This document shows, piece after piece, positions 1 through 64,000 of a DNA stretch of 64,000 bases (the first letter of the stretch is position 1; each line of letters starts with the position of its first letter). Where the stretch lies: contig NZ_CP009518.1 in NCBI RefSeq assembly GCF_000970325.1, forward strand, positions 620,001 through 684,000, in the 5' to 3' direction. The stretch comes from Methanococcoides methylutens MM1 (GTDB taxonomy: Archaea > Halobacteriota > Methanosarcinia > Methanosarcinales > Methanosarcinaceae). The translations under genes and the position numbers were made by a program. A model generated the notes under the pieces. That model was given only the letters and a program-made list of their open reading frames with translations. It ran no database searches and was not told the origin of the DNA.

Positions 1-1715
1 GCTTCCAGCTGCCTTGCTGTAACAGGAACCGGTGCATCTTTTCCTTCTCCCTGCCGTCTAAGGTCGAGGTAATAATTAATAATATGCTCGCGGGCCTCAT
101 CTTCCATGATCGGGAACACTTTCCTTCTTGCATAGGCCACATATTTTCTCATCAGGTCATTGTCGATAGTAGGAAGTATGACCTCCATATGTGATTCCAC
201 ATCTTCCTCTGATACCGTTGATGTGGGGAGCTTTTGCCTTTGTTCTGAAAGTTCTCCTGCGTAATGGGATTTCAGAATGTGGTTTGCGATGTTACTGTCC
301 TTCGTGCGGTCAGGCACATCAAGAAGTATGAATATAAGGTCAAACCTGGAAATTAGCGCAGGTGGCATGTTGATCTGTTCGGCAAGTCCTTCATATTTGT
401 CGAACCTTCCATATTTTGGATTGGCAGCACCAAGGAGTGCACATCTTGATTTAAGGGTTGCAAGGATACCTGCTTTTGCGACACTGATGGTCTGCTGTTC
501 CATAGCTTCGTGCAGTGCGCTCTTATCTTCCTTGCTCATTTTGTCCATTTCATCCACTGATGCCAGACCCATATCTGCCATCACAAGAGCACCGGCTTCC
601 AGTGTCCAGCGTCCGTCGCCAAGGTCATCCTTGACCGCTGCTGCTGTCAGACCACTGGATGATGCGCTTTTACCGGATGCGAATACTCCTCTGGGTGAGA
701 TCTTCACCATGTAACGGAGCAACTGACTTTTTGCGATACCGGGGTCACCGACCAGGAGGATGTGTATGTCACCCCTGACACGGGATCCGTCGGGGAGCAT
801 TTTAGGAACTGCTGAGAACAGCTGAAGGCTGAGTGCTTCCTTTATGTCCTCATAGCCGTAGATAGATGGTGCGATGGATCCGATTATATTGTTGTAGATG
901 TTCGGATCTTTGCTCATGTCAAGTATTGTTTCTTCATCTTCCGGTGTTATGTCAAGCTCATCGAATTCCTGGTCTACATATTCGAGGGAGTTGGCATGAA
1001 GGACAAGGTCATAGAATGTTGATTTTCCTTCCCTTAAGGTCCTCTGGTGTGAGCGAAGTATTCCATTTATTACAAGACGGTCACCTGGCTTCACAATACC
1101 TGCAAGGTCATCCTCTGCATCAACGTCGAGACTTTGCGGTTGTGAACCTCCTTTGAGGTTCTCCGGTGATTCCTGTACCTGAAGTTTCTGTGCATCCACG
1201 AAGGTGGACTGATCGATAAGTAATTTGAAAGGTCCCTTCTTACCACAAGATTCATTCTCACATTCATTTGGTTCTACGAACTTAGGACCGTCCTGTGGTT
1301 CATAGCTTGTGTTTTCACATCGCATGCACATGAATGCTGCATTCGTAACTTTTGGCCTGACCTCTGTAGCCTTGCGTATCATGCCTTCGATTGATATGAA
1401 CTTTAACAAATGCTTGCTACGCAGATCCCTTATGCCAATGCGGTTTGGGATATTTATAAACTGGACGTGTGCATCATCGAGATCTTTTTCGATAGGGATG
1501 TCGATCTCACGAAGTGCTTGCTCAGCATAGGGGATAACGTCATCAGGGTGCTCAAGCAGTTCATGTGCAAGATCTGAATCGAATTGTTCAAGGTCCGGGA
1601 AATCGACCACAATGCTTCGCATTTCGGGATATTCGTTGGCCAGCAGAAGAATATCATCCCAATAGTATCTCTTCAGGAAATCCCTGAATTTTTCATCCCA
1701 TTTAATTTCACTCAT
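1..1715 (-). CDS. mcm: Replicative DNA helicase MCM (3' end cut off by window edge)
   Basis: Hexameric replicative helicase. About 571 codons lie in the window; the C-terminus runs off the left edge. The N-terminal domain has a zinc site (C129, C132, C151, C156). The AAA+ core has Walker A GDPGIAKS near residues 322-329, an ASVDEMDKM Walker B, an AANPKYGRF sensor block and an SRFDL arginine finger. The ATG at 1715 starts MSEIKWDEKF; an ATG further upstream is out of frame and closes at once. No intein is visible in this part. It stands alone with its own upstream region. Identification is secure. Confidence 0.97.
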   Translation of the reverse strand, partial: MSEIKWDEKFRDFLKRYYWDDILLLANEYPEMRSIVVDFPDLEQFDSDLAHELLEHPDDVIPYAEQALREIDIPIEKDLDDAHVQFINIPNRIGIRDLRSKHLLKFISIEGMIRKATEVRPKVTNAAFMCMRCENTSYEPQDGPKFVEPNECENESCGKKGPFKLLIDQSTFVDAQKLQVQESPENLKGGSQPQSLDVDAEDDLAGIVKPGDRLVINGILRSHQRTLREGKSTFYDLVLHANSLEYVDQEFDELDITPEDEETILDMSKDPNIYNNIIGSIAPSIYGYEDIKEALSLQLFSAVPKMLPDGSRVRGDIHILLVGDPGIAKSQLLRYMVKISPRGVFASGKSASSSGLTAAAVKDDLGDGRWTLEAGALVMADMGLASVDEMDKMSKEDKSALHEAMEQQTISVAKAGILATLKSRCALLGAANPKYGRFDKYEGLAEQINMPPALISRFDLIFILLDVPDRTKDSNIANHILKSHYAGELSEQRQKLPTSTVSEEDVESHMEVILPTIDNDLMRKYVAYARRKVFPIMEDEAREHIINYYLDLRRQGEGKDAPVPVTARQLE

Positions 1716-1834
1716 CTGATCCACATTTGTCCTTTTTTAGAATGATTATTATATGTATCGCAGTTAAAAACATCATAATACATATCAATATTTCGAGCCG
1801 ATATAATCATCATTGGATATGTAAGGAGGTACTT

Positions 1835-2530
1835 TCACTTGATCAGTTGCTGTATCCTTCCAAAAAAGCCCCTTAATGTCTGTACTTCCCTTGGCATGAG
1901 CTGTGCCCTTCCGAAGATCCTTTTGAACATAAGATGTGTTTTTTCTTTTTTATGCTCCGGGTACTGGATATCGTCCAGAAGTTCTCCTATGTGCTCGTGA
2001 AGAAGCCTGAGATCAAAACCATCTGCAAGTTGCTGCTCTCCAGCTTCTATCTGACTTAGTTCGTATAATATTATTGTCGTAGCATGTGAAAGGTTCATTA
2101 TCGGATAGATCTCGGAGGTAGGGATGCTGACTATCATGTCGCTCATCCTTAGTTCCTCGTTCGTGAATCCGTTATCTTCCCTGCCAAAGAGGACGGCAAC
2201 AGTTCCGCTTGTTTCGTTGAACTTTTCCTTGAGTTCGTGTGGAGTGTACGGCGGCATACGTATATGCTCATCCATTTTCAGTCCGGTTATGCCGGTAGTT
2301 GCTACCACGACATCGGCTCCTTCGAGAGCTTCTTCGATGCTTGTCACAACGTTTGCTTCCTCAATTACATCCCATGCATGTGATGCCAGTGCACGTGCTT
2401 CATTTTCCAGCTTGCAAGGGTTGACCATAACAAGGTCACTGAACCCAAAGTTTTTCATGGCTCTTGCTACTGAGCCGACATTACCCTGGTACAAAGGTTC
2501 CACCAGAACGATCCTCAAATTAAAAGTCAT
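1835..2530 (-). CDS. TrmJ/SpoU-family RNA 2'-O-methyltransferase
   Basis: SPOUT-fold methyltransferase, probably acting on tRNA (the TrmJ group methylates the ribose at position 32), using SAM. The N-terminus LRIVLVEPLYQGNVGSVARA is the family motif; later blocks are VLFGREDNGFTNEEL and IPTSEIYPIMNLSHA, which build the trefoil-knot cofactor pocket. The start is taken at MTFNLRIV (2530); a longer version from 2575 would add 15 residues not typical of the family. Length (231 aa) is normal. Substrate is inferred from family membership. Confidence 0.9.
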   Translation of the reverse strand: MTFNLRIVLVEPLYQGNVGSVARAMKNFGFSDLVMVNPCKLENEARALASHAWDVIEEANVVTSIEEALEGADVVVATTGITGLKMDEHIRMPPYTPHELKEKFNETSGTVAVLFGREDNGFTNEELRMSDMIVSIPTSEIYPIMNLSHATTIILYELSQIEAGEQQLADGFDLRLLHEHIGELLDDIQYPEHKKEKTHLMFKRIFGRAQLMPREVQTLRGFFGRIQQLIK

Positions 2531-2712
2531 CCTCTTCTTCAATATCATTAATACATGTATAACTTGCGCAATCATGTATCTTTTATATGTCCTGCTATTT
2601 GGAGATTATATGCAGAACTGCTATTATATCGCAGCATACATCAGTATTCCATAAACGTTATCAAGAATCCTGATAATATAGATATTACAATTTGTATCGA
2701 GGAGGTAAAGAA

Positions 2713-3096
2713 ATGAGTTTAGAAGATATTTTGAAAGCTACTTTTAAGGGTGAGACAACTGAAGTCGGATGGTACCTTGCAATGTCAAAGCTGGCCGAGC
2801 GTGAAGGGCATTTTGATGCTGCTCTCTATTTCCGACAAATCGCTATGGATGAAGCATGGCATGCTACAGAAGTTGCTGAGATCCTTGGTGTTATCAAAGG
2901 CACTACCATCGAGAACATTGAGATGATGCTCGAGGGTGAGACAATGGCTGAACAGGAAAAGGCTGATGCTGCTAGTATTGCACGTGAGGAAGGAAATGAA
3001 GCTGCAGCATTGTTCTTCGCAAGAGCATCCCTTGATGAAGCAAGGCACAAGGCAGGTCTTGCAGGTCTTCTCAAAAAGCTGAAGCAGACTGAATAA
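2713..3096 (+). CDS. Rubrerythrin-like ferritin-fold diiron protein
   Basis: A 127-aa four-helix diiron protein of the rubrerythrin family, lacking the C-terminal rubredoxin domain. Both paired-ligand motifs are present (EAWH and EARH), along with separate Glu residues in helices 1 and 3, so the metal site looks complete. Such proteins commonly act as peroxidases or oxygen scavengers in anaerobes. A strong GGAGG about 8 nt before the ATG at 2713 decides the start. It lies just upstream of, and on the same strand as, the sirohaem reductase-like gene, which suggests a shared transcript. Confidence 0.88.
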   Translation: MSLEDILKATFKGETTEVGWYLAMSKLAEREGHFDAALYFRQIAMDEAWHATEVAEILGVIKGTTIENIEMMLEGETMAEQEKADAASIAREEGNEAAALFFARASLDEARHKAGLAGLLKKLKQTE

Positions 3097-3117
3097 AACC
3101 AATATAATTGATCGGAT

Positions 3118-3789
3118 GTGGGATCGGTGGCAAAGGATCTGTTGGAAAAATGTGCTATACTTCAGCGCGATAAGCAGACCTATGCCATTGTTCCACAAAC
3201 TCCGGGTGGCATTGTAACTACTGATGAACTCCAGCGTATAGTGGATGTTGCCAGGAAGTACGATGCGGATACTCTTAAATTTACATCTGCACAACGTATT
3301 GCTATTGTCGGTTTAAAAGAAGGGGATATTGACGATGCATGGCTGGACCTTGGTATGAAGCCAGCAGCAGCCATCGGCAAATGCATTCGCAGTATCAAGG
3401 TCTGTCCGGGCACGAGCTTCTGTAAAAGGGCACAACAGGATGCTGTTTCCCTTGGATTAGTTATTGATAAAAAATATCATGGTATGGAGCTTCCATCAAA
3501 GTTCAAGATAGCTGTCAGTGGTTGTATGAACTCCTGTTCCGAACCGGCAGTAAAGGATATTGGCATAATGGGGACTCCCAGAGGTTTTACTTTGATGGTG
3601 GGGGGAAACGCAGGTATCAGACCAAGGCTTGGGGATGTTATCGCTGAAGGCCTGACTGAAAGTGAGGTTCTTGATCTCGTTGAGAAGGTAATTTGTATCT
3701 ATAAAGGGTATGCTAAACGGTATCGTCTTGGCAGGCTTATTGATGATATGGGTCTTGATAATTTCAAAAGAGAAATCGGTATCTTATAA
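3118..3789 (+). CDS. Small sirohaem sulfite/nitrite reductase-like protein (Dsr-LP type)
   Basis: A 223-aa single-module member of the sulfite/nitrite reductase family. The sirohaem-[4Fe-4S] binding cysteines are C96 and C102 (CPGTSFC) plus C136 and C140 (CMNSC), giving C-x5-C-x33-C-x3-C. Known relatives in methanogens are small sulfite reductase-like proteins of incompletely settled function; reduction of sulfite or nitrite is possible. There is no fused F420 or ferredoxin module. Start is the GTG at 3118; GTG at 3127 is an alternative and neither has a strong ribosome site. It follows the rubrerythrin-like gene by 21 bp. Confidence 0.85.
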   Translation: MGSVAKDLLEKCAILQRDKQTYAIVPQTPGGIVTTDELQRIVDVARKYDADTLKFTSAQRIAIVGLKEGDIDDAWLDLGMKPAAAIGKCIRSIKVCPGTSFCKRAQQDAVSLGLVIDKKYHGMELPSKFKIAVSGCMNSCSEPAVKDIGIMGTPRGFTLMVGGNAGIRPRLGDVIAEGLTESEVLDLVEKVICIYKGYAKRYRLGRLIDDMGLDNFKREIGIL

Positions 3790-3928
3790 TTGTTTTATGA
3801 TTTTCCTGTACTTTCTTGTTTAATCTCCTCTTATCTTGATTTAATACGTTTTCTGTGATCTCTTTGAAATGGATTTCTGCAGAATGTTTTTGAATAAAAT
3901 TATCCCTCTTGGTGGAACTCCGATAATG

Positions 3929-3941
3929 AAAATATTTAAAT
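3929..3941 (+). promoter_or_regulatory. Probable TATA box of hdrED
   Basis: An AAATATTTAAATAC-like element about 100 bp before hdrE is the best TATA candidate in the 252-bp gap. It would give a 5' leader of roughly 75 nt. The rest of the gap shows no gene. Confidence 0.45.
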
Positions 3942-4041
3942 ACAATAGATTCCACCAATACACAAACCGTATTCGGTATCATGATAATTTTTAGAAAGAT
4001 GTAATCAATACTGATTCGTAGCAATATCAGGAGAATAATTT

Positions 4042-4851
4042 ATGAGTATGGAATATTTCAGTGGACTTTCTGAGACTGCAGAAATCGCAAACAGTTTCGG
4101 GATGCTTACTGAGTCTATGAAGATCACATTTGCAGCGGTCATGATTATGGCCACCATATCAATAGCGATCTTCATGCTTGGTATGTATATAAATCTCAAA
4201 AAATGGGGCATGGGTTCCGAAGGCTACAGTCTTAAGCCAAAAGGAAGCATTTTCACATTCCCTAAAGCGTTAGCCTATCAAATGAGTGCAAAAGGGCATG
4301 GACATGGTCAGAATATCTTTGTAACACTTATTCTTGATGCTCTTCTTCAGAGACGTGCATTAAGGCGTAGTCCTGGAAGATGGATAATGCATATCGCCAT
4401 CTTTGGTGGATGGATCGCTCTTTGTATCATGTCAGTTGCCATGTTCGTTGTGGAAATCATCCACATGGTAGGAATTCACATAATCTCGCCTGAGGTTTTC
4501 AGAGAGATGCTCAGTTTCCCTAACGATGTTTTCAGTTATATTTTGTTGTTCGGTATCATCGTTGCAATTTTCAGGAGACTTTTCCTTAAGAAGGCTCGTG
4601 AAAGCACAATCGCTTTTGATTCCGTCCTTCTAATTGGACTTACTATAATCGTTATTACAGGTTTCGTTGCTGATGGTCTAAGGAATGGTAATTTCTGGGG
4701 CTTTGGAATGCAGTCCGATCTTGCACCACCTGCAGCACTGTTCCACGTTGTGATCTCATTGTTCTTCTGTATCGCATATATCCCATTCAGCAAGTACATG
4801 CATATGATCGCAGGACCACTTACACTGCTTGCTAACAAGGGAGGCGAGTGA
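4042..4851 (+). CDS. hdrE: Heterodisulfide reductase membrane subunit HdrE (cytochrome b)
   Basis: Membrane-bound b-type cytochrome subunit of the CoM-S-S-CoB heterodisulfide reductase. It accepts electrons from methanophenazine and passes them to HdrD, contributing to the proton gradient. The 269-aa protein has about five hydrophobic segments, a NarI-like core with His residues near the membrane faces (for example [10 protein letters not shown] and [11 protein letters not shown]) and a basic loop after the first helix. It overlaps or abuts hdrD directly downstream, forming the usual hdrED operon of Methanosarcinales. Confidence 0.95.
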
Positions 4852-4853
4852 TC

Positions 4854-6089
4854 ATGAAAGGCGAACCTTCAATTAATACAAATAACTTTACTGCTGTCCA
4901 GCTCATGGAGCTTGATGCCTGTGTACGCTGTGGTGAATGTGTCAACTGGTGTCCAACCTATGATGCTGCCAACAAAGATCCTGGACTTGCACCAAGGGAT
5001 AAGATCCTCAGGTGGAAAAAGTTCATGGACAAGTCCTATGGCCTTCGTGCCAGGCTTTTCGGTCCAAAGGCAATCCCTGAGGAAGAGATCGAGCAGTTCA
5101 AGGACGATGTCTATGGATGTACTACCTGTGCAATGTGTGCAACTGTCTGTGAGGTCGGTATCAACACCGTCGAACTCTGGGAATCCATGCGTGCAAACCT
5201 TGTAAAGCGTGGAAACGGTCCGTTCGGTAAGCAGAGCATGTTCGTCAAGCTTATTGGTGAGTACATGAACCCATACATGGCTGACAACAAGGACAGGCTC
5301 AATTGGATCACAGAAGATATCAAGATCGCTGACAAGGCAGAGATCCTTTACTTTGGAGGATGTACTGCGGAACTCAGGGAAGCAAAGCTGGCATTAGCTA
5401 CAGCACGTGTACTCAACAAGCTTGGAATTGAGTTCACAATGCTTGGCGAAGATGAATGCTGCTGCTGTTCCGCACTTGTCAGGACAGGTCAGTATGAGAT
5501 CGAGGACATTGCACGTAAGGCTGCAAGAAGCAATGTTGATGGTATCGTTGCAAAGGGTGCTAAGACAGTCGTCTATGCATGTGCAGGATGCTTCAGGGCT
5601 TCACTTGTCGACTGGCCAAGGCTGCTCGGTGAAGAGCTTCCTTTCAAGGTCGTCCATATCACAGAGTTCCTCGAGGGACTTATCAAGGAAGGAAAGATCG
5701 AATGGGAGAAGCCATTTGACAACCTTACAGTAACATACCACGACCCATGTCACCTTGGACGTCACGTTGGTGTATTCCAGCCTCCAAGGAGTGTTCTCAA
5801 CTCTATTCCAGGTCTCAATCTTAAAGAGATGGACCGTATCAAAGAGAACCAGCGCTGCTGTGGAGCTGGCGGTGGTGTAAAGGCAGGTATTCCAGACCTT
5901 GCTCTCAAGGTCGCTGAAACACGTGTCCAGGATGCTCTTGCAAAGAACCCTGATATTCTCTCAAGCGCATGCCCATTCTGTAGAAGGAACCTTTCTGACG
6001 GAAGGGACTCTCTTGGTGCAGATGAGCTTGTTGTTGAGGATGTCATTGTCCTTACAGCAGAAGCACTTGGCATTGATCTTGAAGACTGA
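4854..6089 (+). CDS. hdrD: Heterodisulfide reductase catalytic subunit HdrD
   Basis: Catalytic iron-sulfur subunit that reduces CoM-S-S-CoB to CoM and CoB thiols, the last step of methanogenesis. Two [4Fe-4S] motifs sit at C23/26/29/33 and C89/92/95/99. Two CCG domains follow: the first at C170, C202-205, C243, C246, the second at C299, C335-336, C373, C376. In the first CCG motif the expected W-C-C-G is C-C-C-C, giving four cysteines in a row, which is odd. ATG 4854 is preferred over GTG 4848 because GGGAGG then lies about 9 nt upstream. Confidence 0.96.
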
Positions 6090-6091
6090 GT

Positions 6092-6131
6092 GGAGGGTTA
6101 ACCCTCTGCTTTTCATTTCTTCTTTTTTTAT
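6092..6131 (+). terminator. Probable hdrED terminator
   Basis: GGAGGG and CCCTCT form a stem (6092-6097 with 6102-6107) around a TTAA loop, followed by a pyrimidine/T-rich tract to about 6131. It begins just after the hdrD stop codon. Confidence 0.6.
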
Positions 6132-6204
6132 ATCCTGATTTTTATTTTACACTAGTTCCTTTCTGGAGTTAGCTTTAAATATTGCAAGGTCTTCTTTTTG
6201 GCTC

Positions 6205-6840
6205 ATGGAAATTCCCTATGAACTTCTGGGCAGGATCTTCGTATATCTGCTTCTCTTTGTTTTACTGGGAATTGTTCTCGCATTACTTGTCGGGTTCTAT
6301 AGCTTCAAGAAAAAAAAGGTGGTATTCCCGAACTTTGTTCTTTTCATTCTTTACCTGTTCTATTCGCCGGCTAAATGGATATGCAGTGTCTTCTCCATTC
6401 GTGATACTCTTGTGGATGAGATCCTTATTGAGGTCAGGAATGCCGTAATGCTTGATGATTTTATTAATGCAAAAGGTCCGAGGGCTGTGTTTCTGCCCCA
6501 GTGTATGCGCCATGCCAGTTGCAGGGCCAGGTGCGATCCTATTATTGGATATGAGTGCAAACAATGTGGACTATGCGACATTGGTGCTATTTGTGAGGCT
6601 GCCGGTGAGCATGGTTTCACTGTCTACGTCATTCCGGGTGGAAGCTTTGTAAAGAAGATAATGAAAGCACACCGGCCTACTTCGTGCATTGGTGTGGCAT
6701 GTTATGATGAACTTTCCGAATCCATGGAAGAGATATCTTTTATTCCTGTTCAGGGCATCTGTCTTTTGAGGGATGGTTGCTTCAATACAAAAGTGGATGT
6801 TGCTGAAGTTATTGATAAGATGGAGGTCTGCAATGTATAA
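6205..6840 (+). CDS. DUF116 membrane protein, first of two
   Basis: A 211-aa DUF116 family protein of unknown function. It has a hydrophobic N-terminus (about residues 10-32, and a second segment near 40-60), then a soluble cysteine-rich domain with a C-x3-C-pattern cluster (CMRHASCRARC and CKQCGLC), and a GGSFVKK block. The cysteines suggest a metal or Fe-S site, but this is inference. The next gene, another DUF116 member, overlaps its last 8 nt, so the two are co-translated. Confidence 0.82.
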   Translation: MEIPYELLGRIFVYLLLFVLLGIVLALLVGFYSFKKKKVVFPNFVLFILYLFYSPAKWICSVFSIRDTLVDEILIEVRNAVMLDDFINAKGPRAVFLPQCMRHASCRARCDPIIGYECKQCGLCDIGAICEAAGEHGFTVYVIPGGSFVKKIMKAHRPTSCIGVACYDELSESMEEISFIPVQGICLLRDGCFNTKVDVAEVIDKMEVCNV

Positions 6841-7450
6841 TCTAATCGGCAAATTTTTGCTGGCTTTCTTTGTGTTATCTATCTTCGTCTCGTCAGTATC
6901 ACTTTATGCTAGCCGTGCAAGCCTGACCAAAAAAGTACACTTATCTGGATTTTTTGCAAATATTCTGGATTTTTTCTTCCTTCCGCTCAAGTATTTCTTT
7001 TGTAAATTCTCTGATCCTCGAAAACTTGACAAGTGGATGGTATCCCTTAAGAATTCATCACATCGTTCTGCTTTTAAAATGACGACAAAGAGGCATATGT
7101 TCGTTCCACATTGTATGCGTTCACTTGATTGCCCAGCTTATGCAACGAAATATGGTATACAGTGCAAGTCCTGTGGAAAATGTGTGATGGGCAAATTGAA
7201 GGAAGATGCAAAAAAATATGGCTATGAGTTTTACATCGTGACCGGCTCTTCTTTTGTAAAGAATATCCTGCGTGATCGTTATGCAGATGGTGTTCTTGTC
7301 ATTGCATGTGATTATGAGATCAATAAAGGTATGCGTTCACTTGCAGGAACAGGTATTGTTACATATGGCATACCTATGCTCAACGATGGCTGCTATAATA
7401 CATGTGTGGATTATGAAGCGGTCACTGATACTCTTGAAATGTTCAGATAA
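6833..7450 (+). CDS. DUF116 membrane protein, second of two
   Basis: A 205-aa paralogue of the preceding gene. It keeps the same plan: N-terminal transmembrane segment, then CMRSLDCPAYA, CKSCGKC and SSFVKN blocks. The ATG at 6833 lies inside the end of the upstream gene and has TGGAGGT about 8 nt upstream, which fixes the start. A longer upstream start would overlap the first gene by about 68 nt and is not favoured. Sequence divergence between the two copies suggests they form a heteromeric pair, but the role is unknown. Confidence 0.82.
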   Translation: MYNLIGKFLLAFFVLSIFVSSVSLYASRASLTKKVHLSGFFANILDFFFLPLKYFFCKFSDPRKLDKWMVSLKNSSHRSAFKMTTKRHMFVPHCMRSLDCPAYATKYGIQCKSCGKCVMGKLKEDAKKYGYEFYIVTGSSFVKNILRDRYADGVLVIACDYEINKGMRSLAGTGIVTYGIPMLNDGCYNTCVDYEAVTDTLEMFR

Positions 7451-7467
7451 TGTTTAGAATAGGGTTG

Positions 7468-7824
7468 ATGAGTGAGGAGAGTAAGCTCCCTTCTGTTGGT
7501 GCAATTCCCCTGTTCACATGGTGAATAGGGAAGGTCCTTTCGGACTCCTGCACTGACGACATTCGGCTAAGCGTTAATAACTTCGGGACGGTCCAGAAAC
7601 CCGTTTGATCCCTACTTCCAACTTGCATCCACGAGGATTCGCCGTTCCATCCACTTCCCATGCGACCTCAACTTTTCAGTATCATCGCATTAACATGGGG
7701 TGGTATCGTTTCTGTGCCAGCGCCCTGGCTCTCGCCAGACGCCCTTTACAGGCGTTCGTGTATCTGGATGATGGGGAGACTTTCCTCAGGGCAAAGGCCC
7801 GGCGGTCGTCCTTCCTCTCTCGGT
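7468..7824 (-). ncRNA. rnpB: RNase P RNA (archaeal type)
   Basis: On the minus strand the conserved core GAGGAAAGTCTCCCC (P4 5' strand, about 7775-7790) and the partner block ACAGAAGGGAGCTTAC (about 7487-7502) are present in the right order and spacing. The ends GAGAGAGG (about 7811-7818) and CCTCACTC (7470-7477) pair as P1 with one A-A mismatch. A TATA-like ACTATATAT (around 7845-7853) sits about 25 nt before the predicted 5' end. This RNA is the ribozyme that matures tRNA 5' ends. Exact ends are estimates. The protein partner Rpp29 is encoded at 15.4 kb. Confidence 0.92.
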
Positions 7825-8054
7825 TCTATGGTTGTTTATGTTGGATATATAGTTAGCGGCAAAATCGGTAGTGTCTGGATGTTGTTGGGTCTATTGTCTG
7901 CAGTTCATCTAGCCGCATCCATCAGCTCTTATTTTTTTGTATTGTATTTATTGATGATTTGATCTATCCTCTAAAACAAAGCCTACAAATAGCAGTACTT
8001 ATATATTGATTATTGTAATCAAGAGATCGCAGATGTCATTCAGGTGGTGCGGAT

Positions 8055-8309
8055 ATGCCGGAAAAAACGGTGTTTGATCAGTATAAAGAGATGGTCGAGA
8101 AAACAAAGCAACTGCATTCGGAATTAGTTGAATTGTCTTCAAAAGTGGATGGTATGGTGGGTACTATGGATGCAAGCATGTATGATTCAATTAAGCCTGC
8201 AAAAAGAATTTTGCCATCGGCTTCTGATGTCAATGTTTCCAGTGATCTGGACAACTATTCAGTAAGAGGCTCCATGAAGAGGCAGGGTTCAGATCTTAAG
8301 AAGCATTAA
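8055..8309 (+). CDS. Small hypothetical protein, coiled-coil-like
   Basis: An 84-aa protein that I do not recognise. The N-terminal 40 residues (from FDQYKEMVEKTKQLHSEL) look like a single amphipathic helix; the rest is Ser/Asp/Lys-rich and likely disordered. A TATA candidate ACTTATATATT lies near 7997-8007, about 50 bp before the ATG, with GGTGCGG as a weak ribosome site. It stands alone between rnpB and a response regulator. Function unknown. Confidence 0.6.
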   Translation: MPEKTVFDQYKEMVEKTKQLHSELVELSSKVDGMVGTMDASMYDSIKPAKRILPSASDVNVSSDLDNYSVRGSMKRQGSDLKKH

Positions 8310-8359
8310 GTATCCTGGATGTTGCACTATCCTTTCTTTTATTATATACTATATTATAA

Positions 8360-8457
8360 GTTCAACCATTGTTTGAACATTTATTATTTTTATATTATAT
8401 CATAAGTATGTCGAACAGGCAATATTTATGTAGTGTTCAATATAATGTTCATATGAA
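8360..8457 (+). promoter_or_regulatory. GTTCA/TGAAC half-site cluster before response regulator
   Basis: Sites: GTTCAA 8360-8365 facing TTGAAC 8373-8378 as an inverted repeat, CGAAC 8412-8416, GTTCAA 8435-8440 and the palindrome TTCATATGAA 8448-8457. Candidate TATA boxes lie between them (around 8389-8400 and 8421-8430). This resembles a multi-site operator for the downstream gene, but the binding protein is unknown. Confidence 0.4.
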
Positions 8458-8507
8458 TACATTATCTAGATCCAGCTGATGGTTATTGTCTAAGGAGCTC
8501 TGTTACA

Positions 8508-8873
8508 TTGAAAAAAATAATGGTTGTTGATGATGAAGCTGACACCATTTATCTTGTCAGATCCATTCTCGAAGCAGAGGGGTTTGAGGTGGTTGGAGTA
8601 GGAAGCGGTATCGAATGTCTTGAAAGGCTTGATGCTGAAAAACCGGACGCTGTATTACTTGATATCATGATGCCTGATATGGATGGGTGGGAAACCTATC
8701 ATAAAATTAAAAAAGATTTTCCGGATATGCCTGTTTCGATCCTTTCTGCCAAAGGTCAGAAGTTTGATCAGATGCTTGGACTTAACGTGCTGAAGGCAGA
8801 TGATTATATCATTAAACCATTCGGTGCAGCGGATCTTGTAAGTCGTATCAAGTCCCTTTTTAGAGAAGCTTGA
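8508..8873 (+). CDS. CheY-like single-domain response regulator
   Basis: A 121-aa stand-alone receiver domain with no output domain. The acidic pocket D8-D9, the phosphoacceptor D52 (LLDIMMPDMDGW), the switch Ser in SILSAKG and the conserved Lys in YIIKPFG are all present. Start is a TTG at 8508 with AAGGAG 10 nt upstream; starting at the later ATG (8520) would remove strand beta-1. No histidine kinase gene is adjacent, so its partner is elsewhere. Confidence 0.92.
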   Translation: MKKIMVVDDEADTIYLVRSILEAEGFEVVGVGSGIECLERLDAEKPDAVLLDIMMPDMDGWETYHKIKKDFPDMPVSILSAKGQKFDQMLGLNVLKADDYIIKPFGAADLVSRIKSLFREA

Positions 8874-8911
8874 TACGCTTCATGTTCTTTTGTATTTTGT
8901 GTCTTTTAGTT

Positions 8912-9934
8912 TCAGCCTATTATTTTGCATATGATGGCAGTTCCATCTCTGGCAAAAAGGTGAGCTGTGCCTGATCCGGTCAGACCTTTCTCTATCTCGT
9001 TTCGCATTTCCCAGTATCTTGCGGGGTCAGTTCCAGCCCTTAATATTACTGTACCGATATCTTCCTTTCTAAGCTGTTTATTTATTAGTGCGGTGTCCAA
9101 CTTTGATATCTGGATTATTTCGTAACTGGTCTTTGCAATTGGGTGACTTAGGGGTGCTTTTGATGTAAGGAGGCTTCTCTTTTGGTCGATATTGAACAAT
9201 TTTACCTCTGATCCTGTATTTTCCATTATGGATCCGGCAAGCTCTGGCAATAGTTCGGCTTTAATGACAGATGGCTCTGGCTCACATGCAAACTTTCCGA
9301 TATCTTCGGTAGTTATTATTTCTGAAGCTGGACTATTTGAGTCGATCCTTGCTTCTGAAGGTAGTGATACTGCTGAGCGATCGCATGTCTTTATATCTCC
9401 AAAATAAAGGTTCAGTCTGTTCAACTGACCATTTAGGGATAGGTATTCCTTTTCACAATCGAATGGTATTCTGTCAGGTGTCATTTGTGGTGGGGCTTCA
9501 AATGCAAAACTATTCGTTTTTTCCCCGTAGGCTGAAAGCACCTCTGGAATTCCTGGCTTAAGGCTTGTGATAAGACGTTTGTCTTCTGATGGTGGTCGTG
9601 CAGGGTCGGAGAAGAGTATGTCTATTTTAGGGACCTGTTCGAGAACCTCTTCTGATAATGCATCTCCGCAGATGAACTCTACATTATCCAGGCCGTAACG
9701 TTCACAGTTCTTCTTTGCAAATTCGATCTTTTCCGGATTGATCTCTATTGCATAGACCTTTTCACATTCCTTTGCAAAGAATATGGTCTGGCCACCGATT
9801 CCACAACTGATGTCTGCGATGGTTTGGCATTTCAGGCGTTTTGCCCTGTAGCTTGCTACCACTTCAGGTGTTGCAAAACGCAGACCGTCATTGTCGGCTT
9901 TAATCCTGTTATCAAATTTCTTTTTTCGTGACAC
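8912..9934 (-). CDS. Class I SAM-dependent methyltransferase
   Basis: A 340-aa protein with a Rossmann methyltransferase core: motif I ADISCGIGGQTIFFA, an acidic residue at the end of strand 2 (YAIEINPEKIEFA), the motif around GDALSEE and the SDPARPP block at the catalytic loop. The C-terminal half resembles the THUMP-like extension found in related archaeal and bacterial RNA methylases. A nucleic-acid substrate (probably RNA) is likely from the family; the exact target is unknown. It is a single gene that converges with the response regulator. Confidence 0.8.
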   Translation of the reverse strand: MSRKKKFDNRIKADNDGLRFATPEVVASYRAKRLKCQTIADISCGIGGQTIFFAKECEKVYAIEINPEKIEFAKKNCERYGLDNVEFICGDALSEEVLEQVPKIDILFSDPARPPSEDKRLITSLKPGIPEVLSAYGEKTNSFAFEAPPQMTPDRIPFDCEKEYLSLNGQLNRLNLYFGDIKTCDRSAVSLPSEARIDSNSPASEIITTEDIGKFACEPEPSVIKAELLPELAGSIMENTGSEVKLFNIDQKRSLLTSKAPLSHPIAKTSYEIIQISKLDTALINKQLRKEDIGTVILRAGTDPARYWEMRNEIEKGLTGSGTAHLFARDGTAIICKIIG

Positions 9935-10645
9935 TTGTGATCAGTATGAAAGAAAGGTTCAATAGATTTAAATCCATCCAATGTGCCTGTCAATGTTCTC
10001 TTTATCTTCGTGAACTTTGTCGATTAGATCCATTTTTTCCGGTACATTTAATTAGGTTCCAGAATATCTGTGCAGTAGTTGTACGGTAGTATATATGTGA
10101 TATGTTGGTACGCATATATGGCTATTAAATCCTTCAATTGTATGAACGCCCTTGATGGTATGCATTTTCGTGTTAGTTTTTTACGTGGCATTCATGCAAA
10201 ACATTTATATATGGAATCTGACATTTAGACACCCTAAGTTAGGATTAAGTATGTAATTTGGCCTTGCCAATTTACACGACTGAAGATCATAACGTAGGAA
10301 TAAGCAAGTGTGAAAAGTCGGATTTAACAGGAAGTGTTCATGGGCCTCTTCACGGAATGCCCGCTCTTGTGTGCAAATGTGTACAAGAGAACACTGAATG
10401 GCTAAATCTTTTAGAGATGATTGAGTACGAACAGACAGCCGGATGTATCCTGCCTGTTATGAGAAGTATGTTAGTTATCTTGCTTTCCGCGTGATGTATG
10501 TAGAAACGATCTACGTAGTTCCTTTGGAGCTATATAGTGGACATTGCATGCATTTTAGGAATTACACTTTTTTCACGGTCTTGGCCTACATCATGAAAAA
10601 ACGAAACTTTGTTTCAAACAGAATCGTAAAAGTAGGAGAATACAA
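9935..10645 (+). promoter_or_regulatory. Promoter and long structured leader of the ribosomal superoperon
   Basis: A 711-bp gap with no convincing gene. A TATA box (CATTTATATATGG, about 10201-10213) predicts transcription from about 10235, leaving an unusually long leader of some 410 nt before uL3. The leader can fold into a three-way junction (10333-10395), a hairpin at 10497-10517, a T6CA/TGA6 stem at 10568-10575 with 10594-10601, and a GAAAC/GTTTC hairpin at 10603-10615. The part before 10200 shows only AT-rich DNA. Confidence 0.6.
10333..10395 (+). promoter_or_regulatory. Predicted RNA three-way junction in uL3 leader
   Basis: Three nested helices: AGTGTTC (10333-10339) with GAACACT (10389-10395); GGGC (10342-10345) with GCCC (10359-10362); TCTTGT plus GTGC (10365-10374) with GTGT plus ACAAGA (10379-10388), closing an AAAT tetraloop. 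All strands are contiguous apart from short linkers, as expected for a folded RNA. It may be a binding site for a ribosomal protein or a regulator. Confidence 0.55.
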
Positions 10646-11659
10646 ATGGCAAAAGGACACAGACCAAGGCGGGGTTCACTTGCATTCAGTCCACGCAAGC
10701 GAGCACAAAGTCACATTCCAAGGTTTAGATCATGGCCAGAGTCAAACGCTGAACCTAAGCTGCAGGGCTTTGCAGGTTACAAGGTAGGTATGACTCACGT
10801 CATCATGATCGACGACACAAAGAACAGTCTTACAGAGGGCAGTGAGATATCCGTTCCTGTAACTGTTATTGAGACCCCAGCTATCCGTGTTGCAGCAATT
10901 CGTGCATACGGTGAGGACACCTATGGGGAAAAAGCAATTGGTGAAGCATGGACAAACGTTCTTGACAGCGATCTTGACCGCAGGATCAAAGCTCCAAAGA
11001 ACCACGATGTCAATGCAGCACTTGCTAAGATCGAAGGACTTGTAGAGGATGGTACTGTCACAGATATCAGACTTATCACATACACATTACCTTCAAGTCT
11101 TACTGGTGTTCCAAAGAAGGTTCCTGATATCATGGAAACCGGTGTAAGTGGCGCAGATGCAAAAGCAAAGTTCGAGTACGCAAAGAACGTTCTGGGAACC
11201 ATGGTAGATGTCTCAGATGTGTTCGGTAACGGCGGTATCATCGATGTTGCAGCTATTACAACCGGTCACGGTACACAGGGTCCGGTAAAGAGATGGGGAA
11301 TTAACCTCATGAAGAACAAGCACTCCCGTCAGGGAAGTCTTAGACAGGTCGGTACCCTCGGTCCATGGACTCCTGCACATGTTAGCTGGAGAGTTCCACA
11401 GATGGGTCAGATGGGATACCACCAGAGAACTGAGTACAACAAGAGGATCTTAAAGATCTCCTCAGATACCGATGAGATCAATCCTGCAGGCGGATTTACC
11501 AACTATGGTCTGGTCCGTGGTAACTATATCCTGATCAAGGGCAGTGTCCCAGGTCCATCAAAGAGACTTATCAGGCTCAGGGAACCAACCAGGTCAAAGG
11601 TATCCAGCATTGGAGAACCTCAGATCGTTCACATTAGTACACAGTCCAAGCAGGGGTGA
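10646..11659 (+). CDS. rpl3: Ribosomal protein uL3
   Basis: Large-subunit protein that binds 23S rRNA near the peptidyl-transferase centre. The 337-aa length and the starts [20 protein letters not shown] and [15 protein letters not shown] are typical of archaeal/eukaryotic uL3. The central loop block ([14 protein letters not shown] through [15 protein letters not shown]-like sequence) is present. First gene of the superoperon; ribosome site TAGGAGAA before the ATG. uL4 follows after 5 bp. Confidence 0.98.
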
Positions 11660-11664
11660 AGTGA

Positions 11665-12426
11665 ATGACCACAGCAAATATTATCGATTTATCAGGAAAT
11701 GCTAAAGGCGAGATTACATTGCCGGAAGTATTCGGAGAGATCTTCAGGCCGGATCTTATCAAAAAGGCAGTTCTTTCTGCACAGGCCAACAGGCTTCAGC
11801 CATACGGTCCTAAGGTATATGCAGGTATGGAAACATCAGCACACTCCTGGGGATCAGGCAGAGGTGTTGCACAGGTTCCAAGGATCTCCAATGGAAGCCG
11901 TGTCGCAAGGATTCCACAGGCAGTGGGCGGAAGGCGTGCACATCCTCCAAAGCCGGAGACCGACCGTACAGAGAAGATCAACAAGAAAGAGAAGCGTCTT
12001 GCTATCAGATCCGCTATTGCAGCAACTATCAATGCTGACCTTGTAAAGGCACGCGGTCACAGGTTCGACGCAGAAGTTCCTCTTGTTGCAGAGAACACCA
12101 TTGAAGGTCTTCTGAAGACTAAGGACGTCATAAGCTTCCTTCAGGCAGCTGGTGTCTACGATGATGTTATCCGCGCAAAGGAAGGTAAACACATTAGGGC
12201 CGGTAAAGGCAAGCGCAGGGGACGTAAGTACAAGACAAGGAAGAGCATCCTGATCGTAACTGGTGAGGAAAGTCCTATTGTTAAGGCAGCTAACAACCTT
12301 CCAGGTGTCGATGTTGCTACAGTAGATTCCCTGAATGCAGAACTTCTGGCACCAGGTACCCATGCAGGCAGACTCACCATCTGGACCGAGTCCGCAATAA
12401 CCAACATGGAGGGTATGTTCATATGA
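11665..12426 (+). CDS. rpl4: Ribosomal protein uL4
   Basis: Large-subunit protein that lines part of the nascent-peptide tunnel. 253 aa, archaeal type. The extended tunnel loop contains [17 protein letters not shown] and the basic [14 protein letters not shown] block is conserved. GGGGTGAAGTG precedes the ATG. The last codons overlap the uL23 start (ATGA), so the two are translationally coupled. Confidence 0.98.
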
Positions 12427-12671
12427 GTGCTATTAAGTATCCGTTCATTACTGAAAAAGCAATGATGCTTATGGATGACAATAAGCTTCAGTTCGTCGTT
12501 GACACACGTGCTAACAAGAAGCAGGTGGAGAACGATGTGGTCAAGATGTATGGCTTCGCAGTAAAGTCAGTACGCACAATGACCACCATGAAAGGCTTAA
12601 AGAAAGCATTGGTAACATTCGAGGAACCAGATGCTGCACATGAGATTGCAACACGTATAGGATTGATGTGA
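12423..12671 (+). CDS. rpl23: Ribosomal protein uL23
   Basis: An 82-aa large-subunit protein at the tunnel exit, contacting SRP and other nascent-chain factors. Contains [11 protein letters not shown] and the typical [13 protein letters not shown] helix. Normal archaeal length. Its start overlaps the end of uL4 by 4 nt. Confidence 0.97.
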
Positions 12672-12682
12672 GGTGAAGTTAC

Positions 12683-13396
12683 ATGGCTAAAAGACTTATA
12701 TCACAAAACAGAGGTCGAGGAAGTCCAACATACAGGGCTCCATCACACAAGTACAAAGCTGCACTCAAACACCCACGTGTAGATGAAGAAAGCGTTCTCA
12801 ATGGTACTGTTATTGATATCACACACGACCCTGCAAGGTCAGCACCTATTGTCAAGGTAGCCTTTGAGAATGGTGAAGAGCAGTTGATCCTTGCTCCAGA
12901 AGGAATCGCAGTCGGTGAAAAGATTGCCTGTGGTGTATCCGCAGACGTCAAGCCAGGTAACATCCTTCCTCTTGCAGAGATCCCTGAAGGTATTCCAATA
13001 TGCAACATTGAGTCAAAGCCAAACGACGGCGGTCAGTTTGCACGTTCATCAGGTGTTTATGCAACACTTGTTTCACGTGAAGCAAGCAAGGTCGTTGTAA
13101 GGATGCCATCAGGTGTCTTGAAATGGTTCAATCCAAAATGCAGGGCAACAGTCGGTATCGTTGCCGGTGGCGGAAGGGTTGACAGGCCATTCCTCAAGGC
13201 AGGTAAGAAATACCACAAGATGAAAGCAAGGGCAGCCAAGTATCCACGCGTATCAGGAATTGCCATGAACGTTATTGACCACCCATTCGGTGGAGGTAAC
13301 AGGAAGCATCCAGGAAGGCCAACTACCGTGAGCAGGAATGCACCACCAGGACGTAAGGTTGGTCAGATCGCAGCACGCAGGACCGGAAAACGTTAA
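12683..13396 (+). CDS. rpl2: Ribosomal protein uL2
   Basis: A 237-aa 23S rRNA-binding protein needed for subunit joining and peptidyl-transferase activity. The N-terminus [20 protein letters not shown] and the C-terminal [20 protein letters not shown] block are hallmarks. GAGGTGAAG lies before the ATG. Eleven bp separate it from uL23. Confidence 0.98.
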
Positions 13397-13413
13397 ACAA
13401 AGAGGTAGTATAC

Positions 13414-13827
13414 ATGGCAAAGAAATCAACATCAAGATTACCAAAACGAAAAGGAGAGTTCACATACCGTGGTCTTACGGTAGAACAGCTCCAGCAATTG
13501 AGTTTTGAAGAATTTGTAGAACTCCTGCCTGCAAAGGAACGCAGGTCCATACGCCGTGGTCTTTCCGATCACCAAAAGGATATTCTGCAGCAGTTCAGGG
13601 ACGGTAAAGAAAGCGTACGAACTCACTACAGGAACATGATCATCTACCCTGAGATGGTCGGCAAGACCATTGAGGTCTATAATGGTAAGACGTTCGTAGC
13701 AACAGAGATCATGCCTGAAATGATCGGGCACAGGTTCGGCGAATACTCCCCAACACGTAATAGGGTTTCACACGGAAGCGCTGGTGTTGGTGCAACACGT
13801 TCGAGTAAGTTCGTACCATTGAAGTAA
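13414..13827 (+). CDS. rps19: Ribosomal protein uS19
   Basis: A 137-aa small-subunit head protein of the archaeal/eukaryotic size class. Shows [15 protein letters not shown] at the N-terminus and [22 protein letters not shown] near the C-terminus (shown here in part: [11 protein letters not shown]). AGAGGTAG precedes the ATG. It sits between uL2 and uL22 in the standard order. Confidence 0.97.
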
Positions 13828-13837
13828 GGTGATGTGA

Positions 13838-14293
13838 ATGGCAAGAATCAACTATACAACAGAACTTGACCCAGAGACAAGTTCAAAAGCAATGGGTTCC
13901 GAGCTTCACATCTCACCTAAGAGGTCACGTGAGCTCTGCAAAGCTGTAAAAGGCATGAAGACAAAGGCAGCAAAGCGCTACCTTGAAGATGTCGTAGTCT
14001 TGAAGCAGGCAGTTCCTTTTGGAAGGCACAATGACAGCCTTGGTCACAAGAAGGGTCCAATGGCAGCAGGTCGCTATCCTGTAAAGGTCGCCACAGAGAT
14101 GCTTAAGTTGCTCAAGAACGCAGAAAGCAATGCAGAATACAAAGGTCTGAACCCTGATCACATGTACATTGCACACGCAGCAATGAAGCGTGGACGTGTG
14201 ATACACGGTATGAGACCAAGGGCTCGCGGAAGGGCAAGTCCGAAGAATACGGAAACTGTCAATATTGAACTGATCATAAGCGAGGTGCGCTAA
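13838..14293 (+). CDS. rpl22: Ribosomal protein uL22
   Basis: A 151-aa 23S rRNA protein with a beta-hairpin reaching into the exit tunnel. [15 protein letters not shown] and the C-terminal [14 protein letters not shown] tunnel loop are clear. The stop overlaps the uS3 ATG by one nucleotide, giving coupled translation. Confidence 0.97.
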
Positions 14294-15207
14294 TGGCTGT
14301 AGAGAAAAAGTTCGTCCAGGATGGATTTGTAAAGGCATCCATGGATGAATATTTTGCAAAACAATTAAGCAGGGCTGGCTACGGCGGTATGGACATTAAC
14401 CGTACCCCAATGGGAACCCAGATCACTATCTATGCTGAGAAACCAGGTATGGTAATCGGAAAGGCTGGAAAAGTGATCAGGAAATTGACCCGTGACGTAG
14501 ACAGGATCTATGACCTGGACAACCCACAGATCGATGCACAGGAAGTCAAGAAACCTGAACTGAATGCACAGATGATGGCATCAAGACTTGCTTCCTCCAT
14601 TGAGAGAGGATGGTATTTCAGAAAGGCCGGTCACAACACCATGCGTGCTATTATGAATGCTGGTGCACTTGGATGTGAGATCGTCATTTCCGGAAAACTG
14701 ACCGGTGCAAGGTCAAGGGTAGAGAAGATGGTCAGCGGTTACATCAAGCATGCAGGTAAACCTGCTGAAGACATCGTCGATGACGGTTTCGCTGTTGCTG
14801 TAAAGAAACTTGGTACCCTTGGATGCAGGGTACGTATCATTCACCCTAATGCAGTCCTTCCGGACGCATACAGAATGAAGACCGCTGAAGAACTTGCAGC
14901 ATCAGGTGTCGTTGCTCCTGCTGAAGAGGCAAAGGCAGGCATCGAAGAGCTTGTAGAGGCTGAAGGCGCAGTTGCAGAGCCTGAAGAAGTTGTTGAAGCA
15001 GCTCCTGAAGTTACAGAAGTAGCTGAGGAAACTGCAGAGGCAGAGGTTGTAGCAGAAGAACCTATGACTGAAACAACAGCAGAATCAGAAGCTGTAGTTG
15101 AGATCGTTGAAGGAGAAGAGCGCCGTGAGGTCAACGGTGTATGGCAGCACAAACATGAGGGACACGATTACTGGCACCCAATGGCCCGTGTCCACAGGGA
15201 GGGCTAA
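14293..15207 (+). CDS. rps3: Ribosomal protein uS3 with long acidic C-terminal tail
   Basis: Small-subunit protein at the mRNA entry site. The KH domain ([15 protein letters not shown]) and C-terminal rRNA-binding domain ([18 protein letters not shown]) are normal up to about residue 200. After that comes roughly 80 residues very rich in Glu, Ala and Val, and then a conserved-looking end [16 protein letters not shown]. At 304 aa it is much longer than a minimal archaeal uS3. The tail is in frame with no sign of error. Confidence 0.97.
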
Positions 15208-15209
15208 TC

Positions 15210-15413
15210 ATGGCAATCCTTCGTACAAAAGAGATCCGGGATATGACCCCACACGAACGTGTAGATGAGCTTGAGAAGATCCGAAGTGAACTTATCCGTG
15301 AGCGTGCACTTGCATCTGCAGGTGGAGCTCCTGATAACCCCGGAAGGATCGGAGAGCTTAGAAGAACCGTTGCAAAGATCAAGACAATTCAGAACGAATT
15401 GAAGGAGATCTGA
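15210..15413 (+). CDS. rpl29: Ribosomal protein uL29
   Basis: A 67-aa helical-hairpin protein near the tunnel exit. [20 protein letters not shown] and the final [11 protein letters not shown] helix are typical. It follows uS3 by two nucleotides; its end carries the GAAGGAGAT ribosome site used by the Rpp29 gene. Confidence 0.96.
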
Positions 15414-15414
15414 T

Positions 15415-15720
15415 TTGGAAGCATCAGCTTCTAATCTGATTTTCCACGAGCTGATCGGGCTTGTAACGGAAATCATCGGGTCAACGAATCCCACATTAAA
15501 TAACATAAAAGGCAGAGTGGTAGACGAGTCACGCAATATGCTTGTGATCGAGACGGAAGACATGGACGAAAAAATGGTCCCAAAACAAGGGAACACGTTT
15601 GTCTTCCATCTTCCATCCCATTCTGCTGATCAAGATCAACGTGTTAAAATAAACGGGAAGTTACTGCTCTCACAACCCGAGAATAGAGTTAAGAATATTA
15701 GAAAAATACGCATGAGGTAA
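15415..15720 (+). CDS. rnp1: RNase P protein component 1 (Rpp29/Pop4)
   Basis: A 101-aa Sm-like barrel protein that binds the specificity domain of RNase P RNA. Typical blocks are [26 protein letters not shown] and the C-terminal RPENRVKN-like basic helix (here [11 protein letters not shown]). Start is a TTG at 15415 with GAAGGAGAT upstream. It lies at the usual archaeal place between uL29 and uS17; no eIF1/SUI1 gene is present between uL29 and this gene. Its RNA partner is encoded at 7.5 kb. Confidence 0.94.
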
Positions 15721-15725
15721 TAATC

Positions 15726-16055
15726 ATGGTAAAAGACATCGGATTGGATGTACCTGAGCCGTCCAAGGAATGTAATGACGTAAATTGTCCATTCCACGGC
15801 AGTCTCTCCGTAAGGGGACAGATCCTCGTCGGTACTGTTGTAAGCGACAAGATGGACAGGACAGTGGTCATTCAACAAAGGCGTGAAAAGCTTATAAACA
15901 AATATCAGAGATATGAGAAAAGGCAATCAAAGATCCACGCTCACAATCCACCATGCATCAATGCAAAGGTAGGAGATATCGTGACGATCGCGGAATGTCG
16001 CCCTCTCAGTAAAACAAAATCATACGTAGTAGTCAAGTCGGAGGTGCAGGCGTGA
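15726..16055 (+). CDS. rps17: Ribosomal protein uS17
   Basis: A 109-aa small-subunit OB-fold protein. It has the archaeal N-terminal extension ([17 protein letters not shown]) and then [15 protein letters not shown]. The stop overlaps the uL14 GTG start by 4 nt. Confidence 0.97.
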
Positions 16056-16450
16056 GGGGTATTCGTTCAACGATCCCACGTGCACTGAATGCTGGCGCTA
16101 AGATCGATTGTGTTGATAACACTGGTGCACGTACCGTGGAGATCATTTCAGTCAAGAAGTACAGGGGTGTAAAGAACAGGATGCCAAGGGCAGGTATTGG
16201 TGACATGTGTGTCGTATCTGTAAAGAAAGGTACTCCTGAGATGCGCAAGCAGATCCTTTACGCAGTAGTTGTACGTCAGAAGAAGGAATTCCGTCGTCCT
16301 GACGGTCTAAGGGTAGGTTTCGAAGACAACGCGGTAGTGATCGTAGATGATAAGGGTATCCCAAAGGGAACCGACATTAAAGGTCCTGTTGCAAGAGAAG
16401 CTGCAGAAAGATTCCCAAAGATCGGCACAACAGCATCCATGATCGTGTGA
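16052..16450 (+). CDS. rpl14: Ribosomal protein uL14
   Basis: A 132-aa beta-barrel protein at the subunit interface. [18 protein letters not shown] and [17 protein letters not shown] are family signatures. Start is GTG at 16052, with GGAGGTGCAGG upstream, overlapping the uS17 stop. Confidence 0.97.
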
Positions 16451-16461
16451 GGTGTTAAATT

Positions 16462-16815
16462 ATGGTATCAAAACAGCCAAGAAAACAGAGGAAAGCACGT
16501 TACAACGCACCTCTCCACATCAGGCAGAAATATATGGCTGCACCTCTTTCAAAGGAGCTTCGCGGCAAGTATGGTCGCAGTGCAAGCGTTATTATCGGCG
16601 ATACTGTTGTGGTAATGCGTGGTGACCATGCAGGTACTAAAGGAAAGGTCGAAGCCCTGTCCCTGAAGAGCGGAACCATCGTCGTAGAAGGTGTTTCTGT
16701 TAGCAAAGTGGATGGAACCGAGGTTCCAAGGCCGATCTATCCTTCAAATGTGATGATCACATCACTGGAAATGAACGATAAACGTAGAGAATCAATATTA
16801 TCTAGAGGCAGGTGA
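16462..16815 (+). CDS. rpl24: Ribosomal protein uL24
   Basis: A 117-aa KOW-domain protein that helps start large-subunit assembly. [19 protein letters not shown] and the KOW motif [20 protein letters not shown] are clear. GTGAGGTG lies before the ATG. Confidence 0.97.
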
Positions 16816-16820
16816 TTCAA

Positions 16821-17522
16821 GTGGGCAAACATCAAAAGAGGATATCTGTCCCGAACAGCTGGCAGATCTCAAAGAAATCCAACAAATGGATCACATCTAC
16901 AAGACCAGGTCCTCATAACAGATTACAGAGTCTTCCTCTTGCTGTTGTGCTTAGGGATATGCTTGGTGTCGTGGACAACCGTGCAGAAGCAAAAAGAGTA
17001 CTTTCAGAAGGAAATGTACTTGTTGACGGAATCGCAAGAAAGGACCTCAGGTTCCCTATAGGCCTGATGGATGTAATCAGCATCCCACTGAACAATACAG
17101 AATATCTTGTATTGCTTGATGGTAAGGGAAGGCTTGTTCTCAACAAGCTCGAGGGCATGGGTGCAAACAAGTTGTGCCGTATTGAGAACAAGACTGTTAT
17201 CAAAGGCGGAAACATTCAGTTGAACCTGAACGACGGTACAAATCTTAATGGTTCCAATGATTACAATACAAAGGATTCCATTATCCTGTCACTTCCTGAA
17301 AAAGATGTTGTAAAACACATCAAGTACGAGGTAGGCAACCTTGCAATGATCGTTGGTGGAAGCCACTCCGGTGAGATTGGTACTATCAAAGAGATCAACA
17401 AGGTAAAAAGCTCTAAGTACAACACAGTGACCATCTCCGGAGAAACCGAATTCGAGACCATCGAGAACTATGTTTTCGTAGTGGGCGAGAAGGAACCAGA
17501 GATCAGCCTGGGTGGTGAGTAA
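16821..17522 (+). CDS. rps4e: Ribosomal protein eS4
   Basis: A 233-aa archaeal/eukaryotic small-subunit protein with an S4 RNA-binding domain, a central domain and a KOW-like C-terminal region ([18 protein letters not shown]). The start is set at GTG 16821 ([14 protein letters not shown]) because family members begin with GKHQKR and AGGTGA lies 6 nt upstream; GTG 16812 would add three residues and overlap uL24. Confidence 0.96.
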
Positions 17523-17523
17523 A

Positions 17524-18033
17524 TTGAGTAACTCAATGAGAAATCCTAAGGTCGATAAAGTAGTCGTCCACATGGGTGTTGGAGAAAGTGGTCAGCATCT
17601 TGTAGATGCAGAAGGTATCCTTGAGGCTATTACCGGTCAGACCGTTGTCAGAAGCTATGCAAAGAGAACCTTGCCTGCTTTCAGTATCAAGAAGAATGAG
17701 CCTATCGGATGCAAAGTAACTCTTCGTGGAGATGCTGCAGAAGATTTTCTTACTACATCCCTGGAGATTGTCGAGAAAAAGCTTCGTGCATCCCAGTTCG
17801 ATACCTATGGTAATGTTTCCTTTGGTGTCGAAGAGCACACCGATTATCCTGGCATGAAGTACGACCCAAACATCGGTATCTTTGGAATGGATATCAATGT
17901 GGTCGTTAACCGTCCTGGTTACAGGATCAACAAGAGAAGGATCATAAAGCGAAAGATACCAACTTCCCACAAGATCTCAAAAGAGGATACGATATCTTTC
18001 TTTAAAGAAAACTATGGTGTGGAGGTAGAATAA
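17524..18033 (+). CDS. rpl5: Ribosomal protein uL5
   Basis: A 5S rRNA-binding protein of about 170 aa. [20 protein letters not shown] and [15 protein letters not shown] are typical. The proposed start is TTG 17524 with GGTGAG about 5 nt upstream; ATG 17536 and GTG 17512/17515 are alternatives. The stop overlaps the ATG of uS14 by one base. Confidence 0.95.
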
Positions 18034-18185
18034 TGACTCAGACAGAGAAGAACTTTGGAAGAGGCGCAAACGAGTGTAAAAGATGCGGCAGAAAGCAGGG
18101 TCTGGTACGCAAGTATGGTATCTACCTTTGCAGGCATTGTTTCAGGGAAATTGCCCATGACATGGGATTTGAAAAATATACATGA
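18033..18185 (+). CDS. rps14: Ribosomal protein uS14 (zinc-binding)
   Basis: A 50-aa small-subunit protein of the zinc-containing type: CKRC and CRHC, separated by 14 residues, hold one zinc. GGAGGTAGA lies before the ATG at 18033, which overlaps the uL5 stop by one base. It ends FEKYT and is followed after 11 bp by uS8. Easily missed because of its size. Confidence 0.96.
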
Positions 18186-18196
18186 GGTGAACAGAT

Positions 18197-18589
18197 ATGG
18201 TATTATTGGATCCTCTTGCTGACGCGTTATCAACTATCAAGAACGCTGAAGCTGTTGGTAAAGATTCCTGCACCATCAGGCCAGCATCAAAGCTCATCGG
18301 AAATGTCCTCAAGGTCATGAAGGACCGTGGATACATCGGTGAGTTCGAGTTTGTGGATGATGGTAAGGCTGGAATATATACAGTAGAACTTATTGGACGT
18401 ATTAACAAGTGTGGAGCTATCAAGCCACGTTATTCAGTTGGAGTAACCGATTTCGAGAGATGGGAGAAACAGTTCCTTCCAGCAAAGAACTTTGGTGTTC
18501 TGATCCTCACAACCTCCCAGGGAGTAGTTTCCCAGTACGAGGCTCGTGAGAATAACACTGGTGGACAGTTATTATCATTTGTGTACTAA
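18197..18589 (+). CDS. rps8: Ribosomal protein uS8
   Basis: A 130-aa 16S rRNA-binding protein. [14 protein letters not shown] at the start and [19 protein letters not shown] at the end are diagnostic. GAGGTGAACAG precedes the ATG. Confidence 0.97.
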
Positions 18590-18606
18590 TTTAAGGGTGA
18601 GATGAT

Positions 18607-19140
18607 ATGGCAAAAGAAATCAAAAAAATAATCTCGATTCCTGAAGGTGTGACAGTAACGTTAGAAAATAACGTTCTGTCCACTTCAGGGCCCAAAGGTA
18701 CCAACACAAGATTTGTGTGGTATCCAGGTGTGAACATCACAGTGGACGGCTCAGAAGTGACCGTTGACTCTGCTTCATCGAGAAAAAAACAGAAAGCAAT
18801 GGTCGGAACACTTGCTTCTCACATCAACAATATGATGAACGGTGTTGTGAACGGTTTTGAGTACCGCATGAAAGTGGTCTACTCTCACTTCCCTATGCAG
18901 CTTAAGGTAGAGGGTAAGCAGTTCATTATCAGTAACTTCCTTGGTGAGAAGAAGTCAAGGGTCTCCAAGATCCTCGGTGAGACAACTGTAAAAGCAAGTG
19001 GCGATGAAGTGATCGTTTCCGGTATCAACAAGGAAGATGTCGGTCAGACCGCTGCTAACATCGAGCAGAAGACAAAGATCAAGCGCTTTGACCCACGTGT
19101 ATTCCAGGATGGTATATACATCGTTGAGAAGAGGTTATGA
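18607..19140 (+). CDS. rpl6: Ribosomal protein uL6
   Basis: A 177-aa large-subunit protein with two repeated domains near the sarcin-ricin loop. Shows [19 protein letters not shown] and [29 protein letters not shown] lies before the ATG. Confidence 0.97.
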
Positions 19141-19163
19141 GAGAGAAAGTGTAGGTGATCTGA

Positions 19164-19610
19164 ATGGAAGATACAGTTAATGAAACTAACATGAAAGAAG
19201 CAGTAGCCACCGAACTTGCACTTGATGAAGAGTCCAAGAGGCTTTTCAAGGTAAGGAAAGTTCAGAAAGGTAAAAAACCTGCATTCAAGAGGACTGATTC
19301 ACACAAGTACAAGCGTCTTGATTCCAACTGGAGAAGACCAAGAGGTCTTCAGGGCAAACAGCGCAGGCACATTGCTGCAAAAGGTGCTCGTGCACAGGTA
19401 GGCTATGGCAGTCCTTCAGCAGTAAAAGGTCTCCACCCATCCGGGTATGCAGAAGTCCTTGTGAAAACTGTTGCAGACGTTGACAATGTTGATGCTTCCC
19501 TCGAAGCTATCAGGATTGCAAGAACTGTCGGTGCAAGAAAGAAAGCGCTCATCGAAGCAAAAGCAACTGAAATGGGTATTAAGATATTGAACCCTACCAG
19601 GAGTGAGTAA
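19164..19610 (+). CDS. rpl32e: Ribosomal protein eL32
   Basis: A 148-aa archaeal/eukaryotic large-subunit protein. An acidic N-terminal stretch of about 25 residues precedes the core [20 protein letters not shown] and [16 protein letters not shown]. Its TAA stop is immediately followed by the eL19 start. Confidence 0.96.
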
Positions 19611-19611
19611 G

Positions 19612-20058
19612 ATGACAGATCTCTCTAACCAGAAAAGACTTGCAGCAAAGGTCCTTGGATGCGGAGTTCACAGGGTCTGGATGGATCCTGAAGCATCTGC
19701 TGATATTGCAGTAGCTATCACAAGGGAAGACATCCGTGGCCTTATCGCAAGCGGAAGCATAAAAGCAGAAGCTGTGAAGGGTGTTAGCCGCGGACGTGCA
19801 AGAGAAAGGGATGCAAAGCGCAAATATGGTCACCGCAAGGGTCATGGTTCCCGTAAAGGTAGAAAGGGTGCACGTAACCCAAGGAAAGAGCAGTGGATGA
19901 AGAAGATCCGTGCTATCAGAAGGAGGCTTAAGGAGCTTCGTGCAGATGGTACACTTGACAAGTCCACATACTGCAAGGTCTACCGTAAAGCAAAGGGTGG
20001 CGAGTATAGAAGCCTGGCTCATATGGAAGCGCATCTTGATATCAAGAAGACGGAATGA
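19612..20058 (+). CDS. rpl19e: Ribosomal protein eL19
   Basis: A 148-aa archaeal/eukaryotic protein made mostly of basic helices. [20 protein letters not shown] and [20 protein letters not shown] are signatures. ATG 19612 is preferred over a GTG at 19603 because GGAGTGAG is placed correctly and the family begins near MTDLSNQ. Confidence 0.96.
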
Positions 20059-20114
20059 GCCTGAGGAATAGATAATGAAGACAAATTATGTTAAGCTGAT
20101 GTGGAGGATCTAAT

Positions 20115-20636
20115 ATGGCTACAGGACCCCGTTATAAAGTCGCATTCAGGCGACGAAGGGAAGGGCGTACAGATTATCACCAGAGACTCAGGTTGCTTCT
20201 GTCAAAAGAGAATAGAGTAGTTGTGCGCAAGAGCACAAGGCACATGCAGTTGCAACTTGTGATACCAGAGGCAAAGGGAGATGTGACATTATCGTCAGCT
20301 ATCTCTACCGAGCTCGGGAAATACGGATACGAGGGAGCAACCGGTAATACAACCGCAGCATATCTGACAGGTCTCCTGTTCGGATACAAGGCACTTGAAG
20401 AAGGCTATGAGAGCGGTGTACTGGATATGGGACTTCAGGCATCATCACCAGGATGTCGTGTATATGCAGCACTCAAAGGTGTTGTCGATGCAGGATTCGA
20501 TGTGCCTCACAATTCTTCAGTATTCCCATCTGATGAGCGTATAAGAGGAGAACACGTCGCAGAATATATGGAAGGATCCAATCTGCCTGAGATGTTCGAA
20601 GCAGTAAAGGAAAAGATCCTTGCAGAGTTCAGTTAA
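20115..20636 (+). CDS. rpl18: Ribosomal protein uL18
   Basis: A 173-aa 5S rRNA-binding protein of archaeal length. [20 protein letters not shown] and [15 protein letters not shown] are typical. TGGAGGATC precedes the ATG. The 56-bp gap after eL19 holds no gene. Confidence 0.97.
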
Positions 20637-20647
20637 GGTGTGGTTAT

Positions 20648-21283
20648 ATGGCATATGAATATAATGAGGAATGGGTACCCAAGACAAGGCTTGGTACGCT
20701 TGTTTCAGAAGGACAGGTTACTTCCATGGATGAAGCCATGGATTCCGGTCTCCCTATAAGGGAATCAAAAATAGTTGATATATTATTACCTGATCTGGAG
20801 GACGAAGTTCTCGATATCAACATGGTCCAGAGGATGACTGACTCCGGAAGACGTGTCAAGTTCAGGGCAACTGTTATCGTCGGAAACGGCGATGGTTTTG
20901 TCGGACTTGGTCAGGCAAAGGATGTACAGGTAGGACCTGCTATCAGAAAAGCTATTGACAACGCAAAGATCAACATCACACGTATCAATCGTGGATGCGG
21001 TTCATGGGAATGCGGTTGTGGACTTCCACACACCGTTCCTTCCGAGGTCAACGGAAAGGCAGGTAGTGTAACTGTAGTACTCAAGCCTGCTCCACGTGGA
21101 CTTGGACTTGCTGCTGGAGGCACTGCAAAGAAAGTGCTTGAAAAGGCAGGTGTCAAGGACGTATGGACCCGTACAGAAGGTCAGACAAGGACAACTCTCA
21201 ACTTCGCAAAGGCAACATACAATGCTCTGATGAACACAGGCACTGTCAGAAGGCCAATTGTATTTGAAGAACAGGAGGCCTGA
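20648..21283 (+). CDS. rps5: Ribosomal protein uS5
   Basis: A 211-aa small-subunit protein involved in decoding accuracy. [20 protein letters not shown] and [19 protein letters not shown] are the archaeal signatures. AAGGTGTGG precedes the ATG. Confidence 0.97.
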
Positions 21284-21285
21284 AG

Positions 21286-21747
21286 ATGTTCGCAGTAGTC
21301 AGAATGAGGGGCCAGGTGCACGTTCGTGGAGAGATCGAGGATACCCTCGGTATGCTTCGCCTTCACAAGGTCAATCACTGTGTATTCCTTGCTGACAACC
21401 CTAACAACAAGGGTATGATCCTGAAAGCAAAAGATTACATTGCATACGGTACCGTTGATGCTGATACACTGGCACAGGTACTTGGCAAGCGCGGAAGGCT
21501 CGAGGGCAATGCACGCCTGACAGACGCATATGTTAAGGAGAACTCCGAGTTCGAATCCATTGAAACATTTGCAGAAGCTCTTGTCAACGACAATGCAAAG
21601 ATCTCTGATGTTCCAGGTCTGAAGCCGGTATTCAGGCTTCACCCACCAAGGAAGGGTCACGCTGGTATCAAGAGGACAGCTCAGCAGGGCGGTGTCCTTG
21701 GAAACCATGGTGAAGACATAAAGGCACTTTTGAACAAGATGAGGTGA
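21286..21747 (+). CDS. rpl30: Ribosomal protein uL30
   Basis: A 153-aa large-subunit protein of the long archaeal type. [20 protein letters not shown] at the start and [17 protein letters not shown] near the end are diagnostic. Two bp separate it from uS5. Confidence 0.97.
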
Positions 21748-21754
21748 TGTTACT

Positions 21755-22195
21755 ATGAGCAACAAAACCAACACAAAGAAGTTCAGGGGTTCACGCACCT
21801 GTGGTGGCGGTACTACCAAGAATCGCCGTGGTGCAGGTAACCGTGGTGGACGTGGTAGGTCCGGTGAGAACAAACACCATTTCACAAGGGCTCTCCAGGG
21901 TGGATACACACGTGGAAGCAACCGTGGATTCTCTCGTCCATTGAAGATGATCCGCGATGTTTCAGTCGTGAACGTCGGTGAACTTGACGAACTTGCAGAT
22001 CAGCTTGTAGAAGATGGCTTTGCACAGCTTGAAGATGGTGCATATGTCATCAACCTTGCAGATCTTGAAATTGAAAAAGTTCTTGGTACCGGAAAAGTAA
22101 CAAAGAATATGGTTGTTACAGCATGCACCTTCTCCGGAGTTGCACGGGACAAGATCGAAAATGCAGGTGGATCCTGCGTAGAAATTGAAGAGTAA
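21755..22195 (+). CDS. rpl15: Ribosomal protein uL15
   Basis: A 146-aa large-subunit assembly protein. [20 protein letters not shown] and [14 protein letters not shown] form its glycine/basic N-terminal arm. The stop codon lies inside a strong hairpin, which may end part of the superoperon transcript before secY. Confidence 0.97.
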
Positions 22196-22222
22196 TGTCT
22201 GTTACAGACATTACTTTTATAT
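22193..22222 (+). terminator. Hairpin overlapping the uL15 stop codon, with T-rich tract
   Basis: TAATGTCTG (22193-22201) and CAGACATTA (22205-22213) pair perfectly over 9 bp with a TTA loop; CTTTTAT follows. The TAA stop of uL15 forms the base of the stem. Likely terminator or attenuator between the ribosomal genes and secY. Confidence 0.55.
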
Positions 22223-22246
22223 TTGTTGCGTTTTTATTACTGCTGA

Positions 22247-22282
22247 TTAATTTGTATTATATGAAAGTCTGTTTGGCTTTCA
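22247..22282 (+). promoter_or_regulatory. Probable internal promoter of secY
   Basis: A TATA-like GTATTATATG (about 22253-22262) lies some 45 bp before secY, followed by a small hairpin TGAAAG/CTTTCA (22262-22267 with 22277-22282). It would let secY-adk-cbf5 be expressed separately from the ribosomal genes. Confidence 0.35.
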
Positions 22283-22303
22283 ACCCGAATAAAGGTGTAG
22301 TTA

Positions 22304-23782
22304 ATGAGTCTCAGGGAGAGTTTGGAACCGTTTTTTAACAGATTGCCCGCCGTTGCAAGTCCGGAGGGGCATGTGCATTTTAAGAACAAGTTATTATGGA
22401 CTCTTGGAATATTGGTACTTTACTTTGCTCTTGCAAATGTACCCCTATTTGGTCTTTCAAGTGATTCCATCGACCTGTTCGAACAATATAGAGCGTTCTT
22501 TGCCGGAGCATCAGGATCACTAATGCTTCTTGGTATTGGTCCTATTGTTACTGCATCGATTGTCCTTCAGCTTCTTGTTGGTGCTGATGTTATCAAGCTC
22601 AACATGTCTGATCCTGCCGATCAGGCTTTCTTCCAGGGTGCACAGAAGTTCATGGTCTTTGTAATGATCGTGCTTGAAGCTCTGCCACAGATTGTGGGAG
22701 GCTATATCCAGCCTGATGCTGGAGTAGCGTCAGCTCTTGGAGTAGGTCTTGGAGTTGTTACATTACTCATATTTATCCAGATATGTATCGGCGGTGTGCT
22801 GATCCTCTTCATGGATGAGATCGTGTCAAAATGGGGAATTGGTTCCGGTGTGGGATTGTTCATCGTTGCTGGTGTTTCACAGCAGATCGTGACCGGACTG
22901 TTCAACTGGGAACTGGATACAACAGGTCTTCCTATTGGAATACTTCCAAAGTGGATCTATATAGCTCAGAATGTAGGACTTGACTACATTTTCACAGGCG
23001 ATGGTATGATGTTCCTCCTTATCAGAGGTGGAATTCTTGCACTTGTAAGTACAGTTGCCATCTTCCTGCTGGTTGTGTATGTGGAAAGTACCCGCATTGA
23101 GATCCCACTGGCTCACAGCGCTGTAAAGGGCGCAAGGGGAAGATTCCCTGTAAAACTTATCTATGCATCCGTTCTTCCAATGATCCTTGTCAGGGCATTG
23201 CAGGCGAACATACAGATGATCGGTCTGTTGCTTTCAGGACGTGGCATAACCTTCCTGGGTGAATACAGTGGTTCCACTCCTATCAATGGTGTGATGTACT
23301 ATCTTTCACCGATAAACAGTCCGTATGACTGGATCCCTTCACTTGTAAGGGAGTCTTTCACAGGATATGGAGCACCTGTACCTGCAGGCTGGCAGATAGG
23401 ATTGCATGTGCTTGTTGATGCTCTCTTCCTGATCGTTGGTGGTATAATATTCGCTCTGTTCTGGATCGAGACCACTGGCATGGGTGCAAAACCAACTGCT
23501 CAGAAGGTTTTCAATTCAGGAATGCAGATCCCTGGTTTCAGGCGTAATGTCGGAAGTATCGAAAAGGTCATGGTAAGGTACATCCCCAAAGTAACCATTA
23601 TTGGTGGTGCTTTCATTGGCGGACTTACACTTCTGGCAAGTTTGCTGGGTACCATTGGTGGTGCAGGTGGAACAGGATTGCTGCTTACAGTAAGTATTGT
23701 ATACCGTCTGTATGAGGATATTGCATCTGAACAGATGATGGAAATGCATCCAATGGTCAGATCATTCTTTGGACAGGATTAA
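22304..23782 (+). CDS. secY: Preprotein translocase subunit SecY
   Basis: The 492-aa channel subunit of the Sec translocon, with about ten membrane helices. It shows the archaeal features: plug region after helix 1, FKNKLLWTLGILVLYFALAN, and the cytoplasmic loop EIPLAHSAVKGARGRFPVKL. AAAGGTG precedes the ATG at 22304. It follows the ribosomal genes, as in most archaea. Confidence 0.97.
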   Translation: MSLRESLEPFFNRLPAVASPEGHVHFKNKLLWTLGILVLYFALANVPLFGLSSDSIDLFEQYRAFFAGASGSLMLLGIGPIVTASIVLQLLVGADVIKLNMSDPADQAFFQGAQKFMVFVMIVLEALPQIVGGYIQPDAGVASALGVGLGVVTLLIFIQICIGGVLILFMDEIVSKWGIGSGVGLFIVAGVSQQIVTGLFNWELDTTGLPIGILPKWIYIAQNVGLDYIFTGDGMMFLLIRGGILALVSTVAIFLLVVYVESTRIEIPLAHSAVKGARGRFPVKLIYASVLPMILVRALQANIQMIGLLLSGRGITFLGEYSGSTPINGVMYYLSPINSPYDWIPSLVRESFTGYGAPVPAGWQIGLHVLVDALFLIVGGIIFALFWIETTGMGAKPTAQKVFNSGMQIPGFRRNVGSIEKVMVRYIPKVTIIGGAFIGGLTLLASLLGTIGGAGGTGLLLTVSIVYRLYEDIASEQMMEMHPMVRSFFGQD

Positions 23783-23804
23783 TACGAAAAATGGAGATAT
23801 ATCA

Positions 23805-24452
23805 ATGAATGTTGTTTTATTTGGTCCGCCGGGTGCAGGAAAAGGCACCCAGGCCAAAGAACTGGCTAAACATTATCAGATCCCTCACATATCTACCGGT
23901 GATATTCTGAGGGCAAACGTACGTGATGGTACCGAACTGGGACGCGAAGCTAAGGGTTATATGGACAGAGGCGAACTTGTTCCTGACGAAGTACTTATTG
24001 GAATTATTAAGAACCGTCTTACAGAGGATGACTGCAAGGCAGGATATCTTCTTGACGGATACCCAAGGACAATTCCTCAGGCAGATGCACTCTCAGGAAT
24101 CCTCGATGAGATCAATATGCCTCTTGAAGCAGTTCTTAATATCGATGTTGCTGATGAGGAGCTTGTGACCCGCCTTTGTGGCAGATTTATGTGCAACTGC
24201 GGTGAAAGCTACCACATACAGTTCAACCCTCCTGAGAAAGAAGGGGTATGTGACTCATGCGGTGCAGAGCTCTACCAACGTGATGACGATAAAGAGGATG
24301 TCATCAGGCAGAGACTTGAGTCCTACAAGGAGAAGACACAGCCACTTATCGATTACTACGATGAGAAGAACATCCTTGTGAACATTGATGGTGCAGGCGA
24401 GATCACTCGTGTCTTTTCAGATATCTGTGAAGTCCTTGACCAGTACAAGTAA
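23805..24452 (+). CDS. adk: Adenylate kinase
   Basis: AMP + ATP to 2 ADP. A 215-aa enzyme of the long type. P-loop GPPGAGKGTQ, AMP site (ISTGDILR) and LLDGYPRT are present. The LID carries a four-cysteine zinc site (CNC and CDSC). ATG 23805 begins MNVVLFGPPGAGKGT with GGAGATATAT upstream; longer starts overlap secY and add unrelated residues. Confidence 0.96.
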   Translation: MNVVLFGPPGAGKGTQAKELAKHYQIPHISTGDILRANVRDGTELGREAKGYMDRGELVPDEVLIGIIKNRLTEDDCKAGYLLDGYPRTIPQADALSGILDEINMPLEAVLNIDVADEELVTRLCGRFMCNCGESYHIQFNPPEKEGVCDSCGAELYQRDDDKEDVIRQRLESYKEKTQPLIDYYDEKNILVNIDGAGEITRVFSDICEVLDQYK

Positions 24453-24473
24453 ATTATCCAAAGGTGATGATGC

Positions 24474-25094
24474 ATGGCAGATTCAAATTTCAAGAAAACA
24501 GCAGAAAGATTTGTACTGGCAGTCGGTATCTCTCTGATGATAGGTATCCTTGTTCTCGGTGAGGAGGGCAGGGAAGGTATCGGAGCTATCGTTGGTGTCC
24601 TGATGGACCCAATAAGTGCCATGGTCGGTGATGGCAACTTCCACATAATGTTGTTCATCATGGCAGCGATCACTGCTTTGTATGCATCACTTATTCAGAA
24701 ATATACTATTGACTGGAAGCTCATGCGTAACACACAGGAGCGCATGAAGTCTTTCCAGAAGGAATTCCGTGAGGCACAGCTTGCACAGAATACCTATCTG
24801 GTAAAGAAATTGGAAGAACAGCGTGCTGACATGATGTCTGACCAGATGGAAATGTCAAAACAGCAGTTCAAGCCGATGGCATATATCAGTATTATCTCCC
24901 TTCCACTTTTCATGTGGGCATACCATTACATCAGCTTACATCCGGGAGCTTCACTTGTATTCCCATTCTGGGGAGAGCAGGAACTTGTTTCCACTGTGCT
25001 GGGTCCACTCCAGTACTGGATATTCTGGTATTTCATCACATCACTGGCTATCAGCCAGGTAGTGCGTAAGGCACTGGATATTGGTGGCGTCTAA
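24474..25094 (+). CDS. EMC3/TMCO1-family membrane protein (DUF106, Oxa1 superfamily)
   Basis: A 206-aa archaeal DUF106 protein, related to YidC/Oxa1/EMC3 membrane insertases. It has an N-terminal hydrophobic stretch, a second helix (MLFIMAAITALYASLI), a cytosolic coiled-coil hairpin rich in Gln, Glu and Met (about residues 80-125), and two further helices. Its place directly after secY-adk supports a role in membrane protein insertion, probably of short or tail-anchored proteins. Gene order secY-adk-DUF106-cmk-cbf5 is common in euryarchaea. Confidence 0.9.
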   Translation: MADSNFKKTAERFVLAVGISLMIGILVLGEEGREGIGAIVGVLMDPISAMVGDGNFHIMLFIMAAITALYASLIQKYTIDWKLMRNTQERMKSFQKEFREAQLAQNTYLVKKLEEQRADMMSDQMEMSKQQFKPMAYISIISLPLFMWAYHYISLHPGASLVFPFWGEQELVSTVLGPLQYWIFWYFITSLAISQVVRKALDIGGV

Positions 25095-25096
25095 GC

Positions 25097-25627
25097 ATGC
25101 TTTTAACTATTAGTGGACTGCCTGGAAGTGGGACCACAACTGTGGGTAAGCTTCTGGCAGAACATTATTCCGTTGAGATGATCTCAGCAGGCGATGTTTT
25201 CAGGGGTCTTGCAAAAGAACGTGGAATGACCCTTGCAGATTTTGGAAGCCTGGCAGAATCTGATCCTTCTATCGACATTGAGATCGATAAGAGGCAATCT
25301 GAGATCGCTAATAATTCCGATGGTCTTATTCTCGAAGGGCGTCTTGCAGGTCACATGGCCGGGAATGCCCTGAAGGTATGGATCAAGGCACCTATGGAAG
25401 TGCGTGTTAGGAGGATCGTCGAAAGGGAAGGTTCATCCTTTGATGTACGCATGCAGGAAACTCTGGAACGCGAGGCTTCAGAAGCATTGCGCTACAAAGA
25501 GATCCATTCAATTGATATCAATGATCTTTCTATCTATGATCTTGTAATTGACTCCACTCGCTGGGATCAGTTCGCTATCACAGCTATCCTTAAGCAGGCA
25601 ATTGATGCCTGTGGTGTATTTGAATAA
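25097..25627 (+). CDS. cmk: Cytidylate kinase, archaeal type
   Basis: Phosphorylates CMP/dCMP. The 176-aa protein has P-loop SGLPGSGTTTVGK, ISAGDVFRGLAKERG and the LEGRLAG block of archaeal CMP kinases. It starts 2 bp after the DUF106 gene, so translation is probably coupled. Length is normal. Confidence 0.95.
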   Translation: MLLTISGLPGSGTTTVGKLLAEHYSVEMISAGDVFRGLAKERGMTLADFGSLAESDPSIDIEIDKRQSEIANNSDGLILEGRLAGHMAGNALKVWIKAPMEVRVRRIVEREGSSFDVRMQETLEREASEALRYKEIHSIDINDLSIYDLVIDSTRWDQFAITAILKQAIDACGVFE

Positions 25628-25646
25628 ATAATTTACAGGTACTGCT

Positions 25647-26639
25647 ATGGTTTCATCAGGTAATTCCAAAGATGTGGACATGATGGTAGTAAAGGCACAT
25701 GCCACTACTAATGCCGCATACGGCTGCAGGCCGGAAGAACGTCCTATTCTTGAGTATATTAACATGGGTGTCGTTAACATTGACAAGCCCGCAGGTCCTA
25801 CCAGTCATGAGGTGACAGCATGGATAAGGGATATGCTTGGTGTGAGCAAAGCCGGCCATTCCGGTTCACTTGATCCGGGTGTAACAGGTGTACTTCCGGT
25901 GATGCTTGGTAAGGCTACTAAAGCAGTCTCAGCCCTGCGCCTTTCAGGCAAGGAGTACATCTGCCTCATGCATCTTCATGGTGATGTTCCTGAGATAAAG
26001 ATCAGGCGTGTATGCAAAGACTTCAAAGGTCCTATTTATCAGACCCCTCCGGTTATCTCTGCAGTTAAAAGGCAGTTAAGGATCAGGAACATTTATTATC
26101 TTGATGTTCTGGAGGTCGACGGCAGGGAGGTGCTCATGAGGGTCGGCTGTGAGGCTGGAACATATCTGCGTAAACTTTGCCATGACATCGGTCTTATCCT
26201 GGGCTGTGGTGCCAATATGAAGCAGTTGCGCAGGACAGGTACAGGTCCGTTCAGGGAGGATACTCTGGTAACACTCTACGACCTTAAGGATGCCTGTGTG
26301 TTCTGGAAGGAAGAAAACGATGAGGCCGAGCTCAGGAAACTGATACTTCCTATGGAGGTAGGTTTATCCCATCTGCCCCGCATTGTCATCCGCGATACCG
26401 CAGTTGATGCGGTATGCAGGGGTGCACAGCTTGCAGCTTCAGGAGTTTTATCTTTTAGCAAGGGCCTCAAAAAAGACGACAAGGTTGCTCTTTTCACACT
26501 AAAAGGGGAAGCTGTGGCACTATGTAGGGCATCTATGGATTCTGATGAACTCTTGGACCATGATCACGGTATCGCCTGTATTACCGAAAGAGTAATAATG
26601 GATGCCGCTATTTATCCAAGCTGCTGGAAGGCAAAATAA
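25647..26639 (+). CDS. cbf5: Pseudouridine synthase Cbf5/TruB
   Basis: Catalytic subunit of archaeal H/ACA RNPs; makes pseudouridines in rRNA and, alone, tRNA psi55. 330 aa: TruB core with catalytic Asp in GHSGSLDPGVTGVLP, AVKRQLRIRNIYYLDVLEVD and GTYLRKLCHDIG, then a C-terminal PUA domain (LPRIVIRDTAVDAVCRGAQL). Last gene of the secY group; a Ser tRNA follows after 28 bp. Confidence 0.96.
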   Translation: MVSSGNSKDVDMMVVKAHATTNAAYGCRPEERPILEYINMGVVNIDKPAGPTSHEVTAWIRDMLGVSKAGHSGSLDPGVTGVLPVMLGKATKAVSALRLSGKEYICLMHLHGDVPEIKIRRVCKDFKGPIYQTPPVISAVKRQLRIRNIYYLDVLEVDGREVLMRVGCEAGTYLRKLCHDIGLILGCGANMKQLRRTGTGPFREDTLVTLYDLKDACVFWKEENDEAELRKLILPMEVGLSHLPRIVIRDTAVDAVCRGAQLAASGVLSFSKGLKKDDKVALFTLKGEAVALCRASMDSDELLDHDHGIACITERVIMDAAIYPSCWKAK

Positions 26640-26667
26640 ACGCCGGTCAGCGCAAATACGGCTTTTT

Positions 26668-26750
26668 GCCGAGGTAGTCTAGTGGTAGGGCGCAAGCCTG
26701 GAAAGCTTGTGGGGCCTGTCCCCTCGGGAGTTCGAATCTCCCCCTCGGCG
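26668..26750 (+). tRNA. tRNA-Ser (GGA)
   Basis: Acceptor stem GCCGAGG/CCTCGGC, anticodon stem CAAGC/GCTTG with loop CTGGAAA (anticodon GGA, codon UCC), long variable arm GGGG/CCCC, T arm GGGAG-TTCGAAT-CTCCC and discriminator G, as expected for serine. CCA is not encoded. A T-rich CTTTTCTCTT follows directly and may be the terminator. Confidence 0.96.
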
Positions 26751-26813
26751 CTTTTCTCTTATTTCAGTGTCTATTATTTCATATTTTATACCTGCACATC
26801 CGAGTAATCTTCA

Positions 26814-26828
26814 GAATGCATTGCATTC
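26814..26828. repeat. Palindrome GAATGCA-T-TGCATTC
   Basis: A perfect 7-bp inverted repeat around one base in the gap between tRNA-Ser and the permease gene. Related fragments (GATTGCATTAC, TTAGAATG) follow. It could be an operator or a weak terminator; nothing decides between them. Confidence 0.35.
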
Positions 26829-26915
26829 AGGGTACCATGATTGCATTACATCTTAGAATGTCTATCATAATTATGTAACGTCCTTGGTTTAATGTATTCT
26901 GAATTGCGCCAATGT

Positions 26916-27590
26916 TTATTGTATCTTCAATTTGTTTCCGATATATCCAATGAATATTTCAACAAACATGCCACCAAGTCCAAGCAGCATTAGTGCTGAA
27001 TATAACCTTGGGAAATCATGCAGGTGATAAAACCATGAAAGCATGTGTCCAATTCCAGCATTCGTTGTTCCAAATAACATTTCTCCCATGATCTGGAAAA
27101 ATAAGCATAGTAGATATCCAATTTTAATTGCAACCAGTCGGTGACCATTACCAGAGATTAATGTAACCACTAAAATAGGGACTATTATCGATTGCAGGAA
27201 GATTAGAAGTCGCGAAAGGCCAAAAAGAATGATCAGAATTGGCACATTTACCATAATTGCTGCTCCAATTGTGAAAACGAGGAACCACAATGCTGGATAA
27301 ATGGAGGATTTTAATCTTTGGGATTTGTACATGAGTTTACCCAATGGTAAACCAATTGCCAATATTATCAATAACTCCAAAAACGAAAAAACAAGTGTAA
27401 TCATAAGATGATAGGCCAATGTTAATGATAAAGTCTGAAATATCGTAAAAAAGGTTGGAAGATCATGTGTTGCAAGAATTGTTCTTGCTAAAATTTCCCA
27501 GGATAAGAACAACACAACAAAGGGGATAACACTATTAAGCCATTTTAATGATTTGTTTTTGTAGTTTTGATTTTCAATTGTATCTTCCAT
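26916..27590 (-). CDS. Orphan ABC-type permease (SsuC/TauC-like)
   Basis: A 224-aa integral membrane protein with about six helices. Its C-terminal part (GEMLFGTTNAGIGHML, then DFPRLYSALMLLGLGG) matches the EAA-loop region of nitrate/sulfonate/taurine ABC permeases, where the loop contacts the ATPase. No ATPase or binding-protein gene is adjacent, so it is either an orphan or works with subunits encoded elsewhere. The base composition looks more AT-rich than that of the flanking operon, which may mean lateral transfer. Start ATG 27590; family call is moderate. Confidence 0.7.
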   Translation of the reverse strand: MEDTIENQNYKNKSLKWLNSVIPFVVLFLSWEILARTILATHDLPTFFTIFQTLSLTLAYHLMITLVFSFLELLIILAIGLPLGKLMYKSQRLKSSIYPALWFLVFTIGAAIMVNVPILIILFGLSRLLIFLQSIIVPILVVTLISGNGHRLVAIKIGYLLCLFFQIMGEMLFGTTNAGIGHMLSWFYHLHDFPRLYSALMLLGLGGMFVEIFIGYIGNKLKIQ

Positions 27591-27770
27591 ATACTCACTG
27601 CCGAATCCTGATATATTTTTAGATACTGTGAAATAAAATATAAATGTATGGTTTTTATTAATTTAGGGGTGTAATTCAGACGAGAGTAAATCTTAATCAA
27701 TATCACGATTCTCTTTTACTTCTAATTTTCTTCGGGAACGTATTTATCCCTAAAACCCAGATTATCATAT

Positions 27771-28955
27771 GTGATAGGTATGTTGGGGGACATAACAAGA
27801 ACCATAATGTTAGTTTCAACAGTTTTAATTTTATTTACAACTGTGTGCATAGCGGCAGATTTTGAGGATTGTGCAGACTGTCATCAGGGATCCTATGATC
27901 AGTGGAGCTCTTCGGCTCATGGAATTGCAGATTGTGGAATATGCCATACTTCTGCAGATGGTGATTTTGAAGACCATATCGATGAACCTTCTGCTTCAGT
28001 CCCGGCTGCAGATCTGTCTTCTGAGGTGTGTGCCGATTGTCACGGTGCCATCTTTGCTGAGTGGAACGAGTTTGAAGGTGCTGATTTTGATATGGAAGCA
28101 ATGGCAAGCCACTCCGAGCCAACTGAGGTCGCAGAGCCTTTTGCTCTCCATTCAGGCACATCCTGCGTTGTTTGCAAGAGCACTGATGGTGGTATACTGA
28201 ACCTTGAAGAAGCAGATGTATATATGCTGAACGAGGAAGCTGCTCATGATATTGAAGTTACCGAATGGACAATATCATGTGTTGCATGCCATGACCCTCA
28301 TGCAGGTGGTCTCTGGCTGGAGGACAGTACGCAACTATGTGGAAACTGCCATAACACAGAAGGTGTTGTAGCAGATGGAACTGTTGATGTTGTAAGGCAT
28401 GCGCAGTGGGAAATGGTCAGTACCTCGATATATGTCGATGGTGGCCATCCGGAAATAGGTTGTGTTGATTGTCACATGGCAATGGTACCTTCGGATGATG
28501 GGATGACAACTGGTCATAATTTCGACTTTGATGCAGTAGCTCTTTCAGATCCGGATTCTTCCAATGGCTGTTATATGTGTCATCAGGACGAATTAGTGTC
28601 ATTGATCGAAGAAAAGCAGGAACCTGTATCCCAAAGGATCTCTGACCTTAACACGTTGAAGGATGAGGCAGATGTTGCTCTTGAAAGCGTCAATGGAACA
28701 GATGTCTACGAATCACAGCTTGCCAACTTTAACAACGGACTTTTCTATCTTACAGAAGTTGAAAATGATGGAAGTCTTGGCATTCATAATATGGTGCGTG
28801 CTGAATCCGATCTTGACATGGCAGAAGAGTATTTCAATTTAGTGATCGAAGGCGATTCAGACGCTGCTGAACCTTCGGACCAGATCCCTGCGATCGGTGT
28901 CCCGGTTGTAGTAATGATCCTTGCAGCAGTTGCAATTTTGATAAAGAGGGACTGA
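27771..28955 (+). CDS. Multiheme c-type cytochrome with eight haem-type sites, membrane-anchored
   Basis: A 394-aa extracytoplasmic protein. A signal peptide spans about residues 8-29. Haem-binding motifs start at C34, C55, C87, C132, C170, C190, C231 and C267. Seven are CxxCH; the fourth is CVVCK, with Lys replacing the axial His. The C-terminus is a single membrane helix (IGVPVVVMILAAVAILI) followed by KRD. Such cytochromes carry electrons to external acceptors in some Methanosarcinales. The Lys-type fourth haem recalls nitrite reductase active sites, but the protein is shorter than known octahaem reductases. Specific function is not known. Confidence 0.85.
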   Translation: MIGMLGDITRTIMLVSTVLILFTTVCIAADFEDCADCHQGSYDQWSSSAHGIADCGICHTSADGDFEDHIDEPSASVPAADLSSEVCADCHGAIFAEWNEFEGADFDMEAMASHSEPTEVAEPFALHSGTSCVVCKSTDGGILNLEEADVYMLNEEAAHDIEVTEWTISCVACHDPHAGGLWLEDSTQLCGNCHNTEGVVADGTVDVVRHAQWEMVSTSIYVDGGHPEIGCVDCHMAMVPSDDGMTTGHNFDFDAVALSDPDSSNGCYMCHQDELVSLIEEKQEPVSQRISDLNTLKDEADVALESVNGTDVYESQLANFNNGLFYLTEVENDGSLGIHNMVRAESDLDMAEEYFNLVIEGDSDAAEPSDQIPAIGVPVVVMILAAVAILIKRD

Positions 28956-28986
28956 TCATTGCCCCTCTTACCTATCTTTTTTAAAA

Positions 28987-29511
28987 TTAGTTTAATGCTT
29001 TGAGAACAGCTTTTCCATATTCTGTTGCGCTTTTAGGGTCTCTGCCAGTAACGATCTTTCCGTCTGAGATTACGCCTTTATCTTTGTGTTTGGCTCCCTT
29101 CTCCTTAAGTATACTGACGGTTTCATCGTTCTTGAACACGGTACTTTTCTTTCCTTCAAGAACACCTGCATTTGCGAGCACTACTGGTGATATGCATATC
29201 GCAGCTACGACCTTGCCTTGTTCGTTAGCTTTTCTTACAATATCCTGCAGTTCCTTGTTGTCCCAGAGATACTGCTTGGCACCTCCACCACCGGTAATGG
29301 ATATGGCATCATACTCATCGATGTTCACATCAGAGATTTTGATGTCAGGATTGACGTTTCCTCCGAGCATTCCTTTTGCTTTCTTAGTTTTATTGCTGGC
29401 GACGGTGACCTTTGCACCACTTTTCTCGAACACTTCCTTTGGTTCAAAAAATTCCTCGTCCCTGAAATTTTCCTGTGCCACTACCATGAGTATTTTCTTC
29501 TGGTCTGTCAT
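28987..29511 (-). CDS. DJ-1/PfpI-family protein
   Basis: A 174-aa class-I glutamine amidotransferase-like fold. The nucleophile-elbow cysteine is C106 (VAAICISPVVLA) and a conserved acidic residue sits at E19/E20. Members act as deglycases, proteases or chaperones; which applies cannot be told. ATG 29511 (MTDQKKILMV) has GGTGATC directly upstream and is favoured over a start at 29598. Confidence 0.9.
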   Translation of the reverse strand: MTDQKKILMVVAQENFRDEEFFEPKEVFEKSGAKVTVASNKTKKAKGMLGGNVNPDIKISDVNIDEYDAISITGGGGAKQYLWDNKELQDIVRKANEQGKVVAAICISPVVLANAGVLEGKKSTVFKNDETVSILKEKGAKHKDKGVISDGKIVTGRDPKSATEYGKAVLKALN

Positions 29512-29682
29512 TTGATCACCTTTTAGATTTAATTGTAAAATGTCATTCAGAGAAACATTTCTGTTAACCTTATGTTCTTGTACTATCTTATAAATCAATA
29601 GCGAAGTCTGGTTCTTTGTTCTATGGTTTCTTTTAGAAAATTGTTTAAGCTAACAGTACTTTAGAAAACTAGGTGTGAAAGA

Positions 29683-32505
29683 ATGGAACGTATTTACAAG
29701 TATTATCCGGAGGATTTTGGAGAACTGACTGTTAGGGTCATCCACATGGACCTTTTGTTCGATGTTTATGATGATCACACTTATGTGACCTCTGACCTTA
29801 AGGTCAGGACTCTTGAAGAGCCTATAGGGTCTCTTGACCTGAACTGCCGTGATCTTGACATTAAGAAGATCAGTTGTGAGGATTGTGATGTGTCCTATGA
29901 TTACAGGAAGGCTGAGCATATCCTAACCATCGAATTTGGTTGTCAGGTTCCTTCTGATACTGAAATTGTGATCCATACGGAAACCGTCTGCAAACCAACA
30001 CGCAACATCCTTGAAGGTCTCTATTATGATGAAACGCCTGCAGGCGCACCTCCTCAGCAGATAACTCAGTGTCAGCAGTGGGGATTCCAGCGTATCGTTC
30101 CATGTATCGATGACATGACAGCCAAATGCACTTACAGGACCACCATCATTGCAGATGAGCGATATACCAATCTCATCACCAATGGCGATGTGGTGGAGGA
30201 AAAACACTCTGTTGGTAATGGCAGGGCAAAGATCGTCTATGACAATTCCGTCACACCAATGGCAACTTACCTTTTCTTCCTCGGGGTTGGCACCTATCGT
30301 ACCTTCACAAGGGAGTTCGAATATCCTGATGGCCACACTTTCAATCTGGAGCTGCTTGTACCTCCGGAGTCAGATGCCTATCCTGCAGAAAAGGCACTTG
30401 ATGTGATATATGATTCTGTGATGTGGACCTATCTTTTCACAGGTCCTGAGCAGTATAATGACATTGACAAAAGAAAGGAGATATATGATCTTGTCAGGGT
30501 ACGTGATGCACTTAAATCAGAAGGAAACACTGATGACCTGAAGTTCATGCGTGATGAGCTGATGAAACTTGACAGCTCACTTATTATGGGTTACAAGTAC
30601 ACTGGAACCGTCTATCGAGAGATCGGGATGCAGAATTCCGATTTTGGTGGTATGGAGAATGTCGGTAACACTACAATAACGACCAACCGTATCATGCCCT
30701 ATCCGGAGACCACAGACCCTTCATTCGAATACATGGTTCGGGTCAAGGTCCATGAATACTATCATAACATTAATGGTTCCGAGGTTACGGGGTGGAGTCC
30801 GTTCGAGATATGGCTCAATGAGGCTGTGACCGTTCACATAGAACATCAGTTCCATGCGTTCATCTTCGGGGAGAACTACAGTCGTTTGTCAAATGTCCTG
30901 GATCTTCTGGCACCAGGAGTTGGTACCTTTGCACTCGACAGTGGTGCAGCTTCCATGTCCATAGTTCCTGAAGGTTTCAATGATCCCAATGATCTGATCA
31001 CAGCAGTGACCTATGTAAAGGCCCCCGAGTTCGTGAGGATGCTGGAAACGTTGATGGGCAAGGAAGTCTTTGCCCGTGCTCTTGATGTTTACCATACTAA
31101 GTTCAGCCACTCAAATGCCACAGGTTCCGATTGGCTGAAGACCATGGAGGAAGTTTCAGGAATGGACTTTTCCGAAATGTCCGAGACCTGGCTGTCACAG
31201 ACTAAATTCCCAATGGTTCATGTTGATACTTCATACGACCCGAAGGACAGTTCTTTTACGCTGGATATCCATCAGGATGTTCCTGAAGGCGGAAAACACT
31301 GGGAATTCCCCTTTGTTGCAGCTCTTGTGGATGAGGGTGGAAATGATATTGTGCAGATCAATGAATGGATCGATTCGGTGGATGCCAGCATCCGGATAGA
31401 GGATGTTGAGGCGCCGGCCTTTGTATCTGTGAACCGCGACTATTCGTTCTATGGAAAGGTGGTTCGCGAGGTTTCCGATGAGGAGCTTCTGCTGCAGGTT
31501 AGAAAGGACAGCGATATGATCAACCGTTTCATTGCTTATTATACGCTTGTTGACAGGGAAAAGATGCGTCTGATAGATAATCCGAAGGCGCAGGTATCCG
31601 AGATGTTCATTGAGCTGTTCAATGACCTGATCAACGATGATCTGTTGATGGAAGAGGTTGGTGGCCAGTTCCTTGCTATCTTTGAGTCGGTAGAGGATGA
31701 ACGGCTTGCACACAGTTACCAGCTTCTCTATGATGTGAAAAAACGTATCCTTGAAGGTATTGCGAGGAACAATACGGTTTCCCTGCTTAATTTATATCAC
31801 AAATACCTGAAGATGGCAATACCTCAGGATGATACTCTTGAGGAGCATGCACGCGTCATCAAAGCACGTCAGGTAATGAACGCTGTATTGCGTATAATTG
31901 CTACCCTTGATACTCCGTTCGTGCATCAGTTGTGCAAGAAGCAGTTCTTTGAAGCATCATGTGCAAGCGACAGGCTAGTAGCTTTTGACTGTTACATCAA
32001 CAGTTCTGCCGAGGATAAGATGGAATTGCTGTGGGATTTCATGGAGGATTCCAGGAAGAACCTTGTTGCCTGGGAGGCGTTCCTTTCAATAGTTGCAGGA
32101 AACAGCAGTTCTGATGCTGTCTCTATTGTAAAGGAAATTGAATCTTCTGACTCTTTCCGCATTGAGCAGGCCAACGATCAGCGTGCTCTGTATGGTGGTT
32201 TTGGCAGGAACAGGAAGATATCTTTGCAGACCGAAGAAGGGCGTGAACTTCTGCATTCGATCCTGCTCAAGCTCTCTTCTGTCAACGAGTACAGTACCAC
32301 AAATCTTCTCAATGTCTTCGCAAATATCGACCTGATGGAGGAAGAATATCATATTCCTCTGGTTTCCATACTTGCTGATATGCTTGACACTCTCGATCCG
32401 GAGAAGGTTCCAAGTGTCTACAACAGGATCAGGAAATTACTGCAGGGCTCTCCGAACGCAGTGGCTGCCTATGAGGCAGATGCTGGCAAACTAAAAGGCA
32501 TGTGA
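29683..32505 (+). CDS. M1-family metallo-aminopeptidase
   Basis: A 940-aa zinc aminopeptidase. Exopeptidase motif GGMENVGNT at 322-330; zinc site H357-E358-x2-H361 with the third ligand E380 after 18 residues (LNEA). An N-terminal beta domain precedes and a long helical C-terminal domain follows, the standard M1 layout. It probably trims peptides made by the proteasome. No signal peptide, so cytosolic. AGGTGTGA precedes the ATG. Confidence 0.93.
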   Translation: MERIYKYYPEDFGELTVRVIHMDLLFDVYDDHTYVTSDLKVRTLEEPIGSLDLNCRDLDIKKISCEDCDVSYDYRKAEHILTIEFGCQVPSDTEIVIHTETVCKPTRNILEGLYYDETPAGAPPQQITQCQQWGFQRIVPCIDDMTAKCTYRTTIIADERYTNLITNGDVVEEKHSVGNGRAKIVYDNSVTPMATYLFFLGVGTYRTFTREFEYPDGHTFNLELLVPPESDAYPAEKALDVIYDSVMWTYLFTGPEQYNDIDKRKEIYDLVRVRDALKSEGNTDDLKFMRDELMKLDSSLIMGYKYTGTVYREIGMQNSDFGGMENVGNTTITTNRIMPYPETTDPSFEYMVRVKVHEYYHNINGSEVTGWSPFEIWLNEAVTVHIEHQFHAFIFGENYSRLSNVLDLLAPGVGTFALDSGAASMSIVPEGFNDPNDLITAVTYVKAPEFVRMLETLMGKEVFARALDVYHTKFSHSNATGSDWLKTMEEVSGMDFSEMSETWLSQTKFPMVHVDTSYDPKDSSFTLDIHQDVPEGGKHWEFPFVAALVDEGGNDIVQINEWIDSVDASIRIEDVEAPAFVSVNRDYSFYGKVVREVSDEELLLQVRKDSDMINRFIAYYTLVDREKMRLIDNPKAQVSEMFIELFNDLINDDLLMEEVGGQFLAIFESVEDERLAHSYQLLYDVKKRILEGIARNNTVSLLNLYHKYLKMAIPQDDTLEEHARVIKARQVMNAVLRIIATLDTPFVHQLCKKQFFEASCASDRLVAFDCYINSSAEDKMELLWDFMEDSRKNLVAWEAFLSIVAGNSSSDAVSIVKEIESSDSFRIEQANDQRALYGGFGRNRKISLQTEEGRELLHSILLKLSSVNEYSTTNLLNVFANIDLMEEEYHIPLVSILADMLDTLDPEKVPSVYNRIRKLLQGSPNAVAAYEADAGKLKGM

Positions 32506-32585
32506 TGGATCGTTGTTTGCTCCTTAATTTCAGAAAATCGTTAAAACAGGAACAAGAGTATTGCTTCAGGAGTATTACAGGGGAA

Positions 32586-33275
32586 TTATTTCACATTCTC
32601 CTCGATCTTTTTATTTTCGAGTACAATGTCAAGGACTTCTGTAATTCCTGATAATACGATATCTGCTTCAACGTTATCGGAGTAGTGCCTCCTGTCCCCA
32701 TAAGCTGCGTAAGCGGTTACCATTCCTATTATTCTTGCTGGTTCTATATCCCTTCCGGGGCTGTCTCCTACAAAAAGTGCCTGTTGCGGGCAAATGTCCA
32801 GAAGATCAAGTGCAAAATAGAATACTTTGTGGTCAGGCTTTTTGGCACCTGTCATGTCATTTGTAACTATAATATCAAAATATTCCTTTATTTGCATCCT
32901 CTCAAGTCTTTTCATGGCATTGTTGGAGTGAGCATCGGTGACAAGTGCCAGGGAAATGCGTTGTTCTTTCAGTATTTCAAGTGTCTGCTTCACTCCCGGG
33001 TAAAGCACAAGAGCTTCCAGTTTGATGGTCTCATAGATCCTGCAGCAGACCTCGTAATCCTCTTGGGAGTAAAGTTCGTTGTCCAGAAGGTAGTCCCTGA
33101 TGTTCTCGAGGTCTTCAAATCCGGGTGTTCCACGCAGGAAATATCCTAGCATGTCCTCAGGGTCTCCTCCTCCCAGATGTTCGACCATCCTTTTACACGC
33201 AGTAAGCTTTGCTTCCAGAAAATCAAAAAGGGTGTTGTCCATGTCAAAGAGTACTGCCTTTATGCTCCTTTCCAT
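32586..33275 (-). CDS. HAD-superfamily hydrolase
   Basis: A 229-aa phosphatase of the phosphoglycolate phosphatase-like group. Nucleophile motif FDMDNTLFDF (D11, D13), helical cap, motif II VTDAH, Lys in GAKKPDHKVF and motif IV GDSPGRDI. Substrate unknown. Starts at ATG 33293 and TTG 33305 are also open; ATG 33275 is chosen because it begins one strand before motif I and GGAGG lies 11 nt upstream. It runs directly on from the small membrane protein gene. Confidence 0.88.
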   Translation of the reverse strand: MERSIKAVLFDMDNTLFDFLEAKLTACKRMVEHLGGGDPEDMLGYFLRGTPGFEDLENIRDYLLDNELYSQEDYEVCCRIYETIKLEALVLYPGVKQTLEILKEQRISLALVTDAHSNNAMKRLERMQIKEYFDIIVTNDMTGAKKPDHKVFYFALDLLDICPQQALFVGDSPGRDIEPARIIGMVTAYAAYGDRRHYSDNVEADIVLSGITEVLDIVLENKKIEENVK

Positions 33276-33294
33276 GGATCTGATTGCCTCCATT

Positions 33295-33648
33295 TCAATA
33301 CTCAAAAAAGGCGAGATATCCTGGTAATCCCAGATTAAGGATTGGTATAAATATTACCAGTCCCAGCCATTTAGACTTATTAACGGCAAATGCGATCTGT
33401 CCCCATATGTATGCGAGATATATGATGTTCACAAAAGGTATGAAGAACGGTACAACTGCGAAGAGTGAAAATCTGCATATCCTTACCATCAGGACAAGGT
33501 TCAGTATGGGTATCCATGCCATCCACCAACCTTCTGTCTGTGTTTTTCCAGCGATAACCTGCAATGAATAGGCAAAGTATATATAGAAAAGTATCGATGC
33601 GAATAAATGTGATATTCCAAATCCTGGGAATAGTGAAACGATGTCCAT
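33295..33648 (-). CDS. Small membrane protein, DUF5684-like
   Basis: A 117-aa protein with three to four hydrophobic segments. The pattern WWMAWIPILNLVLMVRI, FFIPFVNIIYL and WLGLVIFIPILNL matches the small DUF5684-type membrane family found widely in bacteria and some archaea. Function unknown. It lies just upstream of the HAD gene on the same strand. Confidence 0.7.
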   Translation of the reverse strand: MDIVSLFPGFGISHLFASILFYIYFAYSLQVIAGKTQTEGWWMAWIPILNLVLMVRICRFSLFAVVPFFIPFVNIIYLAYIWGQIAFAVNKSKWLGLVIFIPILNLGLPGYLAFFEY

Positions 33649-33745
33649 CTTATTTGCTCCTATTCATGAAATTGGAACCTCGGATATTTATTCATACCGG
33701 TGATGCTGGCGATGTTCTATATAGTGTTAATTCATATGGTCTCTC

Positions 33746-34648
33746 ATGGGTTCAGCACCTGTAAAGGGCTACATGGAGATCACTGCCGGCTGTATCATCT
33801 ACGGGATGGTGGGTGTATTCCTTGCATTTATACATGATATGGGCACGCTGCCTATTATATTCTATAAGCTTCTGATAGGCATATTCTTCATGCTGGCTTA
33901 TCTGTATCTACGTGGGGATCTGGGAATTCTCCGATTGGGTGGTAAGAGACGTCACCTGCTGCTTCTTGGTATTTTCAAATTGATGACCATATCTTTCTAT
34001 TTCACATGTATTATTTATTCAGGTCTTTCGATAGCGATACTTCTGCTATATACAGCACCTATGTATGTGACTATACTATCCCCGATCGTGTTGGGTGAGA
34101 AGGTGACACGATCAGGTCTTGTCGGACTGGTACTTTCCATGATCGGTATTATTCTCATTGTTGATCCTGCAACACTTGTTCGTTCAGGTATTGATGATAT
34201 TCATTTTATTGGTATGGCAGCAGGTATTCTGTCAGGAATCTCTTTTAGTTTCATCATTATGACTGCACGTTATGTGAGGGATGAATACTCGGGCTTTTCA
34301 CAATTCTTCTGGGCAACGGTATTTTGTGTTGTTGTGCTCGTGCCTTTTGCTCCAACGGTTTCCATTCCAGTTCTCAGGGAGAATTTCCTGATGCTACTTC
34401 TTTTTGGTCTGGTGAACACGAGCATAAGCGGGGTTCTATATTTCAATGGGCTTTCAAGGGTGAGGACACAGGCCGCCAGCATACTTGCGATGCTTGAGCC
34501 TGTAAGTGGTATCTTCTTCGATTATACCATCCTTCATAGTGCGATCTTTGCGGAGACAATTGTGGGTTGCGTGTTCATAATTGGAGGTGCTCTTCTTGCA
34601 GTATCGGAACATCTCTCTTTTGGAAAGTATCTTAAATTTGAGACCTGA
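33746..34648 (+). CDS. EamA/DMT-family transporter
   Basis: A 300-aa membrane protein with ten predicted helices in two EamA repeats (first from GCIIYGMVGVFLAF, second from GMAAGILSGISFSFII). These are exporters or uniporters of metabolites such as amino acids; the substrate is not predictable. The ATG at 33746 has no strong ribosome site. It is divergent from the small membrane protein gene. Confidence 0.88.
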   Translation: MGSAPVKGYMEITAGCIIYGMVGVFLAFIHDMGTLPIIFYKLLIGIFFMLAYLYLRGDLGILRLGGKRRHLLLLGIFKLMTISFYFTCIIYSGLSIAILLLYTAPMYVTILSPIVLGEKVTRSGLVGLVLSMIGIILIVDPATLVRSGIDDIHFIGMAAGILSGISFSFIIMTARYVRDEYSGFSQFFWATVFCVVVLVPFAPTVSIPVLRENFLMLLLFGLVNTSISGVLYFNGLSRVRTQAASILAMLEPVSGIFFDYTILHSAIFAETIVGCVFIIGGALLAVSEHLSFGKYLKFET

Positions 34649-34845
34649 ATTTTGATGTGGTTTTCCACTTTGATGTTTTTTTATGACAATTGCCTGCATG
34701 AAAAATCCTCAAGCGGGGATTCGACATGAATATATACGAGATCGTTGTTTGATGGTATATTCTGGTATGGCATAATGAGGAATTTTCTGGCGAACATGCC
34801 AAAGAATTGCAATAAATAAGGTTATATACCAGAAATCGCATATTC
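34649..34845. other. Intergenic region before the uS13 group
   Basis: No gene seen. CTGGTAT (about 34763-34770) and ATACCAG (about 34826-34832) form a distant inverted repeat. GTTATATACC (34821-34830) is the best TATA box for the uS13 operon and predicts a start near 34850. Confidence 0.4.
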
Positions 34846-34946
34846 AGCGAAGTCGCTTTTGAATTTATAAAAATTTAGAAAGCCACAAGGCTGTGTCGGA
34901 ACCAATGAGTTCCGAGGCTACGGGGTGTTGATTCACCCTTAAGGAG
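34846..34946 (+). promoter_or_regulatory. Structured leader of the uS13-uS4-uS11-rpo3 operon
   Basis: Consecutive stems: AGCG/CGCT (34846-34849 with 34854-34857), AGCC/GGCT (34881-34884 with 34889-34892), TCGGAAC/GTTCCGA (34896-34902 with 34909-34915) and GGGTG/CACCC (34923-34927 with 34934-34938). The AGCC strand can pair instead with GGCT at 34916-34919, which would enclose the second hairpin. AAGGAGGAT (34940-34948) is the ribosome site for uS13. Confidence 0.5.
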
Positions 34947-34954
34947 GATATTAT

Positions 34955-35401
34955 ATGGCAGACGAAGAAATTAGACATCTGGTTCGTATAATGAATACTG
35001 ACCTGCAGGGAAGCCAGCGGGTAAAGTACGCATTGACCGGTATCCGTGGTATCGGATTAAGAACCTCTCGTGTTATAGTAGACAGTACCGGTGTTGATCC
35101 GGACGCAGTGATCGGTTACCTCCCTGATGAGGACATCGCAAAACTTGATTCTGCAATTGCACAGTTCGAGCAGAACCTTCCTGTATGGATGATCAACAGG
35201 CAGCGCGACCCAATCTCTGGTGAAAACAAGCACCTTCTTGGTCAGGATATCATCATGACCCTTAAAGAGGATCTTAACGACCTCAAGAAATCACGTGCAT
35301 ACCGTGGTCTCAGACATGAGAGAGGTCTCAAGGTCAGAGGACAGAGAACCAAGTCCACAGGAAGACGTGGTAGCACCATTGGTGTAAGGAAGAAGAAATG
35401 A
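34955..35401 (+). CDS. rps13: Ribosomal protein uS13
   Basis: A 148-aa small-subunit head protein that contacts t[24 protein letters not shown] and the C-terminal [20 protein letters not shown] are typical of archaea. First gene of a four-gene operon. Confidence 0.97.
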
Positions 35402-35413
35402 AGGTGATGCAAT

Positions 35414-35968
35414 ATGGTATATCCTGGTAAAAGTACAAAATCTTATGATACACCAAAGCACCCCTGGCAGGCTGCCAGGATGGCTACTGAGGTTGAGCTC
35501 GTTAAAAAGTATGGTCTCCGTAACAAGAAGGAACTCTGGAAATCTCACAGTGTACTGAGAAGGTTCAGGGCAGACGCAAGGCGTCTTCTTGCTGAATCCG
35601 CAGAGTCCGAACTTACAGGCCATGCAAAGACGGAAGCAGACCAGATCCTTGCAAAACTGATCAGGTTCTCAATTCTGAAATCAGACTCTAACATTGATGA
35701 TATTCTTGGTCTCCAGACCGAGACAATTCTGGAGCGCAGACTTCAGACACAGGTCCACAGGCTTGGATTTGCCCGCACTGCACGTCAGGCAAGGCAGTTC
35801 ATTACCCACGGTCACATCGCAATCGATGGTAAGAGGGTAACAGTTCCTGGTATGATGGTCACAAAGGAGCAGGAAATGGCGATCGACTACTACGGTAAGT
35901 CTCCAATTTCCAAGGAAGCTCACCCTGAAAGACCTGCACAGATCGCATCATCACTCGTAGAGGAATAA
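35414..35968 (+). CDS. rps4: Ribosomal protein uS4
   Basis: A 184-aa 16S rRNA assembly protein of the archaeal type with an S4 domain ([20 protein letters not shown]). AAGGTGATG precedes the ATG. Spacing to uS13 and uS11 is short. Confidence 0.97.
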
Positions 35969-35981
35969 GGAGGAGTAAAAT

Positions 35982-36362
35982 ATGGCAAACGGAATCTGGG
36001 GTGTTGCACACATCAAATGTTCATTTAACAACACGATCATCACCGTGACAGATCTCACTGGTGCAGAGACCATCGCAAAATCCTCTGGTGGAATGGTTGT
36101 AAAGGCAGCAAGGGATGAAAGCTCCCCATATACTGCTATGCAGATGGCAAGCCAGCTTGCAGATACCCTCAAAGACAAGGGTATCGAGGGTGTTCACATC
36201 AAGGTCAGGGCACCTGGAGGAAACAAGCAGAGGAGTCCGGGTCCAGGCGCACAGGCTGCGATCAGGGCATTCGCAAGGGCAGGCGTCAGGATCGGCAGGA
36301 TCGAAGACGTTACACCAGTACCACACGATGGAACTCGTCCAAAAGGCGGAAGGCGTGTATAA
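35982..36362 (+). CDS. rps11: Ribosomal protein uS11
   Basis: A 126-aa platform protein. [20 protein letters not shown] and the C-terminal [20 protein letters not shown] are signatures. GGAGGAGT precedes the ATG. Confidence 0.97.
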
Positions 36363-36385
36363 TCACAAAGAACAGAGGTTTTCCA

Positions 36386-37189
36386 ATGGAAATAGATATA
36401 CTTGAGTTATCCGATAGATCAGCAAAGTTCATTTTATCCGGCACAACCGCAGCTTTTGCAAATGGTGTCCGCAGGGCTATGCTCGCAGATGTACCTACGC
36501 TAGCGATCGATGACGTGAATATCTATAATAATACTTCTGTTCTGTATGACGAACAGCTGGCATTGAGGTTGGGTCTGATCCCCCTCACATCCAGTCTTGA
36601 GGACTTTGTGCCGCAGGATAAGTGTACCTGTGAAGGTGCTGGCTGTCCTGCATGTACTGTTTCTTTGACTCTCAGCGCTGAAGCAGGTGAAGAGGAGCAG
36701 GTCATCGTTCATTCCGGTGACATCGTCTCATCTGATCCCAATGTACAGCCAGCAGACAAGACTATCCCTATAATTGATCTCAGGACCGGCCAGAAGGTCG
36801 TTCTTGAAGCAATTGCACATATGGGCTATGGTAATGAGCATGCAAAGTGGCAGGCAGGCGTTGCCTGTGGCTACAAGAACATGCCTGTTATTACCATTGA
36901 AGGATGCGACAGGTGCGGCATATGCGTCAATGCATGTCCAAGGAACATAATTCAGCTCGGTGAGGAATCTGCTGAGGTCGCCAAAGAGGACCTTCTCAGG
37001 TGTTCATTGTGCAGATTATGCCAGGATTCATGCGATATAGATGCCATTACCGTTAGTGCAGATGAAAAATCTTTCATTTTCACGATGGAATCCGATGGTT
37101 CATACACTGCTCAACAGTTAATCTTAAATGCAGTGAATACGATTAAAGGAAAAGCCTCTGAGATGCAAGGCATCTTGGACACACTGTAA
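36386..37189 (+). CDS. rpo3: RNA polymerase subunit Rpo3 (RpoD) with two [4Fe-4S] sites
   Basis: Archaeal counterpart of bacterial alpha/eukaryotic Rpb3; platforms polymerase assembly with Rpo11, Rpo10 and Rpo12. 267 aa. A zinc-like cluster is at C80, C82, C87, C90. A ferredoxin-like domain has two complete motifs, C174/177/180/184 and C206/209/212/216. Methanosarcina Rpo3 is known to carry such clusters, which may tie polymerase assembly to redox state. End of the ribosomal operon. Confidence 0.95.
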   Translation: MEIDILELSDRSAKFILSGTTAAFANGVRRAMLADVPTLAIDDVNIYNNTSVLYDEQLALRLGLIPLTSSLEDFVPQDKCTCEGAGCPACTVSLTLSAEAGEEEQVIVHSGDIVSSDPNVQPADKTIPIIDLRTGQKVVLEAIAHMGYGNEHAKWQAGVACGYKNMPVITIEGCDRCGICVNACPRNIIQLGEESAEVAKEDLLRCSLCRLCQDSCDIDAITVSADEKSFIFTMESDGSYTAQQLILNAVNTIKGKASEMQGILDTL

Positions 37190-37192
37190 ATC

Positions 37193-37213
37193 GGAAATAT
37201 CAATTTCCTTTTT
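37193..37213 (+). terminator. Probable terminator after rpo3
   Basis: GGAAAT (37193-37198) and ATTTCC (37203-37208) pair around an ATCA loop, followed by TTTTT. It lies three bases after the rpo3 stop and before the tRNA-Leu pair. Confidence 0.5.
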
Positions 37214-37243
37214 ACTTTATTTAATTTCATAAGTATCCCGTGT

Positions 37244-37331
37244 GCGGGGGTTGCCCAGCCAGGCCAAAGGCGCTAGGTTGAGGGCCTAGTCTCGTAGGAG
37301 TTCGTGTGTTCGAATCACACCTCCCGCACCA
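37244..37331 (+). tRNA. tRNA-Leu (GAG), copy 1
   Basis: Acceptor GCGGGGG/CTCCCGC, anticodon stem CTAGG/CCTAG with loop TTGAGGG (anticodon GAG, codon CUC), long variable arm, T arm GTGTG-TTCGAAT-CACAC, discriminator A and an encoded CCA. Identical to copy 2 over 88 nt. Confidence 0.96.
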
Positions 37332-37412
37332 AACCAATTTCGGTAAATTCCGAAAAGCACGGTCCTGAGATCTTTCAGGACGGTAACTCGATAAATCAAC
37401 AACATCCACTTT

Positions 37413-37500
37413 GCGGGGGTTGCCCAGCCAGGCCAAAGGCGCTAGGTTGAGGGCCTAGTCTCGTAGGAGTTCGTGTGTTCGAATCACACCTCCCGCACCA
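37413..37500 (+). tRNA. tRNA-Leu (GAG), copy 2
   Basis: Exact repeat of the 88-nt upstream gene including CCA, after an 81-bp spacer that itself holds two hairpins (37338-37355 and 37362-37381). No strong TATA box lies in the spacer, so the two are probably made as one precursor. Confidence 0.96.
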
Positions 37501-37668
37501 TTTTCTTATTCTGTTATTCTAACTAACTTGTGTTTTCACTCTGGCACTTTTGCTTACTGGTTTCATGATCGATAGCATTTGCTATGTACCATTAACTGAA
37601 AAATCCGAAAAAAGAAGGAAGAATACAAAAGCATCTCTCTGAATGCAATCCCGTGGAGTATGTGTCTA

Positions 37669-39597
37669 TTATTCGTCTTCTTCAATGTGCTCAGCAACGC
37701 CCATTACAACGATCCTGGTTTCCACTATCGTATCATGTCCTTCAAGAAGCACTTCATCCTTTTTGATGTCTATCTTGACTGAATCCGGATCAAGATCTGC
37801 TTCTTTCATGTATTCATAGATAGTGTCTTTGCCAATACTGATTGCATGCTCCACTGCATCTTCATATTCGTAGAAGTTCTCTCTTCCTTTTTCGGAATAT
37901 ACATAGAACTCCCATTCCGGTGCAGCCATGGATGCCGGTCGTATCAATATTTCGACTCTCCTGATGCCTTTTGCAGCCAATGCCCCTGCGGCATTGCCCA
38001 CATTTGCGAATTCTGGAAGTATTATCTCTGCATCGATCAATTCCTTCATCTCTTCAAGATATGCTACCACAGGGCCGCCGATCAGCACCACCGGTACATG
38101 TACCTTGAACTGGATGGGTGATTCTGCATCGAATATATTGCGTATCTCCTCTCTAGATATCTTTTCAAGGAAAAATGAAACAAGATCTGCTGCCATGTTC
38201 TTGGCAAACTCTCTCTTTACATGGGATGCAAACTCATCTGCTTCCATCTTATATAGGGGGGCGAGGTGCTTTGCACCGATGCGTGAAGCTTCCGCATTGT
38301 ATTCCGTATACTCTCCAAGCACATGCAGGGCATCCGTGGGTGTGAAACTGATCGGTTGTATCAGCCGTTTTTGCATGAGTGTATCCAGATGTTTTGATGC
38401 CGGGTATTTGTTGATACGTGAACGTATCTCCTTGAGGGAAGTTGGCTCAGGGGAAATGGCATTGAGGATCTCTGTTTCCAGATCAGTTAGCTCAAGGGGT
38501 TCATACTCTGTCCTTATGTAGAACTTGGTGGGCTGAAAATTCCTTCCCAGTAATGCTTTGGAAGGCATCGGGTTGGTTGCGATCTGCTCGAGGAATTTCG
38601 GGAACTGTGCTGCTGCCCTGCATAATGGAATGACCCTTCGTGGTCCGAAGTTGAGCTTTCCTGAAGCGATCCAGATATCACTGTCTCCTCCAAGTGCCGA
38701 AGTTTCCATCCTTATGGCCTTGACCCTTGTCTTCCATCCACCGACCACTGCCCCGGAGTCACTCATTTCAGGTACGTCGTTTCTTATCACGGACACATCA
38801 GTACTTGTTCCACCTACGTCTATGACTGCACAGCTATCTTTCTTTGAGAGGAATGAAGCACCTACGAGACTTCCTGCAGGTCCTGAGAATATGGATTCGA
38901 TCGGTCTTTCCAGTGCACCCTTGATTCCGATAACAGATCCGTCACATTTGAGCATGAATATCTTTGATTCCATGCCACGGCCTCTTATCTCAGATTCCAC
39001 ACTGGACATGAACTTCTCTGTTATGGGAAGCAATTGTGCGTTGAAGAATGCTGTTACAGCTCTTTCAAACGCTCCGAGGTCCTGTGATAGTTCATGTGCA
39101 CACACCACAGGCATGCCTGTGATCTTCCTGATGATCTCCTTGACCCTCAGTTCATGTTCAGGGTTGCGGATGCTGAAATAAGATGAGACTGCAAAAGCTG
39201 AGACATTTTCCTTTGCTCTCCGGGCAAACTCCTTTACTGCATTTTCATCCAATTGTTCTGCTTCAAACCCCTTATGGTCATGGCCTCCTTTAACCTGTGC
39301 GAAATGTTCTGTGGGAAGATCAGATCTGGTGAAATAATCTCCTACAAGGATGAGTCCCACAGGGAAACCGGTGCCTTCAAGGATTGTGTTGGTTGAAAGG
39401 GTGGTGGAAACTGATACCACATCTACCTGTGAAAGTATTTCCTGATCAATGCCGTCAAGTGCTTCCCGGATACCCTCCAGCGGATCGGGATAGGTTGTGA
39501 GTGCCTTATAGGATGCAATTATTGTATCATCCGGGCTTTTTACAACAACTGCATCTGTATAGGTGCCACCTGCATCAATTCCAAGATTTAATTTCAT
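37669..39597 (-). CDS. Hydantoinase/oxoprolinase-family ASKHA ATPase-like protein
   Basis: A protein of about 642 aa. The N-terminal HyuA-type region has the phosphate-binding LGIDAGGTYTDAVVV and later CAVIDVGGTSTDVSVI and IFSGPAGSLVGASF, the actin-like nucleotide site. A middle segment (about 370-440) with leucine-rich helices looks like a winged helix insertion. Classic family members are ATP-dependent hydantoinases or 5-oxoprolinases, but here the gene is last in an operon with an MtmB homologue and a Cdc6-type ATPase, so a role linked to methyl transfer is possible. ATG 39597 has GGAG 6 nt upstream; ATG 39603 is too close to it. Confidence 0.85.
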   Translation of the reverse strand: MKLNLGIDAGGTYTDAVVVKSPDDTIIASYKALTTYPDPLEGIREALDGIDQEILSQVDVVSVSTTLSTNTILEGTGFPVGLILVGDYFTRSDLPTEHFAQVKGGHDHKGFEAEQLDENAVKEFARRAKENVSAFAVSSYFSIRNPEHELRVKEIIRKITGMPVVCAHELSQDLGAFERAVTAFFNAQLLPITEKFMSSVESEIRGRGMESKIFMLKCDGSVIGIKGALERPIESIFSGPAGSLVGASFLSKKDSCAVIDVGGTSTDVSVIRNDVPEMSDSGAVVGGWKTRVKAIRMETSALGGDSDIWIASGKLNFGPRRVIPLCRAAAQFPKFLEQIATNPMPSKALLGRNFQPTKFYIRTEYEPLELTDLETEILNAISPEPTSLKEIRSRINKYPASKHLDTLMQKRLIQPISFTPTDALHVLGEYTEYNAEASRIGAKHLAPLYKMEADEFASHVKREFAKNMAADLVSFFLEKISREEIRNIFDAESPIQFKVHVPVVLIGGPVVAYLEEMKELIDAEIILPEFANVGNAAGALAAKGIRRVEILIRPASMAAPEWEFYVYSEKGRENFYEYEDAVEHAISIGKDTIYEYMKEADLDPDSVKIDIKKDEVLLEGHDTIVETRIVVMGVAEHIEEDE

Positions 39598-39638
39598 ATT
39601 CATCTCCGTTGTTTAGGTTCAGTTAAATTATGCTGGCA

Positions 39639-40820
39639 TCACAGTTCTTTAAGCCTGTAGTCCATGTAGAGTATGTCTTCTATCTTCTTTGGGTTCTTCC
39701 TGATCGATACCAAACGTGTCTTTCCATACCTTCCCCTGCTACGCACAGGTGCTGAAATGATTCCCATCATGTCGAATTCTGAGACGATCCCTGAAACACT
39801 TGTACGACCCAGGGGGTTCGTGCCCATCTGCTCGCAGTACTTCCTGTAGAGCATTTCTATCTGGCCTGTTGTTATCTTATCGGTTAGTTCCTCTGTAAGT
39901 CGGATGATGCTGAGAAGAACAAGTTTTGAATTGATAGGTAGGTTTTCCAGTGAGGTTAACAGGTCCTTTTCTCCCATTTCTTCATTTGCCAGCAAGACTT
40001 GTTTCTCATTTATTCTTTCCTCATTCGAAATATCTGCGATGGTACCTGCTCTTTCCAGCAAGGTCAGGGCTTTCCCGCAATCATGTTCAACCCCGGATAG
40101 CTTCGTACATAGTGAAACGACCCCCCTGTCAACAGCATCTTCCACAAACGCAATTTTACAGCGCTCATTCAGTATCTGCTCAACCTCTTCCTCGCTATAT
40201 GGTGGAAATATTATGTTTCTGTACTGGAGTGCCGAAAGAACAGTATTCTCGGCCTTAGCGTAAAAGAATATGTCATCACTAATTCCAATAATACCTATGA
40301 ATATGTCTTCTTCGATGCTCATATTCTCGCCAGCATAGCTGAGTTCATAGAGTACATTTTTGTCTTTCAGAGCTTCGATTTCATCAAGTACCACAATGAT
40401 TGTGGTCCTCTTTTCGTTCAGAGCTTTCCATAATGCCCTATAATATTTCCCCATTGAGAGTCCTGTTCTTGGAACTTCCGTTTCGGGTGATACCTTGTTC
40501 AGTATCTCAAGTATGATCTTGCTGGTCGTGCTGATCTTCTGGCAATTGATGAAGATCGGAACAGCGTTAAGATCCTTCGTCTCAATGTTAGTGCTCAGCT
40601 GTTTCAGGAGAAATTTCACAACAGTTGTCTTGCCTGTTCCTTTAATTCCGGATATCAGTACATTTGCAGGCTCTCCGTGGTGGAGGACAGGTCTCATCAG
40701 TGATGCAAGTTCTGTTACTTGCTTTTCTCTTCCAATAAGCCTGTCCGGAAGATACCTTGGAGAAAGCGCTGCCCTGTTCCTGAATATCTGGATTCCATCT
40801 GTTCCAAATATGTCATTCAT
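39639..40820 (-). CDS. Orc1/Cdc6-family AAA+ ATPase
   Basis: A 393-aa protein with Orc1/Cdc6 layout. N-terminal LSPRYLPDRLIGREKQ, Walker A GIKGTGKTT (58-66), Walker B IIVVLDEIEAL (141-151), sensor region SALQYRNIIFPPYSEEE and a C-terminal winged helix that would bind DNA. Known members recognise replication origins. Unusually, it lies between the MtmB-like and hydantoinase-like genes with gaps of 16 and 41 bp, so it is co-transcribed with them. It may be an initiator or a transcription regulator of this operon. ATG 40820 starts MNDIFGTDG; an upstream ATG at 40877 lies inside the preceding gene. Confidence 0.88.
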   Translation of the reverse strand: MNDIFGTDGIQIFRNRAALSPRYLPDRLIGREKQVTELASLMRPVLHHGEPANVLISGIKGTGKTTVVKFLLKQLSTNIETKDLNAVPIFINCQKISTTSKIILEILNKVSPETEVPRTGLSMGKYYRALWKALNEKRTTIIVVLDEIEALKDKNVLYELSYAGENMSIEEDIFIGIIGISDDIFFYAKAENTVLSALQYRNIIFPPYSEEEVEQILNERCKIAFVEDAVDRGVVSLCTKLSGVEHDCGKALTLLERAGTIADISNEERINEKQVLLANEEMGEKDLLTSLENLPINSKLVLLSIIRLTEELTDKITTGQIEMLYRKYCEQMGTNPLGRTSVSGIVSEFDMMGIISAPVRSRGRYGKTRLVSIRKNPKKIEDILYMDYRLKEL

Positions 40821-40836
40821 GTTAATCTCGCAAATC

Positions 40837-42207
40837 TCACTCGATGCCACAATACTTGCTAACTTCTGTAAATACATCCTTGTATATACCCAGATATTCT
40901 TCTGAAGGTCTCATGTCATATTCCGATCTTACGTTATAACATTCACTGAAAGGTTTACCTTCAGGAGCATATGCCAGCAGGTTTTCATATTTCCTGTAGA
41001 TGTTCCTTGCAGCCTCATCTGCTTCCAGAAGTGACAGCTCGGTTGCCATGTGCGCAACTTCTCCCATGAACCTGGATTCAAGTCCGGTGGAGTGGTCCGC
41101 ACCTGCTCCACGGGCACCTACTGGCCCTATCAGCATGTCCCTTCCACAAACAGTATCTCCGATGGCCTGTGCAGCGGTCTCATAGAACATCATGTCTGTA
41201 CAGCAGCCTGCAAGGTTCCAGTAATATCTTGCTGTGTAGTGGTGCATGTTGCGTGAAATAGCAAGGGATGACAGGTTAGATCCCCACATGATCTCTTTTG
41301 TTGAGGATGAGTTCGTATTCACATGCACTGCACCGGAAACATGCAAACTGGCACCTGTGAGCAGCTTTGACTGGATGGTCTCTGCCACATCTACAATAGC
41401 AAGGCCTTCAGGAGTGCCTATGCCTGTTCCTCCAAAGACCGGACATTGTCCGCTCAGGAAATGGTTTCCATGCTCAAGATGGAATATCGATTTGTAGAAT
41501 GTCTCATAATCGGTCTTAAGTTCATCCAGCTGATAGACCTCCTGTACATCTGCGCTGGAATACAGTTCCTCGGAAGAAACCAGCATATATGCGGGTGAGA
41601 TGGTTGGTGTTCCGGGTCCCATCAATGTGAGACCTTCACGACCCGCAAGTTTGGTGGCAAGTCTTTCTTCCCTGGCTTCCTTCAGCGCGGCAAGCATCTC
41701 AAATGGTGTTTTCCCGCGTATTCCTTTGCCTCCCATCTTTTCAAGTGCACCTGCATATATGCCCTGCACAATAGGTTCCATGGCAGAACTCACGTGAACT
41801 TCAAGGAAGTTCTCCTCGGAAACAGTGCCTCCCATAGGTCCTCCGATTATGACTGGTGGTTCAGAGTCCATAATGTACCTGAAGGGCACTGTGACCTTTT
41901 CATTCTTCCTTCCTATCTCAAGTGCTTCGGAAGTGTTTAGATATCTGCTAATGTCTTCTTCTTCTATCTGTATTGTTTTCTTTGTATCAGTACAGTAGAT
42001 CCCCACAGATGTCAATAATTGGACTGCAGCTTCAAATACGGAGTCTGCAAGGCTCGTATCTGTTGGTACAATACTTTCCCCGTCATATTTGATATCGAAT
42101 TCTTCAGCCAGTTCCTGTGATTTCATGAACACATTCATGTCATGTTTTTCTTCTGGTTTCTCTTCGCCTGTTGTTGCAGATCTGAGGTACTTGTATATGT
42201 TGTTCAT
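40837..42207 (-). CDS. MtmB-family methyltransferase lacking pyrrolysine
   Basis: A 456-aa homologue of monomethylamine:corrinoid methyltransferase MtmB. Shared blocks include VGIYCTDT, IGGPMGGTVSEE, PVFGGTGIG, AIVDVAETI, AAQAIGDTVCGR and TGLESRFMGEVAH. MtmB normally reads an in-frame UAG as pyrrolysine within the segment x-G-x-x-Pyl-G-P-x-T-x-x-S. Here that place is LTLMGPGTPTIS and the codon is ATG (41622-41620, Met196). No in-frame TAG occurs in the gene. Its substrate is therefore uncertain. No corrinoid protein or MtbA gene lies beside it. AAGGAGTC sits 6 nt before the ATG. Confidence 0.88.
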   Translation of the reverse strand: MNNIYKYLRSATTGEEKPEEKHDMNVFMKSQELAEEFDIKYDGESIVPTDTSLADSVFEAAVQLLTSVGIYCTDTKKTIQIEEEDISRYLNTSEALEIGRKNEKVTVPFRYIMDSEPPVIIGGPMGGTVSEENFLEVHVSSAMEPIVQGIYAGALEKMGGKGIRGKTPFEMLAALKEAREERLATKLAGREGLTLMGPGTPTISPAYMLVSSEELYSSADVQEVYQLDELKTDYETFYKSIFHLEHGNHFLSGQCPVFGGTGIGTPEGLAIVDVAETIQSKLLTGASLHVSGAVHVNTNSSSTKEIMWGSNLSSLAISRNMHHYTARYYWNLAGCCTDMMFYETAAQAIGDTVCGRDMLIGPVGARGAGADHSTGLESRFMGEVAHMATELSLLEADEAARNIYRKYENLLAYAPEGKPFSECYNVRSEYDMRPSEEYLGIYKDVFTEVSKYCGIE

Positions 42208-42235
42208 AATATTGACTCCTTTTTGTCCCGTTTTT

Positions 42236-42254
42236 GTCTTTTTTTATATCATTT
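42236..42254 (-). promoter_or_regulatory. Probable TATA box of the MtmB-like operon
   Basis: On the minus strand GATATAAAAAAAG (about 42240-42252) lies some 35-45 bp upstream of the ATG at 42207, the right distance for a short leader. Confidence 0.45.
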
Positions 42255-42279
42255 TGTTTTACTTTCGATTTTGTGAAAC

Positions 42280-42368
42280 TCCATGAAATACGTCCTCATA
42301 CTTCAATTGACATGGAGTTTATATATAGTTTTCCATGTTATTAACTTCAACACCTATTTTGACATGGA
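42280..42368. promoter_or_regulatory. Symmetrical four-site TCCATG array
   Basis: Sites: TCCATG 42280-42285 (+), CATGGA 42311-42316 (-), TCCATG 42332-42337 (+), CATGGA 42363-42368 (-). Start-to-start spacing is 31, 21 and 31 bp, that is about three, two and three helical turns. Sites 1 and 2 extend to a 10-bp perfect inverted repeat, AAACTCCATG and CATGGAGTTT. The array is centred on 42324, inside TTTATATATA (42318-42327). It looks like a cooperative operator or a small origin-type element. Confidence 0.7.
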
Positions 42369-42381
42369 GAAGTTAAAAATG

Positions 42382-42391
42382 TTTGATCAAA
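42382..42391. repeat. Palindrome TTTGATCAAA
   Basis: A perfect 10-bp palindrome just outside the four-site array. It may be an additional operator; no other support. Confidence 0.25.
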
Positions 42392-42453
42392 TTGTTTTTT
42401 TGATCGATCTATTGGATATTGTTAATATATCACATTGTAAAAGATCCTCGAAT

Positions 42454-42486
42454 ACTTTCACCCCGCTTGGCAGTCATTAATATATC
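42454..42486 (+). promoter_or_regulatory. Promoter with ACTTTCACCCCGC upstream element
   Basis: ACTTTCACCCCGC (42454-42466) lies 10 bp before TTAATATAT (42477-42485). The same 13-mer lies 11 bp before the TATA box of recQ (60041-60053). This promoter drives the 26-codon gene at 42520. Confidence 0.6.
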
Positions 42487-42519
42487 CAGAAGTAATTGTA
42501 GTATTTGAGGTGAAATAAT

Positions 42520-42600
42520 ATGGATGATTTCTTTACAGAACTGGTAAACAGAGCAAGATACTATGAACAATTTGAAGAATTCGTAAGAGCACACAAATGA
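42520..42600 (+). CDS. 26-residue microprotein
   Basis: ATG at 42520 with GAGGTG 7 nt upstream opens a 26-codon frame starting MDDFFTELVNRARYYEQF and ending ...FVRAHK, then TGA. It is rich in aromatic and charged residues and could form one amphipathic helix. A promoter with a conserved element lies 35-65 bp upstream and a stable hairpin with T-tract follows. No homologue is recognised. The upstream and downstream signals are its main support. Confidence 0.5.
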   Translation: MDDFFTELVNRARYYEQFEEFVRAHK

Positions 42601-42615
42601 GCTCGTTAGAACATT

Positions 42616-42675
42616 GGCCGTAGTTCCTCCATCCCGTCAGAGTTGTTTGCTTTCGCTGCGGCCCTACTTTTTCCA
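42616..42675 (+). terminator. Hairpin and T-tract after microprotein gene
   Basis: GGCCGTAG (42616-42623) pairs with CTGCGGCC (42656-42663), with one G-U pair, enclosing a 32-nt loop; CTACTTTTTCC follows. It may be a terminator or part of a small RNA covering the microprotein gene. Confidence 0.5.
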
Positions 42676-42749
42676 ATTTGTCTTTTTCCTTGTGACTACC
42701 TATTTTGGATCAGGATTTTGTACGATAGTCCAGATCATGAAAGATCAGA

Positions 42750-43601
42750 TCATTGGCAATGACCATCGCCTGTTTTGCTAATTTCTTTAAGAAAATGGTT
42801 TGTTCGGTGATTTTCTTTCTTCTTCTGTTCAGCCAGACGTGCCTGATATATACGAATTGATCTTAAGAAGTCGATCCTGCGAAACTCGGGCCAGAAAGGT
42901 GCGCAGAAATATGCGGCACATTCATTTCCGTTAGCCTGCCAGGGGAGGAAATTGGATATTCTTTCATTTCCGCCTGTACGTATTATAAGGTCAACATTAG
43001 AGACTGCTGCACCTTCTGAAGGATAAAAATGATCGGCAATAGTGGATTCGTTGATCTCTTCCAGTGACAGTTGTCCCTTAAGGACCTTATCTGCCATTTT
43101 CCTGACAGCCTGGACGATATCCTGCCTTCCGCCATAGGCAAGGGCAACATTCAGGTTGAATTTGTCGTAGTCCTTTGTTGCCTGTTCTATCTTCCTGGCA
43201 GATTTCTGAAGCTCTTCCGGAAGAAGGGAATGATCTCCTATAACACGCACTCTTATCTCTCTTTCATGAGTTCGTTCGCTTTCTCTCATATAATCGAACT
43301 TATTTCCGATAAGGTCAAAAAGCTGCAATGTTTCATCGGAAGACCTGTTAAAGTTCTCTGTGGAAAAGGCATAGACTGTGAGTTCTTTCACACCGATGTC
43401 ATATGACCATTCTATTACTTTTTCAGTCACATCTGCGCCCTTTGAGTGGCCATAGCTCGTTCTTTTCCCAAGCCTGCTAGCGAACCTACGGTTACCGTCC
43501 ATTATTATGGCCACATGTTCGGGAACAGTTCCGCTCTTAACATCTTTTGAAAGAACCCTTTCATAGGTCTTGTAGAAGAGGTTCATAAGGGATCTGATCA
43601 T
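42750..43601 (-). CDS. uppS: cis-prenyltransferase (polyprenyl diphosphate synthase)
   Basis: Makes long-chain polyprenyl diphosphate for glycan carriers (dolichol-type in archaea). 283 aa. Catalytic region IIMDGNRRFA with D35, YGHSKGAD, VYAFSTENFNR and LIIRTGGNERISNFLPWQ are present. ATG 43601 has GGAGG 7 nt upstream, favoured over the codon at 43616. It is likely co-transcribed with the small gene upstream. Confidence 0.94.
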   Translation of the reverse strand: MIRSLMNLFYKTYERVLSKDVKSGTVPEHVAIIMDGNRRFASRLGKRTSYGHSKGADVTEKVIEWSYDIGVKELTVYAFSTENFNRSSDETLQLFDLIGNKFDYMRESERTHEREIRVRVIGDHSLLPEELQKSARKIEQATKDYDKFNLNVALAYGGRQDIVQAVRKMADKVLKGQLSLEEINESTIADHFYPSEGAAVSNVDLIIRTGGNERISNFLPWQANGNECAAYFCAPFWPEFRRIDFLRSIRIYQARLAEQKKKENHRTNHFLKEISKTGDGHCQ

Positions 43602-43654
43602 GAAGATTCCTCCCAATGAACGATCAAAAAAGGTATGTTAACACCATGCGGTGT

Positions 43655-43966
43655 TCAGTAGTTATCAAGAACTGCTTTAACTATAGGTTTATAGTCTTCT
43701 TTCAACAGGTAAAGATTATGATCGCCAGTAACGTCTATGCTCAGTATGCCAAGTCTGGTGTTCATGAGTCCAACCATGGCTGAAACACCTCTGTAGCTCA
43801 CATCAAATTCCTTTTCATTAAGATGTTTGTAGACATCACCTGTAGTGAACGTCCCACCTTCAAGGAAGAGCTTCAGCACATCTTCACGTATACCTGTATC
43901 ATCACGGCCTAAATATTTGATAAGCCTCGCCTTTACCCGGTCCTCAATAGTCTCCAGCACAAACAC
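43655..43966 (-). CDS. DUF2551 winged-helix protein
   Basis: A 103-aa archaeal protein of the DUF2551 type. The segment GGTFTTGDVYKHLNEKEFDV then YRGVSAMVGLMNTRLG fits a winged helix fold, hence a likely DNA-binding regulator. Found in methanogens; target unknown. It lies 53 bp upstream of uppS on the same strand. Confidence 0.78.
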   Translation of the reverse strand: MFVLETIEDRVKARLIKYLGRDDTGIREDVLKLFLEGGTFTTGDVYKHLNEKEFDVSYRGVSAMVGLMNTRLGILSIDVTGDHNLYLLKEDYKPIVKAVLDNY

Positions 43967-44072
43967 CTCATTTACATCTATGTAATTTCTATTTATAAAC
44001 TTATGCTAATTTATTTGTTTTATGATACAGAACGCGTTTCCACTACAACATTAATCCTTATAAATGTTAGTG

Positions 44073-45131
44073 TCAGAGCGGAATGACCTCAACCACGAGT
44101 CCGTCTTCGAAGGGGTATCTCTCAATGATCGATGGGTTAAGGCCTTCTTCTTTAAGATCTTCTGCTATTTCCTCGATTATCCACCAGGGTAATTCCACAG
44201 TGTTGGCCTTTACCTCAAAAAGGTCCTCAGGCACTTCGAAGCTATGCAATATCCCTACCATTTTATCAGTATCAGCACCCTCAAGAGAACCATAGACAAT
44301 TGTTCCTTCCTCAGTGATCTCGTCAAGCTCTCGTGCTGTCTTTCTTGCAGTCCTTAGCAGACGCTCACGCAGTTGTCCGGCATCCTTGTATCTTGATGAA
44401 CAGAAATGTATCTTCGGCAGTTTGTCTGCCAGTTCCAGTGCAAATTCCTCCGATCCTTCCACAGCATTGCTCATGTCGTCCTTGAGCACGAAGTTCCTTT
44501 CTTTCATCTCTATGGCATTCGTGTCCGAGAATTCGAGCTCGTTGAGGTTCAGGAAACAGCCTGTATCGATAACAACATCTCCGACATGGCTTACTCCTTC
44601 TATTGATGGCAGTTCCATTCCTGCTTCCATTCCAAGCTCAATGGAATCCCTTATGGCACGTTCAAAATCAGAGCCTTTGAGCTCTTTCCATAATTGCTCA
44701 GGCGGGTGGAACCTTATCTCATCAAGTCCTGCTTCAGAAAGGGCTTTTAGCAGCTCCCTTTTCGGGGCGATAGAAGTGTAAAGGTGTATGTGGTGTTCCT
44801 TGCCGAATCTTTCTTTCAGAAGTCTGATATAATGAAGGACAAGTTCCGGTCTTATTAGTGGTTCTCCACCGGTGATACCTGTTCCCAGGGCATCCATCCG
44901 GATCGCTTCATCGATTACATCCTCATCGTCCTTCACCAGACGCTCATTGGCATAGGTATCATCCTTTTTCCGCTCTTCCGATAGTGGGCAATAGAAACAC
45001 CCCCGGTTGCATATGCCTGTAATGAAGAGCACCATCTTGGCACCCTGCTGGCAAAGTTTGCAGCCCCTTGTAAGGTATGTGTAGAAAGACCCCTTATCTG
45101 TGCGGACCATCCCTTTCATGCTGTCGTTCAT
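44073..45131 (-). CDS. Radical SAM protein
   Basis: A 352-aa radical SAM enzyme. The cluster motif is CNRGCFYC (C41, C45, C48); two more Cys (C24, C27 in CKLC) precede it. TGITGGEPLIRPE is the SAM-binding GGE motif. The C-terminal part is not recognised; the protein resembles archaeal PflA-like enzymes of unknown substrate. ATG 45131 has GAGGAG close upstream; longer versions run into the ferredoxin promoter. It is divergent from a small ferredoxin, a possible electron donor. Confidence 0.85.
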   Translation of the reverse strand: MNDSMKGMVRTDKGSFYTYLTRGCKLCQQGAKMVLFITGICNRGCFYCPLSEERKKDDTYANERLVKDDEDVIDEAIRMDALGTGITGGEPLIRPELVLHYIRLLKERFGKEHHIHLYTSIAPKRELLKALSEAGLDEIRFHPPEQLWKELKGSDFERAIRDSIELGMEAGMELPSIEGVSHVGDVVIDTGCFLNLNELEFSDTNAIEMKERNFVLKDDMSNAVEGSEEFALELADKLPKIHFCSSRYKDAGQLRERLLRTARKTARELDEITEEGTIVYGSLEGADTDKMVGILHSFEVPEDLFEVKANTVELPWWIIEEIAEDLKEEGLNPSIIERYPFEDGLVVEVIPL

Positions 45132-45154
45132 ATCTCCTCTCGTATATAAGCCTG

Positions 45155-45162
45155 ATTTAAAT
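45155..45162. promoter_or_regulatory. Shared palindromic TATA candidate ATTTAAAT
   Basis: This 8-bp palindrome lies between the divergent radical SAM and ferredoxin genes, 24-39 bp from each start codon, and could serve both directions. Confidence 0.4.
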
Positions 45163-45200
45163 ACAAAAGTGTATGTATGTTGTGACCTAATTGTTCGGGG

Positions 45201-45386
45201 ATGAGTCACCCGGAAGGATATATTGCGGTCATTGGATGCAACAACTGTGGCAAATGCGATAACATTTGTCCCTTTGGAGCTTTGCAAATAAGAGATGGAA
45301 AGGCCACAATTGATTACAGCAAATGCACTGTCTGCATGAAGTGCATCAGCGTGTGCCCCGTGAAAGCTCTTGTATTTGTGGATTGA
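45201..45386 (+). CDS. 2[4Fe-4S] ferredoxin
   Basis: A 61-aa electron carrier with two complete cluster motifs, C13/16/19/23 and C42/45/48/52. It is divergent from the radical SAM gene, so it may supply its reducing electrons. The ATG at 45201 follows CGGGG; no other gene shares its strand nearby. Confidence 0.9.
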   Translation: MSHPEGYIAVIGCNNCGKCDNICPFGALQIRDGKATIDYSKCTVCMKCISVCPVKALVFVD

Positions 45387-45439
45387 TATATTGAATGTTT
45401 GATTGATTGATATTTTTTAAAATTCACTTCTCAACATTG

Positions 45440-47386
45440 TCATATCAATCCTCTGAAGAATATCCTTGAGACCACCGTTGTAACCGTGAAAACGATTATG
45501 GCTATGGGCAACGATTGGCCGAGGTCGTACAGGAACTGCGTCCTTTCCCCTCCGTTCTCTATGGTGCTTGAGAATCTCACAAGGATGGCTGTGATGAGGA
45601 TCAGGTAGACTCCAATTGACAGCATGAAAAGGTCCGGCGCAATTGTCTGGTCAAGGTTCTCAGGCGATATCTGAGCCGGACCGGGTACGAGGTTCCGGGG
45701 GAGCCTTGAAATGCCTTCTGCGACGTCCTGAAGGATCCTGGCTATGACTTCCGAGAGGGCTATGGTCACACCTGCGATAAGAGGTGCGAATATGCAGGCG
45801 GTAGTTCTCATAGTGGATGTCATATCATACAGCGAATGCCTGATGTTCTTCTCCACCGCCTGCAGCTCCTTCAGATGGTCTGCAAGCTTGATGATGGCAA
45901 CTCCTGCTGAAAGGTGGCTTTTATGGACACTTTCCGTGAACATTATCATTGTGGTCTGTATCCTGTCCGAGTAAACATCCCTGAAAGCCCCGAACTCCTC
46001 GTCGAAGATCGCTGACCTTATGTTCGTTCGCATGGTGATCAGGTTGATGGAGATCCTTTCGAACATTTTTCCGATATGCGAGCCTTCCATTGTTTTGGAG
46101 GTGTGGGCGAATGATTCCTCTGCAGAACGTCCTTCGGAGATCCTTCTGCCCAGTATGAACAACGCATCGGCAAATTCGCTTTCCATCTTCCGGATATCGT
46201 CCCGTATTTTCTTGTATGGTGAATATACCGTGTTCATGTAGATCGAAAATGCGATCACTATCCCCCAGATGACAAACAGTGCAGGTGGTATTATCCCTTC
46301 CAGGGTCCCTGTTGAGATGATATTCATCGGATTGCCAAAAAAGATGGATATATATCCTGATGAACTGACCAGAATGCCGATCACAACTGCAACGACCGTT
46401 GCAATTTTCCTTTTTCTGCCTATGCCTTTCAGGCCCGGGTGACTTTCCGGAATTACCTGGGGCAGGAACGTTGCCGGTCGTTGCATGAGGATGTATTCCG
46501 CGTATGCAAAGGTGGCTATCGGGAGAACAAGGTCATAGAGTATCACAAGGGTAACTGCATCGAACCTTATCCCGACTACAGTAACGGCAGGCAGCAGTGC
46601 CACAAGCGCCAGGGGAATGAGGATGAAAATGGAATAAAGGATGTATGTGGGAGTTTTCAGGCGTACTGCATATTGTTCCATCATCTCCTTTGTGCCCTCC
46701 AGCACGATGTCCAGGGCGCGGTTAAGTGTTATCACCCTCTGTGCCTCATCGGGTTCGCTGGTGGAACTTTTGATCAGGTGAAGGGAACGTTTGAAATGCT
46801 CGCTGTTCTTTCCCCACATCTGTGCAAAGTCCAGCAATGCATCATCCATGCTTGAATACATGCGCACCTGCAGGTTCCAGAGCATCTTCCTGAGGTCGTT
46901 TGCAAGTGGTCTTGTGGAATTGAGGGCTGCAAAATGGATTGCCTTCTCCATGTTAGAGACAAGCCTCATGGACATGACCACATAGCTCAGGACCTCGGGT
47001 ATGTCGCCGATGGACTGTATCTTCATGTACCTGGCGTGTATTTTCACATATTCGCTGAGGTAGAACAGTATTCCCAAAGGCACCAGCAGTGTCATTACGG
47101 CCACGAATGTCAGCACTGTCGGATTGAACGTTGTGATGCGGAACAGGATGACATCCAAAAGAAGAAATATGAAAAGGGCTGTCAATGATCCGACATAAGA
47201 GAACAGGACGGTCTCGAAAGGTTCTATCACGGATCCCGTAAAGATCACAGCATCACGGTATTCCTGGCTGACCGATCTTTCAGCCTTTGTGGCGAATGCA
47301 TCAATATCTCTTATGAACTTGGAAAAATACCGGGATGTGAACCTGCATCCACGAACATACCAGTTCTCTGATATTCCTGTTCCCAT
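45440..47386 (-). CDS. Type II secretion/TadC-family membrane platform protein
   Basis: A 648-aa membrane protein with about nine helices and two T2SSF domains (first around residues 130-260, second around 430-560). It is the inner-membrane platform for an archaeal type IV pilus-like or secretion machine, working with the ATPase encoded directly upstream (12 bp away). No pilin gene is adjacent. The prepilin peptidase at 62 kb may belong to the same system. Confidence 0.88.
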   Translation of the reverse strand: MGTGISENWYVRGCRFTSRYFSKFIRDIDAFATKAERSVSQEYRDAVIFTGSVIEPFETVLFSYVGSLTALFIFLLLDVILFRITTFNPTVLTFVAVMTLLVPLGILFYLSEYVKIHARYMKIQSIGDIPEVLSYVVMSMRLVSNMEKAIHFAALNSTRPLANDLRKMLWNLQVRMYSSMDDALLDFAQMWGKNSEHFKRSLHLIKSSTSEPDEAQRVITLNRALDIVLEGTKEMMEQYAVRLKTPTYILYSIFILIPLALVALLPAVTVVGIRFDAVTLVILYDLVLPIATFAYAEYILMQRPATFLPQVIPESHPGLKGIGRKRKIATVVAVVIGILVSSSGYISIFFGNPMNIISTGTLEGIIPPALFVIWGIVIAFSIYMNTVYSPYKKIRDDIRKMESEFADALFILGRRISEGRSAEESFAHTSKTMEGSHIGKMFERISINLITMRTNIRSAIFDEEFGAFRDVYSDRIQTTMIMFTESVHKSHLSAGVAIIKLADHLKELQAVEKNIRHSLYDMTSTMRTTACIFAPLIAGVTIALSEVIARILQDVAEGISRLPRNLVPGPAQISPENLDQTIAPDLFMLSIGVYLILITAILVRFSSTIENGGERTQFLYDLGQSLPIAIIVFTVTTVVSRIFFRGLI

Positions 47387-47398
47387 CGTACCACTCCT

Positions 47399-49711
47399 TT
47401 AAAGTCCGGATGAGGAGAAACTGTCGAACCAGCTGTTCCATTTCTCATATACCCTTTCATAGTCCGGTCCGCAGGTGCCATGCTTTTCCATGTCCATGTA
47501 TAGCCAGAAGACATTGTTGGCCTTGCTGACCACATCCGCTTCTAGGAATTTGGGATCAAGAGAGCCGGCACTGGCTATCTTCTGCTTTATTCTTGCCCTT
47601 ATGCGTATGTTGAGTGACGCGTCATCGATTGAGATCCCCCATTTGCGTGCGATTTTTCCGATGAGCTCGGACTGCCCCCGGTCCAGTATGTCAGTGGGTA
47701 TCAATGAGTCCTCAGCACTACTGTACTGCATTATCTCTGCAAATATTTCCTCTGGTGTAGCATCCTCATCCCACCCGGTGGATACTTCCGAGATCTGCGT
47801 TACCCTTCGTTTTTTGCTCATGCTTCCTCCAACCCTCGTGTTGGTACAGACCACCACTGCATCGGTGGACTTGAAGGATGCCGGGGGCACGCCGAGAGTA
47901 TGCACTATGCGCTCATAGACTGACCTTGTGGATGCCCCGTGTATGGTTCCCAGGACAGAATTCCCTGCTGTGCCTACCTGCATGGCCTCGTAGAGCACTT
48001 TTACCTCCGGTCCCCTGACCTCTCCGATCACAAGCGAGGAATTCCCAAGACGCAGGGCTGCACGTAGTGCAACATCGGGTTTCACTTCGATGCTTGTGTT
48101 CAGTATCGATGAGCGTGAGTTCATGCCCTGTATCTTCCAGCCAAGCTGCTGCAGGTCCTCTATGGGGAGTTCCCTTGTGTCTTCTATCGTCAGGATGCGG
48201 TATTTCTGAGGGATTTCCATCATCATTGCAGAGAGCAGTGATGTCTTTCCTGCGCCAACCTCTCCGGCCACAAGGATCGATGCCTCCCCATCCATGAGGA
48301 AGCTCAGGAGGCCGGCAGTAAGGGGTGAGATCGAACCGGTGTTGATCAGTTTGGGCAGTGTCCACGGGGTCCTTGCATGCTTCCTGAAGGCGTAAGCAAG
48401 GCCGTTGGCACTCAATGGATCGCCGATAACTGATACACGGACCCCGAATTCGGGGAGTTCCATTTCCAGTACCGGTGTTGCTTCTCCGAAAGGTCTTCCG
48501 CTAATGGCCCGGAACCTCGATACCATTGAGTCCAGGTCGTCCTGTGAGAGGAATATGTTGGTGATACATTCATCTCCGTCCACGACCACATGGATCGGAT
48601 TGATGTCTGCAGGTGCGTTTACATAGACATCCGTGATCTTCGGGTCTGAAAGCACATCTTCCAGTATTCCGAGGCCGGTTGTGTATTTTGCAAGAAGGTC
48701 TGAATATGCCATAGTCTCAAAAGGTGTAAGGTCGATCCCATGTAGTTTTGCATCTTCCTCAAGCATTTGCTTCCCGATCCTGTATATGTATTCCCTTGAG
48801 TTCACAGGATCTGCGAAGTTCATGTTCTCAGGACGGAATCGTATCAGCTTTTTCCTGACCCTTTCGATCAGCCCAAGAACATTATGCCCAAGGTTGTACT
48901 CAAGGGGAATTGCCATGTAAAGTTTCTCAGGTCTGTCCGTCATCTCATAGATGGATATCTGTAGCATTCTTCCTGCATTGTTCCTGACGTCGTAGCATTC
49001 CATGAATCGTGTATTTTCAGGTGGTTCCGTGTATATGCGGGATGTTGAAAAAGCAGGCCTTACGTGGGGCTTGATGTAGCTGTCATAATCAAAAACTGTC
49101 CATGTTTTGTCATTGTTATCAGAATCGTGGTATGCACTTTGTTCTGTCCTGAAGGCATGAAAGATACTGATCTCAGAAGCAATATCCTTCATTTCCCGGA
49201 TGGTCGATCTGAATTCTGCAACACAGTCGTGGCATTCCGGGTGGGTAGTGTGTTCGTTGCCATCGATCACAAGTTTCTTTAGAAATTTGCACGCAGTAAC
49301 AGGATCATTCTTTGAGCACTCAAGAACATTGTCAAGCAACTTCTTTCTGTATGAAGTGCATTTGTTTGCTTCCCGGTGTGAACAGTTGGATGTAAGTCGC
49401 ACATCCTTATAATTTAAAAGTGCATCTCCAAACTTTGCAAGTTCATAGATGACTGCAATCTCATTTCCTTCATAGTCGCGTTCATAAAGGTGGGAAAGTA
49501 CAAGCCTGTTTGATATGGGTTCTGTGAGTATGATCTCGAACAATCTTTCACGACAGGCAGGATCATTGAGAGTTGATGACTGTTTGCATTGGGAACAATC
49601 TACCTGTATGGTCCTCTGGTTCTTTGTCTGGCGTACTCTGTACTGGCAGACACTTTTGGATTCCTGCTTATCTTTACTAATGAAATTGTGCAAATAACTT
49701 CGGAGTGTCAC
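47399..49711 (-). CDS. Type II/IV secretion ATPase (TadA/GspE family) with Cys-rich N-terminus
   Basis: A 770-aa hexameric ATPase that powers pilus or secretion assembly. Walker A GEVGAGKT at 483-490, Asp-box IEDTRELP, Walker B LVIGEVRGPE and His box GTIHGAS. The first 165 residues hold ten cysteines (C22, 39, 42, 53, 110, 118, 132, 141, 160, 163), including two CxxC pairs, which is unusual for the family and suggests one or more zinc sites. Followed by the platform gene. Confidence 0.9.
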   Translation of the reverse strand: MTLRSYLHNFISKDKQESKSVCQYRVRQTKNQRTIQVDCSQCKQSSTLNDPACRERLFEIILTEPISNRLVLSHLYERDYEGNEIAVIYELAKFGDALLNYKDVRLTSNCSHREANKCTSYRKKLLDNVLECSKNDPVTACKFLKKLVIDGNEHTTHPECHDCVAEFRSTIREMKDIASEISIFHAFRTEQSAYHDSDNNDKTWTVFDYDSYIKPHVRPAFSTSRIYTEPPENTRFMECYDVRNNAGRMLQISIYEMTDRPEKLYMAIPLEYNLGHNVLGLIERVRKKLIRFRPENMNFADPVNSREYIYRIGKQMLEEDAKLHGIDLTPFETMAYSDLLAKYTTGLGILEDVLSDPKITDVYVNAPADINPIHVVVDGDECITNIFLSQDDLDSMVSRFRAISGRPFGEATPVLEMELPEFGVRVSVIGDPLSANGLAYAFRKHARTPWTLPKLINTGSISPLTAGLLSFLMDGEASILVAGEVGAGKTSLLSAMMMEIPQKYRILTIEDTRELPIEDLQQLGWKIQGMNSRSSILNTSIEVKPDVALRAALRLGNSSLVIGEVRGPEVKVLYEAMQVGTAGNSVLGTIHGASTRSVYERIVHTLGVPPASFKSTDAVVVCTNTRVGGSMSKKRRVTQISEVSTGWDEDATPEEIFAEIMQYSSAEDSLIPTDILDRGQSELIGKIARKWGISIDDASLNIRIRARIKQKIASAGSLDPKFLEADVVSKANNVFWLYMDMEKHGTCGPDYERVYEKWNSWFDSFSSSGL

Positions 49712-49975
49712 GTTTTTTATCTCTGGAAGGTTTGCACAACCATATTGTCGGCAATTATTAAAATATTCCCAGATTCTTTAATCTTCAGATAAATTTAAAA
49801 CTGGTTCTATAATACGTGGACGCTGCAGTCGTTAAAAATAAGTGAAGATGGGCTATAATTCTCTCAACCACATCCTCTTTTTATCAGGTTGGTTTGTAAG
49901 GTCAGTGTAACGACTTCTTACCGATCTCTAACCGACTTTTGTCTTATACTAATTAATGTTCAAGCGGAATTCTGC
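49712..49975. other. Intergenic region, no gene seen
   Basis: AT-rich gap between the secretion ATPase and the nucleotide-sugar dehydrogenase. It holds the probable promoter of the ATPase gene and the 3' end of the dehydrogenase transcript. No RNA gene recognised. Confidence 0.4.
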
Positions 49976-51424
49976 TCAGACAATAGTATGTTCGTTCTTG
50001 TCCCCTCGTCCGATTCCCTTGTACACAAAGCCACTACTGATGTATGTGTCAGGGTTCACAACATTCCTTCCATCTACAATTACGGTGTTTGCCTTTCCTG
50101 TCAGTTGCTTGACCTGTGACGGTTCCAGCTCGAAGTATTGGGAGTGCCCGGTCAGTATTGCTACGACATCAGCATCTTTGATAACTTCGTCCAGGTCCTT
50201 CATGATCTCCACACCGGGGTAGCTCAGCACATGCGGGTCATGTACCATTACATTTGCTCCCTCGTTCACCAGGAGGTCCTTATATGGCTCTGAAGGCGGG
50301 TTGCGCGCATCATCGGAATCATTGATAAATGCCCATCCAAGGATCGCGACCTTTGAACCTTTCACTTCCCTGTCGATGCGCTTGAGTGCTTCTTTTGTCA
50401 GGTGGAACATGTGCTTTGGCATGAAATCATTCACCTTTCTTGCAAGGACGAATATGGAATCCATATCCTCAGGATAGTCAAGTGTTCCGCCACTTGTTGT
50501 AACTCCCCTTTCAAGGTGATAAGTGTCTTTTGTAAGGCAATGCCCTCCCACACCGGCACCCGGATATAATATTGCACGTGTGATACCTTCGCCTTTGAGA
50601 CTGTCGATACCTGTTCTTACATCGTAGACATTGATACCCATGGCCTCACAGTACAGTGCCAGCTGGTTGATGGCTGCTATCTGGAGATCCCTGAAGGTGT
50701 TCTCTGCGGTCTTGGTAACTTCTGCGGCCCTTGCTGTCATGGGTATGATCTTTCCCTTTGTTAGCACCGGGCTGTAAAGTTCCACGGCTCTCTTTGTGCT
50801 GGCCTCATCGATACCGCCCACAATACGATCGTGCTCCTGTATGTTCTTCAGCAGGCGGCCCACCATGACCCTTTCAGGAGCGTGTGCAAGTGCAAAGTTC
50901 TCTCCGGCTATCAGTCCGGATTCCTCTTCAAGGATCTGCCGGGCAAGTGTGTCCGTAGTTCCGGGGGTTATAGTGGATTCCAGGACCACAAGCATTCCTT
51001 CTCTCAGGTATTTCCCTACATTGTGTATGCCTTCTGTGAGTGCACTGAAGTCGGGAAGAAGGCTTGAGGGGTCGGAGAACGGTGTTTGTATTGCAAGGGT
51101 TACCGCATCAAGTTCTGATATCCTTGAAAAGTCAGGTGTGCATTCGAACTTATCTTCACCAACGACCTTTTTCAGGAGCTCTTCCAGGCCAGGTTCTTCC
51201 CCTTTGAGGGGGCTTTCCCCATTGTTCAACATGCCGATCTTATAGCCTGAGCTTTTGGAATCCCTCTGGAATCCCAGGACATGATCAAACCTGTCGGAGT
51301 TTGCAAAAAGAGCAGCTGCAGGGATTCCCACGTATCCCATTCCAAGTACGCCTATTTTCTTGATAGGTCCTCTGTTTTCGAGGATAGAACTCAATTTTTC
51401 TGTCATGGTAACCACTATCTCCAT
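49976..51424 (-). CDS. Nucleotide-sugar dehydrogenase (UDP-ManNAc/UDP-GlcNAc 6-dehydrogenase type)
   Basis: NAD-dependent enzyme that oxidises a UDP-HexNAc to its uronic acid for surface glycans. 482 aa: NAD motif GVLGMGYVGIPAAALFA, ESTITPGTTDTLA, the catalytic Cys in GAGVGGHCLTKDTYHL, and C-terminal WAFINDSDDARNPPSEPYKD. The Asp-rich central block fits the WecC-like group. ATG 51406 (MTEKLSS) is an alternative start. Confidence 0.92.
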   Translation of the reverse strand: MEIVVTMTEKLSSILENRGPIKKIGVLGMGYVGIPAAALFANSDRFDHVLGFQRDSKSSGYKIGMLNNGESPLKGEEPGLEELLKKVVGEDKFECTPDFSRISELDAVTLAIQTPFSDPSSLLPDFSALTEGIHNVGKYLREGMLVVLESTITPGTTDTLARQILEEESGLIAGENFALAHAPERVMVGRLLKNIQEHDRIVGGIDEASTKRAVELYSPVLTKGKIIPMTARAAEVTKTAENTFRDLQIAAINQLALYCEAMGINVYDVRTGIDSLKGEGITRAILYPGAGVGGHCLTKDTYHLERGVTTSGGTLDYPEDMDSIFVLARKVNDFMPKHMFHLTKEALKRIDREVKGSKVAILGWAFINDSDDARNPPSEPYKDLLVNEGANVMVHDPHVLSYPGVEIMKDLDEVIKDADVVAILTGHSQYFELEPSQVKQLTGKANTVIVDGRNVVNPDTYISSGFVYKGIGRGDKNEHTIV

Positions 51425-51508
51425 TTTATACTAAAGTGAATGCAAGTACCATAACATATATTCTATTGAATAGTATTTATTCTTTTCAAAAGGACAGTAT
51501 TCATCTTC

Positions 51509-52396
51509 TCATTTGATGAGGCCTTTTGATAAGAGGACTGAATTAACGGTCTCGAAGATTTCTGTCCTTTTTTCAAAGGCCACAAAAATACGTTCCGGTA
51601 TTTTCAGTATATTCTTCCTGTATCGGGTTGCAATGAAATAAGTTCCTAGGGCAAGTATGATCCCTCCGATCATGTCAGTGATCCAGTGTATTCCAAGATA
51701 GAGGATGGTGAACTGGATCGCAATTGTAAGTGCCACTGCAAAGATCTTGAATCTCTTAAAATCGGTTCTGAGCACCATTAGCATGGCCATAACAGACAAT
51801 GCTGCATGAAGGCTGGGAAAACAGTTGTCAAGGAACGGGTCTACTATCATTACACCATGGAGTACTATAGGACTCATGTTGTACAACAGGGGTACCACAT
51901 TTGGAAGTGTAAAACCTGTTACTGGCACGGGTACGTAGATGTAAAAAGGTAGTGCTATAAGGTATATGGACACGAAAGCGATAGTATATTCCTGCAGGTG
52001 TTCATGCTGTTGCGTGTACATAAGCAAGAGGAATGTGAATATCAACAGAAATGAAAATCCTATCAGGTAAACGAAAGCACTGCTATATGTCAGCAAAGGC
52101 GTTGCAAAGCTCTGGAAATAAGCGACCGCATCTCCTTCTATCCGGATCATGTAGCTGGCATAACTGGTTTCCGGAACCTTTCCCAGAAACATCACGAACG
52201 CGAGCTGGGATTTTACAAGCAGGTAAACAAAACAGGCGGATACTAAATATGGTAATGTTCTCAGGGAAAACATCCTTCTCCAGTTTGTTTCATGATCTCT
52301 CTTGAAATCTTTTGGAACAAAGATATGATATGCTATTGCTATAAGGCATATCAGTATCGGTGCCATTATAAGAGGCATTAGGTAAGATGCTGTCAT
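51509..52396 (-). CDS. PAP2-superfamily membrane protein
   Basis: A 295-aa polytopic protein (about seven helices) with the phosphatase motifs CFPSLHAA and GIHWITDMIGG. It may be a lipid phosphatase or an inositol-phosphoceramide synthase-like transferase; a role in polyprenyl or ether-lipid metabolism is inferred. It lies beside the nucleotide-sugar dehydrogenase on the same strand, 84 bp upstream, so the two may act in the same glycan pathway. Confidence 0.85.
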   Translation of the reverse strand: MTASYLMPLIMAPILICLIAIAYHIFVPKDFKRDHETNWRRMFSLRTLPYLVSACFVYLLVKSQLAFVMFLGKVPETSYASYMIRIEGDAVAYFQSFATPLLTYSSAFVYLIGFSFLLIFTFLLLMYTQQHEHLQEYTIAFVSIYLIALPFYIYVPVPVTGFTLPNVVPLLYNMSPIVLHGVMIVDPFLDNCFPSLHAALSVMAMLMVLRTDFKRFKIFAVALTIAIQFTILYLGIHWITDMIGGIILALGTYFIATRYRKNILKIPERIFVAFEKRTEIFETVNSVLLSKGLIK

Positions 52397-52688
52397 TTAT
52401 CTATCAGTCCCTCCAATTGATCGATCAGACAGGCTTTAATTAAACATACTTCGTGTATAAATGTCTTATGTACATATTATCAAAATTTAGCAAACTAATA
52501 ATATAATCTTGATAAAATATGTATGTTTCATAAAAGTTCAATAATAAAAAAATCAAAGTGTTAGTTAACAAAAGGTCATTCGGATTACAGCTCCGAATAT
52601 GTTATTTAAAAAAGTTTTACATGATTTGCTGAAAACGCATCTCATGTAACGAGTAAAATATGTGTTAAAATGAATTGTGGTTTTATGT
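52397..52688. other. AT-rich intergenic region
   Basis: A 292-bp AT-rich stretch with no supported gene. It likely holds the promoter of the PAP2 gene and a terminator for the small gene that follows. Confidence 0.35.
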
Positions 52689-52892
52689 TCAGTTCTGCAG
52701 TTCTTTCTTTTTCTGAACGATCTTCTCCATCTTTTTAGCCCACATGTCTTCGTTCATATCAGTATACTCACATTCAAGATAGTGCTCCACAGCAATGGTA
52801 AGTGCTTCCTTTGTAGATGAGCTATTGCATTTTTTCTTCAATTCCATTAGTTGCTCTTCTGCAAGGACCGTTTGTGCGTGTACTATCTTCAT
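52689..52892 (-). CDS. Small protein, DUF5371-like
   Basis: A 67-aa charged protein, starting MKIVHAQTVLAEEQLMELKK. The segment STKEALTIAVEHYLECEY recalls a ribbon-helix-helix or antitoxin-like helix pair, and the family appears in methanogens as DUF5371. ATG 52892 has GGAGA 8 nt upstream and is preferred over a codon at 52931. No toxin partner is adjacent. Function unknown. Confidence 0.7.
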   Translation of the reverse strand: MKIVHAQTVLAEEQLMELKKKCNSSSTKEALTIAVEHYLECEYTDMNEDMWAKKMEKIVQKKKELQN

Positions 52893-53124
52893 TTGTTTGT
52901 CTCCTGTGTTTGAATTTGTACCATCCAACACCTCCTCATAATCATAATGATATATAATTTTGTCGACTTTTCCGATAGTTACTTTCCAGTACTGGAAATA
53001 CTTTTATCTCTACATTGATATGTTCAAAACGTGATATATTTCTCCAAATTTTAACAAGTTTCTTTTAGATTGTATTTCGACCAATAAGTTTAAAAGAATG
53101 ATCGACATTACAGGAGTGTCGCGA

Positions 53125-53202
53125 GGGCGTGTGGCCTAGCCAGGATATGGCGGCAGCCTCCTAAGCTGTAAATCAGGGGTTCAAATCCCTTCACGCCCGC
53201 CA
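53125..53202 (+). tRNA. tRNA-Arg (CCT)
   Basis: Acceptor GGGCGTG/CACGCCC, anticodon stem GCAGC/GCTGT with loop CTCCTAA (anticodon CCT, codon AGG), T arm AGGGG-TTCAAAT-CCCTT, discriminator G and encoded CCA (53200-53202). The T-stem has one G-U pair. Confidence 0.94.
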
Positions 53203-53243
53203 ATTATTCTTTCATCATTTTTACAAACAAAGGAGCTTGCATT

Positions 53244-53696
53244 TTGATCAGGAAAGCTACTGTTAAAGACGTTGATAGCATTAAACGTATTATCAATTAT
53301 TATGCAGATTTGGATCAGATGCTCCCCCGCTCTGTCAGTGAACTCTACGAATCCGTGCGCAATTTCTATGTTTATGAGATGGGCGGAGAGGTCGTTGGTT
53401 GCTGCGGACTTCAGGTCCTGTGGGTTGACCTTGCTGAGGTTCTCTCCTTTGCGATACTTCCGGAATACAGAGGCAAAGGAGTAGGTACCATGCTACTGGA
53501 TTCCTGTCTTGATGACGCTCGCAAGCTTGGGGTGACAACGGTGTTCACATTGACCTACGCTCCGGTTTTTTTTGAAAAGAACGGTTTCAGTCGTGTGGAT
53601 AAATCATCACTTCCACATAAGATCTGGAGTGGCTGCATTAAATGTCCCAAGTTTCCGGATTGTGATGAAATAGCCCTTTCCATGAAACTGTCCTGA
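53244..53696 (+). CDS. GNAT-family N-acetyltransferase, possible arginine-pathway enzyme
   Basis: A 150-aa acetyltransferase with the acetyl-CoA motif LPEYRGKGVGTMLLDSC and the C-terminal FFEKNGFSRV. It resembles stand-alone N-acetylglutamate synthase-like proteins of archaea; the pathway role is an inference, helped by argB at 57 kb but not adjacent. CIKCPKFPDC near the end may bind metal. Start is TTG 53244 with AAAGGAG 9 nt upstream. Confidence 0.85.
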   Translation: MIRKATVKDVDSIKRIINYYADLDQMLPRSVSELYESVRNFYVYEMGGEVVGCCGLQVLWVDLAEVLSFAILPEYRGKGVGTMLLDSCLDDARKLGVTTVFTLTYAPVFFEKNGFSRVDKSSLPHKIWSGCIKCPKFPDCDEIALSMKLS

Positions 53697-53778
53697 TCAA
53701 GATATATTCTATGAGGGTAAATTATAAGTCCTGAGTTACATCTGTTGAATTGTTTCAAATAATCACGGGTAGATCACT

Positions 53779-54714
53779 ATGATAGAAGCGCGTATCAGAG
53801 ATTTCATTATAACAAAAGACAACTGGATATTTGCAGTAGCTGATTATTTTCATCCTGATGGTGTGAGGTGTGTACTAAGGTATGTTCCTGATGAATCCGG
53901 TGATCGCCAGTTGAATGGCCTCAAATACCGAAAATACGATTTTGATGTTGCTTTCGATTTTATGAGGGAGAACCGGCCTGAGTGGGTGCAGGATGTACAT
54001 ATAGTTCCCGAGGATCAGGTGAAGGTGGTTCTGCATCCATCAGACCCCATCCCTGAACTTGTTAATCAGGATGAGAGGGTAAAGGCTGTTGTAGATGTAT
54101 TACTTGATGCCGACATCCCTATTGAAAAGATGGGAGTTACCGGTTCATTTTTGCCGGGACTACAAAATGAGCAATCAGATGTCGATTTTGTAGTCTATGG
54201 TAACGAATGGTTCAAGGCAAGAGATGCAATTGCAGCTGCAAAGAAAGAAGATGGTTTTATCGAAGACATTGATGAGCAGATGTGGCATCGTATTTACAAC
54301 AAGCGCATTCCTGAGATTTCTTATGAGGAATTCATTCTCCATGAGAAACGCAAAGGGAACAGGGGAATGGTTGGAGGTACTTATTTCGACCTGCTGTTCG
54401 TTAGGGACTGGAGCCAGATAGAAGGGCCTCTTCCAAGAGGTGTTGATGTTGGGACAATGAAGATCGAAGCAAAGGTCACGGATGCGGAGCTAGCCTTCGA
54501 TAATCCTTCAGTTTACAAGGTAGACCACGATGAGATCGACCATGTTCTTTCATACACTCATACCTATGCAGGACAGGCTCTGGAAGGGGAGGTCATTGAG
54601 GCACAGGGCGTTGTCGAGCAGGTCGGTGATATCAAGAGACTTGTGGTGGGTACTTCCAGGGAGCCGAAGGGTGAGTGGATTAGATCCCTTACATTGCTTG
54701 GGAAATGCGATTGA
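53779..54714 (+). CDS. Predicted nucleotidyltransferase (COG1665 type)
   Basis: A 311-aa archaeal protein. The centre has a minimal nucleotidyltransferase motif: GVTGSFLPGLQNEQSDVDFV (residues about 118-137), with the GS and DVD residues that bind nucleotide and metal. N- and C-terminal regions are archaea-specific. Substrate unknown. ATG 53779 has a weak ribosome site. Single gene. Confidence 0.82.
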   Translation: MIEARIRDFIITKDNWIFAVADYFHPDGVRCVLRYVPDESGDRQLNGLKYRKYDFDVAFDFMRENRPEWVQDVHIVPEDQVKVVLHPSDPIPELVNQDERVKAVVDVLLDADIPIEKMGVTGSFLPGLQNEQSDVDFVVYGNEWFKARDAIAAAKKEDGFIEDIDEQMWHRIYNKRIPEISYEEFILHEKRKGNRGMVGGTYFDLLFVRDWSQIEGPLPRGVDVGTMKIEAKVTDAELAFDNPSVYKVDHDEIDHVLSYTHTYAGQALEGEVIEAQGVVEQVGDIKRLVVGTSREPKGEWIRSLTLLGKCD

Positions 54715-54815
54715 GAACAGCCTGACAGGAATGGATCAATGCTAAGAATTAAGCAATACTATAAATTTGAATTAATATCTTAATTAAAAAAGAAAGGCTA
54801 TTGGAGGTGGGAGTA

Positions 54816-55130
54816 TTAACCTCCTCCTGTTGCCTGGAACACTTCTTCAAGTGTGCTGGTTTGTACCTCTTCTGCCTGTTGTTTGATGCGCTCTTTTACA
54901 TCTTCTTCGGAAATAGTGTATTTCTTACCCGCACTTGCCTTCCGGTCTGTGATCTGCAGGGTTTCCACCCTGTAATAAAGTTGGGTCGTATCAAGAAGTG
55001 CCCAGGTGCCTTCATCATCTGTTTTGATTTCGATAATTTCTCCAATGGTGTCTGTATTGATGTACCTTACATTGCTTCCAATGCTTATCGGAGCATCATT
55101 TGCATCAACTGCTGAAGGCTCTTCGTTCAC
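54816..55130 (-). CDS. DUF2098 protein
   Basis: A 104-aa methanogen protein family of unknown function, with a compact beta domain (IGSNVRYINTDTIGEIIEI, then TWALLDTTQLYYRVETLQI) and a charged helical tail. It starts 14 bp after mptA on the same strand, so it is probably translated with it and may be connected to methanopterin synthesis. Confidence 0.82.
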   Translation of the reverse strand: MNEEPSAVDANDAPISIGSNVRYINTDTIGEIIEIKTDDEGTWALLDTTQLYYRVETLQITDRKASAGKKYTISEEDVKERIKQQAEEVQTSTLEEVFQATGGG

Positions 55131-55144
55131 TTTCGGATCGCTCC

Positions 55145-56098
55145 TTAGTTATTCTTGATCTCTTCCCTTAGTTCGCCGAGGAGTGCAACCCTTTCGGCAA
55201 ATGCATTGTGCCTGTGTATACTCTCTTCGTTGATCTGTTTGATAGTAACAACAGCATCATCAGGTACATGTCCGAATTCTCTGACAACCTTCTGTGCCAT
55301 TGTCCTTACACAGTCTTCAACGAACTTAGGGTTCTTGTGAGCTCTTTCAACGACCATTGCTTCATCTGCGCGTTTCAGAAGCTCGACAATACTGGAGCTC
55401 ATTGAATTTTCAATAATCTCGATAATTGTGTCCAGTGATACCTCGACATCACCACTTACTTCAAGTGAGATTATGCCTCGTCCTCTCTGGTTGTGGGTTG
55501 CCATTGGTACTTTGTTCAGGAAGTTAATAATGGTCTCCAGGTCAACACCAAGGTCACGCAGTGCTGCTTTTGCGTTATCCCTCATGATCTCCTGGGCACA
55601 TGGGCAGGCGGTCATGCCGACAACTTCTGCACCAATGAGCTTCTTGACGTCGATCTCTTCATCTTCAGGTCTTGTTGCGATAGCCTCTGCAAATATGTCC
55701 ACAACTTCCTGGCACTGCATCTTTGTGGATGGTGATTCCCTTTTGACCACATATTCGCTTTTCATACGGACTTCGGACCTGGTGGCATATTCATGCCTTC
55801 CCAGCAGGTTCTTTGCAACATCACTGCAAAGTTCCTCTATCTCATAAACCGGCATGTTGATTGCTTTTTCAAGGACTTCATCGATGGCCTCGAAATTACG
55901 TGAAAGGTTTGCACCTTTACGGTCTGAAGGCAGGTCTACGAAGATCTCAAAAGTTGAAATAAGCACTATGGGCCTTTTGTCTTTACGTTTGATCTCAACG
56001 AGTTTTTTGACTCCGGTCACACCTACACGTGTCAGGTTTACGGGTATATTTGGTTTATTTGCTTGTACGTCAGGAAATTGCGCAACTGGAAGCTCCAT
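55145..56098 (-). CDS. mptA: GTP cyclohydrolase MptA (FolE2 type)
   Basis: Fe(II)-dependent GTP cyclohydrolase that makes 7,8-dihydroneopterin 2',3'-cyclic phosphate, first step toward tetrahydromethanopterin. 317 aa. [14 protein letters not shown] at the N-terminus, [10 protein letters not shown] metal-region Cys and [10 protein letters not shown] are family marks. First gene of the mptA-DUF2098 pair. Confidence 0.94.
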
Positions 56099-56418
56099 TT
56101 TTATGACCTCTAATAAAGAATTAAAATAAATTATGTTTAAGTTATGGTTTTAGATTGATACCAAACACAAACATATTCATTACATGTAAATGTTTTGTTA
56201 TACTCCGGTATTTTAATAGCAAGAATTGTATTTTAAAAAGATATCTCTTGATTTCGGGGATATATTTCTTAGTTATCTTATTCTTTTCCAGCAGCAGCAA
56301 TAATATCAAATTAACTTGATTTACAGAAACATTATCATAAGGCTACATTAAAAGAAAACTATATATATTCGATAAGTACAACTACATATAACCAATAACG
56401 GGTACGTAAGGTGATAAA
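56099..56418. promoter_or_regulatory. Divergent promoter region between mptA and MC1
   Basis: A 320-bp AT-rich gap with no gene. ACTATATATATTCG (about 56357-56370) is a strong TATA box for MC1 and gives a leader of about 25 nt with AAGGTGATAAA as ribosome site. An mptA promoter is probably at the other end (TTATTTTAATTC on the minus strand). Confidence 0.5.
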
Positions 56419-56715
56419 ATGTCTGAAACAAGAAATTTTGTGTTACGAGACAGTAAGGGTAAAGAGCATGGAGTATTCACCGGTAAACAGCCACGGCAGG
56501 CAGCTCTCAAAGTTGCTAACAGGGGCAAGGGTACCAAGTCCAAGCCAGAAAAGATAATGCTTCGCGAGCGTGGCACCAAGAAGGTCCATGTATTCCTTGG
56601 CTGGAAAGAAATGGTCAAGGCACCAAAGAACAAGCCTGACTGGATGCCTGACAAGATCAACAAGCCATTCGTGAAGAAACAGAAGCCAGGAATTATCAAA
56701 CTGGACAAGATCTGA
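56419..56715 (+). CDS. Chromosomal protein MC1
   Basis: A 98-aa basic DNA-binding and DNA-bending protein, the abundant non-histone chromatin protein of Methanosarcinales. ETRNFVLRDSKGKEHGVFTG and HVFLGWKEMVKAPKNKPDW are typical. Its strong promoter and terminator fit high expression. Confidence 0.95.
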   Translation: MSETRNFVLRDSKGKEHGVFTGKQPRQAALKVANRGKGTKSKPEKIMLRERGTKKVHVFLGWKEMVKAPKNKPDWMPDKINKPFVKKQKPGIIKLDKI

Positions 56716-56737
56716 TTTTTTTCATATTAATTTGTTT

Positions 56738-56770
56738 GAGTCCGTTTACGGACTCTTCAAATTCTACTTT
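56738..56770 (+). terminator. MC1 terminator
   Basis: GAGTCCG (56738-56744) pairs perfectly with CGGACTC (56749-56755) around TTTA; a T-rich tract ending TTTTTAG follows. Confidence 0.7.
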
Positions 56771-56947
56771 TTAGGCGTAATGTTTATTTCTTTAGCTTTC
56801 AGATATGTTTTCGATCCTTATCTTTTGATCACTTCTCTATCTTTTGATTTTCCTTTTTGTTTAAGATTATATTCTCTTTTCATTTCAGACGTTTATATAT
56901 CATTATATCAAAAAGCTTTATAAAATGAGCTTCGTTATTGTATCCAT

Positions 56948-57838
56948 ATGACAGGAAAAAGAGAGAATGTTCTGATCGAAGCCCTACCGTACATTCGGGA
57001 TTTCTATGGTTCTGTAATGGTGATCAAGGTCGGAGGGCATGCAATGGTCAATCCTTCTGTTATGAGCGATATCATTCAGGATGTTGTTCTTTTGCGTTTT
57101 GTTGGTATTCACCCTGTGATCGTTCATGGTGGCGGTCCCGAGATCACCGAAAAGATGGAGCGTATGGGGAAGAAGCCGGAGTTTGTAGGCGGATTGAGAA
57201 TTACTGACGATGAGACCATGGAGATCGCACGCATGGTTCTTGTGGGTAACATTAATACAAAGATCGTGTCCCTCATAGGGAAACATGGTGGAAAAGGTGT
57301 AGGTCTTTCCGGAAAGGATGGAAAGATGATCATGGCTAAGAGAAAAGGTACCCAGAAGATCATGATCGAAGATGTCGAACATGATGTGGACCTTGGCTGG
57401 GTCGGTGAGACCGAGATAATTAATCCTGAACTTATCAACATTGTTACAGCTAACGATTATATTCCTGTGATCTCCCCTATCGCAATGGATGCCGAAGGTA
57501 ATGCATTGAACATAAATGCTGATACGGTTGCAGGAGACCTTGCAGATGCCCTGCATGCAAAGAAACTGATATTGATGACAGATGTACCTGGTGTTCTCAG
57601 GGACCAGTCAGATACATCCAGCCGCATCTCCCGCATCAGTGTGGATGATGTGGAACCCCTGATAGAGGAAGGTGTCATCGGCGGTGGTATGATCCCTAAA
57701 ATGAGAAGTGCCAAAGCAAGTGTCATTGGGGGTGTGGAACGCGTCCACATAATTGATGGAAGTGTGTCCCATTCAGTCCTGCTTGAGCTTTTCACTGATA
57801 AAGGAATAGGGACAATGGTATATCAGGACACGGAATAA
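56948..57838 (+). CDS. argB: Acetylglutamate kinase
   Basis: Second step of arginine synthesis: phosphorylates N-acetylglutamate. 296 aa. The amino-acid kinase motifs VIKVGGHAM, IVHGGGPEI, GGLRITDDETME, NINADTVAGDLADAL and GGGMIPKMRSA are all present. A TATA box GTTTATATATC (56889-56899) lies upstream. No other arg genes adjoin it. Confidence 0.96.
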   Translation: MTGKRENVLIEALPYIRDFYGSVMVIKVGGHAMVNPSVMSDIIQDVVLLRFVGIHPVIVHGGGPEITEKMERMGKKPEFVGGLRITDDETMEIARMVLVGNINTKIVSLIGKHGGKGVGLSGKDGKMIMAKRKGTQKIMIEDVEHDVDLGWVGETEIINPELINIVTANDYIPVISPIAMDAEGNALNINADTVAGDLADALHAKKLILMTDVPGVLRDQSDTSSRISRISVDDVEPLIEEGVIGGGMIPKMRSAKASVIGGVERVHIIDGSVSHSVLLELFTDKGIGTMVYQDTE

Positions 57839-57870
57839 GCGTGTCCTCTGACCTTTTTTCTATTTTTTAG
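57826..57870 (+). terminator. argB terminator overlapping the stop codon
   Basis: GGACACG (57826-57832) pairs with CGTGTCC (57840-57846); the loop GAATAAG contains the argB stop. Two T-runs follow. Confidence 0.65.
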
Positions 57871-57880
57871 TTTTATCTTC

Positions 57881-58921
57881 TTAATCCCGTATCGGACTTC
57901 CGTATGTAAGTCCGTCCAGGTCAAGGACCTTTTTCCAGAGCTCTTTGCAGCCACAGTCAAGTCCATCAAGTACGTTCAGGTCCTGTGTCCTGGAGAATAG
58001 GTGTACGGCATCCGATACGTCCCTGCTGCACTTCTTGCAGTTATGCGGGCCACGCTTTGAGCCTGCACCTACTGGATCGGATGTTATCACAAGTTCAGGG
58101 TGTTTCTGCTTTGCCCTCTGGAGTATCTCTACAATGCTCCAAAGCCAGGGCGGCCTGTACTGGCCTCTTTGCCACATGTGTTCCACATAGGTACCATTCT
58201 GCACATTGCAAAGGTTGATGGAAATGGTCTGTGCATATCCTGCGACATCATCGATGGTATTCACAATGTCTTCCATAGCTTCCTTTTCCGAGAGGAAGAG
58301 TGGTTTTAACAACAGGTAAGCTTTCATGGCCACATTGTTGTTCTTAGCTACTTCAGCAGCCCTGGTGAAATCAGCGAAGGTGAAGCCTTTGTTAATAGAG
58401 TTCTTGCGGATGTTGTCTGAACTGGTCTCAAGGCCGATGGCAACCTCGAATGATGTATCTCCAAGGGCATCGCTACATGACTTCAGGATCTCATCTGTGA
58501 CAAACTCCGGGCGACTTTCCACGATCACCTTGAACACACGTTCATCAGCAGCCAGCTTCCCAAGGATGTTCTTCCTCGTTTCAACAGGGATCTCTTTTTC
58601 ATCCAGGAAACTGCCTGATGTGAATATCTTGACCATGAAGCGCTCAAGCCTTTCGCCTTTTTGCATGGCATTCTCAAGCTGCTTCTCAAGCTCTTCCGGC
58701 TGAGGCGGGATCTTTGCGCTATCATAGACAAAACCGCACATGGTGCAGCCGCCTGCCTTTCCCCACCAGCATCCTGATGTCTTGAAGATGATTGTCAGCG
58801 TATCCACTGTTTCGCCGTTGAAGTGGTCAGTGCTCCTCCAGACGGCAGCAGGATACTCGTTCGATGATGGCTTTATACGCTGGCGGTTGCGTATTTCCAG
58901 TACGGCTTTGTTGAGTGACAT
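57881..58921 (-). CDS. Archaeosine-biosynthesis radical SAM protein (RaSEA type)
   Basis: A 346-aa radical SAM enzyme of the COG1244 group; with ArcS it converts the preQ0-lysine adduct in tRNA to archaeosine at G15. The cluster motif is C51-x7-C59-x2-C62 (CWWGKAGGCTMCGF), a non-canonical spacing typical of this group. A C-terminal C-x2-C pair (CKKC) adds a possible second metal site. Its ATG overlaps the stop of the GuaA subunit gene by one base, so the two are coupled. Confidence 0.88.
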   Translation of the reverse strand: MSLNKAVLEIRNRQRIKPSSNEYPAAVWRSTDHFNGETVDTLTIIFKTSGCWWGKAGGCTMCGFVYDSAKIPPQPEELEKQLENAMQKGERLERFMVKIFTSGSFLDEKEIPVETRKNILGKLAADERVFKVIVESRPEFVTDEILKSCSDALGDTSFEVAIGLETSSDNIRKNSINKGFTFADFTRAAEVAKNNNVAMKAYLLLKPLFLSEKEAMEDIVNTIDDVAGYAQTISINLCNVQNGTYVEHMWQRGQYRPPWLWSIVEILQRAKQKHPELVITSDPVGAGSKRGPHNCKKCSRDVSDAVHLFSRTQDLNVLDGLDCGCKELWKKVLDLDGLTYGSPIRD

Positions 58922-59835
58922 TATTCGAACTCGATTGTTGCAGGTGGTTTTGGTGACAGGTCGTAAAGCACTCTGGCAACAGATGGTATCTCGCCGGAGA
59001 TCCTTGTTTCGATCTTCTTCAGGGTTTCCCATGGAAGTTCAAGTGCTTCTGCGGTCATTCCGTCCCTTGAGCCCACTGCGCGGACTGCGACGATCCAGCC
59101 ATGTACCCTGACATCACCTTTGACACCGGTTCCTTTTCCGACAACAGCAGCGAATGTCTGCCATGGTTTGAACTTCTCGAGCAGTTCTTCCTCAACGATG
59201 GCGTTTGCCTCGCGGACCACATCTACTTTCTCCTCGGTAACCTCCCCGATTATCCTTACGGAAAGTCCGGGTCCCGGGAATGGCATCCTCTCACAGATCT
59301 CATCAGGGAGTTCAAGTGCCTTTGCAACCTCACGAACTTCATCCTTGTACAGGTCATCGATAGGTTCGATGATGTCTTTGAAGTCAATCTTTTCAGGTAA
59401 TCCGCCAACGTTGTGGTGGGATTTGATTCCGCCTTCAGATTCGATCTTGTCGGGGTATATAGTTCCCTGGATCAGGTATTCTGCTTCAAGCTCGCGTGCT
59501 TCTTCCTCAAAGATGCGGATGAATGTCTCACCAACTATCTTCCTCTTTTCTTCAGGGTCCTTTACTCCCACAAGAGCTTCAAGGAAACGATCCTTGGCAT
59601 GGATGACCTGAAGGTTCATGTCTGCGAAGATCTCCTCGATGACCTCTGTCTCTCCTTTCCTCATGAGGCCTGTGTCAATGTAGATCGGGAAGAACAGGTC
59701 CCCGAGGGCACGGTATGCAAGAACCGCACAGACCGAGCTGTCAACTCCGCCGGAAAGTCCTACAATCGTCTTCCCTTTGGCCTTTTCTTTGATCCTGTCT
59801 ATCGCTTTAGGTATGAATTTCTCGACTTTTACCAT
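58921..59835 (-). CDS. guaA: GMP synthase ATP-pyrophosphatase subunit
   Basis: Amidates XMP to GMP with ammonia from a separate glutaminase subunit, which is not in the window. 304 aa. PP-loop [22 protein letters not shown] and GPGLSVRI are diagnostic. First of a two-gene unit with the RaSEA gene. Archaeal GMP synthase is commonly split like this. Confidence 0.94.
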
Positions 59836-60040
59836 GAAAATGAACTCCGGTTATGATGTGATGATGATCAGTTAATCAATGTTAGTTAATATTAGTGGGT
59901 TTCTTAAATATGCTGTGCTTAATATGTTTGTTGGTTTTAATGCTATCGATGGAACATATGATTTAATAGTAGTTTTCCATTTTGTTTATTGTTGACAATT
60001 TATGGCTATCTGAATTATCCGTATTTTAAAGGGCTTGAAC

Positions 60041-60072
60041 ACTTTCACCCCGCATGCTCTGCTCTTAAATAT
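60041..60072 (+). promoter_or_regulatory. recQ promoter with ACTTTCACCCCGC element
   Basis: ACTTTCACCCCGC (60041-60053) lies 11 bp before TTAAATAT (60065-60072), which is about 50 bp before recQ. The same element and spacing occur at 42454. The preceding 6 bases are also similar (CTTGAAC here, CTCGAAT there). Confidence 0.6.
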
Positions 60073-60121
60073 CTGTAGCCTCTTTAGTAGAATAAACATC
60101 AGATGATCATCGGTATTCAAC

Positions 60122-62080
60122 ATGCACAGGACACTCCAGAAATACTTCGGCTACAGCGAATTCCGCCCCCTTCAGGAGGATATCATCAGGGATGTCCTTG
60201 ATGGGAAGGACACTTTCGTATTGATGCCTACCGGGGGCGGGAAGTCTATCTGCTACCAGATCCCTGCACTTATGATGGATGGTCTTGCTATCGTGGTGTC
60301 TCCTCTCATATCTCTTATGAAGGATCAGGTGGATGGCCTGGTCAGCAACGGGATAGCTGCTGCTTATCTTAACAGCACGTTAAGCTATCGCGAGCAACAG
60401 GAGACCACACGTGCCATAGTGGATGGTCATGTGAAGATACTATATGTTGCTCCTGAAAGACTTTGCATGAAAAGTACTCTGGAACTTCTCAAGTATGTGA
60501 ACATCAGCCTGTTCGCCATCGATGAGGCACATTGCATTTCACAATGGGGTCACGACTTCAGGCCCGAATACCGTCGTCTTGGGTTTTTGAAGGAAAAGTT
60601 CCCTGACGTTCCGGTCATTGGGCTGACTGCAACCGCCACACCGAAGGTCAAGGAGGACACTATTAAATTGCTCAAGCTGAGGTCTCCTTCTGTATATGTG
60701 GCAAGTTTTAATCGCAGCAATCTTTCCTATGAGATCCGACAGAAAAAGAACACATTTGGTGATCTGGAGGATCTCCTCAAAAGCCATGATGGTGATTCGG
60801 GAATCATCTACTGCAACAGCCGAAAGAGCGTGGAATCCCTTTCCAGGAAGCTCAACAACAAAGGTTTTCATACTTTGCCCTATCATGCGGGCCTGTCAGA
60901 TTCCAAAAGACATGAACACCAGGAACGCTTCATAAGGGATGATATTGAAATAATCGTGGCGACAGTGGCATTTGGTATGGGTATTGACAAACCGAATGTG
61001 AGATTTGTCGTCCACTATGACCTTCCCAAGAACATTGAGGGATACTATCAGGAAACCGGCAGGGGTGGCCGTGACGGTCTTGAATGTGAATGCGTCCTGT
61101 ATTTCAGTCGTGGTGACTGGTACAAGATCAAGTACTTCATTGATAAGATGTCGAAAAAGTCCGAACGTGATATTGCAACGGTTAAACTCCGGGAAATGAT
61201 CGATTTCTGTGAAAGCACAACGTGCCGCAGGAAGGTCTTGCTTGGTTATTTCGGAGAGGAACTGGAATCTGATTATTGTGGCGGGTGCGATGTCTGCCTT
61301 AAGCCACGTGATACTTATGATGCCTCGGAGGCTGCAAGGGTGCTGCTGTCCTGTGTGGATGAGGTCAATGAACGCTTTGGCCTGACGCATGTGGTGGATA
61401 TCATCTCAGGTTCCCGGGCAAAGAAGATAAAAAGCTACAAGCATGACCGTCTCAAAAGCTATGCTTCCGGTGAGGGCTATACGAAGTCCGAATGGCTCGA
61501 TATGGCTAGGGAGATGGTTCGTCTTGGTTTCCTTGATGTTAAAGGGGCGAAATACCCCCTGTTAAACCTGAACAAAAAGAGCCGGGAAGTTCTTGCAGGT
61601 GGGGAGGTCTGGTTGACGCGGCCGTCTGATGCGGTTGCGGCGAAACCCGGGAAACCCAAAACTACGATTTCAAGATCAACGACTTCAAAGAGCAATAGCT
61701 CAAATAGGGCTCGTCCAATTACCTCTGTTTCAAAGACTTCCAATTCAAAGAGCGCCACCTCTAAAAAGACTACCTCTAAGGCAACTGCATCAAAGAAGTC
61801 CACTGCTGATAAAAAGTCAAAGAGGGTTCCAACCCCTATATCACGCCCCGATAAAAAATTATTCGACCGGCTTAAGAAGTTAAGAAAAAGACTGGCAGAG
61901 GATGAGGACGTTCCGCCTTACATCATCTTTGCGGATACAAGCCTTCGCCAGATGGCGGTAAAATATCCTATAAAGAACGAGGAGTTCCTTGACATTACAG
62001 GCGTCGGTGAGTTCAAATTAAAAAAGTACGGGCCAGTCTTCATGGAAGAGATCACCCGTTATTTGAAAGGTTCTAAATGA
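60122..62080 (+). CDS. recQ: RecQ-family DNA helicase
   Basis: A 652-aa 3'-5' helicase for recombination and fork repair. Motif 0 [14 protein letters not shown], Walker [27 protein letters not shown] and [12 protein letters not shown] are present, then a four-Cys zinc domain (CESTTCRRK and CGGCDVC) and a winged helix. Residues about 500-574 are a Ser/Thr/Lys low-complexity linker. A C-terminal HRDC domain follows ([16 protein letters not shown]). The ATG at 60122 has only a weak ribosome site. Confidence 0.94.
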
Positions 62081-62085
62081 GCTTC

Positions 62086-62844
62086 TCAGAGCAGGAAGTT
62101 CAGTGTGAGCTGGAATATGAGGTCACCGTATACCACTGCTGCTATGAATCCGGCAGTTATTGGGATCATGAATGGCAGGCCGGGTGTGACCCATACTCTT
62201 TCATCGATAAGGCCTTTTTCTGCATATTCCTGTAGTCTGGAGATAGACTCATCGTCAAGTTTTGTGCCTGAAGTGGTGAACTTATTCCTGACCTCATCGT
62301 CAACCTCTTCGAAGGCTTCCATCAGTCTTATGTGAGGTTTGTCAAGTTTTGAAACTGGCGTCCTGTATCCAACGAACATGTAATGTGGTTTCTTCAGTGT
62401 CTCTTTCAATGAGGGCTGCGTCATGTTGTAAAGGAATAGCCCAATCGGAACTATAATTGTCAGGATGACCGAATTTCCAAATACGCTGAATGTGAAAAGG
62501 TTAAGCGGCGGTATTCCGAAGATTGGCAACTGCCTGCCGAAGAGTTCCATTGCAGGGTAGATAGGCAATATAAGTGATATCACCATCAGGACCTTTGCAT
62601 CGGCGCCACCAAAGGCATTCAGGTAGAACAATATGTACACGAATGTGAAGATTAGTATGAATGAGATAGCTGTCCATTTGATGTATGGGATGCCAAACCT
62701 GTAAGCATCATATAGCATGAATATGGCACCTGCTCCAAGCATCTTTGGCCAGAGTCTGTTGGTAACTCTTCTTGATTTGATATCGGAGTAGCAGGCATAG
62801 ATCAGGAATGGGGCACAGACTAGTACCTTCAGAAGTTCGATCAT
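62086..62844 (-). CDS. A24-family prepilin peptidase (archaeal)
   Basis: A 252-aa GxGD-type aspartic membrane peptidase that cleaves type IV pilin-like signal peptides. Catalytic aspartates are D21 (CYSDIKSR) and D82 (GGADAK). It has about six helices and a soluble insert of some 60 residues. ATG 62844 overlaps the upstream stop by one base with GGAG 10 nt upstream. It probably processes substrates of the TadA/TadC-like pair at 45-50 kb. Confidence 0.88.
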   Translation of the reverse strand: MIELLKVLVCAPFLIYACYSDIKSRRVTNRLWPKMLGAGAIFMLYDAYRFGIPYIKWTAISFILIFTFVYILFYLNAFGGADAKVLMVISLILPIYPAMELFGRQLPIFGIPPLNLFTFSVFGNSVILTIIVPIGLFLYNMTQPSLKETLKKPHYMFVGYRTPVSKLDKPHIRLMEAFEEVDDEVRNKFTTSGTKLDDESISRLQEYAEKGLIDERVWVTPGLPFMIPITAGFIAAVVYGDLIFQLTLNFLL

Positions 62845-64000
62845 CACATTTTCTCCCATTTTTTGAGTTTAAGTACCTCGGAAAGCGTACTTCCGCGCTT
62901 TATTTCTTCATAAAGGCGTTTCTCGTTCTTCTCCACCTCTTTTGCACGCCTTGCAATTTCATATGCACGTTCTTTTTGTACCACAACTACACCGTTGTCA
63001 TCACCGATAATGTAATCTCCCGGGTTGACCACCTGGCTTCCACAGTTGATAGTGGCGTTAATCTCCCCAAAACCTTTCGGGTCACCTGCATTAGGAACGT
63101 TGGTTGTCGCAAACACCGGAAGGCCGATCTTTCTGATCTCATCAATATCCCTTACGGCACCATCAATGACGATCCCTGCAATACCCTTGTTCAGGCAGCT
63201 GAGTGTGGCAAGTCCTCCCCATGGTGCAATATGAGGGCTTCCATTGTAGATCACAATGACATCTCCTTTGCCTGCAGTCTCTATAGCCTCAACTGTTTTT
63301 GCCCAGTCTCCTTCAAAGGTCTGCACTGTGACAGCAGTGCCCACCATCTTTTTTCCGTCTACCATGGAACGGATGTTCTTCATGGCACCTTTTCGGTGCA
63401 TGGCGTCGGTGATGTTAGGTGTGGATACCTCTGAGAACAATCTTCTGGTCTCCTGTTCCAGTGTCTGTCTTTTGAAATCAGGGATCTCGGTGGCATCCAC
63501 ACTTTCACGTATCTTTCTTGCAGATTCTGTCACATTATCGGATTGTGTTATATTTCCTCCCACAATGACGATACTCGCGCCTGCTTTTACTGCCTGTGCA
63601 GATGTAACTGCATCAAGTCCTCCTGCAGCTGCAACCGGTATGTCCACTGCCTGAATTATCCTCTCAAGCAATGGAGTGGGGTCTTTTCCTGTCATCTGCT
63701 GGTCGATTCCTGCATGCATGTTGATGTAGTCAACCCCCATCTTTTCCAGTTCCTGTGCTCTCTTTACAGGATCTTCCACTATGATCAGGTCGGCCATCAA
63801 CCTGACGCCGTATTTTCTTGCAGACCTTACTGCGTCCTGAACGGTGGAATCATCTGCATTCCCCAGCAACATTACAATGTCAGCACCCGCTTTGGCAGCC
63901 ATCTCCACTTCAAAAGCACCGGTATCTGCGATCTTCATATCGGCAAGAATGGCATGTTCAGGGAATTCTTTTTTGAGCTGTCTGACAGCATTCATCCCTT
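62844..64000 (-). CDS. 3-hexulose-6-phosphate synthase/RraA-like fusion (N-terminus cut off)
   Basis: About 385 codons in the window; the start lies beyond the right edge. The N-terminal part is an Hps/KGPDC TIM barrel ([46 protein letters not shown]), which in archaea serves the reverse ribulose-monophosphate route to ribose phosphates and formaldehyde handling. The C-terminal part is RraA-like ([44 protein letters not shown]). This fusion is known in methanogens. Stop overlaps the prepilin peptidase start. Confidence 0.92.

Follow-up and report, generated by a model that had tools for sequence, protein, structure and literature searches.

Monomethylamine methyltransferase (MtmB) carries pyrrolysine (Pyl), specified by an in-frame UAG codon, at position 202. 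The first characterised homologue that dispenses with this residue is MtqB of Methanococcoides methylutens Q3c, which demethylates tetramethylammonium and choline (Kashyap et al., 2026; PMC13044021). Recombinant MtqB methylates cob(I)alamin at 37 nmol/min/mg with tetramethylammonium and 42 with choline, and weakly, at 11, with monomethylamine (MMA); its gene sits downstream of the corrinoid gene mtqC, and the MtqB proteins of strains Q3c and AM1 are reported to be 78% identical (PMC13044021). A non-Pyl MtmB homologue from 'Ca. Formimonas warabiya' DCMF, about 30% identical to other MtmB-family proteins, is strongly induced on dichloromethane (PMC9768040). As with the protein described below, a function different from the demethylation of MMA is suspected for it; unlike that protein, it is bacterial, and the likeness between the two is by description only. 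Pyl-free members of the MttB family (COG5598, e.g. MtgB) also use other methylated amines, but this is a different protein family, whose similarity in fold to the protein studied here is distant (TM about 0.5-0.6).

The window (the whole stretch of 64,000 nucleotides analysed, positions 620001-684000 of the single-contig, 2,394,636-base genome of M. methylutens MM1) contains a further non-Pyl MtmB homologue, of a clade that we call type A. From comparison of sequences we consider it reasonably probable that this gene encodes a corrinoid methyltransferase that needs no Pyl and acts on a methylated amine different from monomethylamine, with an Orc1 paralogue of its own as regulator. The coding features that bear on this reading are as follows:

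40837-42207, minus strand: type A non-Pyl MtmB homologue, 456 aa (PF05369, structures, tree)
41620-41622, minus strand: ATG codon of Met196, which the alignments pair with Pyl202 (UAG in mtmB)
39639-40820, minus strand: second operon gene, Orc1/Cdc6 paralogue of 393 aa counted from a conserved start, MNDIFGTDG, the full ORF being 39639-40877 (TIGR02928, E = 4.7e-99; Cdc6_C winged helix)
37669-39603, minus strand: third operon gene, hydantoinase-A/oxoprolinase-like ASKHA-type protein of 644 aa (PF05378, PF01968)

The initial annotation had described the first gene as a full-length MtmB homologue with methionine at the pyrrolysine site, and this description is borne out. Residues 3-452 match positions 2-448 of the 450 in the Pfam MtmB profile (PF05369, E = 5.5e-158), with a score of 526.9 bits against a curated cut-off of 25 bits that places the protein firmly in the superfamily; a search of NCBIfam returned no model for the type A protein. 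When solved structures were searched with phmmer, the sole matches were those of Methanosarcina barkeri MtmB (1l2q/1nth and 1tv2/1tv3/1tv4), to which the window protein is 32% identical. The same search pairs the M of 'LTLMGPGT' in the window protein with the Pyl of 'GMGVXGPET' in 1l2q/1tv2, and a 93-row alignment also sets Met196 in the Pyl202 column, so that the site does not fall elsewhere in the protein and the ATG at 41622-41620 stands where MtmB has an in-frame UAG. The proposed modelling of the barrel succeeded in part. An AlphaFold model from a 22-row alignment (pLDDT 81, pTM 0.86) superposes on 1tv2, 1nth and 1l2q with a TM of 0.92, but its confidence is lowest at residues 191-215, the stretch around Met196, and pocket geometry was set aside for that reason. 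The window protein thus resembles M. barkeri MtmB1 (1l2q/1nth/1tv2) in length, in the barrel and in the conserved C-terminal blocks, and differs from it in having Met for Pyl202, Gly for Glu259 and Tyr for Gln333, and in that no mtmC adjoins its gene.

Judged by its sequences, type A is a distinct and widespread clade in several genera of the Methanosarcinaceae. In our tree it has support of 100/98, and the Pyl MtmB clade (100/100) stands apart from it and does not include the window protein. Type A genes, taken as those with at least 59% identity and without TAG at the site, are present in 47 of 112 genomes of the family, and a scan of the genomes of 84,980 species found them in Methanococcoides, Methanolobus, Methanosalsum, Methanohalobium and Methanomethylovorans, as well as, at 56-57% identity, in two bins named Methanosarcinales and Methanomicrobia. 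None of the 51 distinct members has TAG at the site, where the residues are Met (40), Leu (4), Phe (3), Val (3) and Ile (1). The methionine is conserved in the Orc1-linked subclade to which the window protein belongs (13/13) and not strictly so across type A; what takes the place of Pyl is thus hydrophobicity at this position more than a special methionine. The approximately 50 orthologues, a reading that is open with no TAG at this site, and the dN/dS of the gene (NG86; 0.05-0.09 against two Methanococcoides relatives) together rule out chance, a sequencing error, a frameshift or a lost TAG. No biochemistry, expression or phenotype was found in the literature for any type A protein. Methanolobus bombayensis (G112; L047, L048, L122) has three type A paralogues in one genome, one with an MtqC-like gene, one in a methylamine cluster and one alone. 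We also note a further non-Pyl MtmB clade, type B (L033 8376-9722, L034 7582-8949, L035 7886-9244 and L115 7367-8734). It occurs in one Methanococcoides genome as well as in genus g13, which is probably Methanosarcina, and in a genus related to g13; its genes lie near mttB, mtbB and corrinoid genes, and no function was found for it.

How type A relates to MtqB could be addressed because the MtqB clade can be anchored. In the genomes searched, a non-Pyl mtmB gene lies directly downstream of an MtqC-like gene at three Methanococcoides loci (L113, L114 and L116), and the protein of strain AM1 (G098) is 77% identical to that of L113 (L113 against L116). These three loci and two relatives form a clade with support of 100/100, apart from type A, from the Pyl MtmBs and from type B. 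The window protein, itself a non-Pyl MtmB homologue, falls outside this clade and is 31-32% identical to its rows (about 30% for type A against MtqB); the window has no mtqC directly upstream of the gene, and a search of the genome for an MtqB-clade gene found none. Since type A is a separate, well-supported clade at about 30% identity and has no mtqC beside it, it is not MtqB, and the tree, the gene context and the residues discussed below lead us to reject the window gene as an MtqB orthologue. The two are alike in being non-Pyl members of the MtmB family from the same genus, in having Tyr in place of Gln333, and in that an MtqC-type corrinoid protein is encoded in the genome. They are unlike in the residues at 205, 229, 259 and 260, in that no corrinoid gene adjoins the type A gene of this genome, and in the orc1-like and hydantoinase-A-like genes of the window operon.

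The residues around the Pyl site, numbered here by their positions in M. barkeri MtmB, also set type A apart. Glu259 is replaced by Gly in 46 of 51 members and Gln333 by Tyr in 49 of 51 (Gly253 and Tyr328 of the window protein, which lacks these two residues of a Pyl-dependent MtmB), Ser stands for Asp258 and Asn for Pro336, and Glu229 is kept in 48 of 51. Glu259, Gln333 and Glu229 presumably all lie at Pyl in the MtmB structure. The loss of Glu259 and Gln333 along with Pyl suggests a re-made pocket, and the occurrence of Tyr333 in type A and the MtqB clade alike suggests that the two dispense with Pyl in a similar manner. MtqB-clade rows have Tyr333 (5/5), Cys259, Met205 and Met260, and MtqB has lost Glu229; as type A lacks the Cys259 and Met205 of MtqB and keeps Glu229, its pocket would differ from that of MtqB. 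These residues also bear on whether type A could still be a monomethylamine methyltransferase that has merely dispensed with Pyl, which we regard as very improbable. The low MMA activity that MtqB retains (11 against 37-42 nmol/min/mg; PMC13044021) and the Glu229 kept in type A are compatible with it, but Glu259 and Gln333, which we take to be Pyl contacts, are lost, and two mtmB genes that do contain the in-frame TAG, each adjoining a corrinoid gene, already serve this purpose in the same genome.

Of the readings considered, the different methyl donor suggested in the initial annotation has the strongest support, since MtqB, the first characterised non-Pyl MtmB, uses tetramethylammonium and choline. 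The parallel that the annotation had drawn with the glycine betaine enzyme of the non-Pyl MttB family is now matched inside the MtmB family itself by MtqB, which gives the idea of a Pyl-free MtmB with another donor its precedent. Several leads come from what the organisms consume. M. vulcani is described, in a title cited in PMC4239356, as a user of betaine, choline and dimethylethanolamine. The genome of M. vulcani SLH 33 (G099) has type A and no MtqB-clade gene. Another genome (G139), which is probably that of Methanomethylovorans hollandica, has type A next to mtbA and also an MtqC-like orphan gene. M. hollandica dominated a tetramethylammonium-fed reactor, although a search of its genome yielded no homologue of MtqBC (PMC5748143). 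These facts are leads, and MttB-family enzymes could also explain them. Dimethylethanolamine as the sole role is argued against by M. burtonii, which is reported to use it, and neither choline nor betaine, and whose most likely genome in our set (G091) has no type A gene.

The choline use of M. vulcani and the tetramethylammonium reactor of M. hollandica would both be accounted for if type A were a second, diverged enzyme for the MtqB substrates, tetramethylammonium and choline. The change of Gln333 to Tyr, common to all MtqB-clade rows, and the existence of an MtqC-like corrinoid partner are in keeping with this as well. Nevertheless, type A is a separate clade at about 30% identity without the Cys259 and Met205 of MtqB, strain AM1 (G098) carries both enzymes, and M. 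methylutens DSM 2657, a possible carrier of type A, reportedly does not use choline; on balance we find identity of substrates unlikely, though it deserves to be kept in mind.

For the favoured reading, a methyltransferase with another methylated amine as donor, a corrinoid partner is needed, and M. bombayensis offers a candidate. There, an intact MtqC-like corrinoid gene (motif DxHxxG; L047 7197-7844) lies 41 bp upstream of one of the three type A genes. The genome of the window has an orphan corrinoid gene at 708225-708863 that is 84-85% identical to the one in M. bombayensis, has the DxHxxG motif intact and no methyltransferase neighbours, and lies 46 kb from the type A gene. Such orphans form a clade (100/98) next to MtqC, and orphans and MtqC group together with support of 100/99. 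Type A is present in 13 of the 14 genomes with a gene of the MtqC-like orphan clade (Fisher p = 4e-5, uncorrected for relatedness). The orphan is absent from the type-A genomes G095, G096, G097 and G099 and from nearly all Methanolobus, and in these another partner would be required. Type A genes of Methanolobus and of the related genus g11 have mtbA and mtmB/mtmC/mtbB/mtbC as neighbours, which makes other partners likely there. A promoter motif common to the operon and the orphan corrinoid gene was sought and none was found, the orphan promoter having no ORB-like pair.

In Methanococcoides the type A gene is followed by the Orc1/Cdc6 paralogue and then by the hydantoinase-A-like gene, and we infer both the co-transcription of the three and the roles of the two neighbours. 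All or part of this order is found in the relatives G106 and EBM-47; in G077 the orc1-like and hydantoinase-A-like genes are adjacent, on a contig other than that of type A. Purifying selection acts on all three genes (dN/dS 0.05-0.13): by NG86 against the two Methanococcoides relatives, the hydantoinase-A-like gene has values of 0.06-0.07, and the orc1-like gene has 0.13 against one relative, the comparison with the other being saturated. One Methanococcoides bin (G097; L036, L037) has the operon at two places, with type A genes 83% and 90% identical to that of the window; the second copy is accompanied by part of uppS, and its orc1-like gene is split into two reading frames. In the window itself, a pair of adjacent tRNA-Leu genes, at 37244-37331 and 37413-37500 on the plus strand, share the anticodon gag.

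The product of the second gene has the AAA+ domain, lid and C-terminal winged helix of Orc1/Cdc6 and has retained both Walker A and a wing motif, RGRYGKTR, the counterpart of SKGRYGRTK in the genome's main Orc1. It is approximately 33% identical to that main Orc1, and paralogues at least 47% identical to the window protein are present in only 13 genomes, all 13 of which have type A. A non-initiator Orc1 that acts as a transcription regulator is known in Sulfolobus, where Orc1-2 binds its own promoter (PMC9738581). Binding of this kind is proposed for the window paralogue; in Sulfolobus it serves a DNA-damage response, whereas here a methyltransferase operon and ORB-like repeats would be involved. 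The third gene is one of many in its family, with 6-9 matches in each Methanococcoides genome, and some of its paralogues, in this and other genomes, lie beside mtaCB or mttB/mttC/mtbB genes. Predicted hydantoinases have also been noted near mtaCB2 in Methanosarcina acetivorans (PMC11619418). This proximity to methyltransferase genes makes it plausible that the hydantoinase-A-like protein helps to handle corrinoid methyltransferases; a search of the literature for the role of such proteins gave no answer.

The loss of Pyl and of the residues around it, in an operon that encodes a likely DNA-binding regulator but lacks a corrinoid gene, might instead be expected of a non-enzymatic sensor or regulatory MtmB paralogue that works with the Orc1-like protein. 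We consider this improbable. The barrel is strongly conserved, with approximately 110 invariant positions among 24 aligned members and a dN/dS of 0.05-0.09. Beyond the Methanococcoides group, an orc1 gene is missing next to most type A genes, many of which adjoin methyltransferase genes instead, and MtqB shows that the fold can be catalytic without Pyl.

The region upstream of the type A gene contains the following elements:

42352-42369, minus strand: upstream ORB-like repeat, CTCCATGTCAAAATAGGT (0.09 matches expected in the window)
42330-42338: second inverted half-site, ACATGGAAA, conserved in the promoter alignment
42318-42328, minus strand: TATA box between the repeats, CTATATATAAA, read from the sequence and conserved in 13 aligned promoters
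42300-42317, minus strand: downstream ORB-like repeat, CTCCATGTCAATTGAAGT, at a distance of 52 bp from the upstream one
42276-42285, minus strand: inverted half-site, CATGGAGTTT, conserved in the promoter alignment
42520-42600, plus strand: divergent 26-codon ORF, MDDFFTELVNRARYYEQFEEFVRAHK, which shares the intergenic region with the operon

As we read the sequences, the repeats resemble ORBs (TTCCA, then GAA or CAA, then GGT), and the inverted half-sites contain CATGGA. This layout as a whole recurs in the promoters that were aligned. In a search with a 17-base pattern, the type A promoters of G000, G092, G094, G095, G096, G097 (both copies), G098 and G099 each had a pair of matches with a spacing of 52-53 bp, and that of G093 had one repeat; among the matches listed there was no 52-53 bp pair elsewhere, nor was there one in the two Methanococcoides genomes without type A. 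In G093 (L230 9879-16173), approximately 6 kb of other genes lie between the operon and uppS with the small ORF, and an ORB-like box is left at the old site (G093:C5:125807). All nine Methanococcoides genomes with type A have a single copy of the 26-codon ORF, and the two that lack type A have none; the window and G094 copies differ by synonymous changes, and in AM1 and G096 the ORF lies on a contig other than that of the operon. Between uppS and this ORF there is a conserved element, GGGCCGCAG...CTACGGCC (window ~42603-42670), in several Methanococcoides genomes. A structured RNA in the leader (42150-42800) was considered and dropped, as the Rfam match was sub-threshold and no family reached the threshold.

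An orc1 gene adjoining ORB repeats is the usual layout of an archaeal origin (PMC3528665), and the three-gene unit is located at differing places in different Methanococcoides genomes; the orc1-like gene and its repeats might thus be a replication origin or the remnant of an integrated element, with the methyltransferase as a passenger. The evidence makes this decidedly improbable. The main orc1 gene lies at base 343 of the chromosome, adjoined by repeats with the G-run of true ORBs (e.g. TCCAATGGAAACAAAGGGGT), whereas the operon repeats have no G-run and keep a constant distance from each other across the methyltransferase gene's TATA box; moreover, the gene order is kept and all three genes are under selection. 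The GC skew, which has only a shallow maximum near 36 kb of the window, is not decisive.

Returning to the Pyl-independent methyltransferase with its own regulator, we infer the following course for catalysis, substrate and partner. The TIM-barrel enzyme would take a methyl group from a methylated amine, with quaternary amines as the first candidates (tetramethylammonium, choline or a relative), and transfer it to an MtqC-like corrinoid protein in its Co(I) state, from which an MtbA-type enzyme would then form methyl-CoM. In MtmB, Pyl would bind and activate the small amine; in type A, the hydrophobic residue together with Gly259 and Tyr333 would leave a pocket for a substrate whose positive charge has activated it beforehand, as has been suggested for MtqB. 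The Orc1 paralogue would most likely be the operon's transcription regulator, acting via the ORB-like repeats that flank the TATA box, and the hydantoinase-A-like ATPase may service the corrinoid protein. More tentatively, the locus could represent an initiator paralogue turned dedicated regulator, with ORB-derived boxes bracketing the TATA box, of a Pyl-independent methyltransferase whose substrate would be new to methanogens.

New here is the type A operon of Methanococcoides and its relatives, with a dedicated Orc1/Cdc6 paralogue, a hydantoinase-A-like ATPase and a conserved promoter in which ORB-like repeats lie on both sides of the TATA box. Much of the methane from marine sediments stems from methylated amines. 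The MtqB clade was given a function in 2026, and type A is a second wide pyrrolysine-free clade, for which no function was found; its members are candidate enzymes for substrates whose users lack a known enzyme, such as choline in M. vulcani. For the question of what purpose pyrrolysine serves, type A adds a second case from nature, and its operon may exemplify the conversion of an archaeal replication initiator into a regulator of metabolism.
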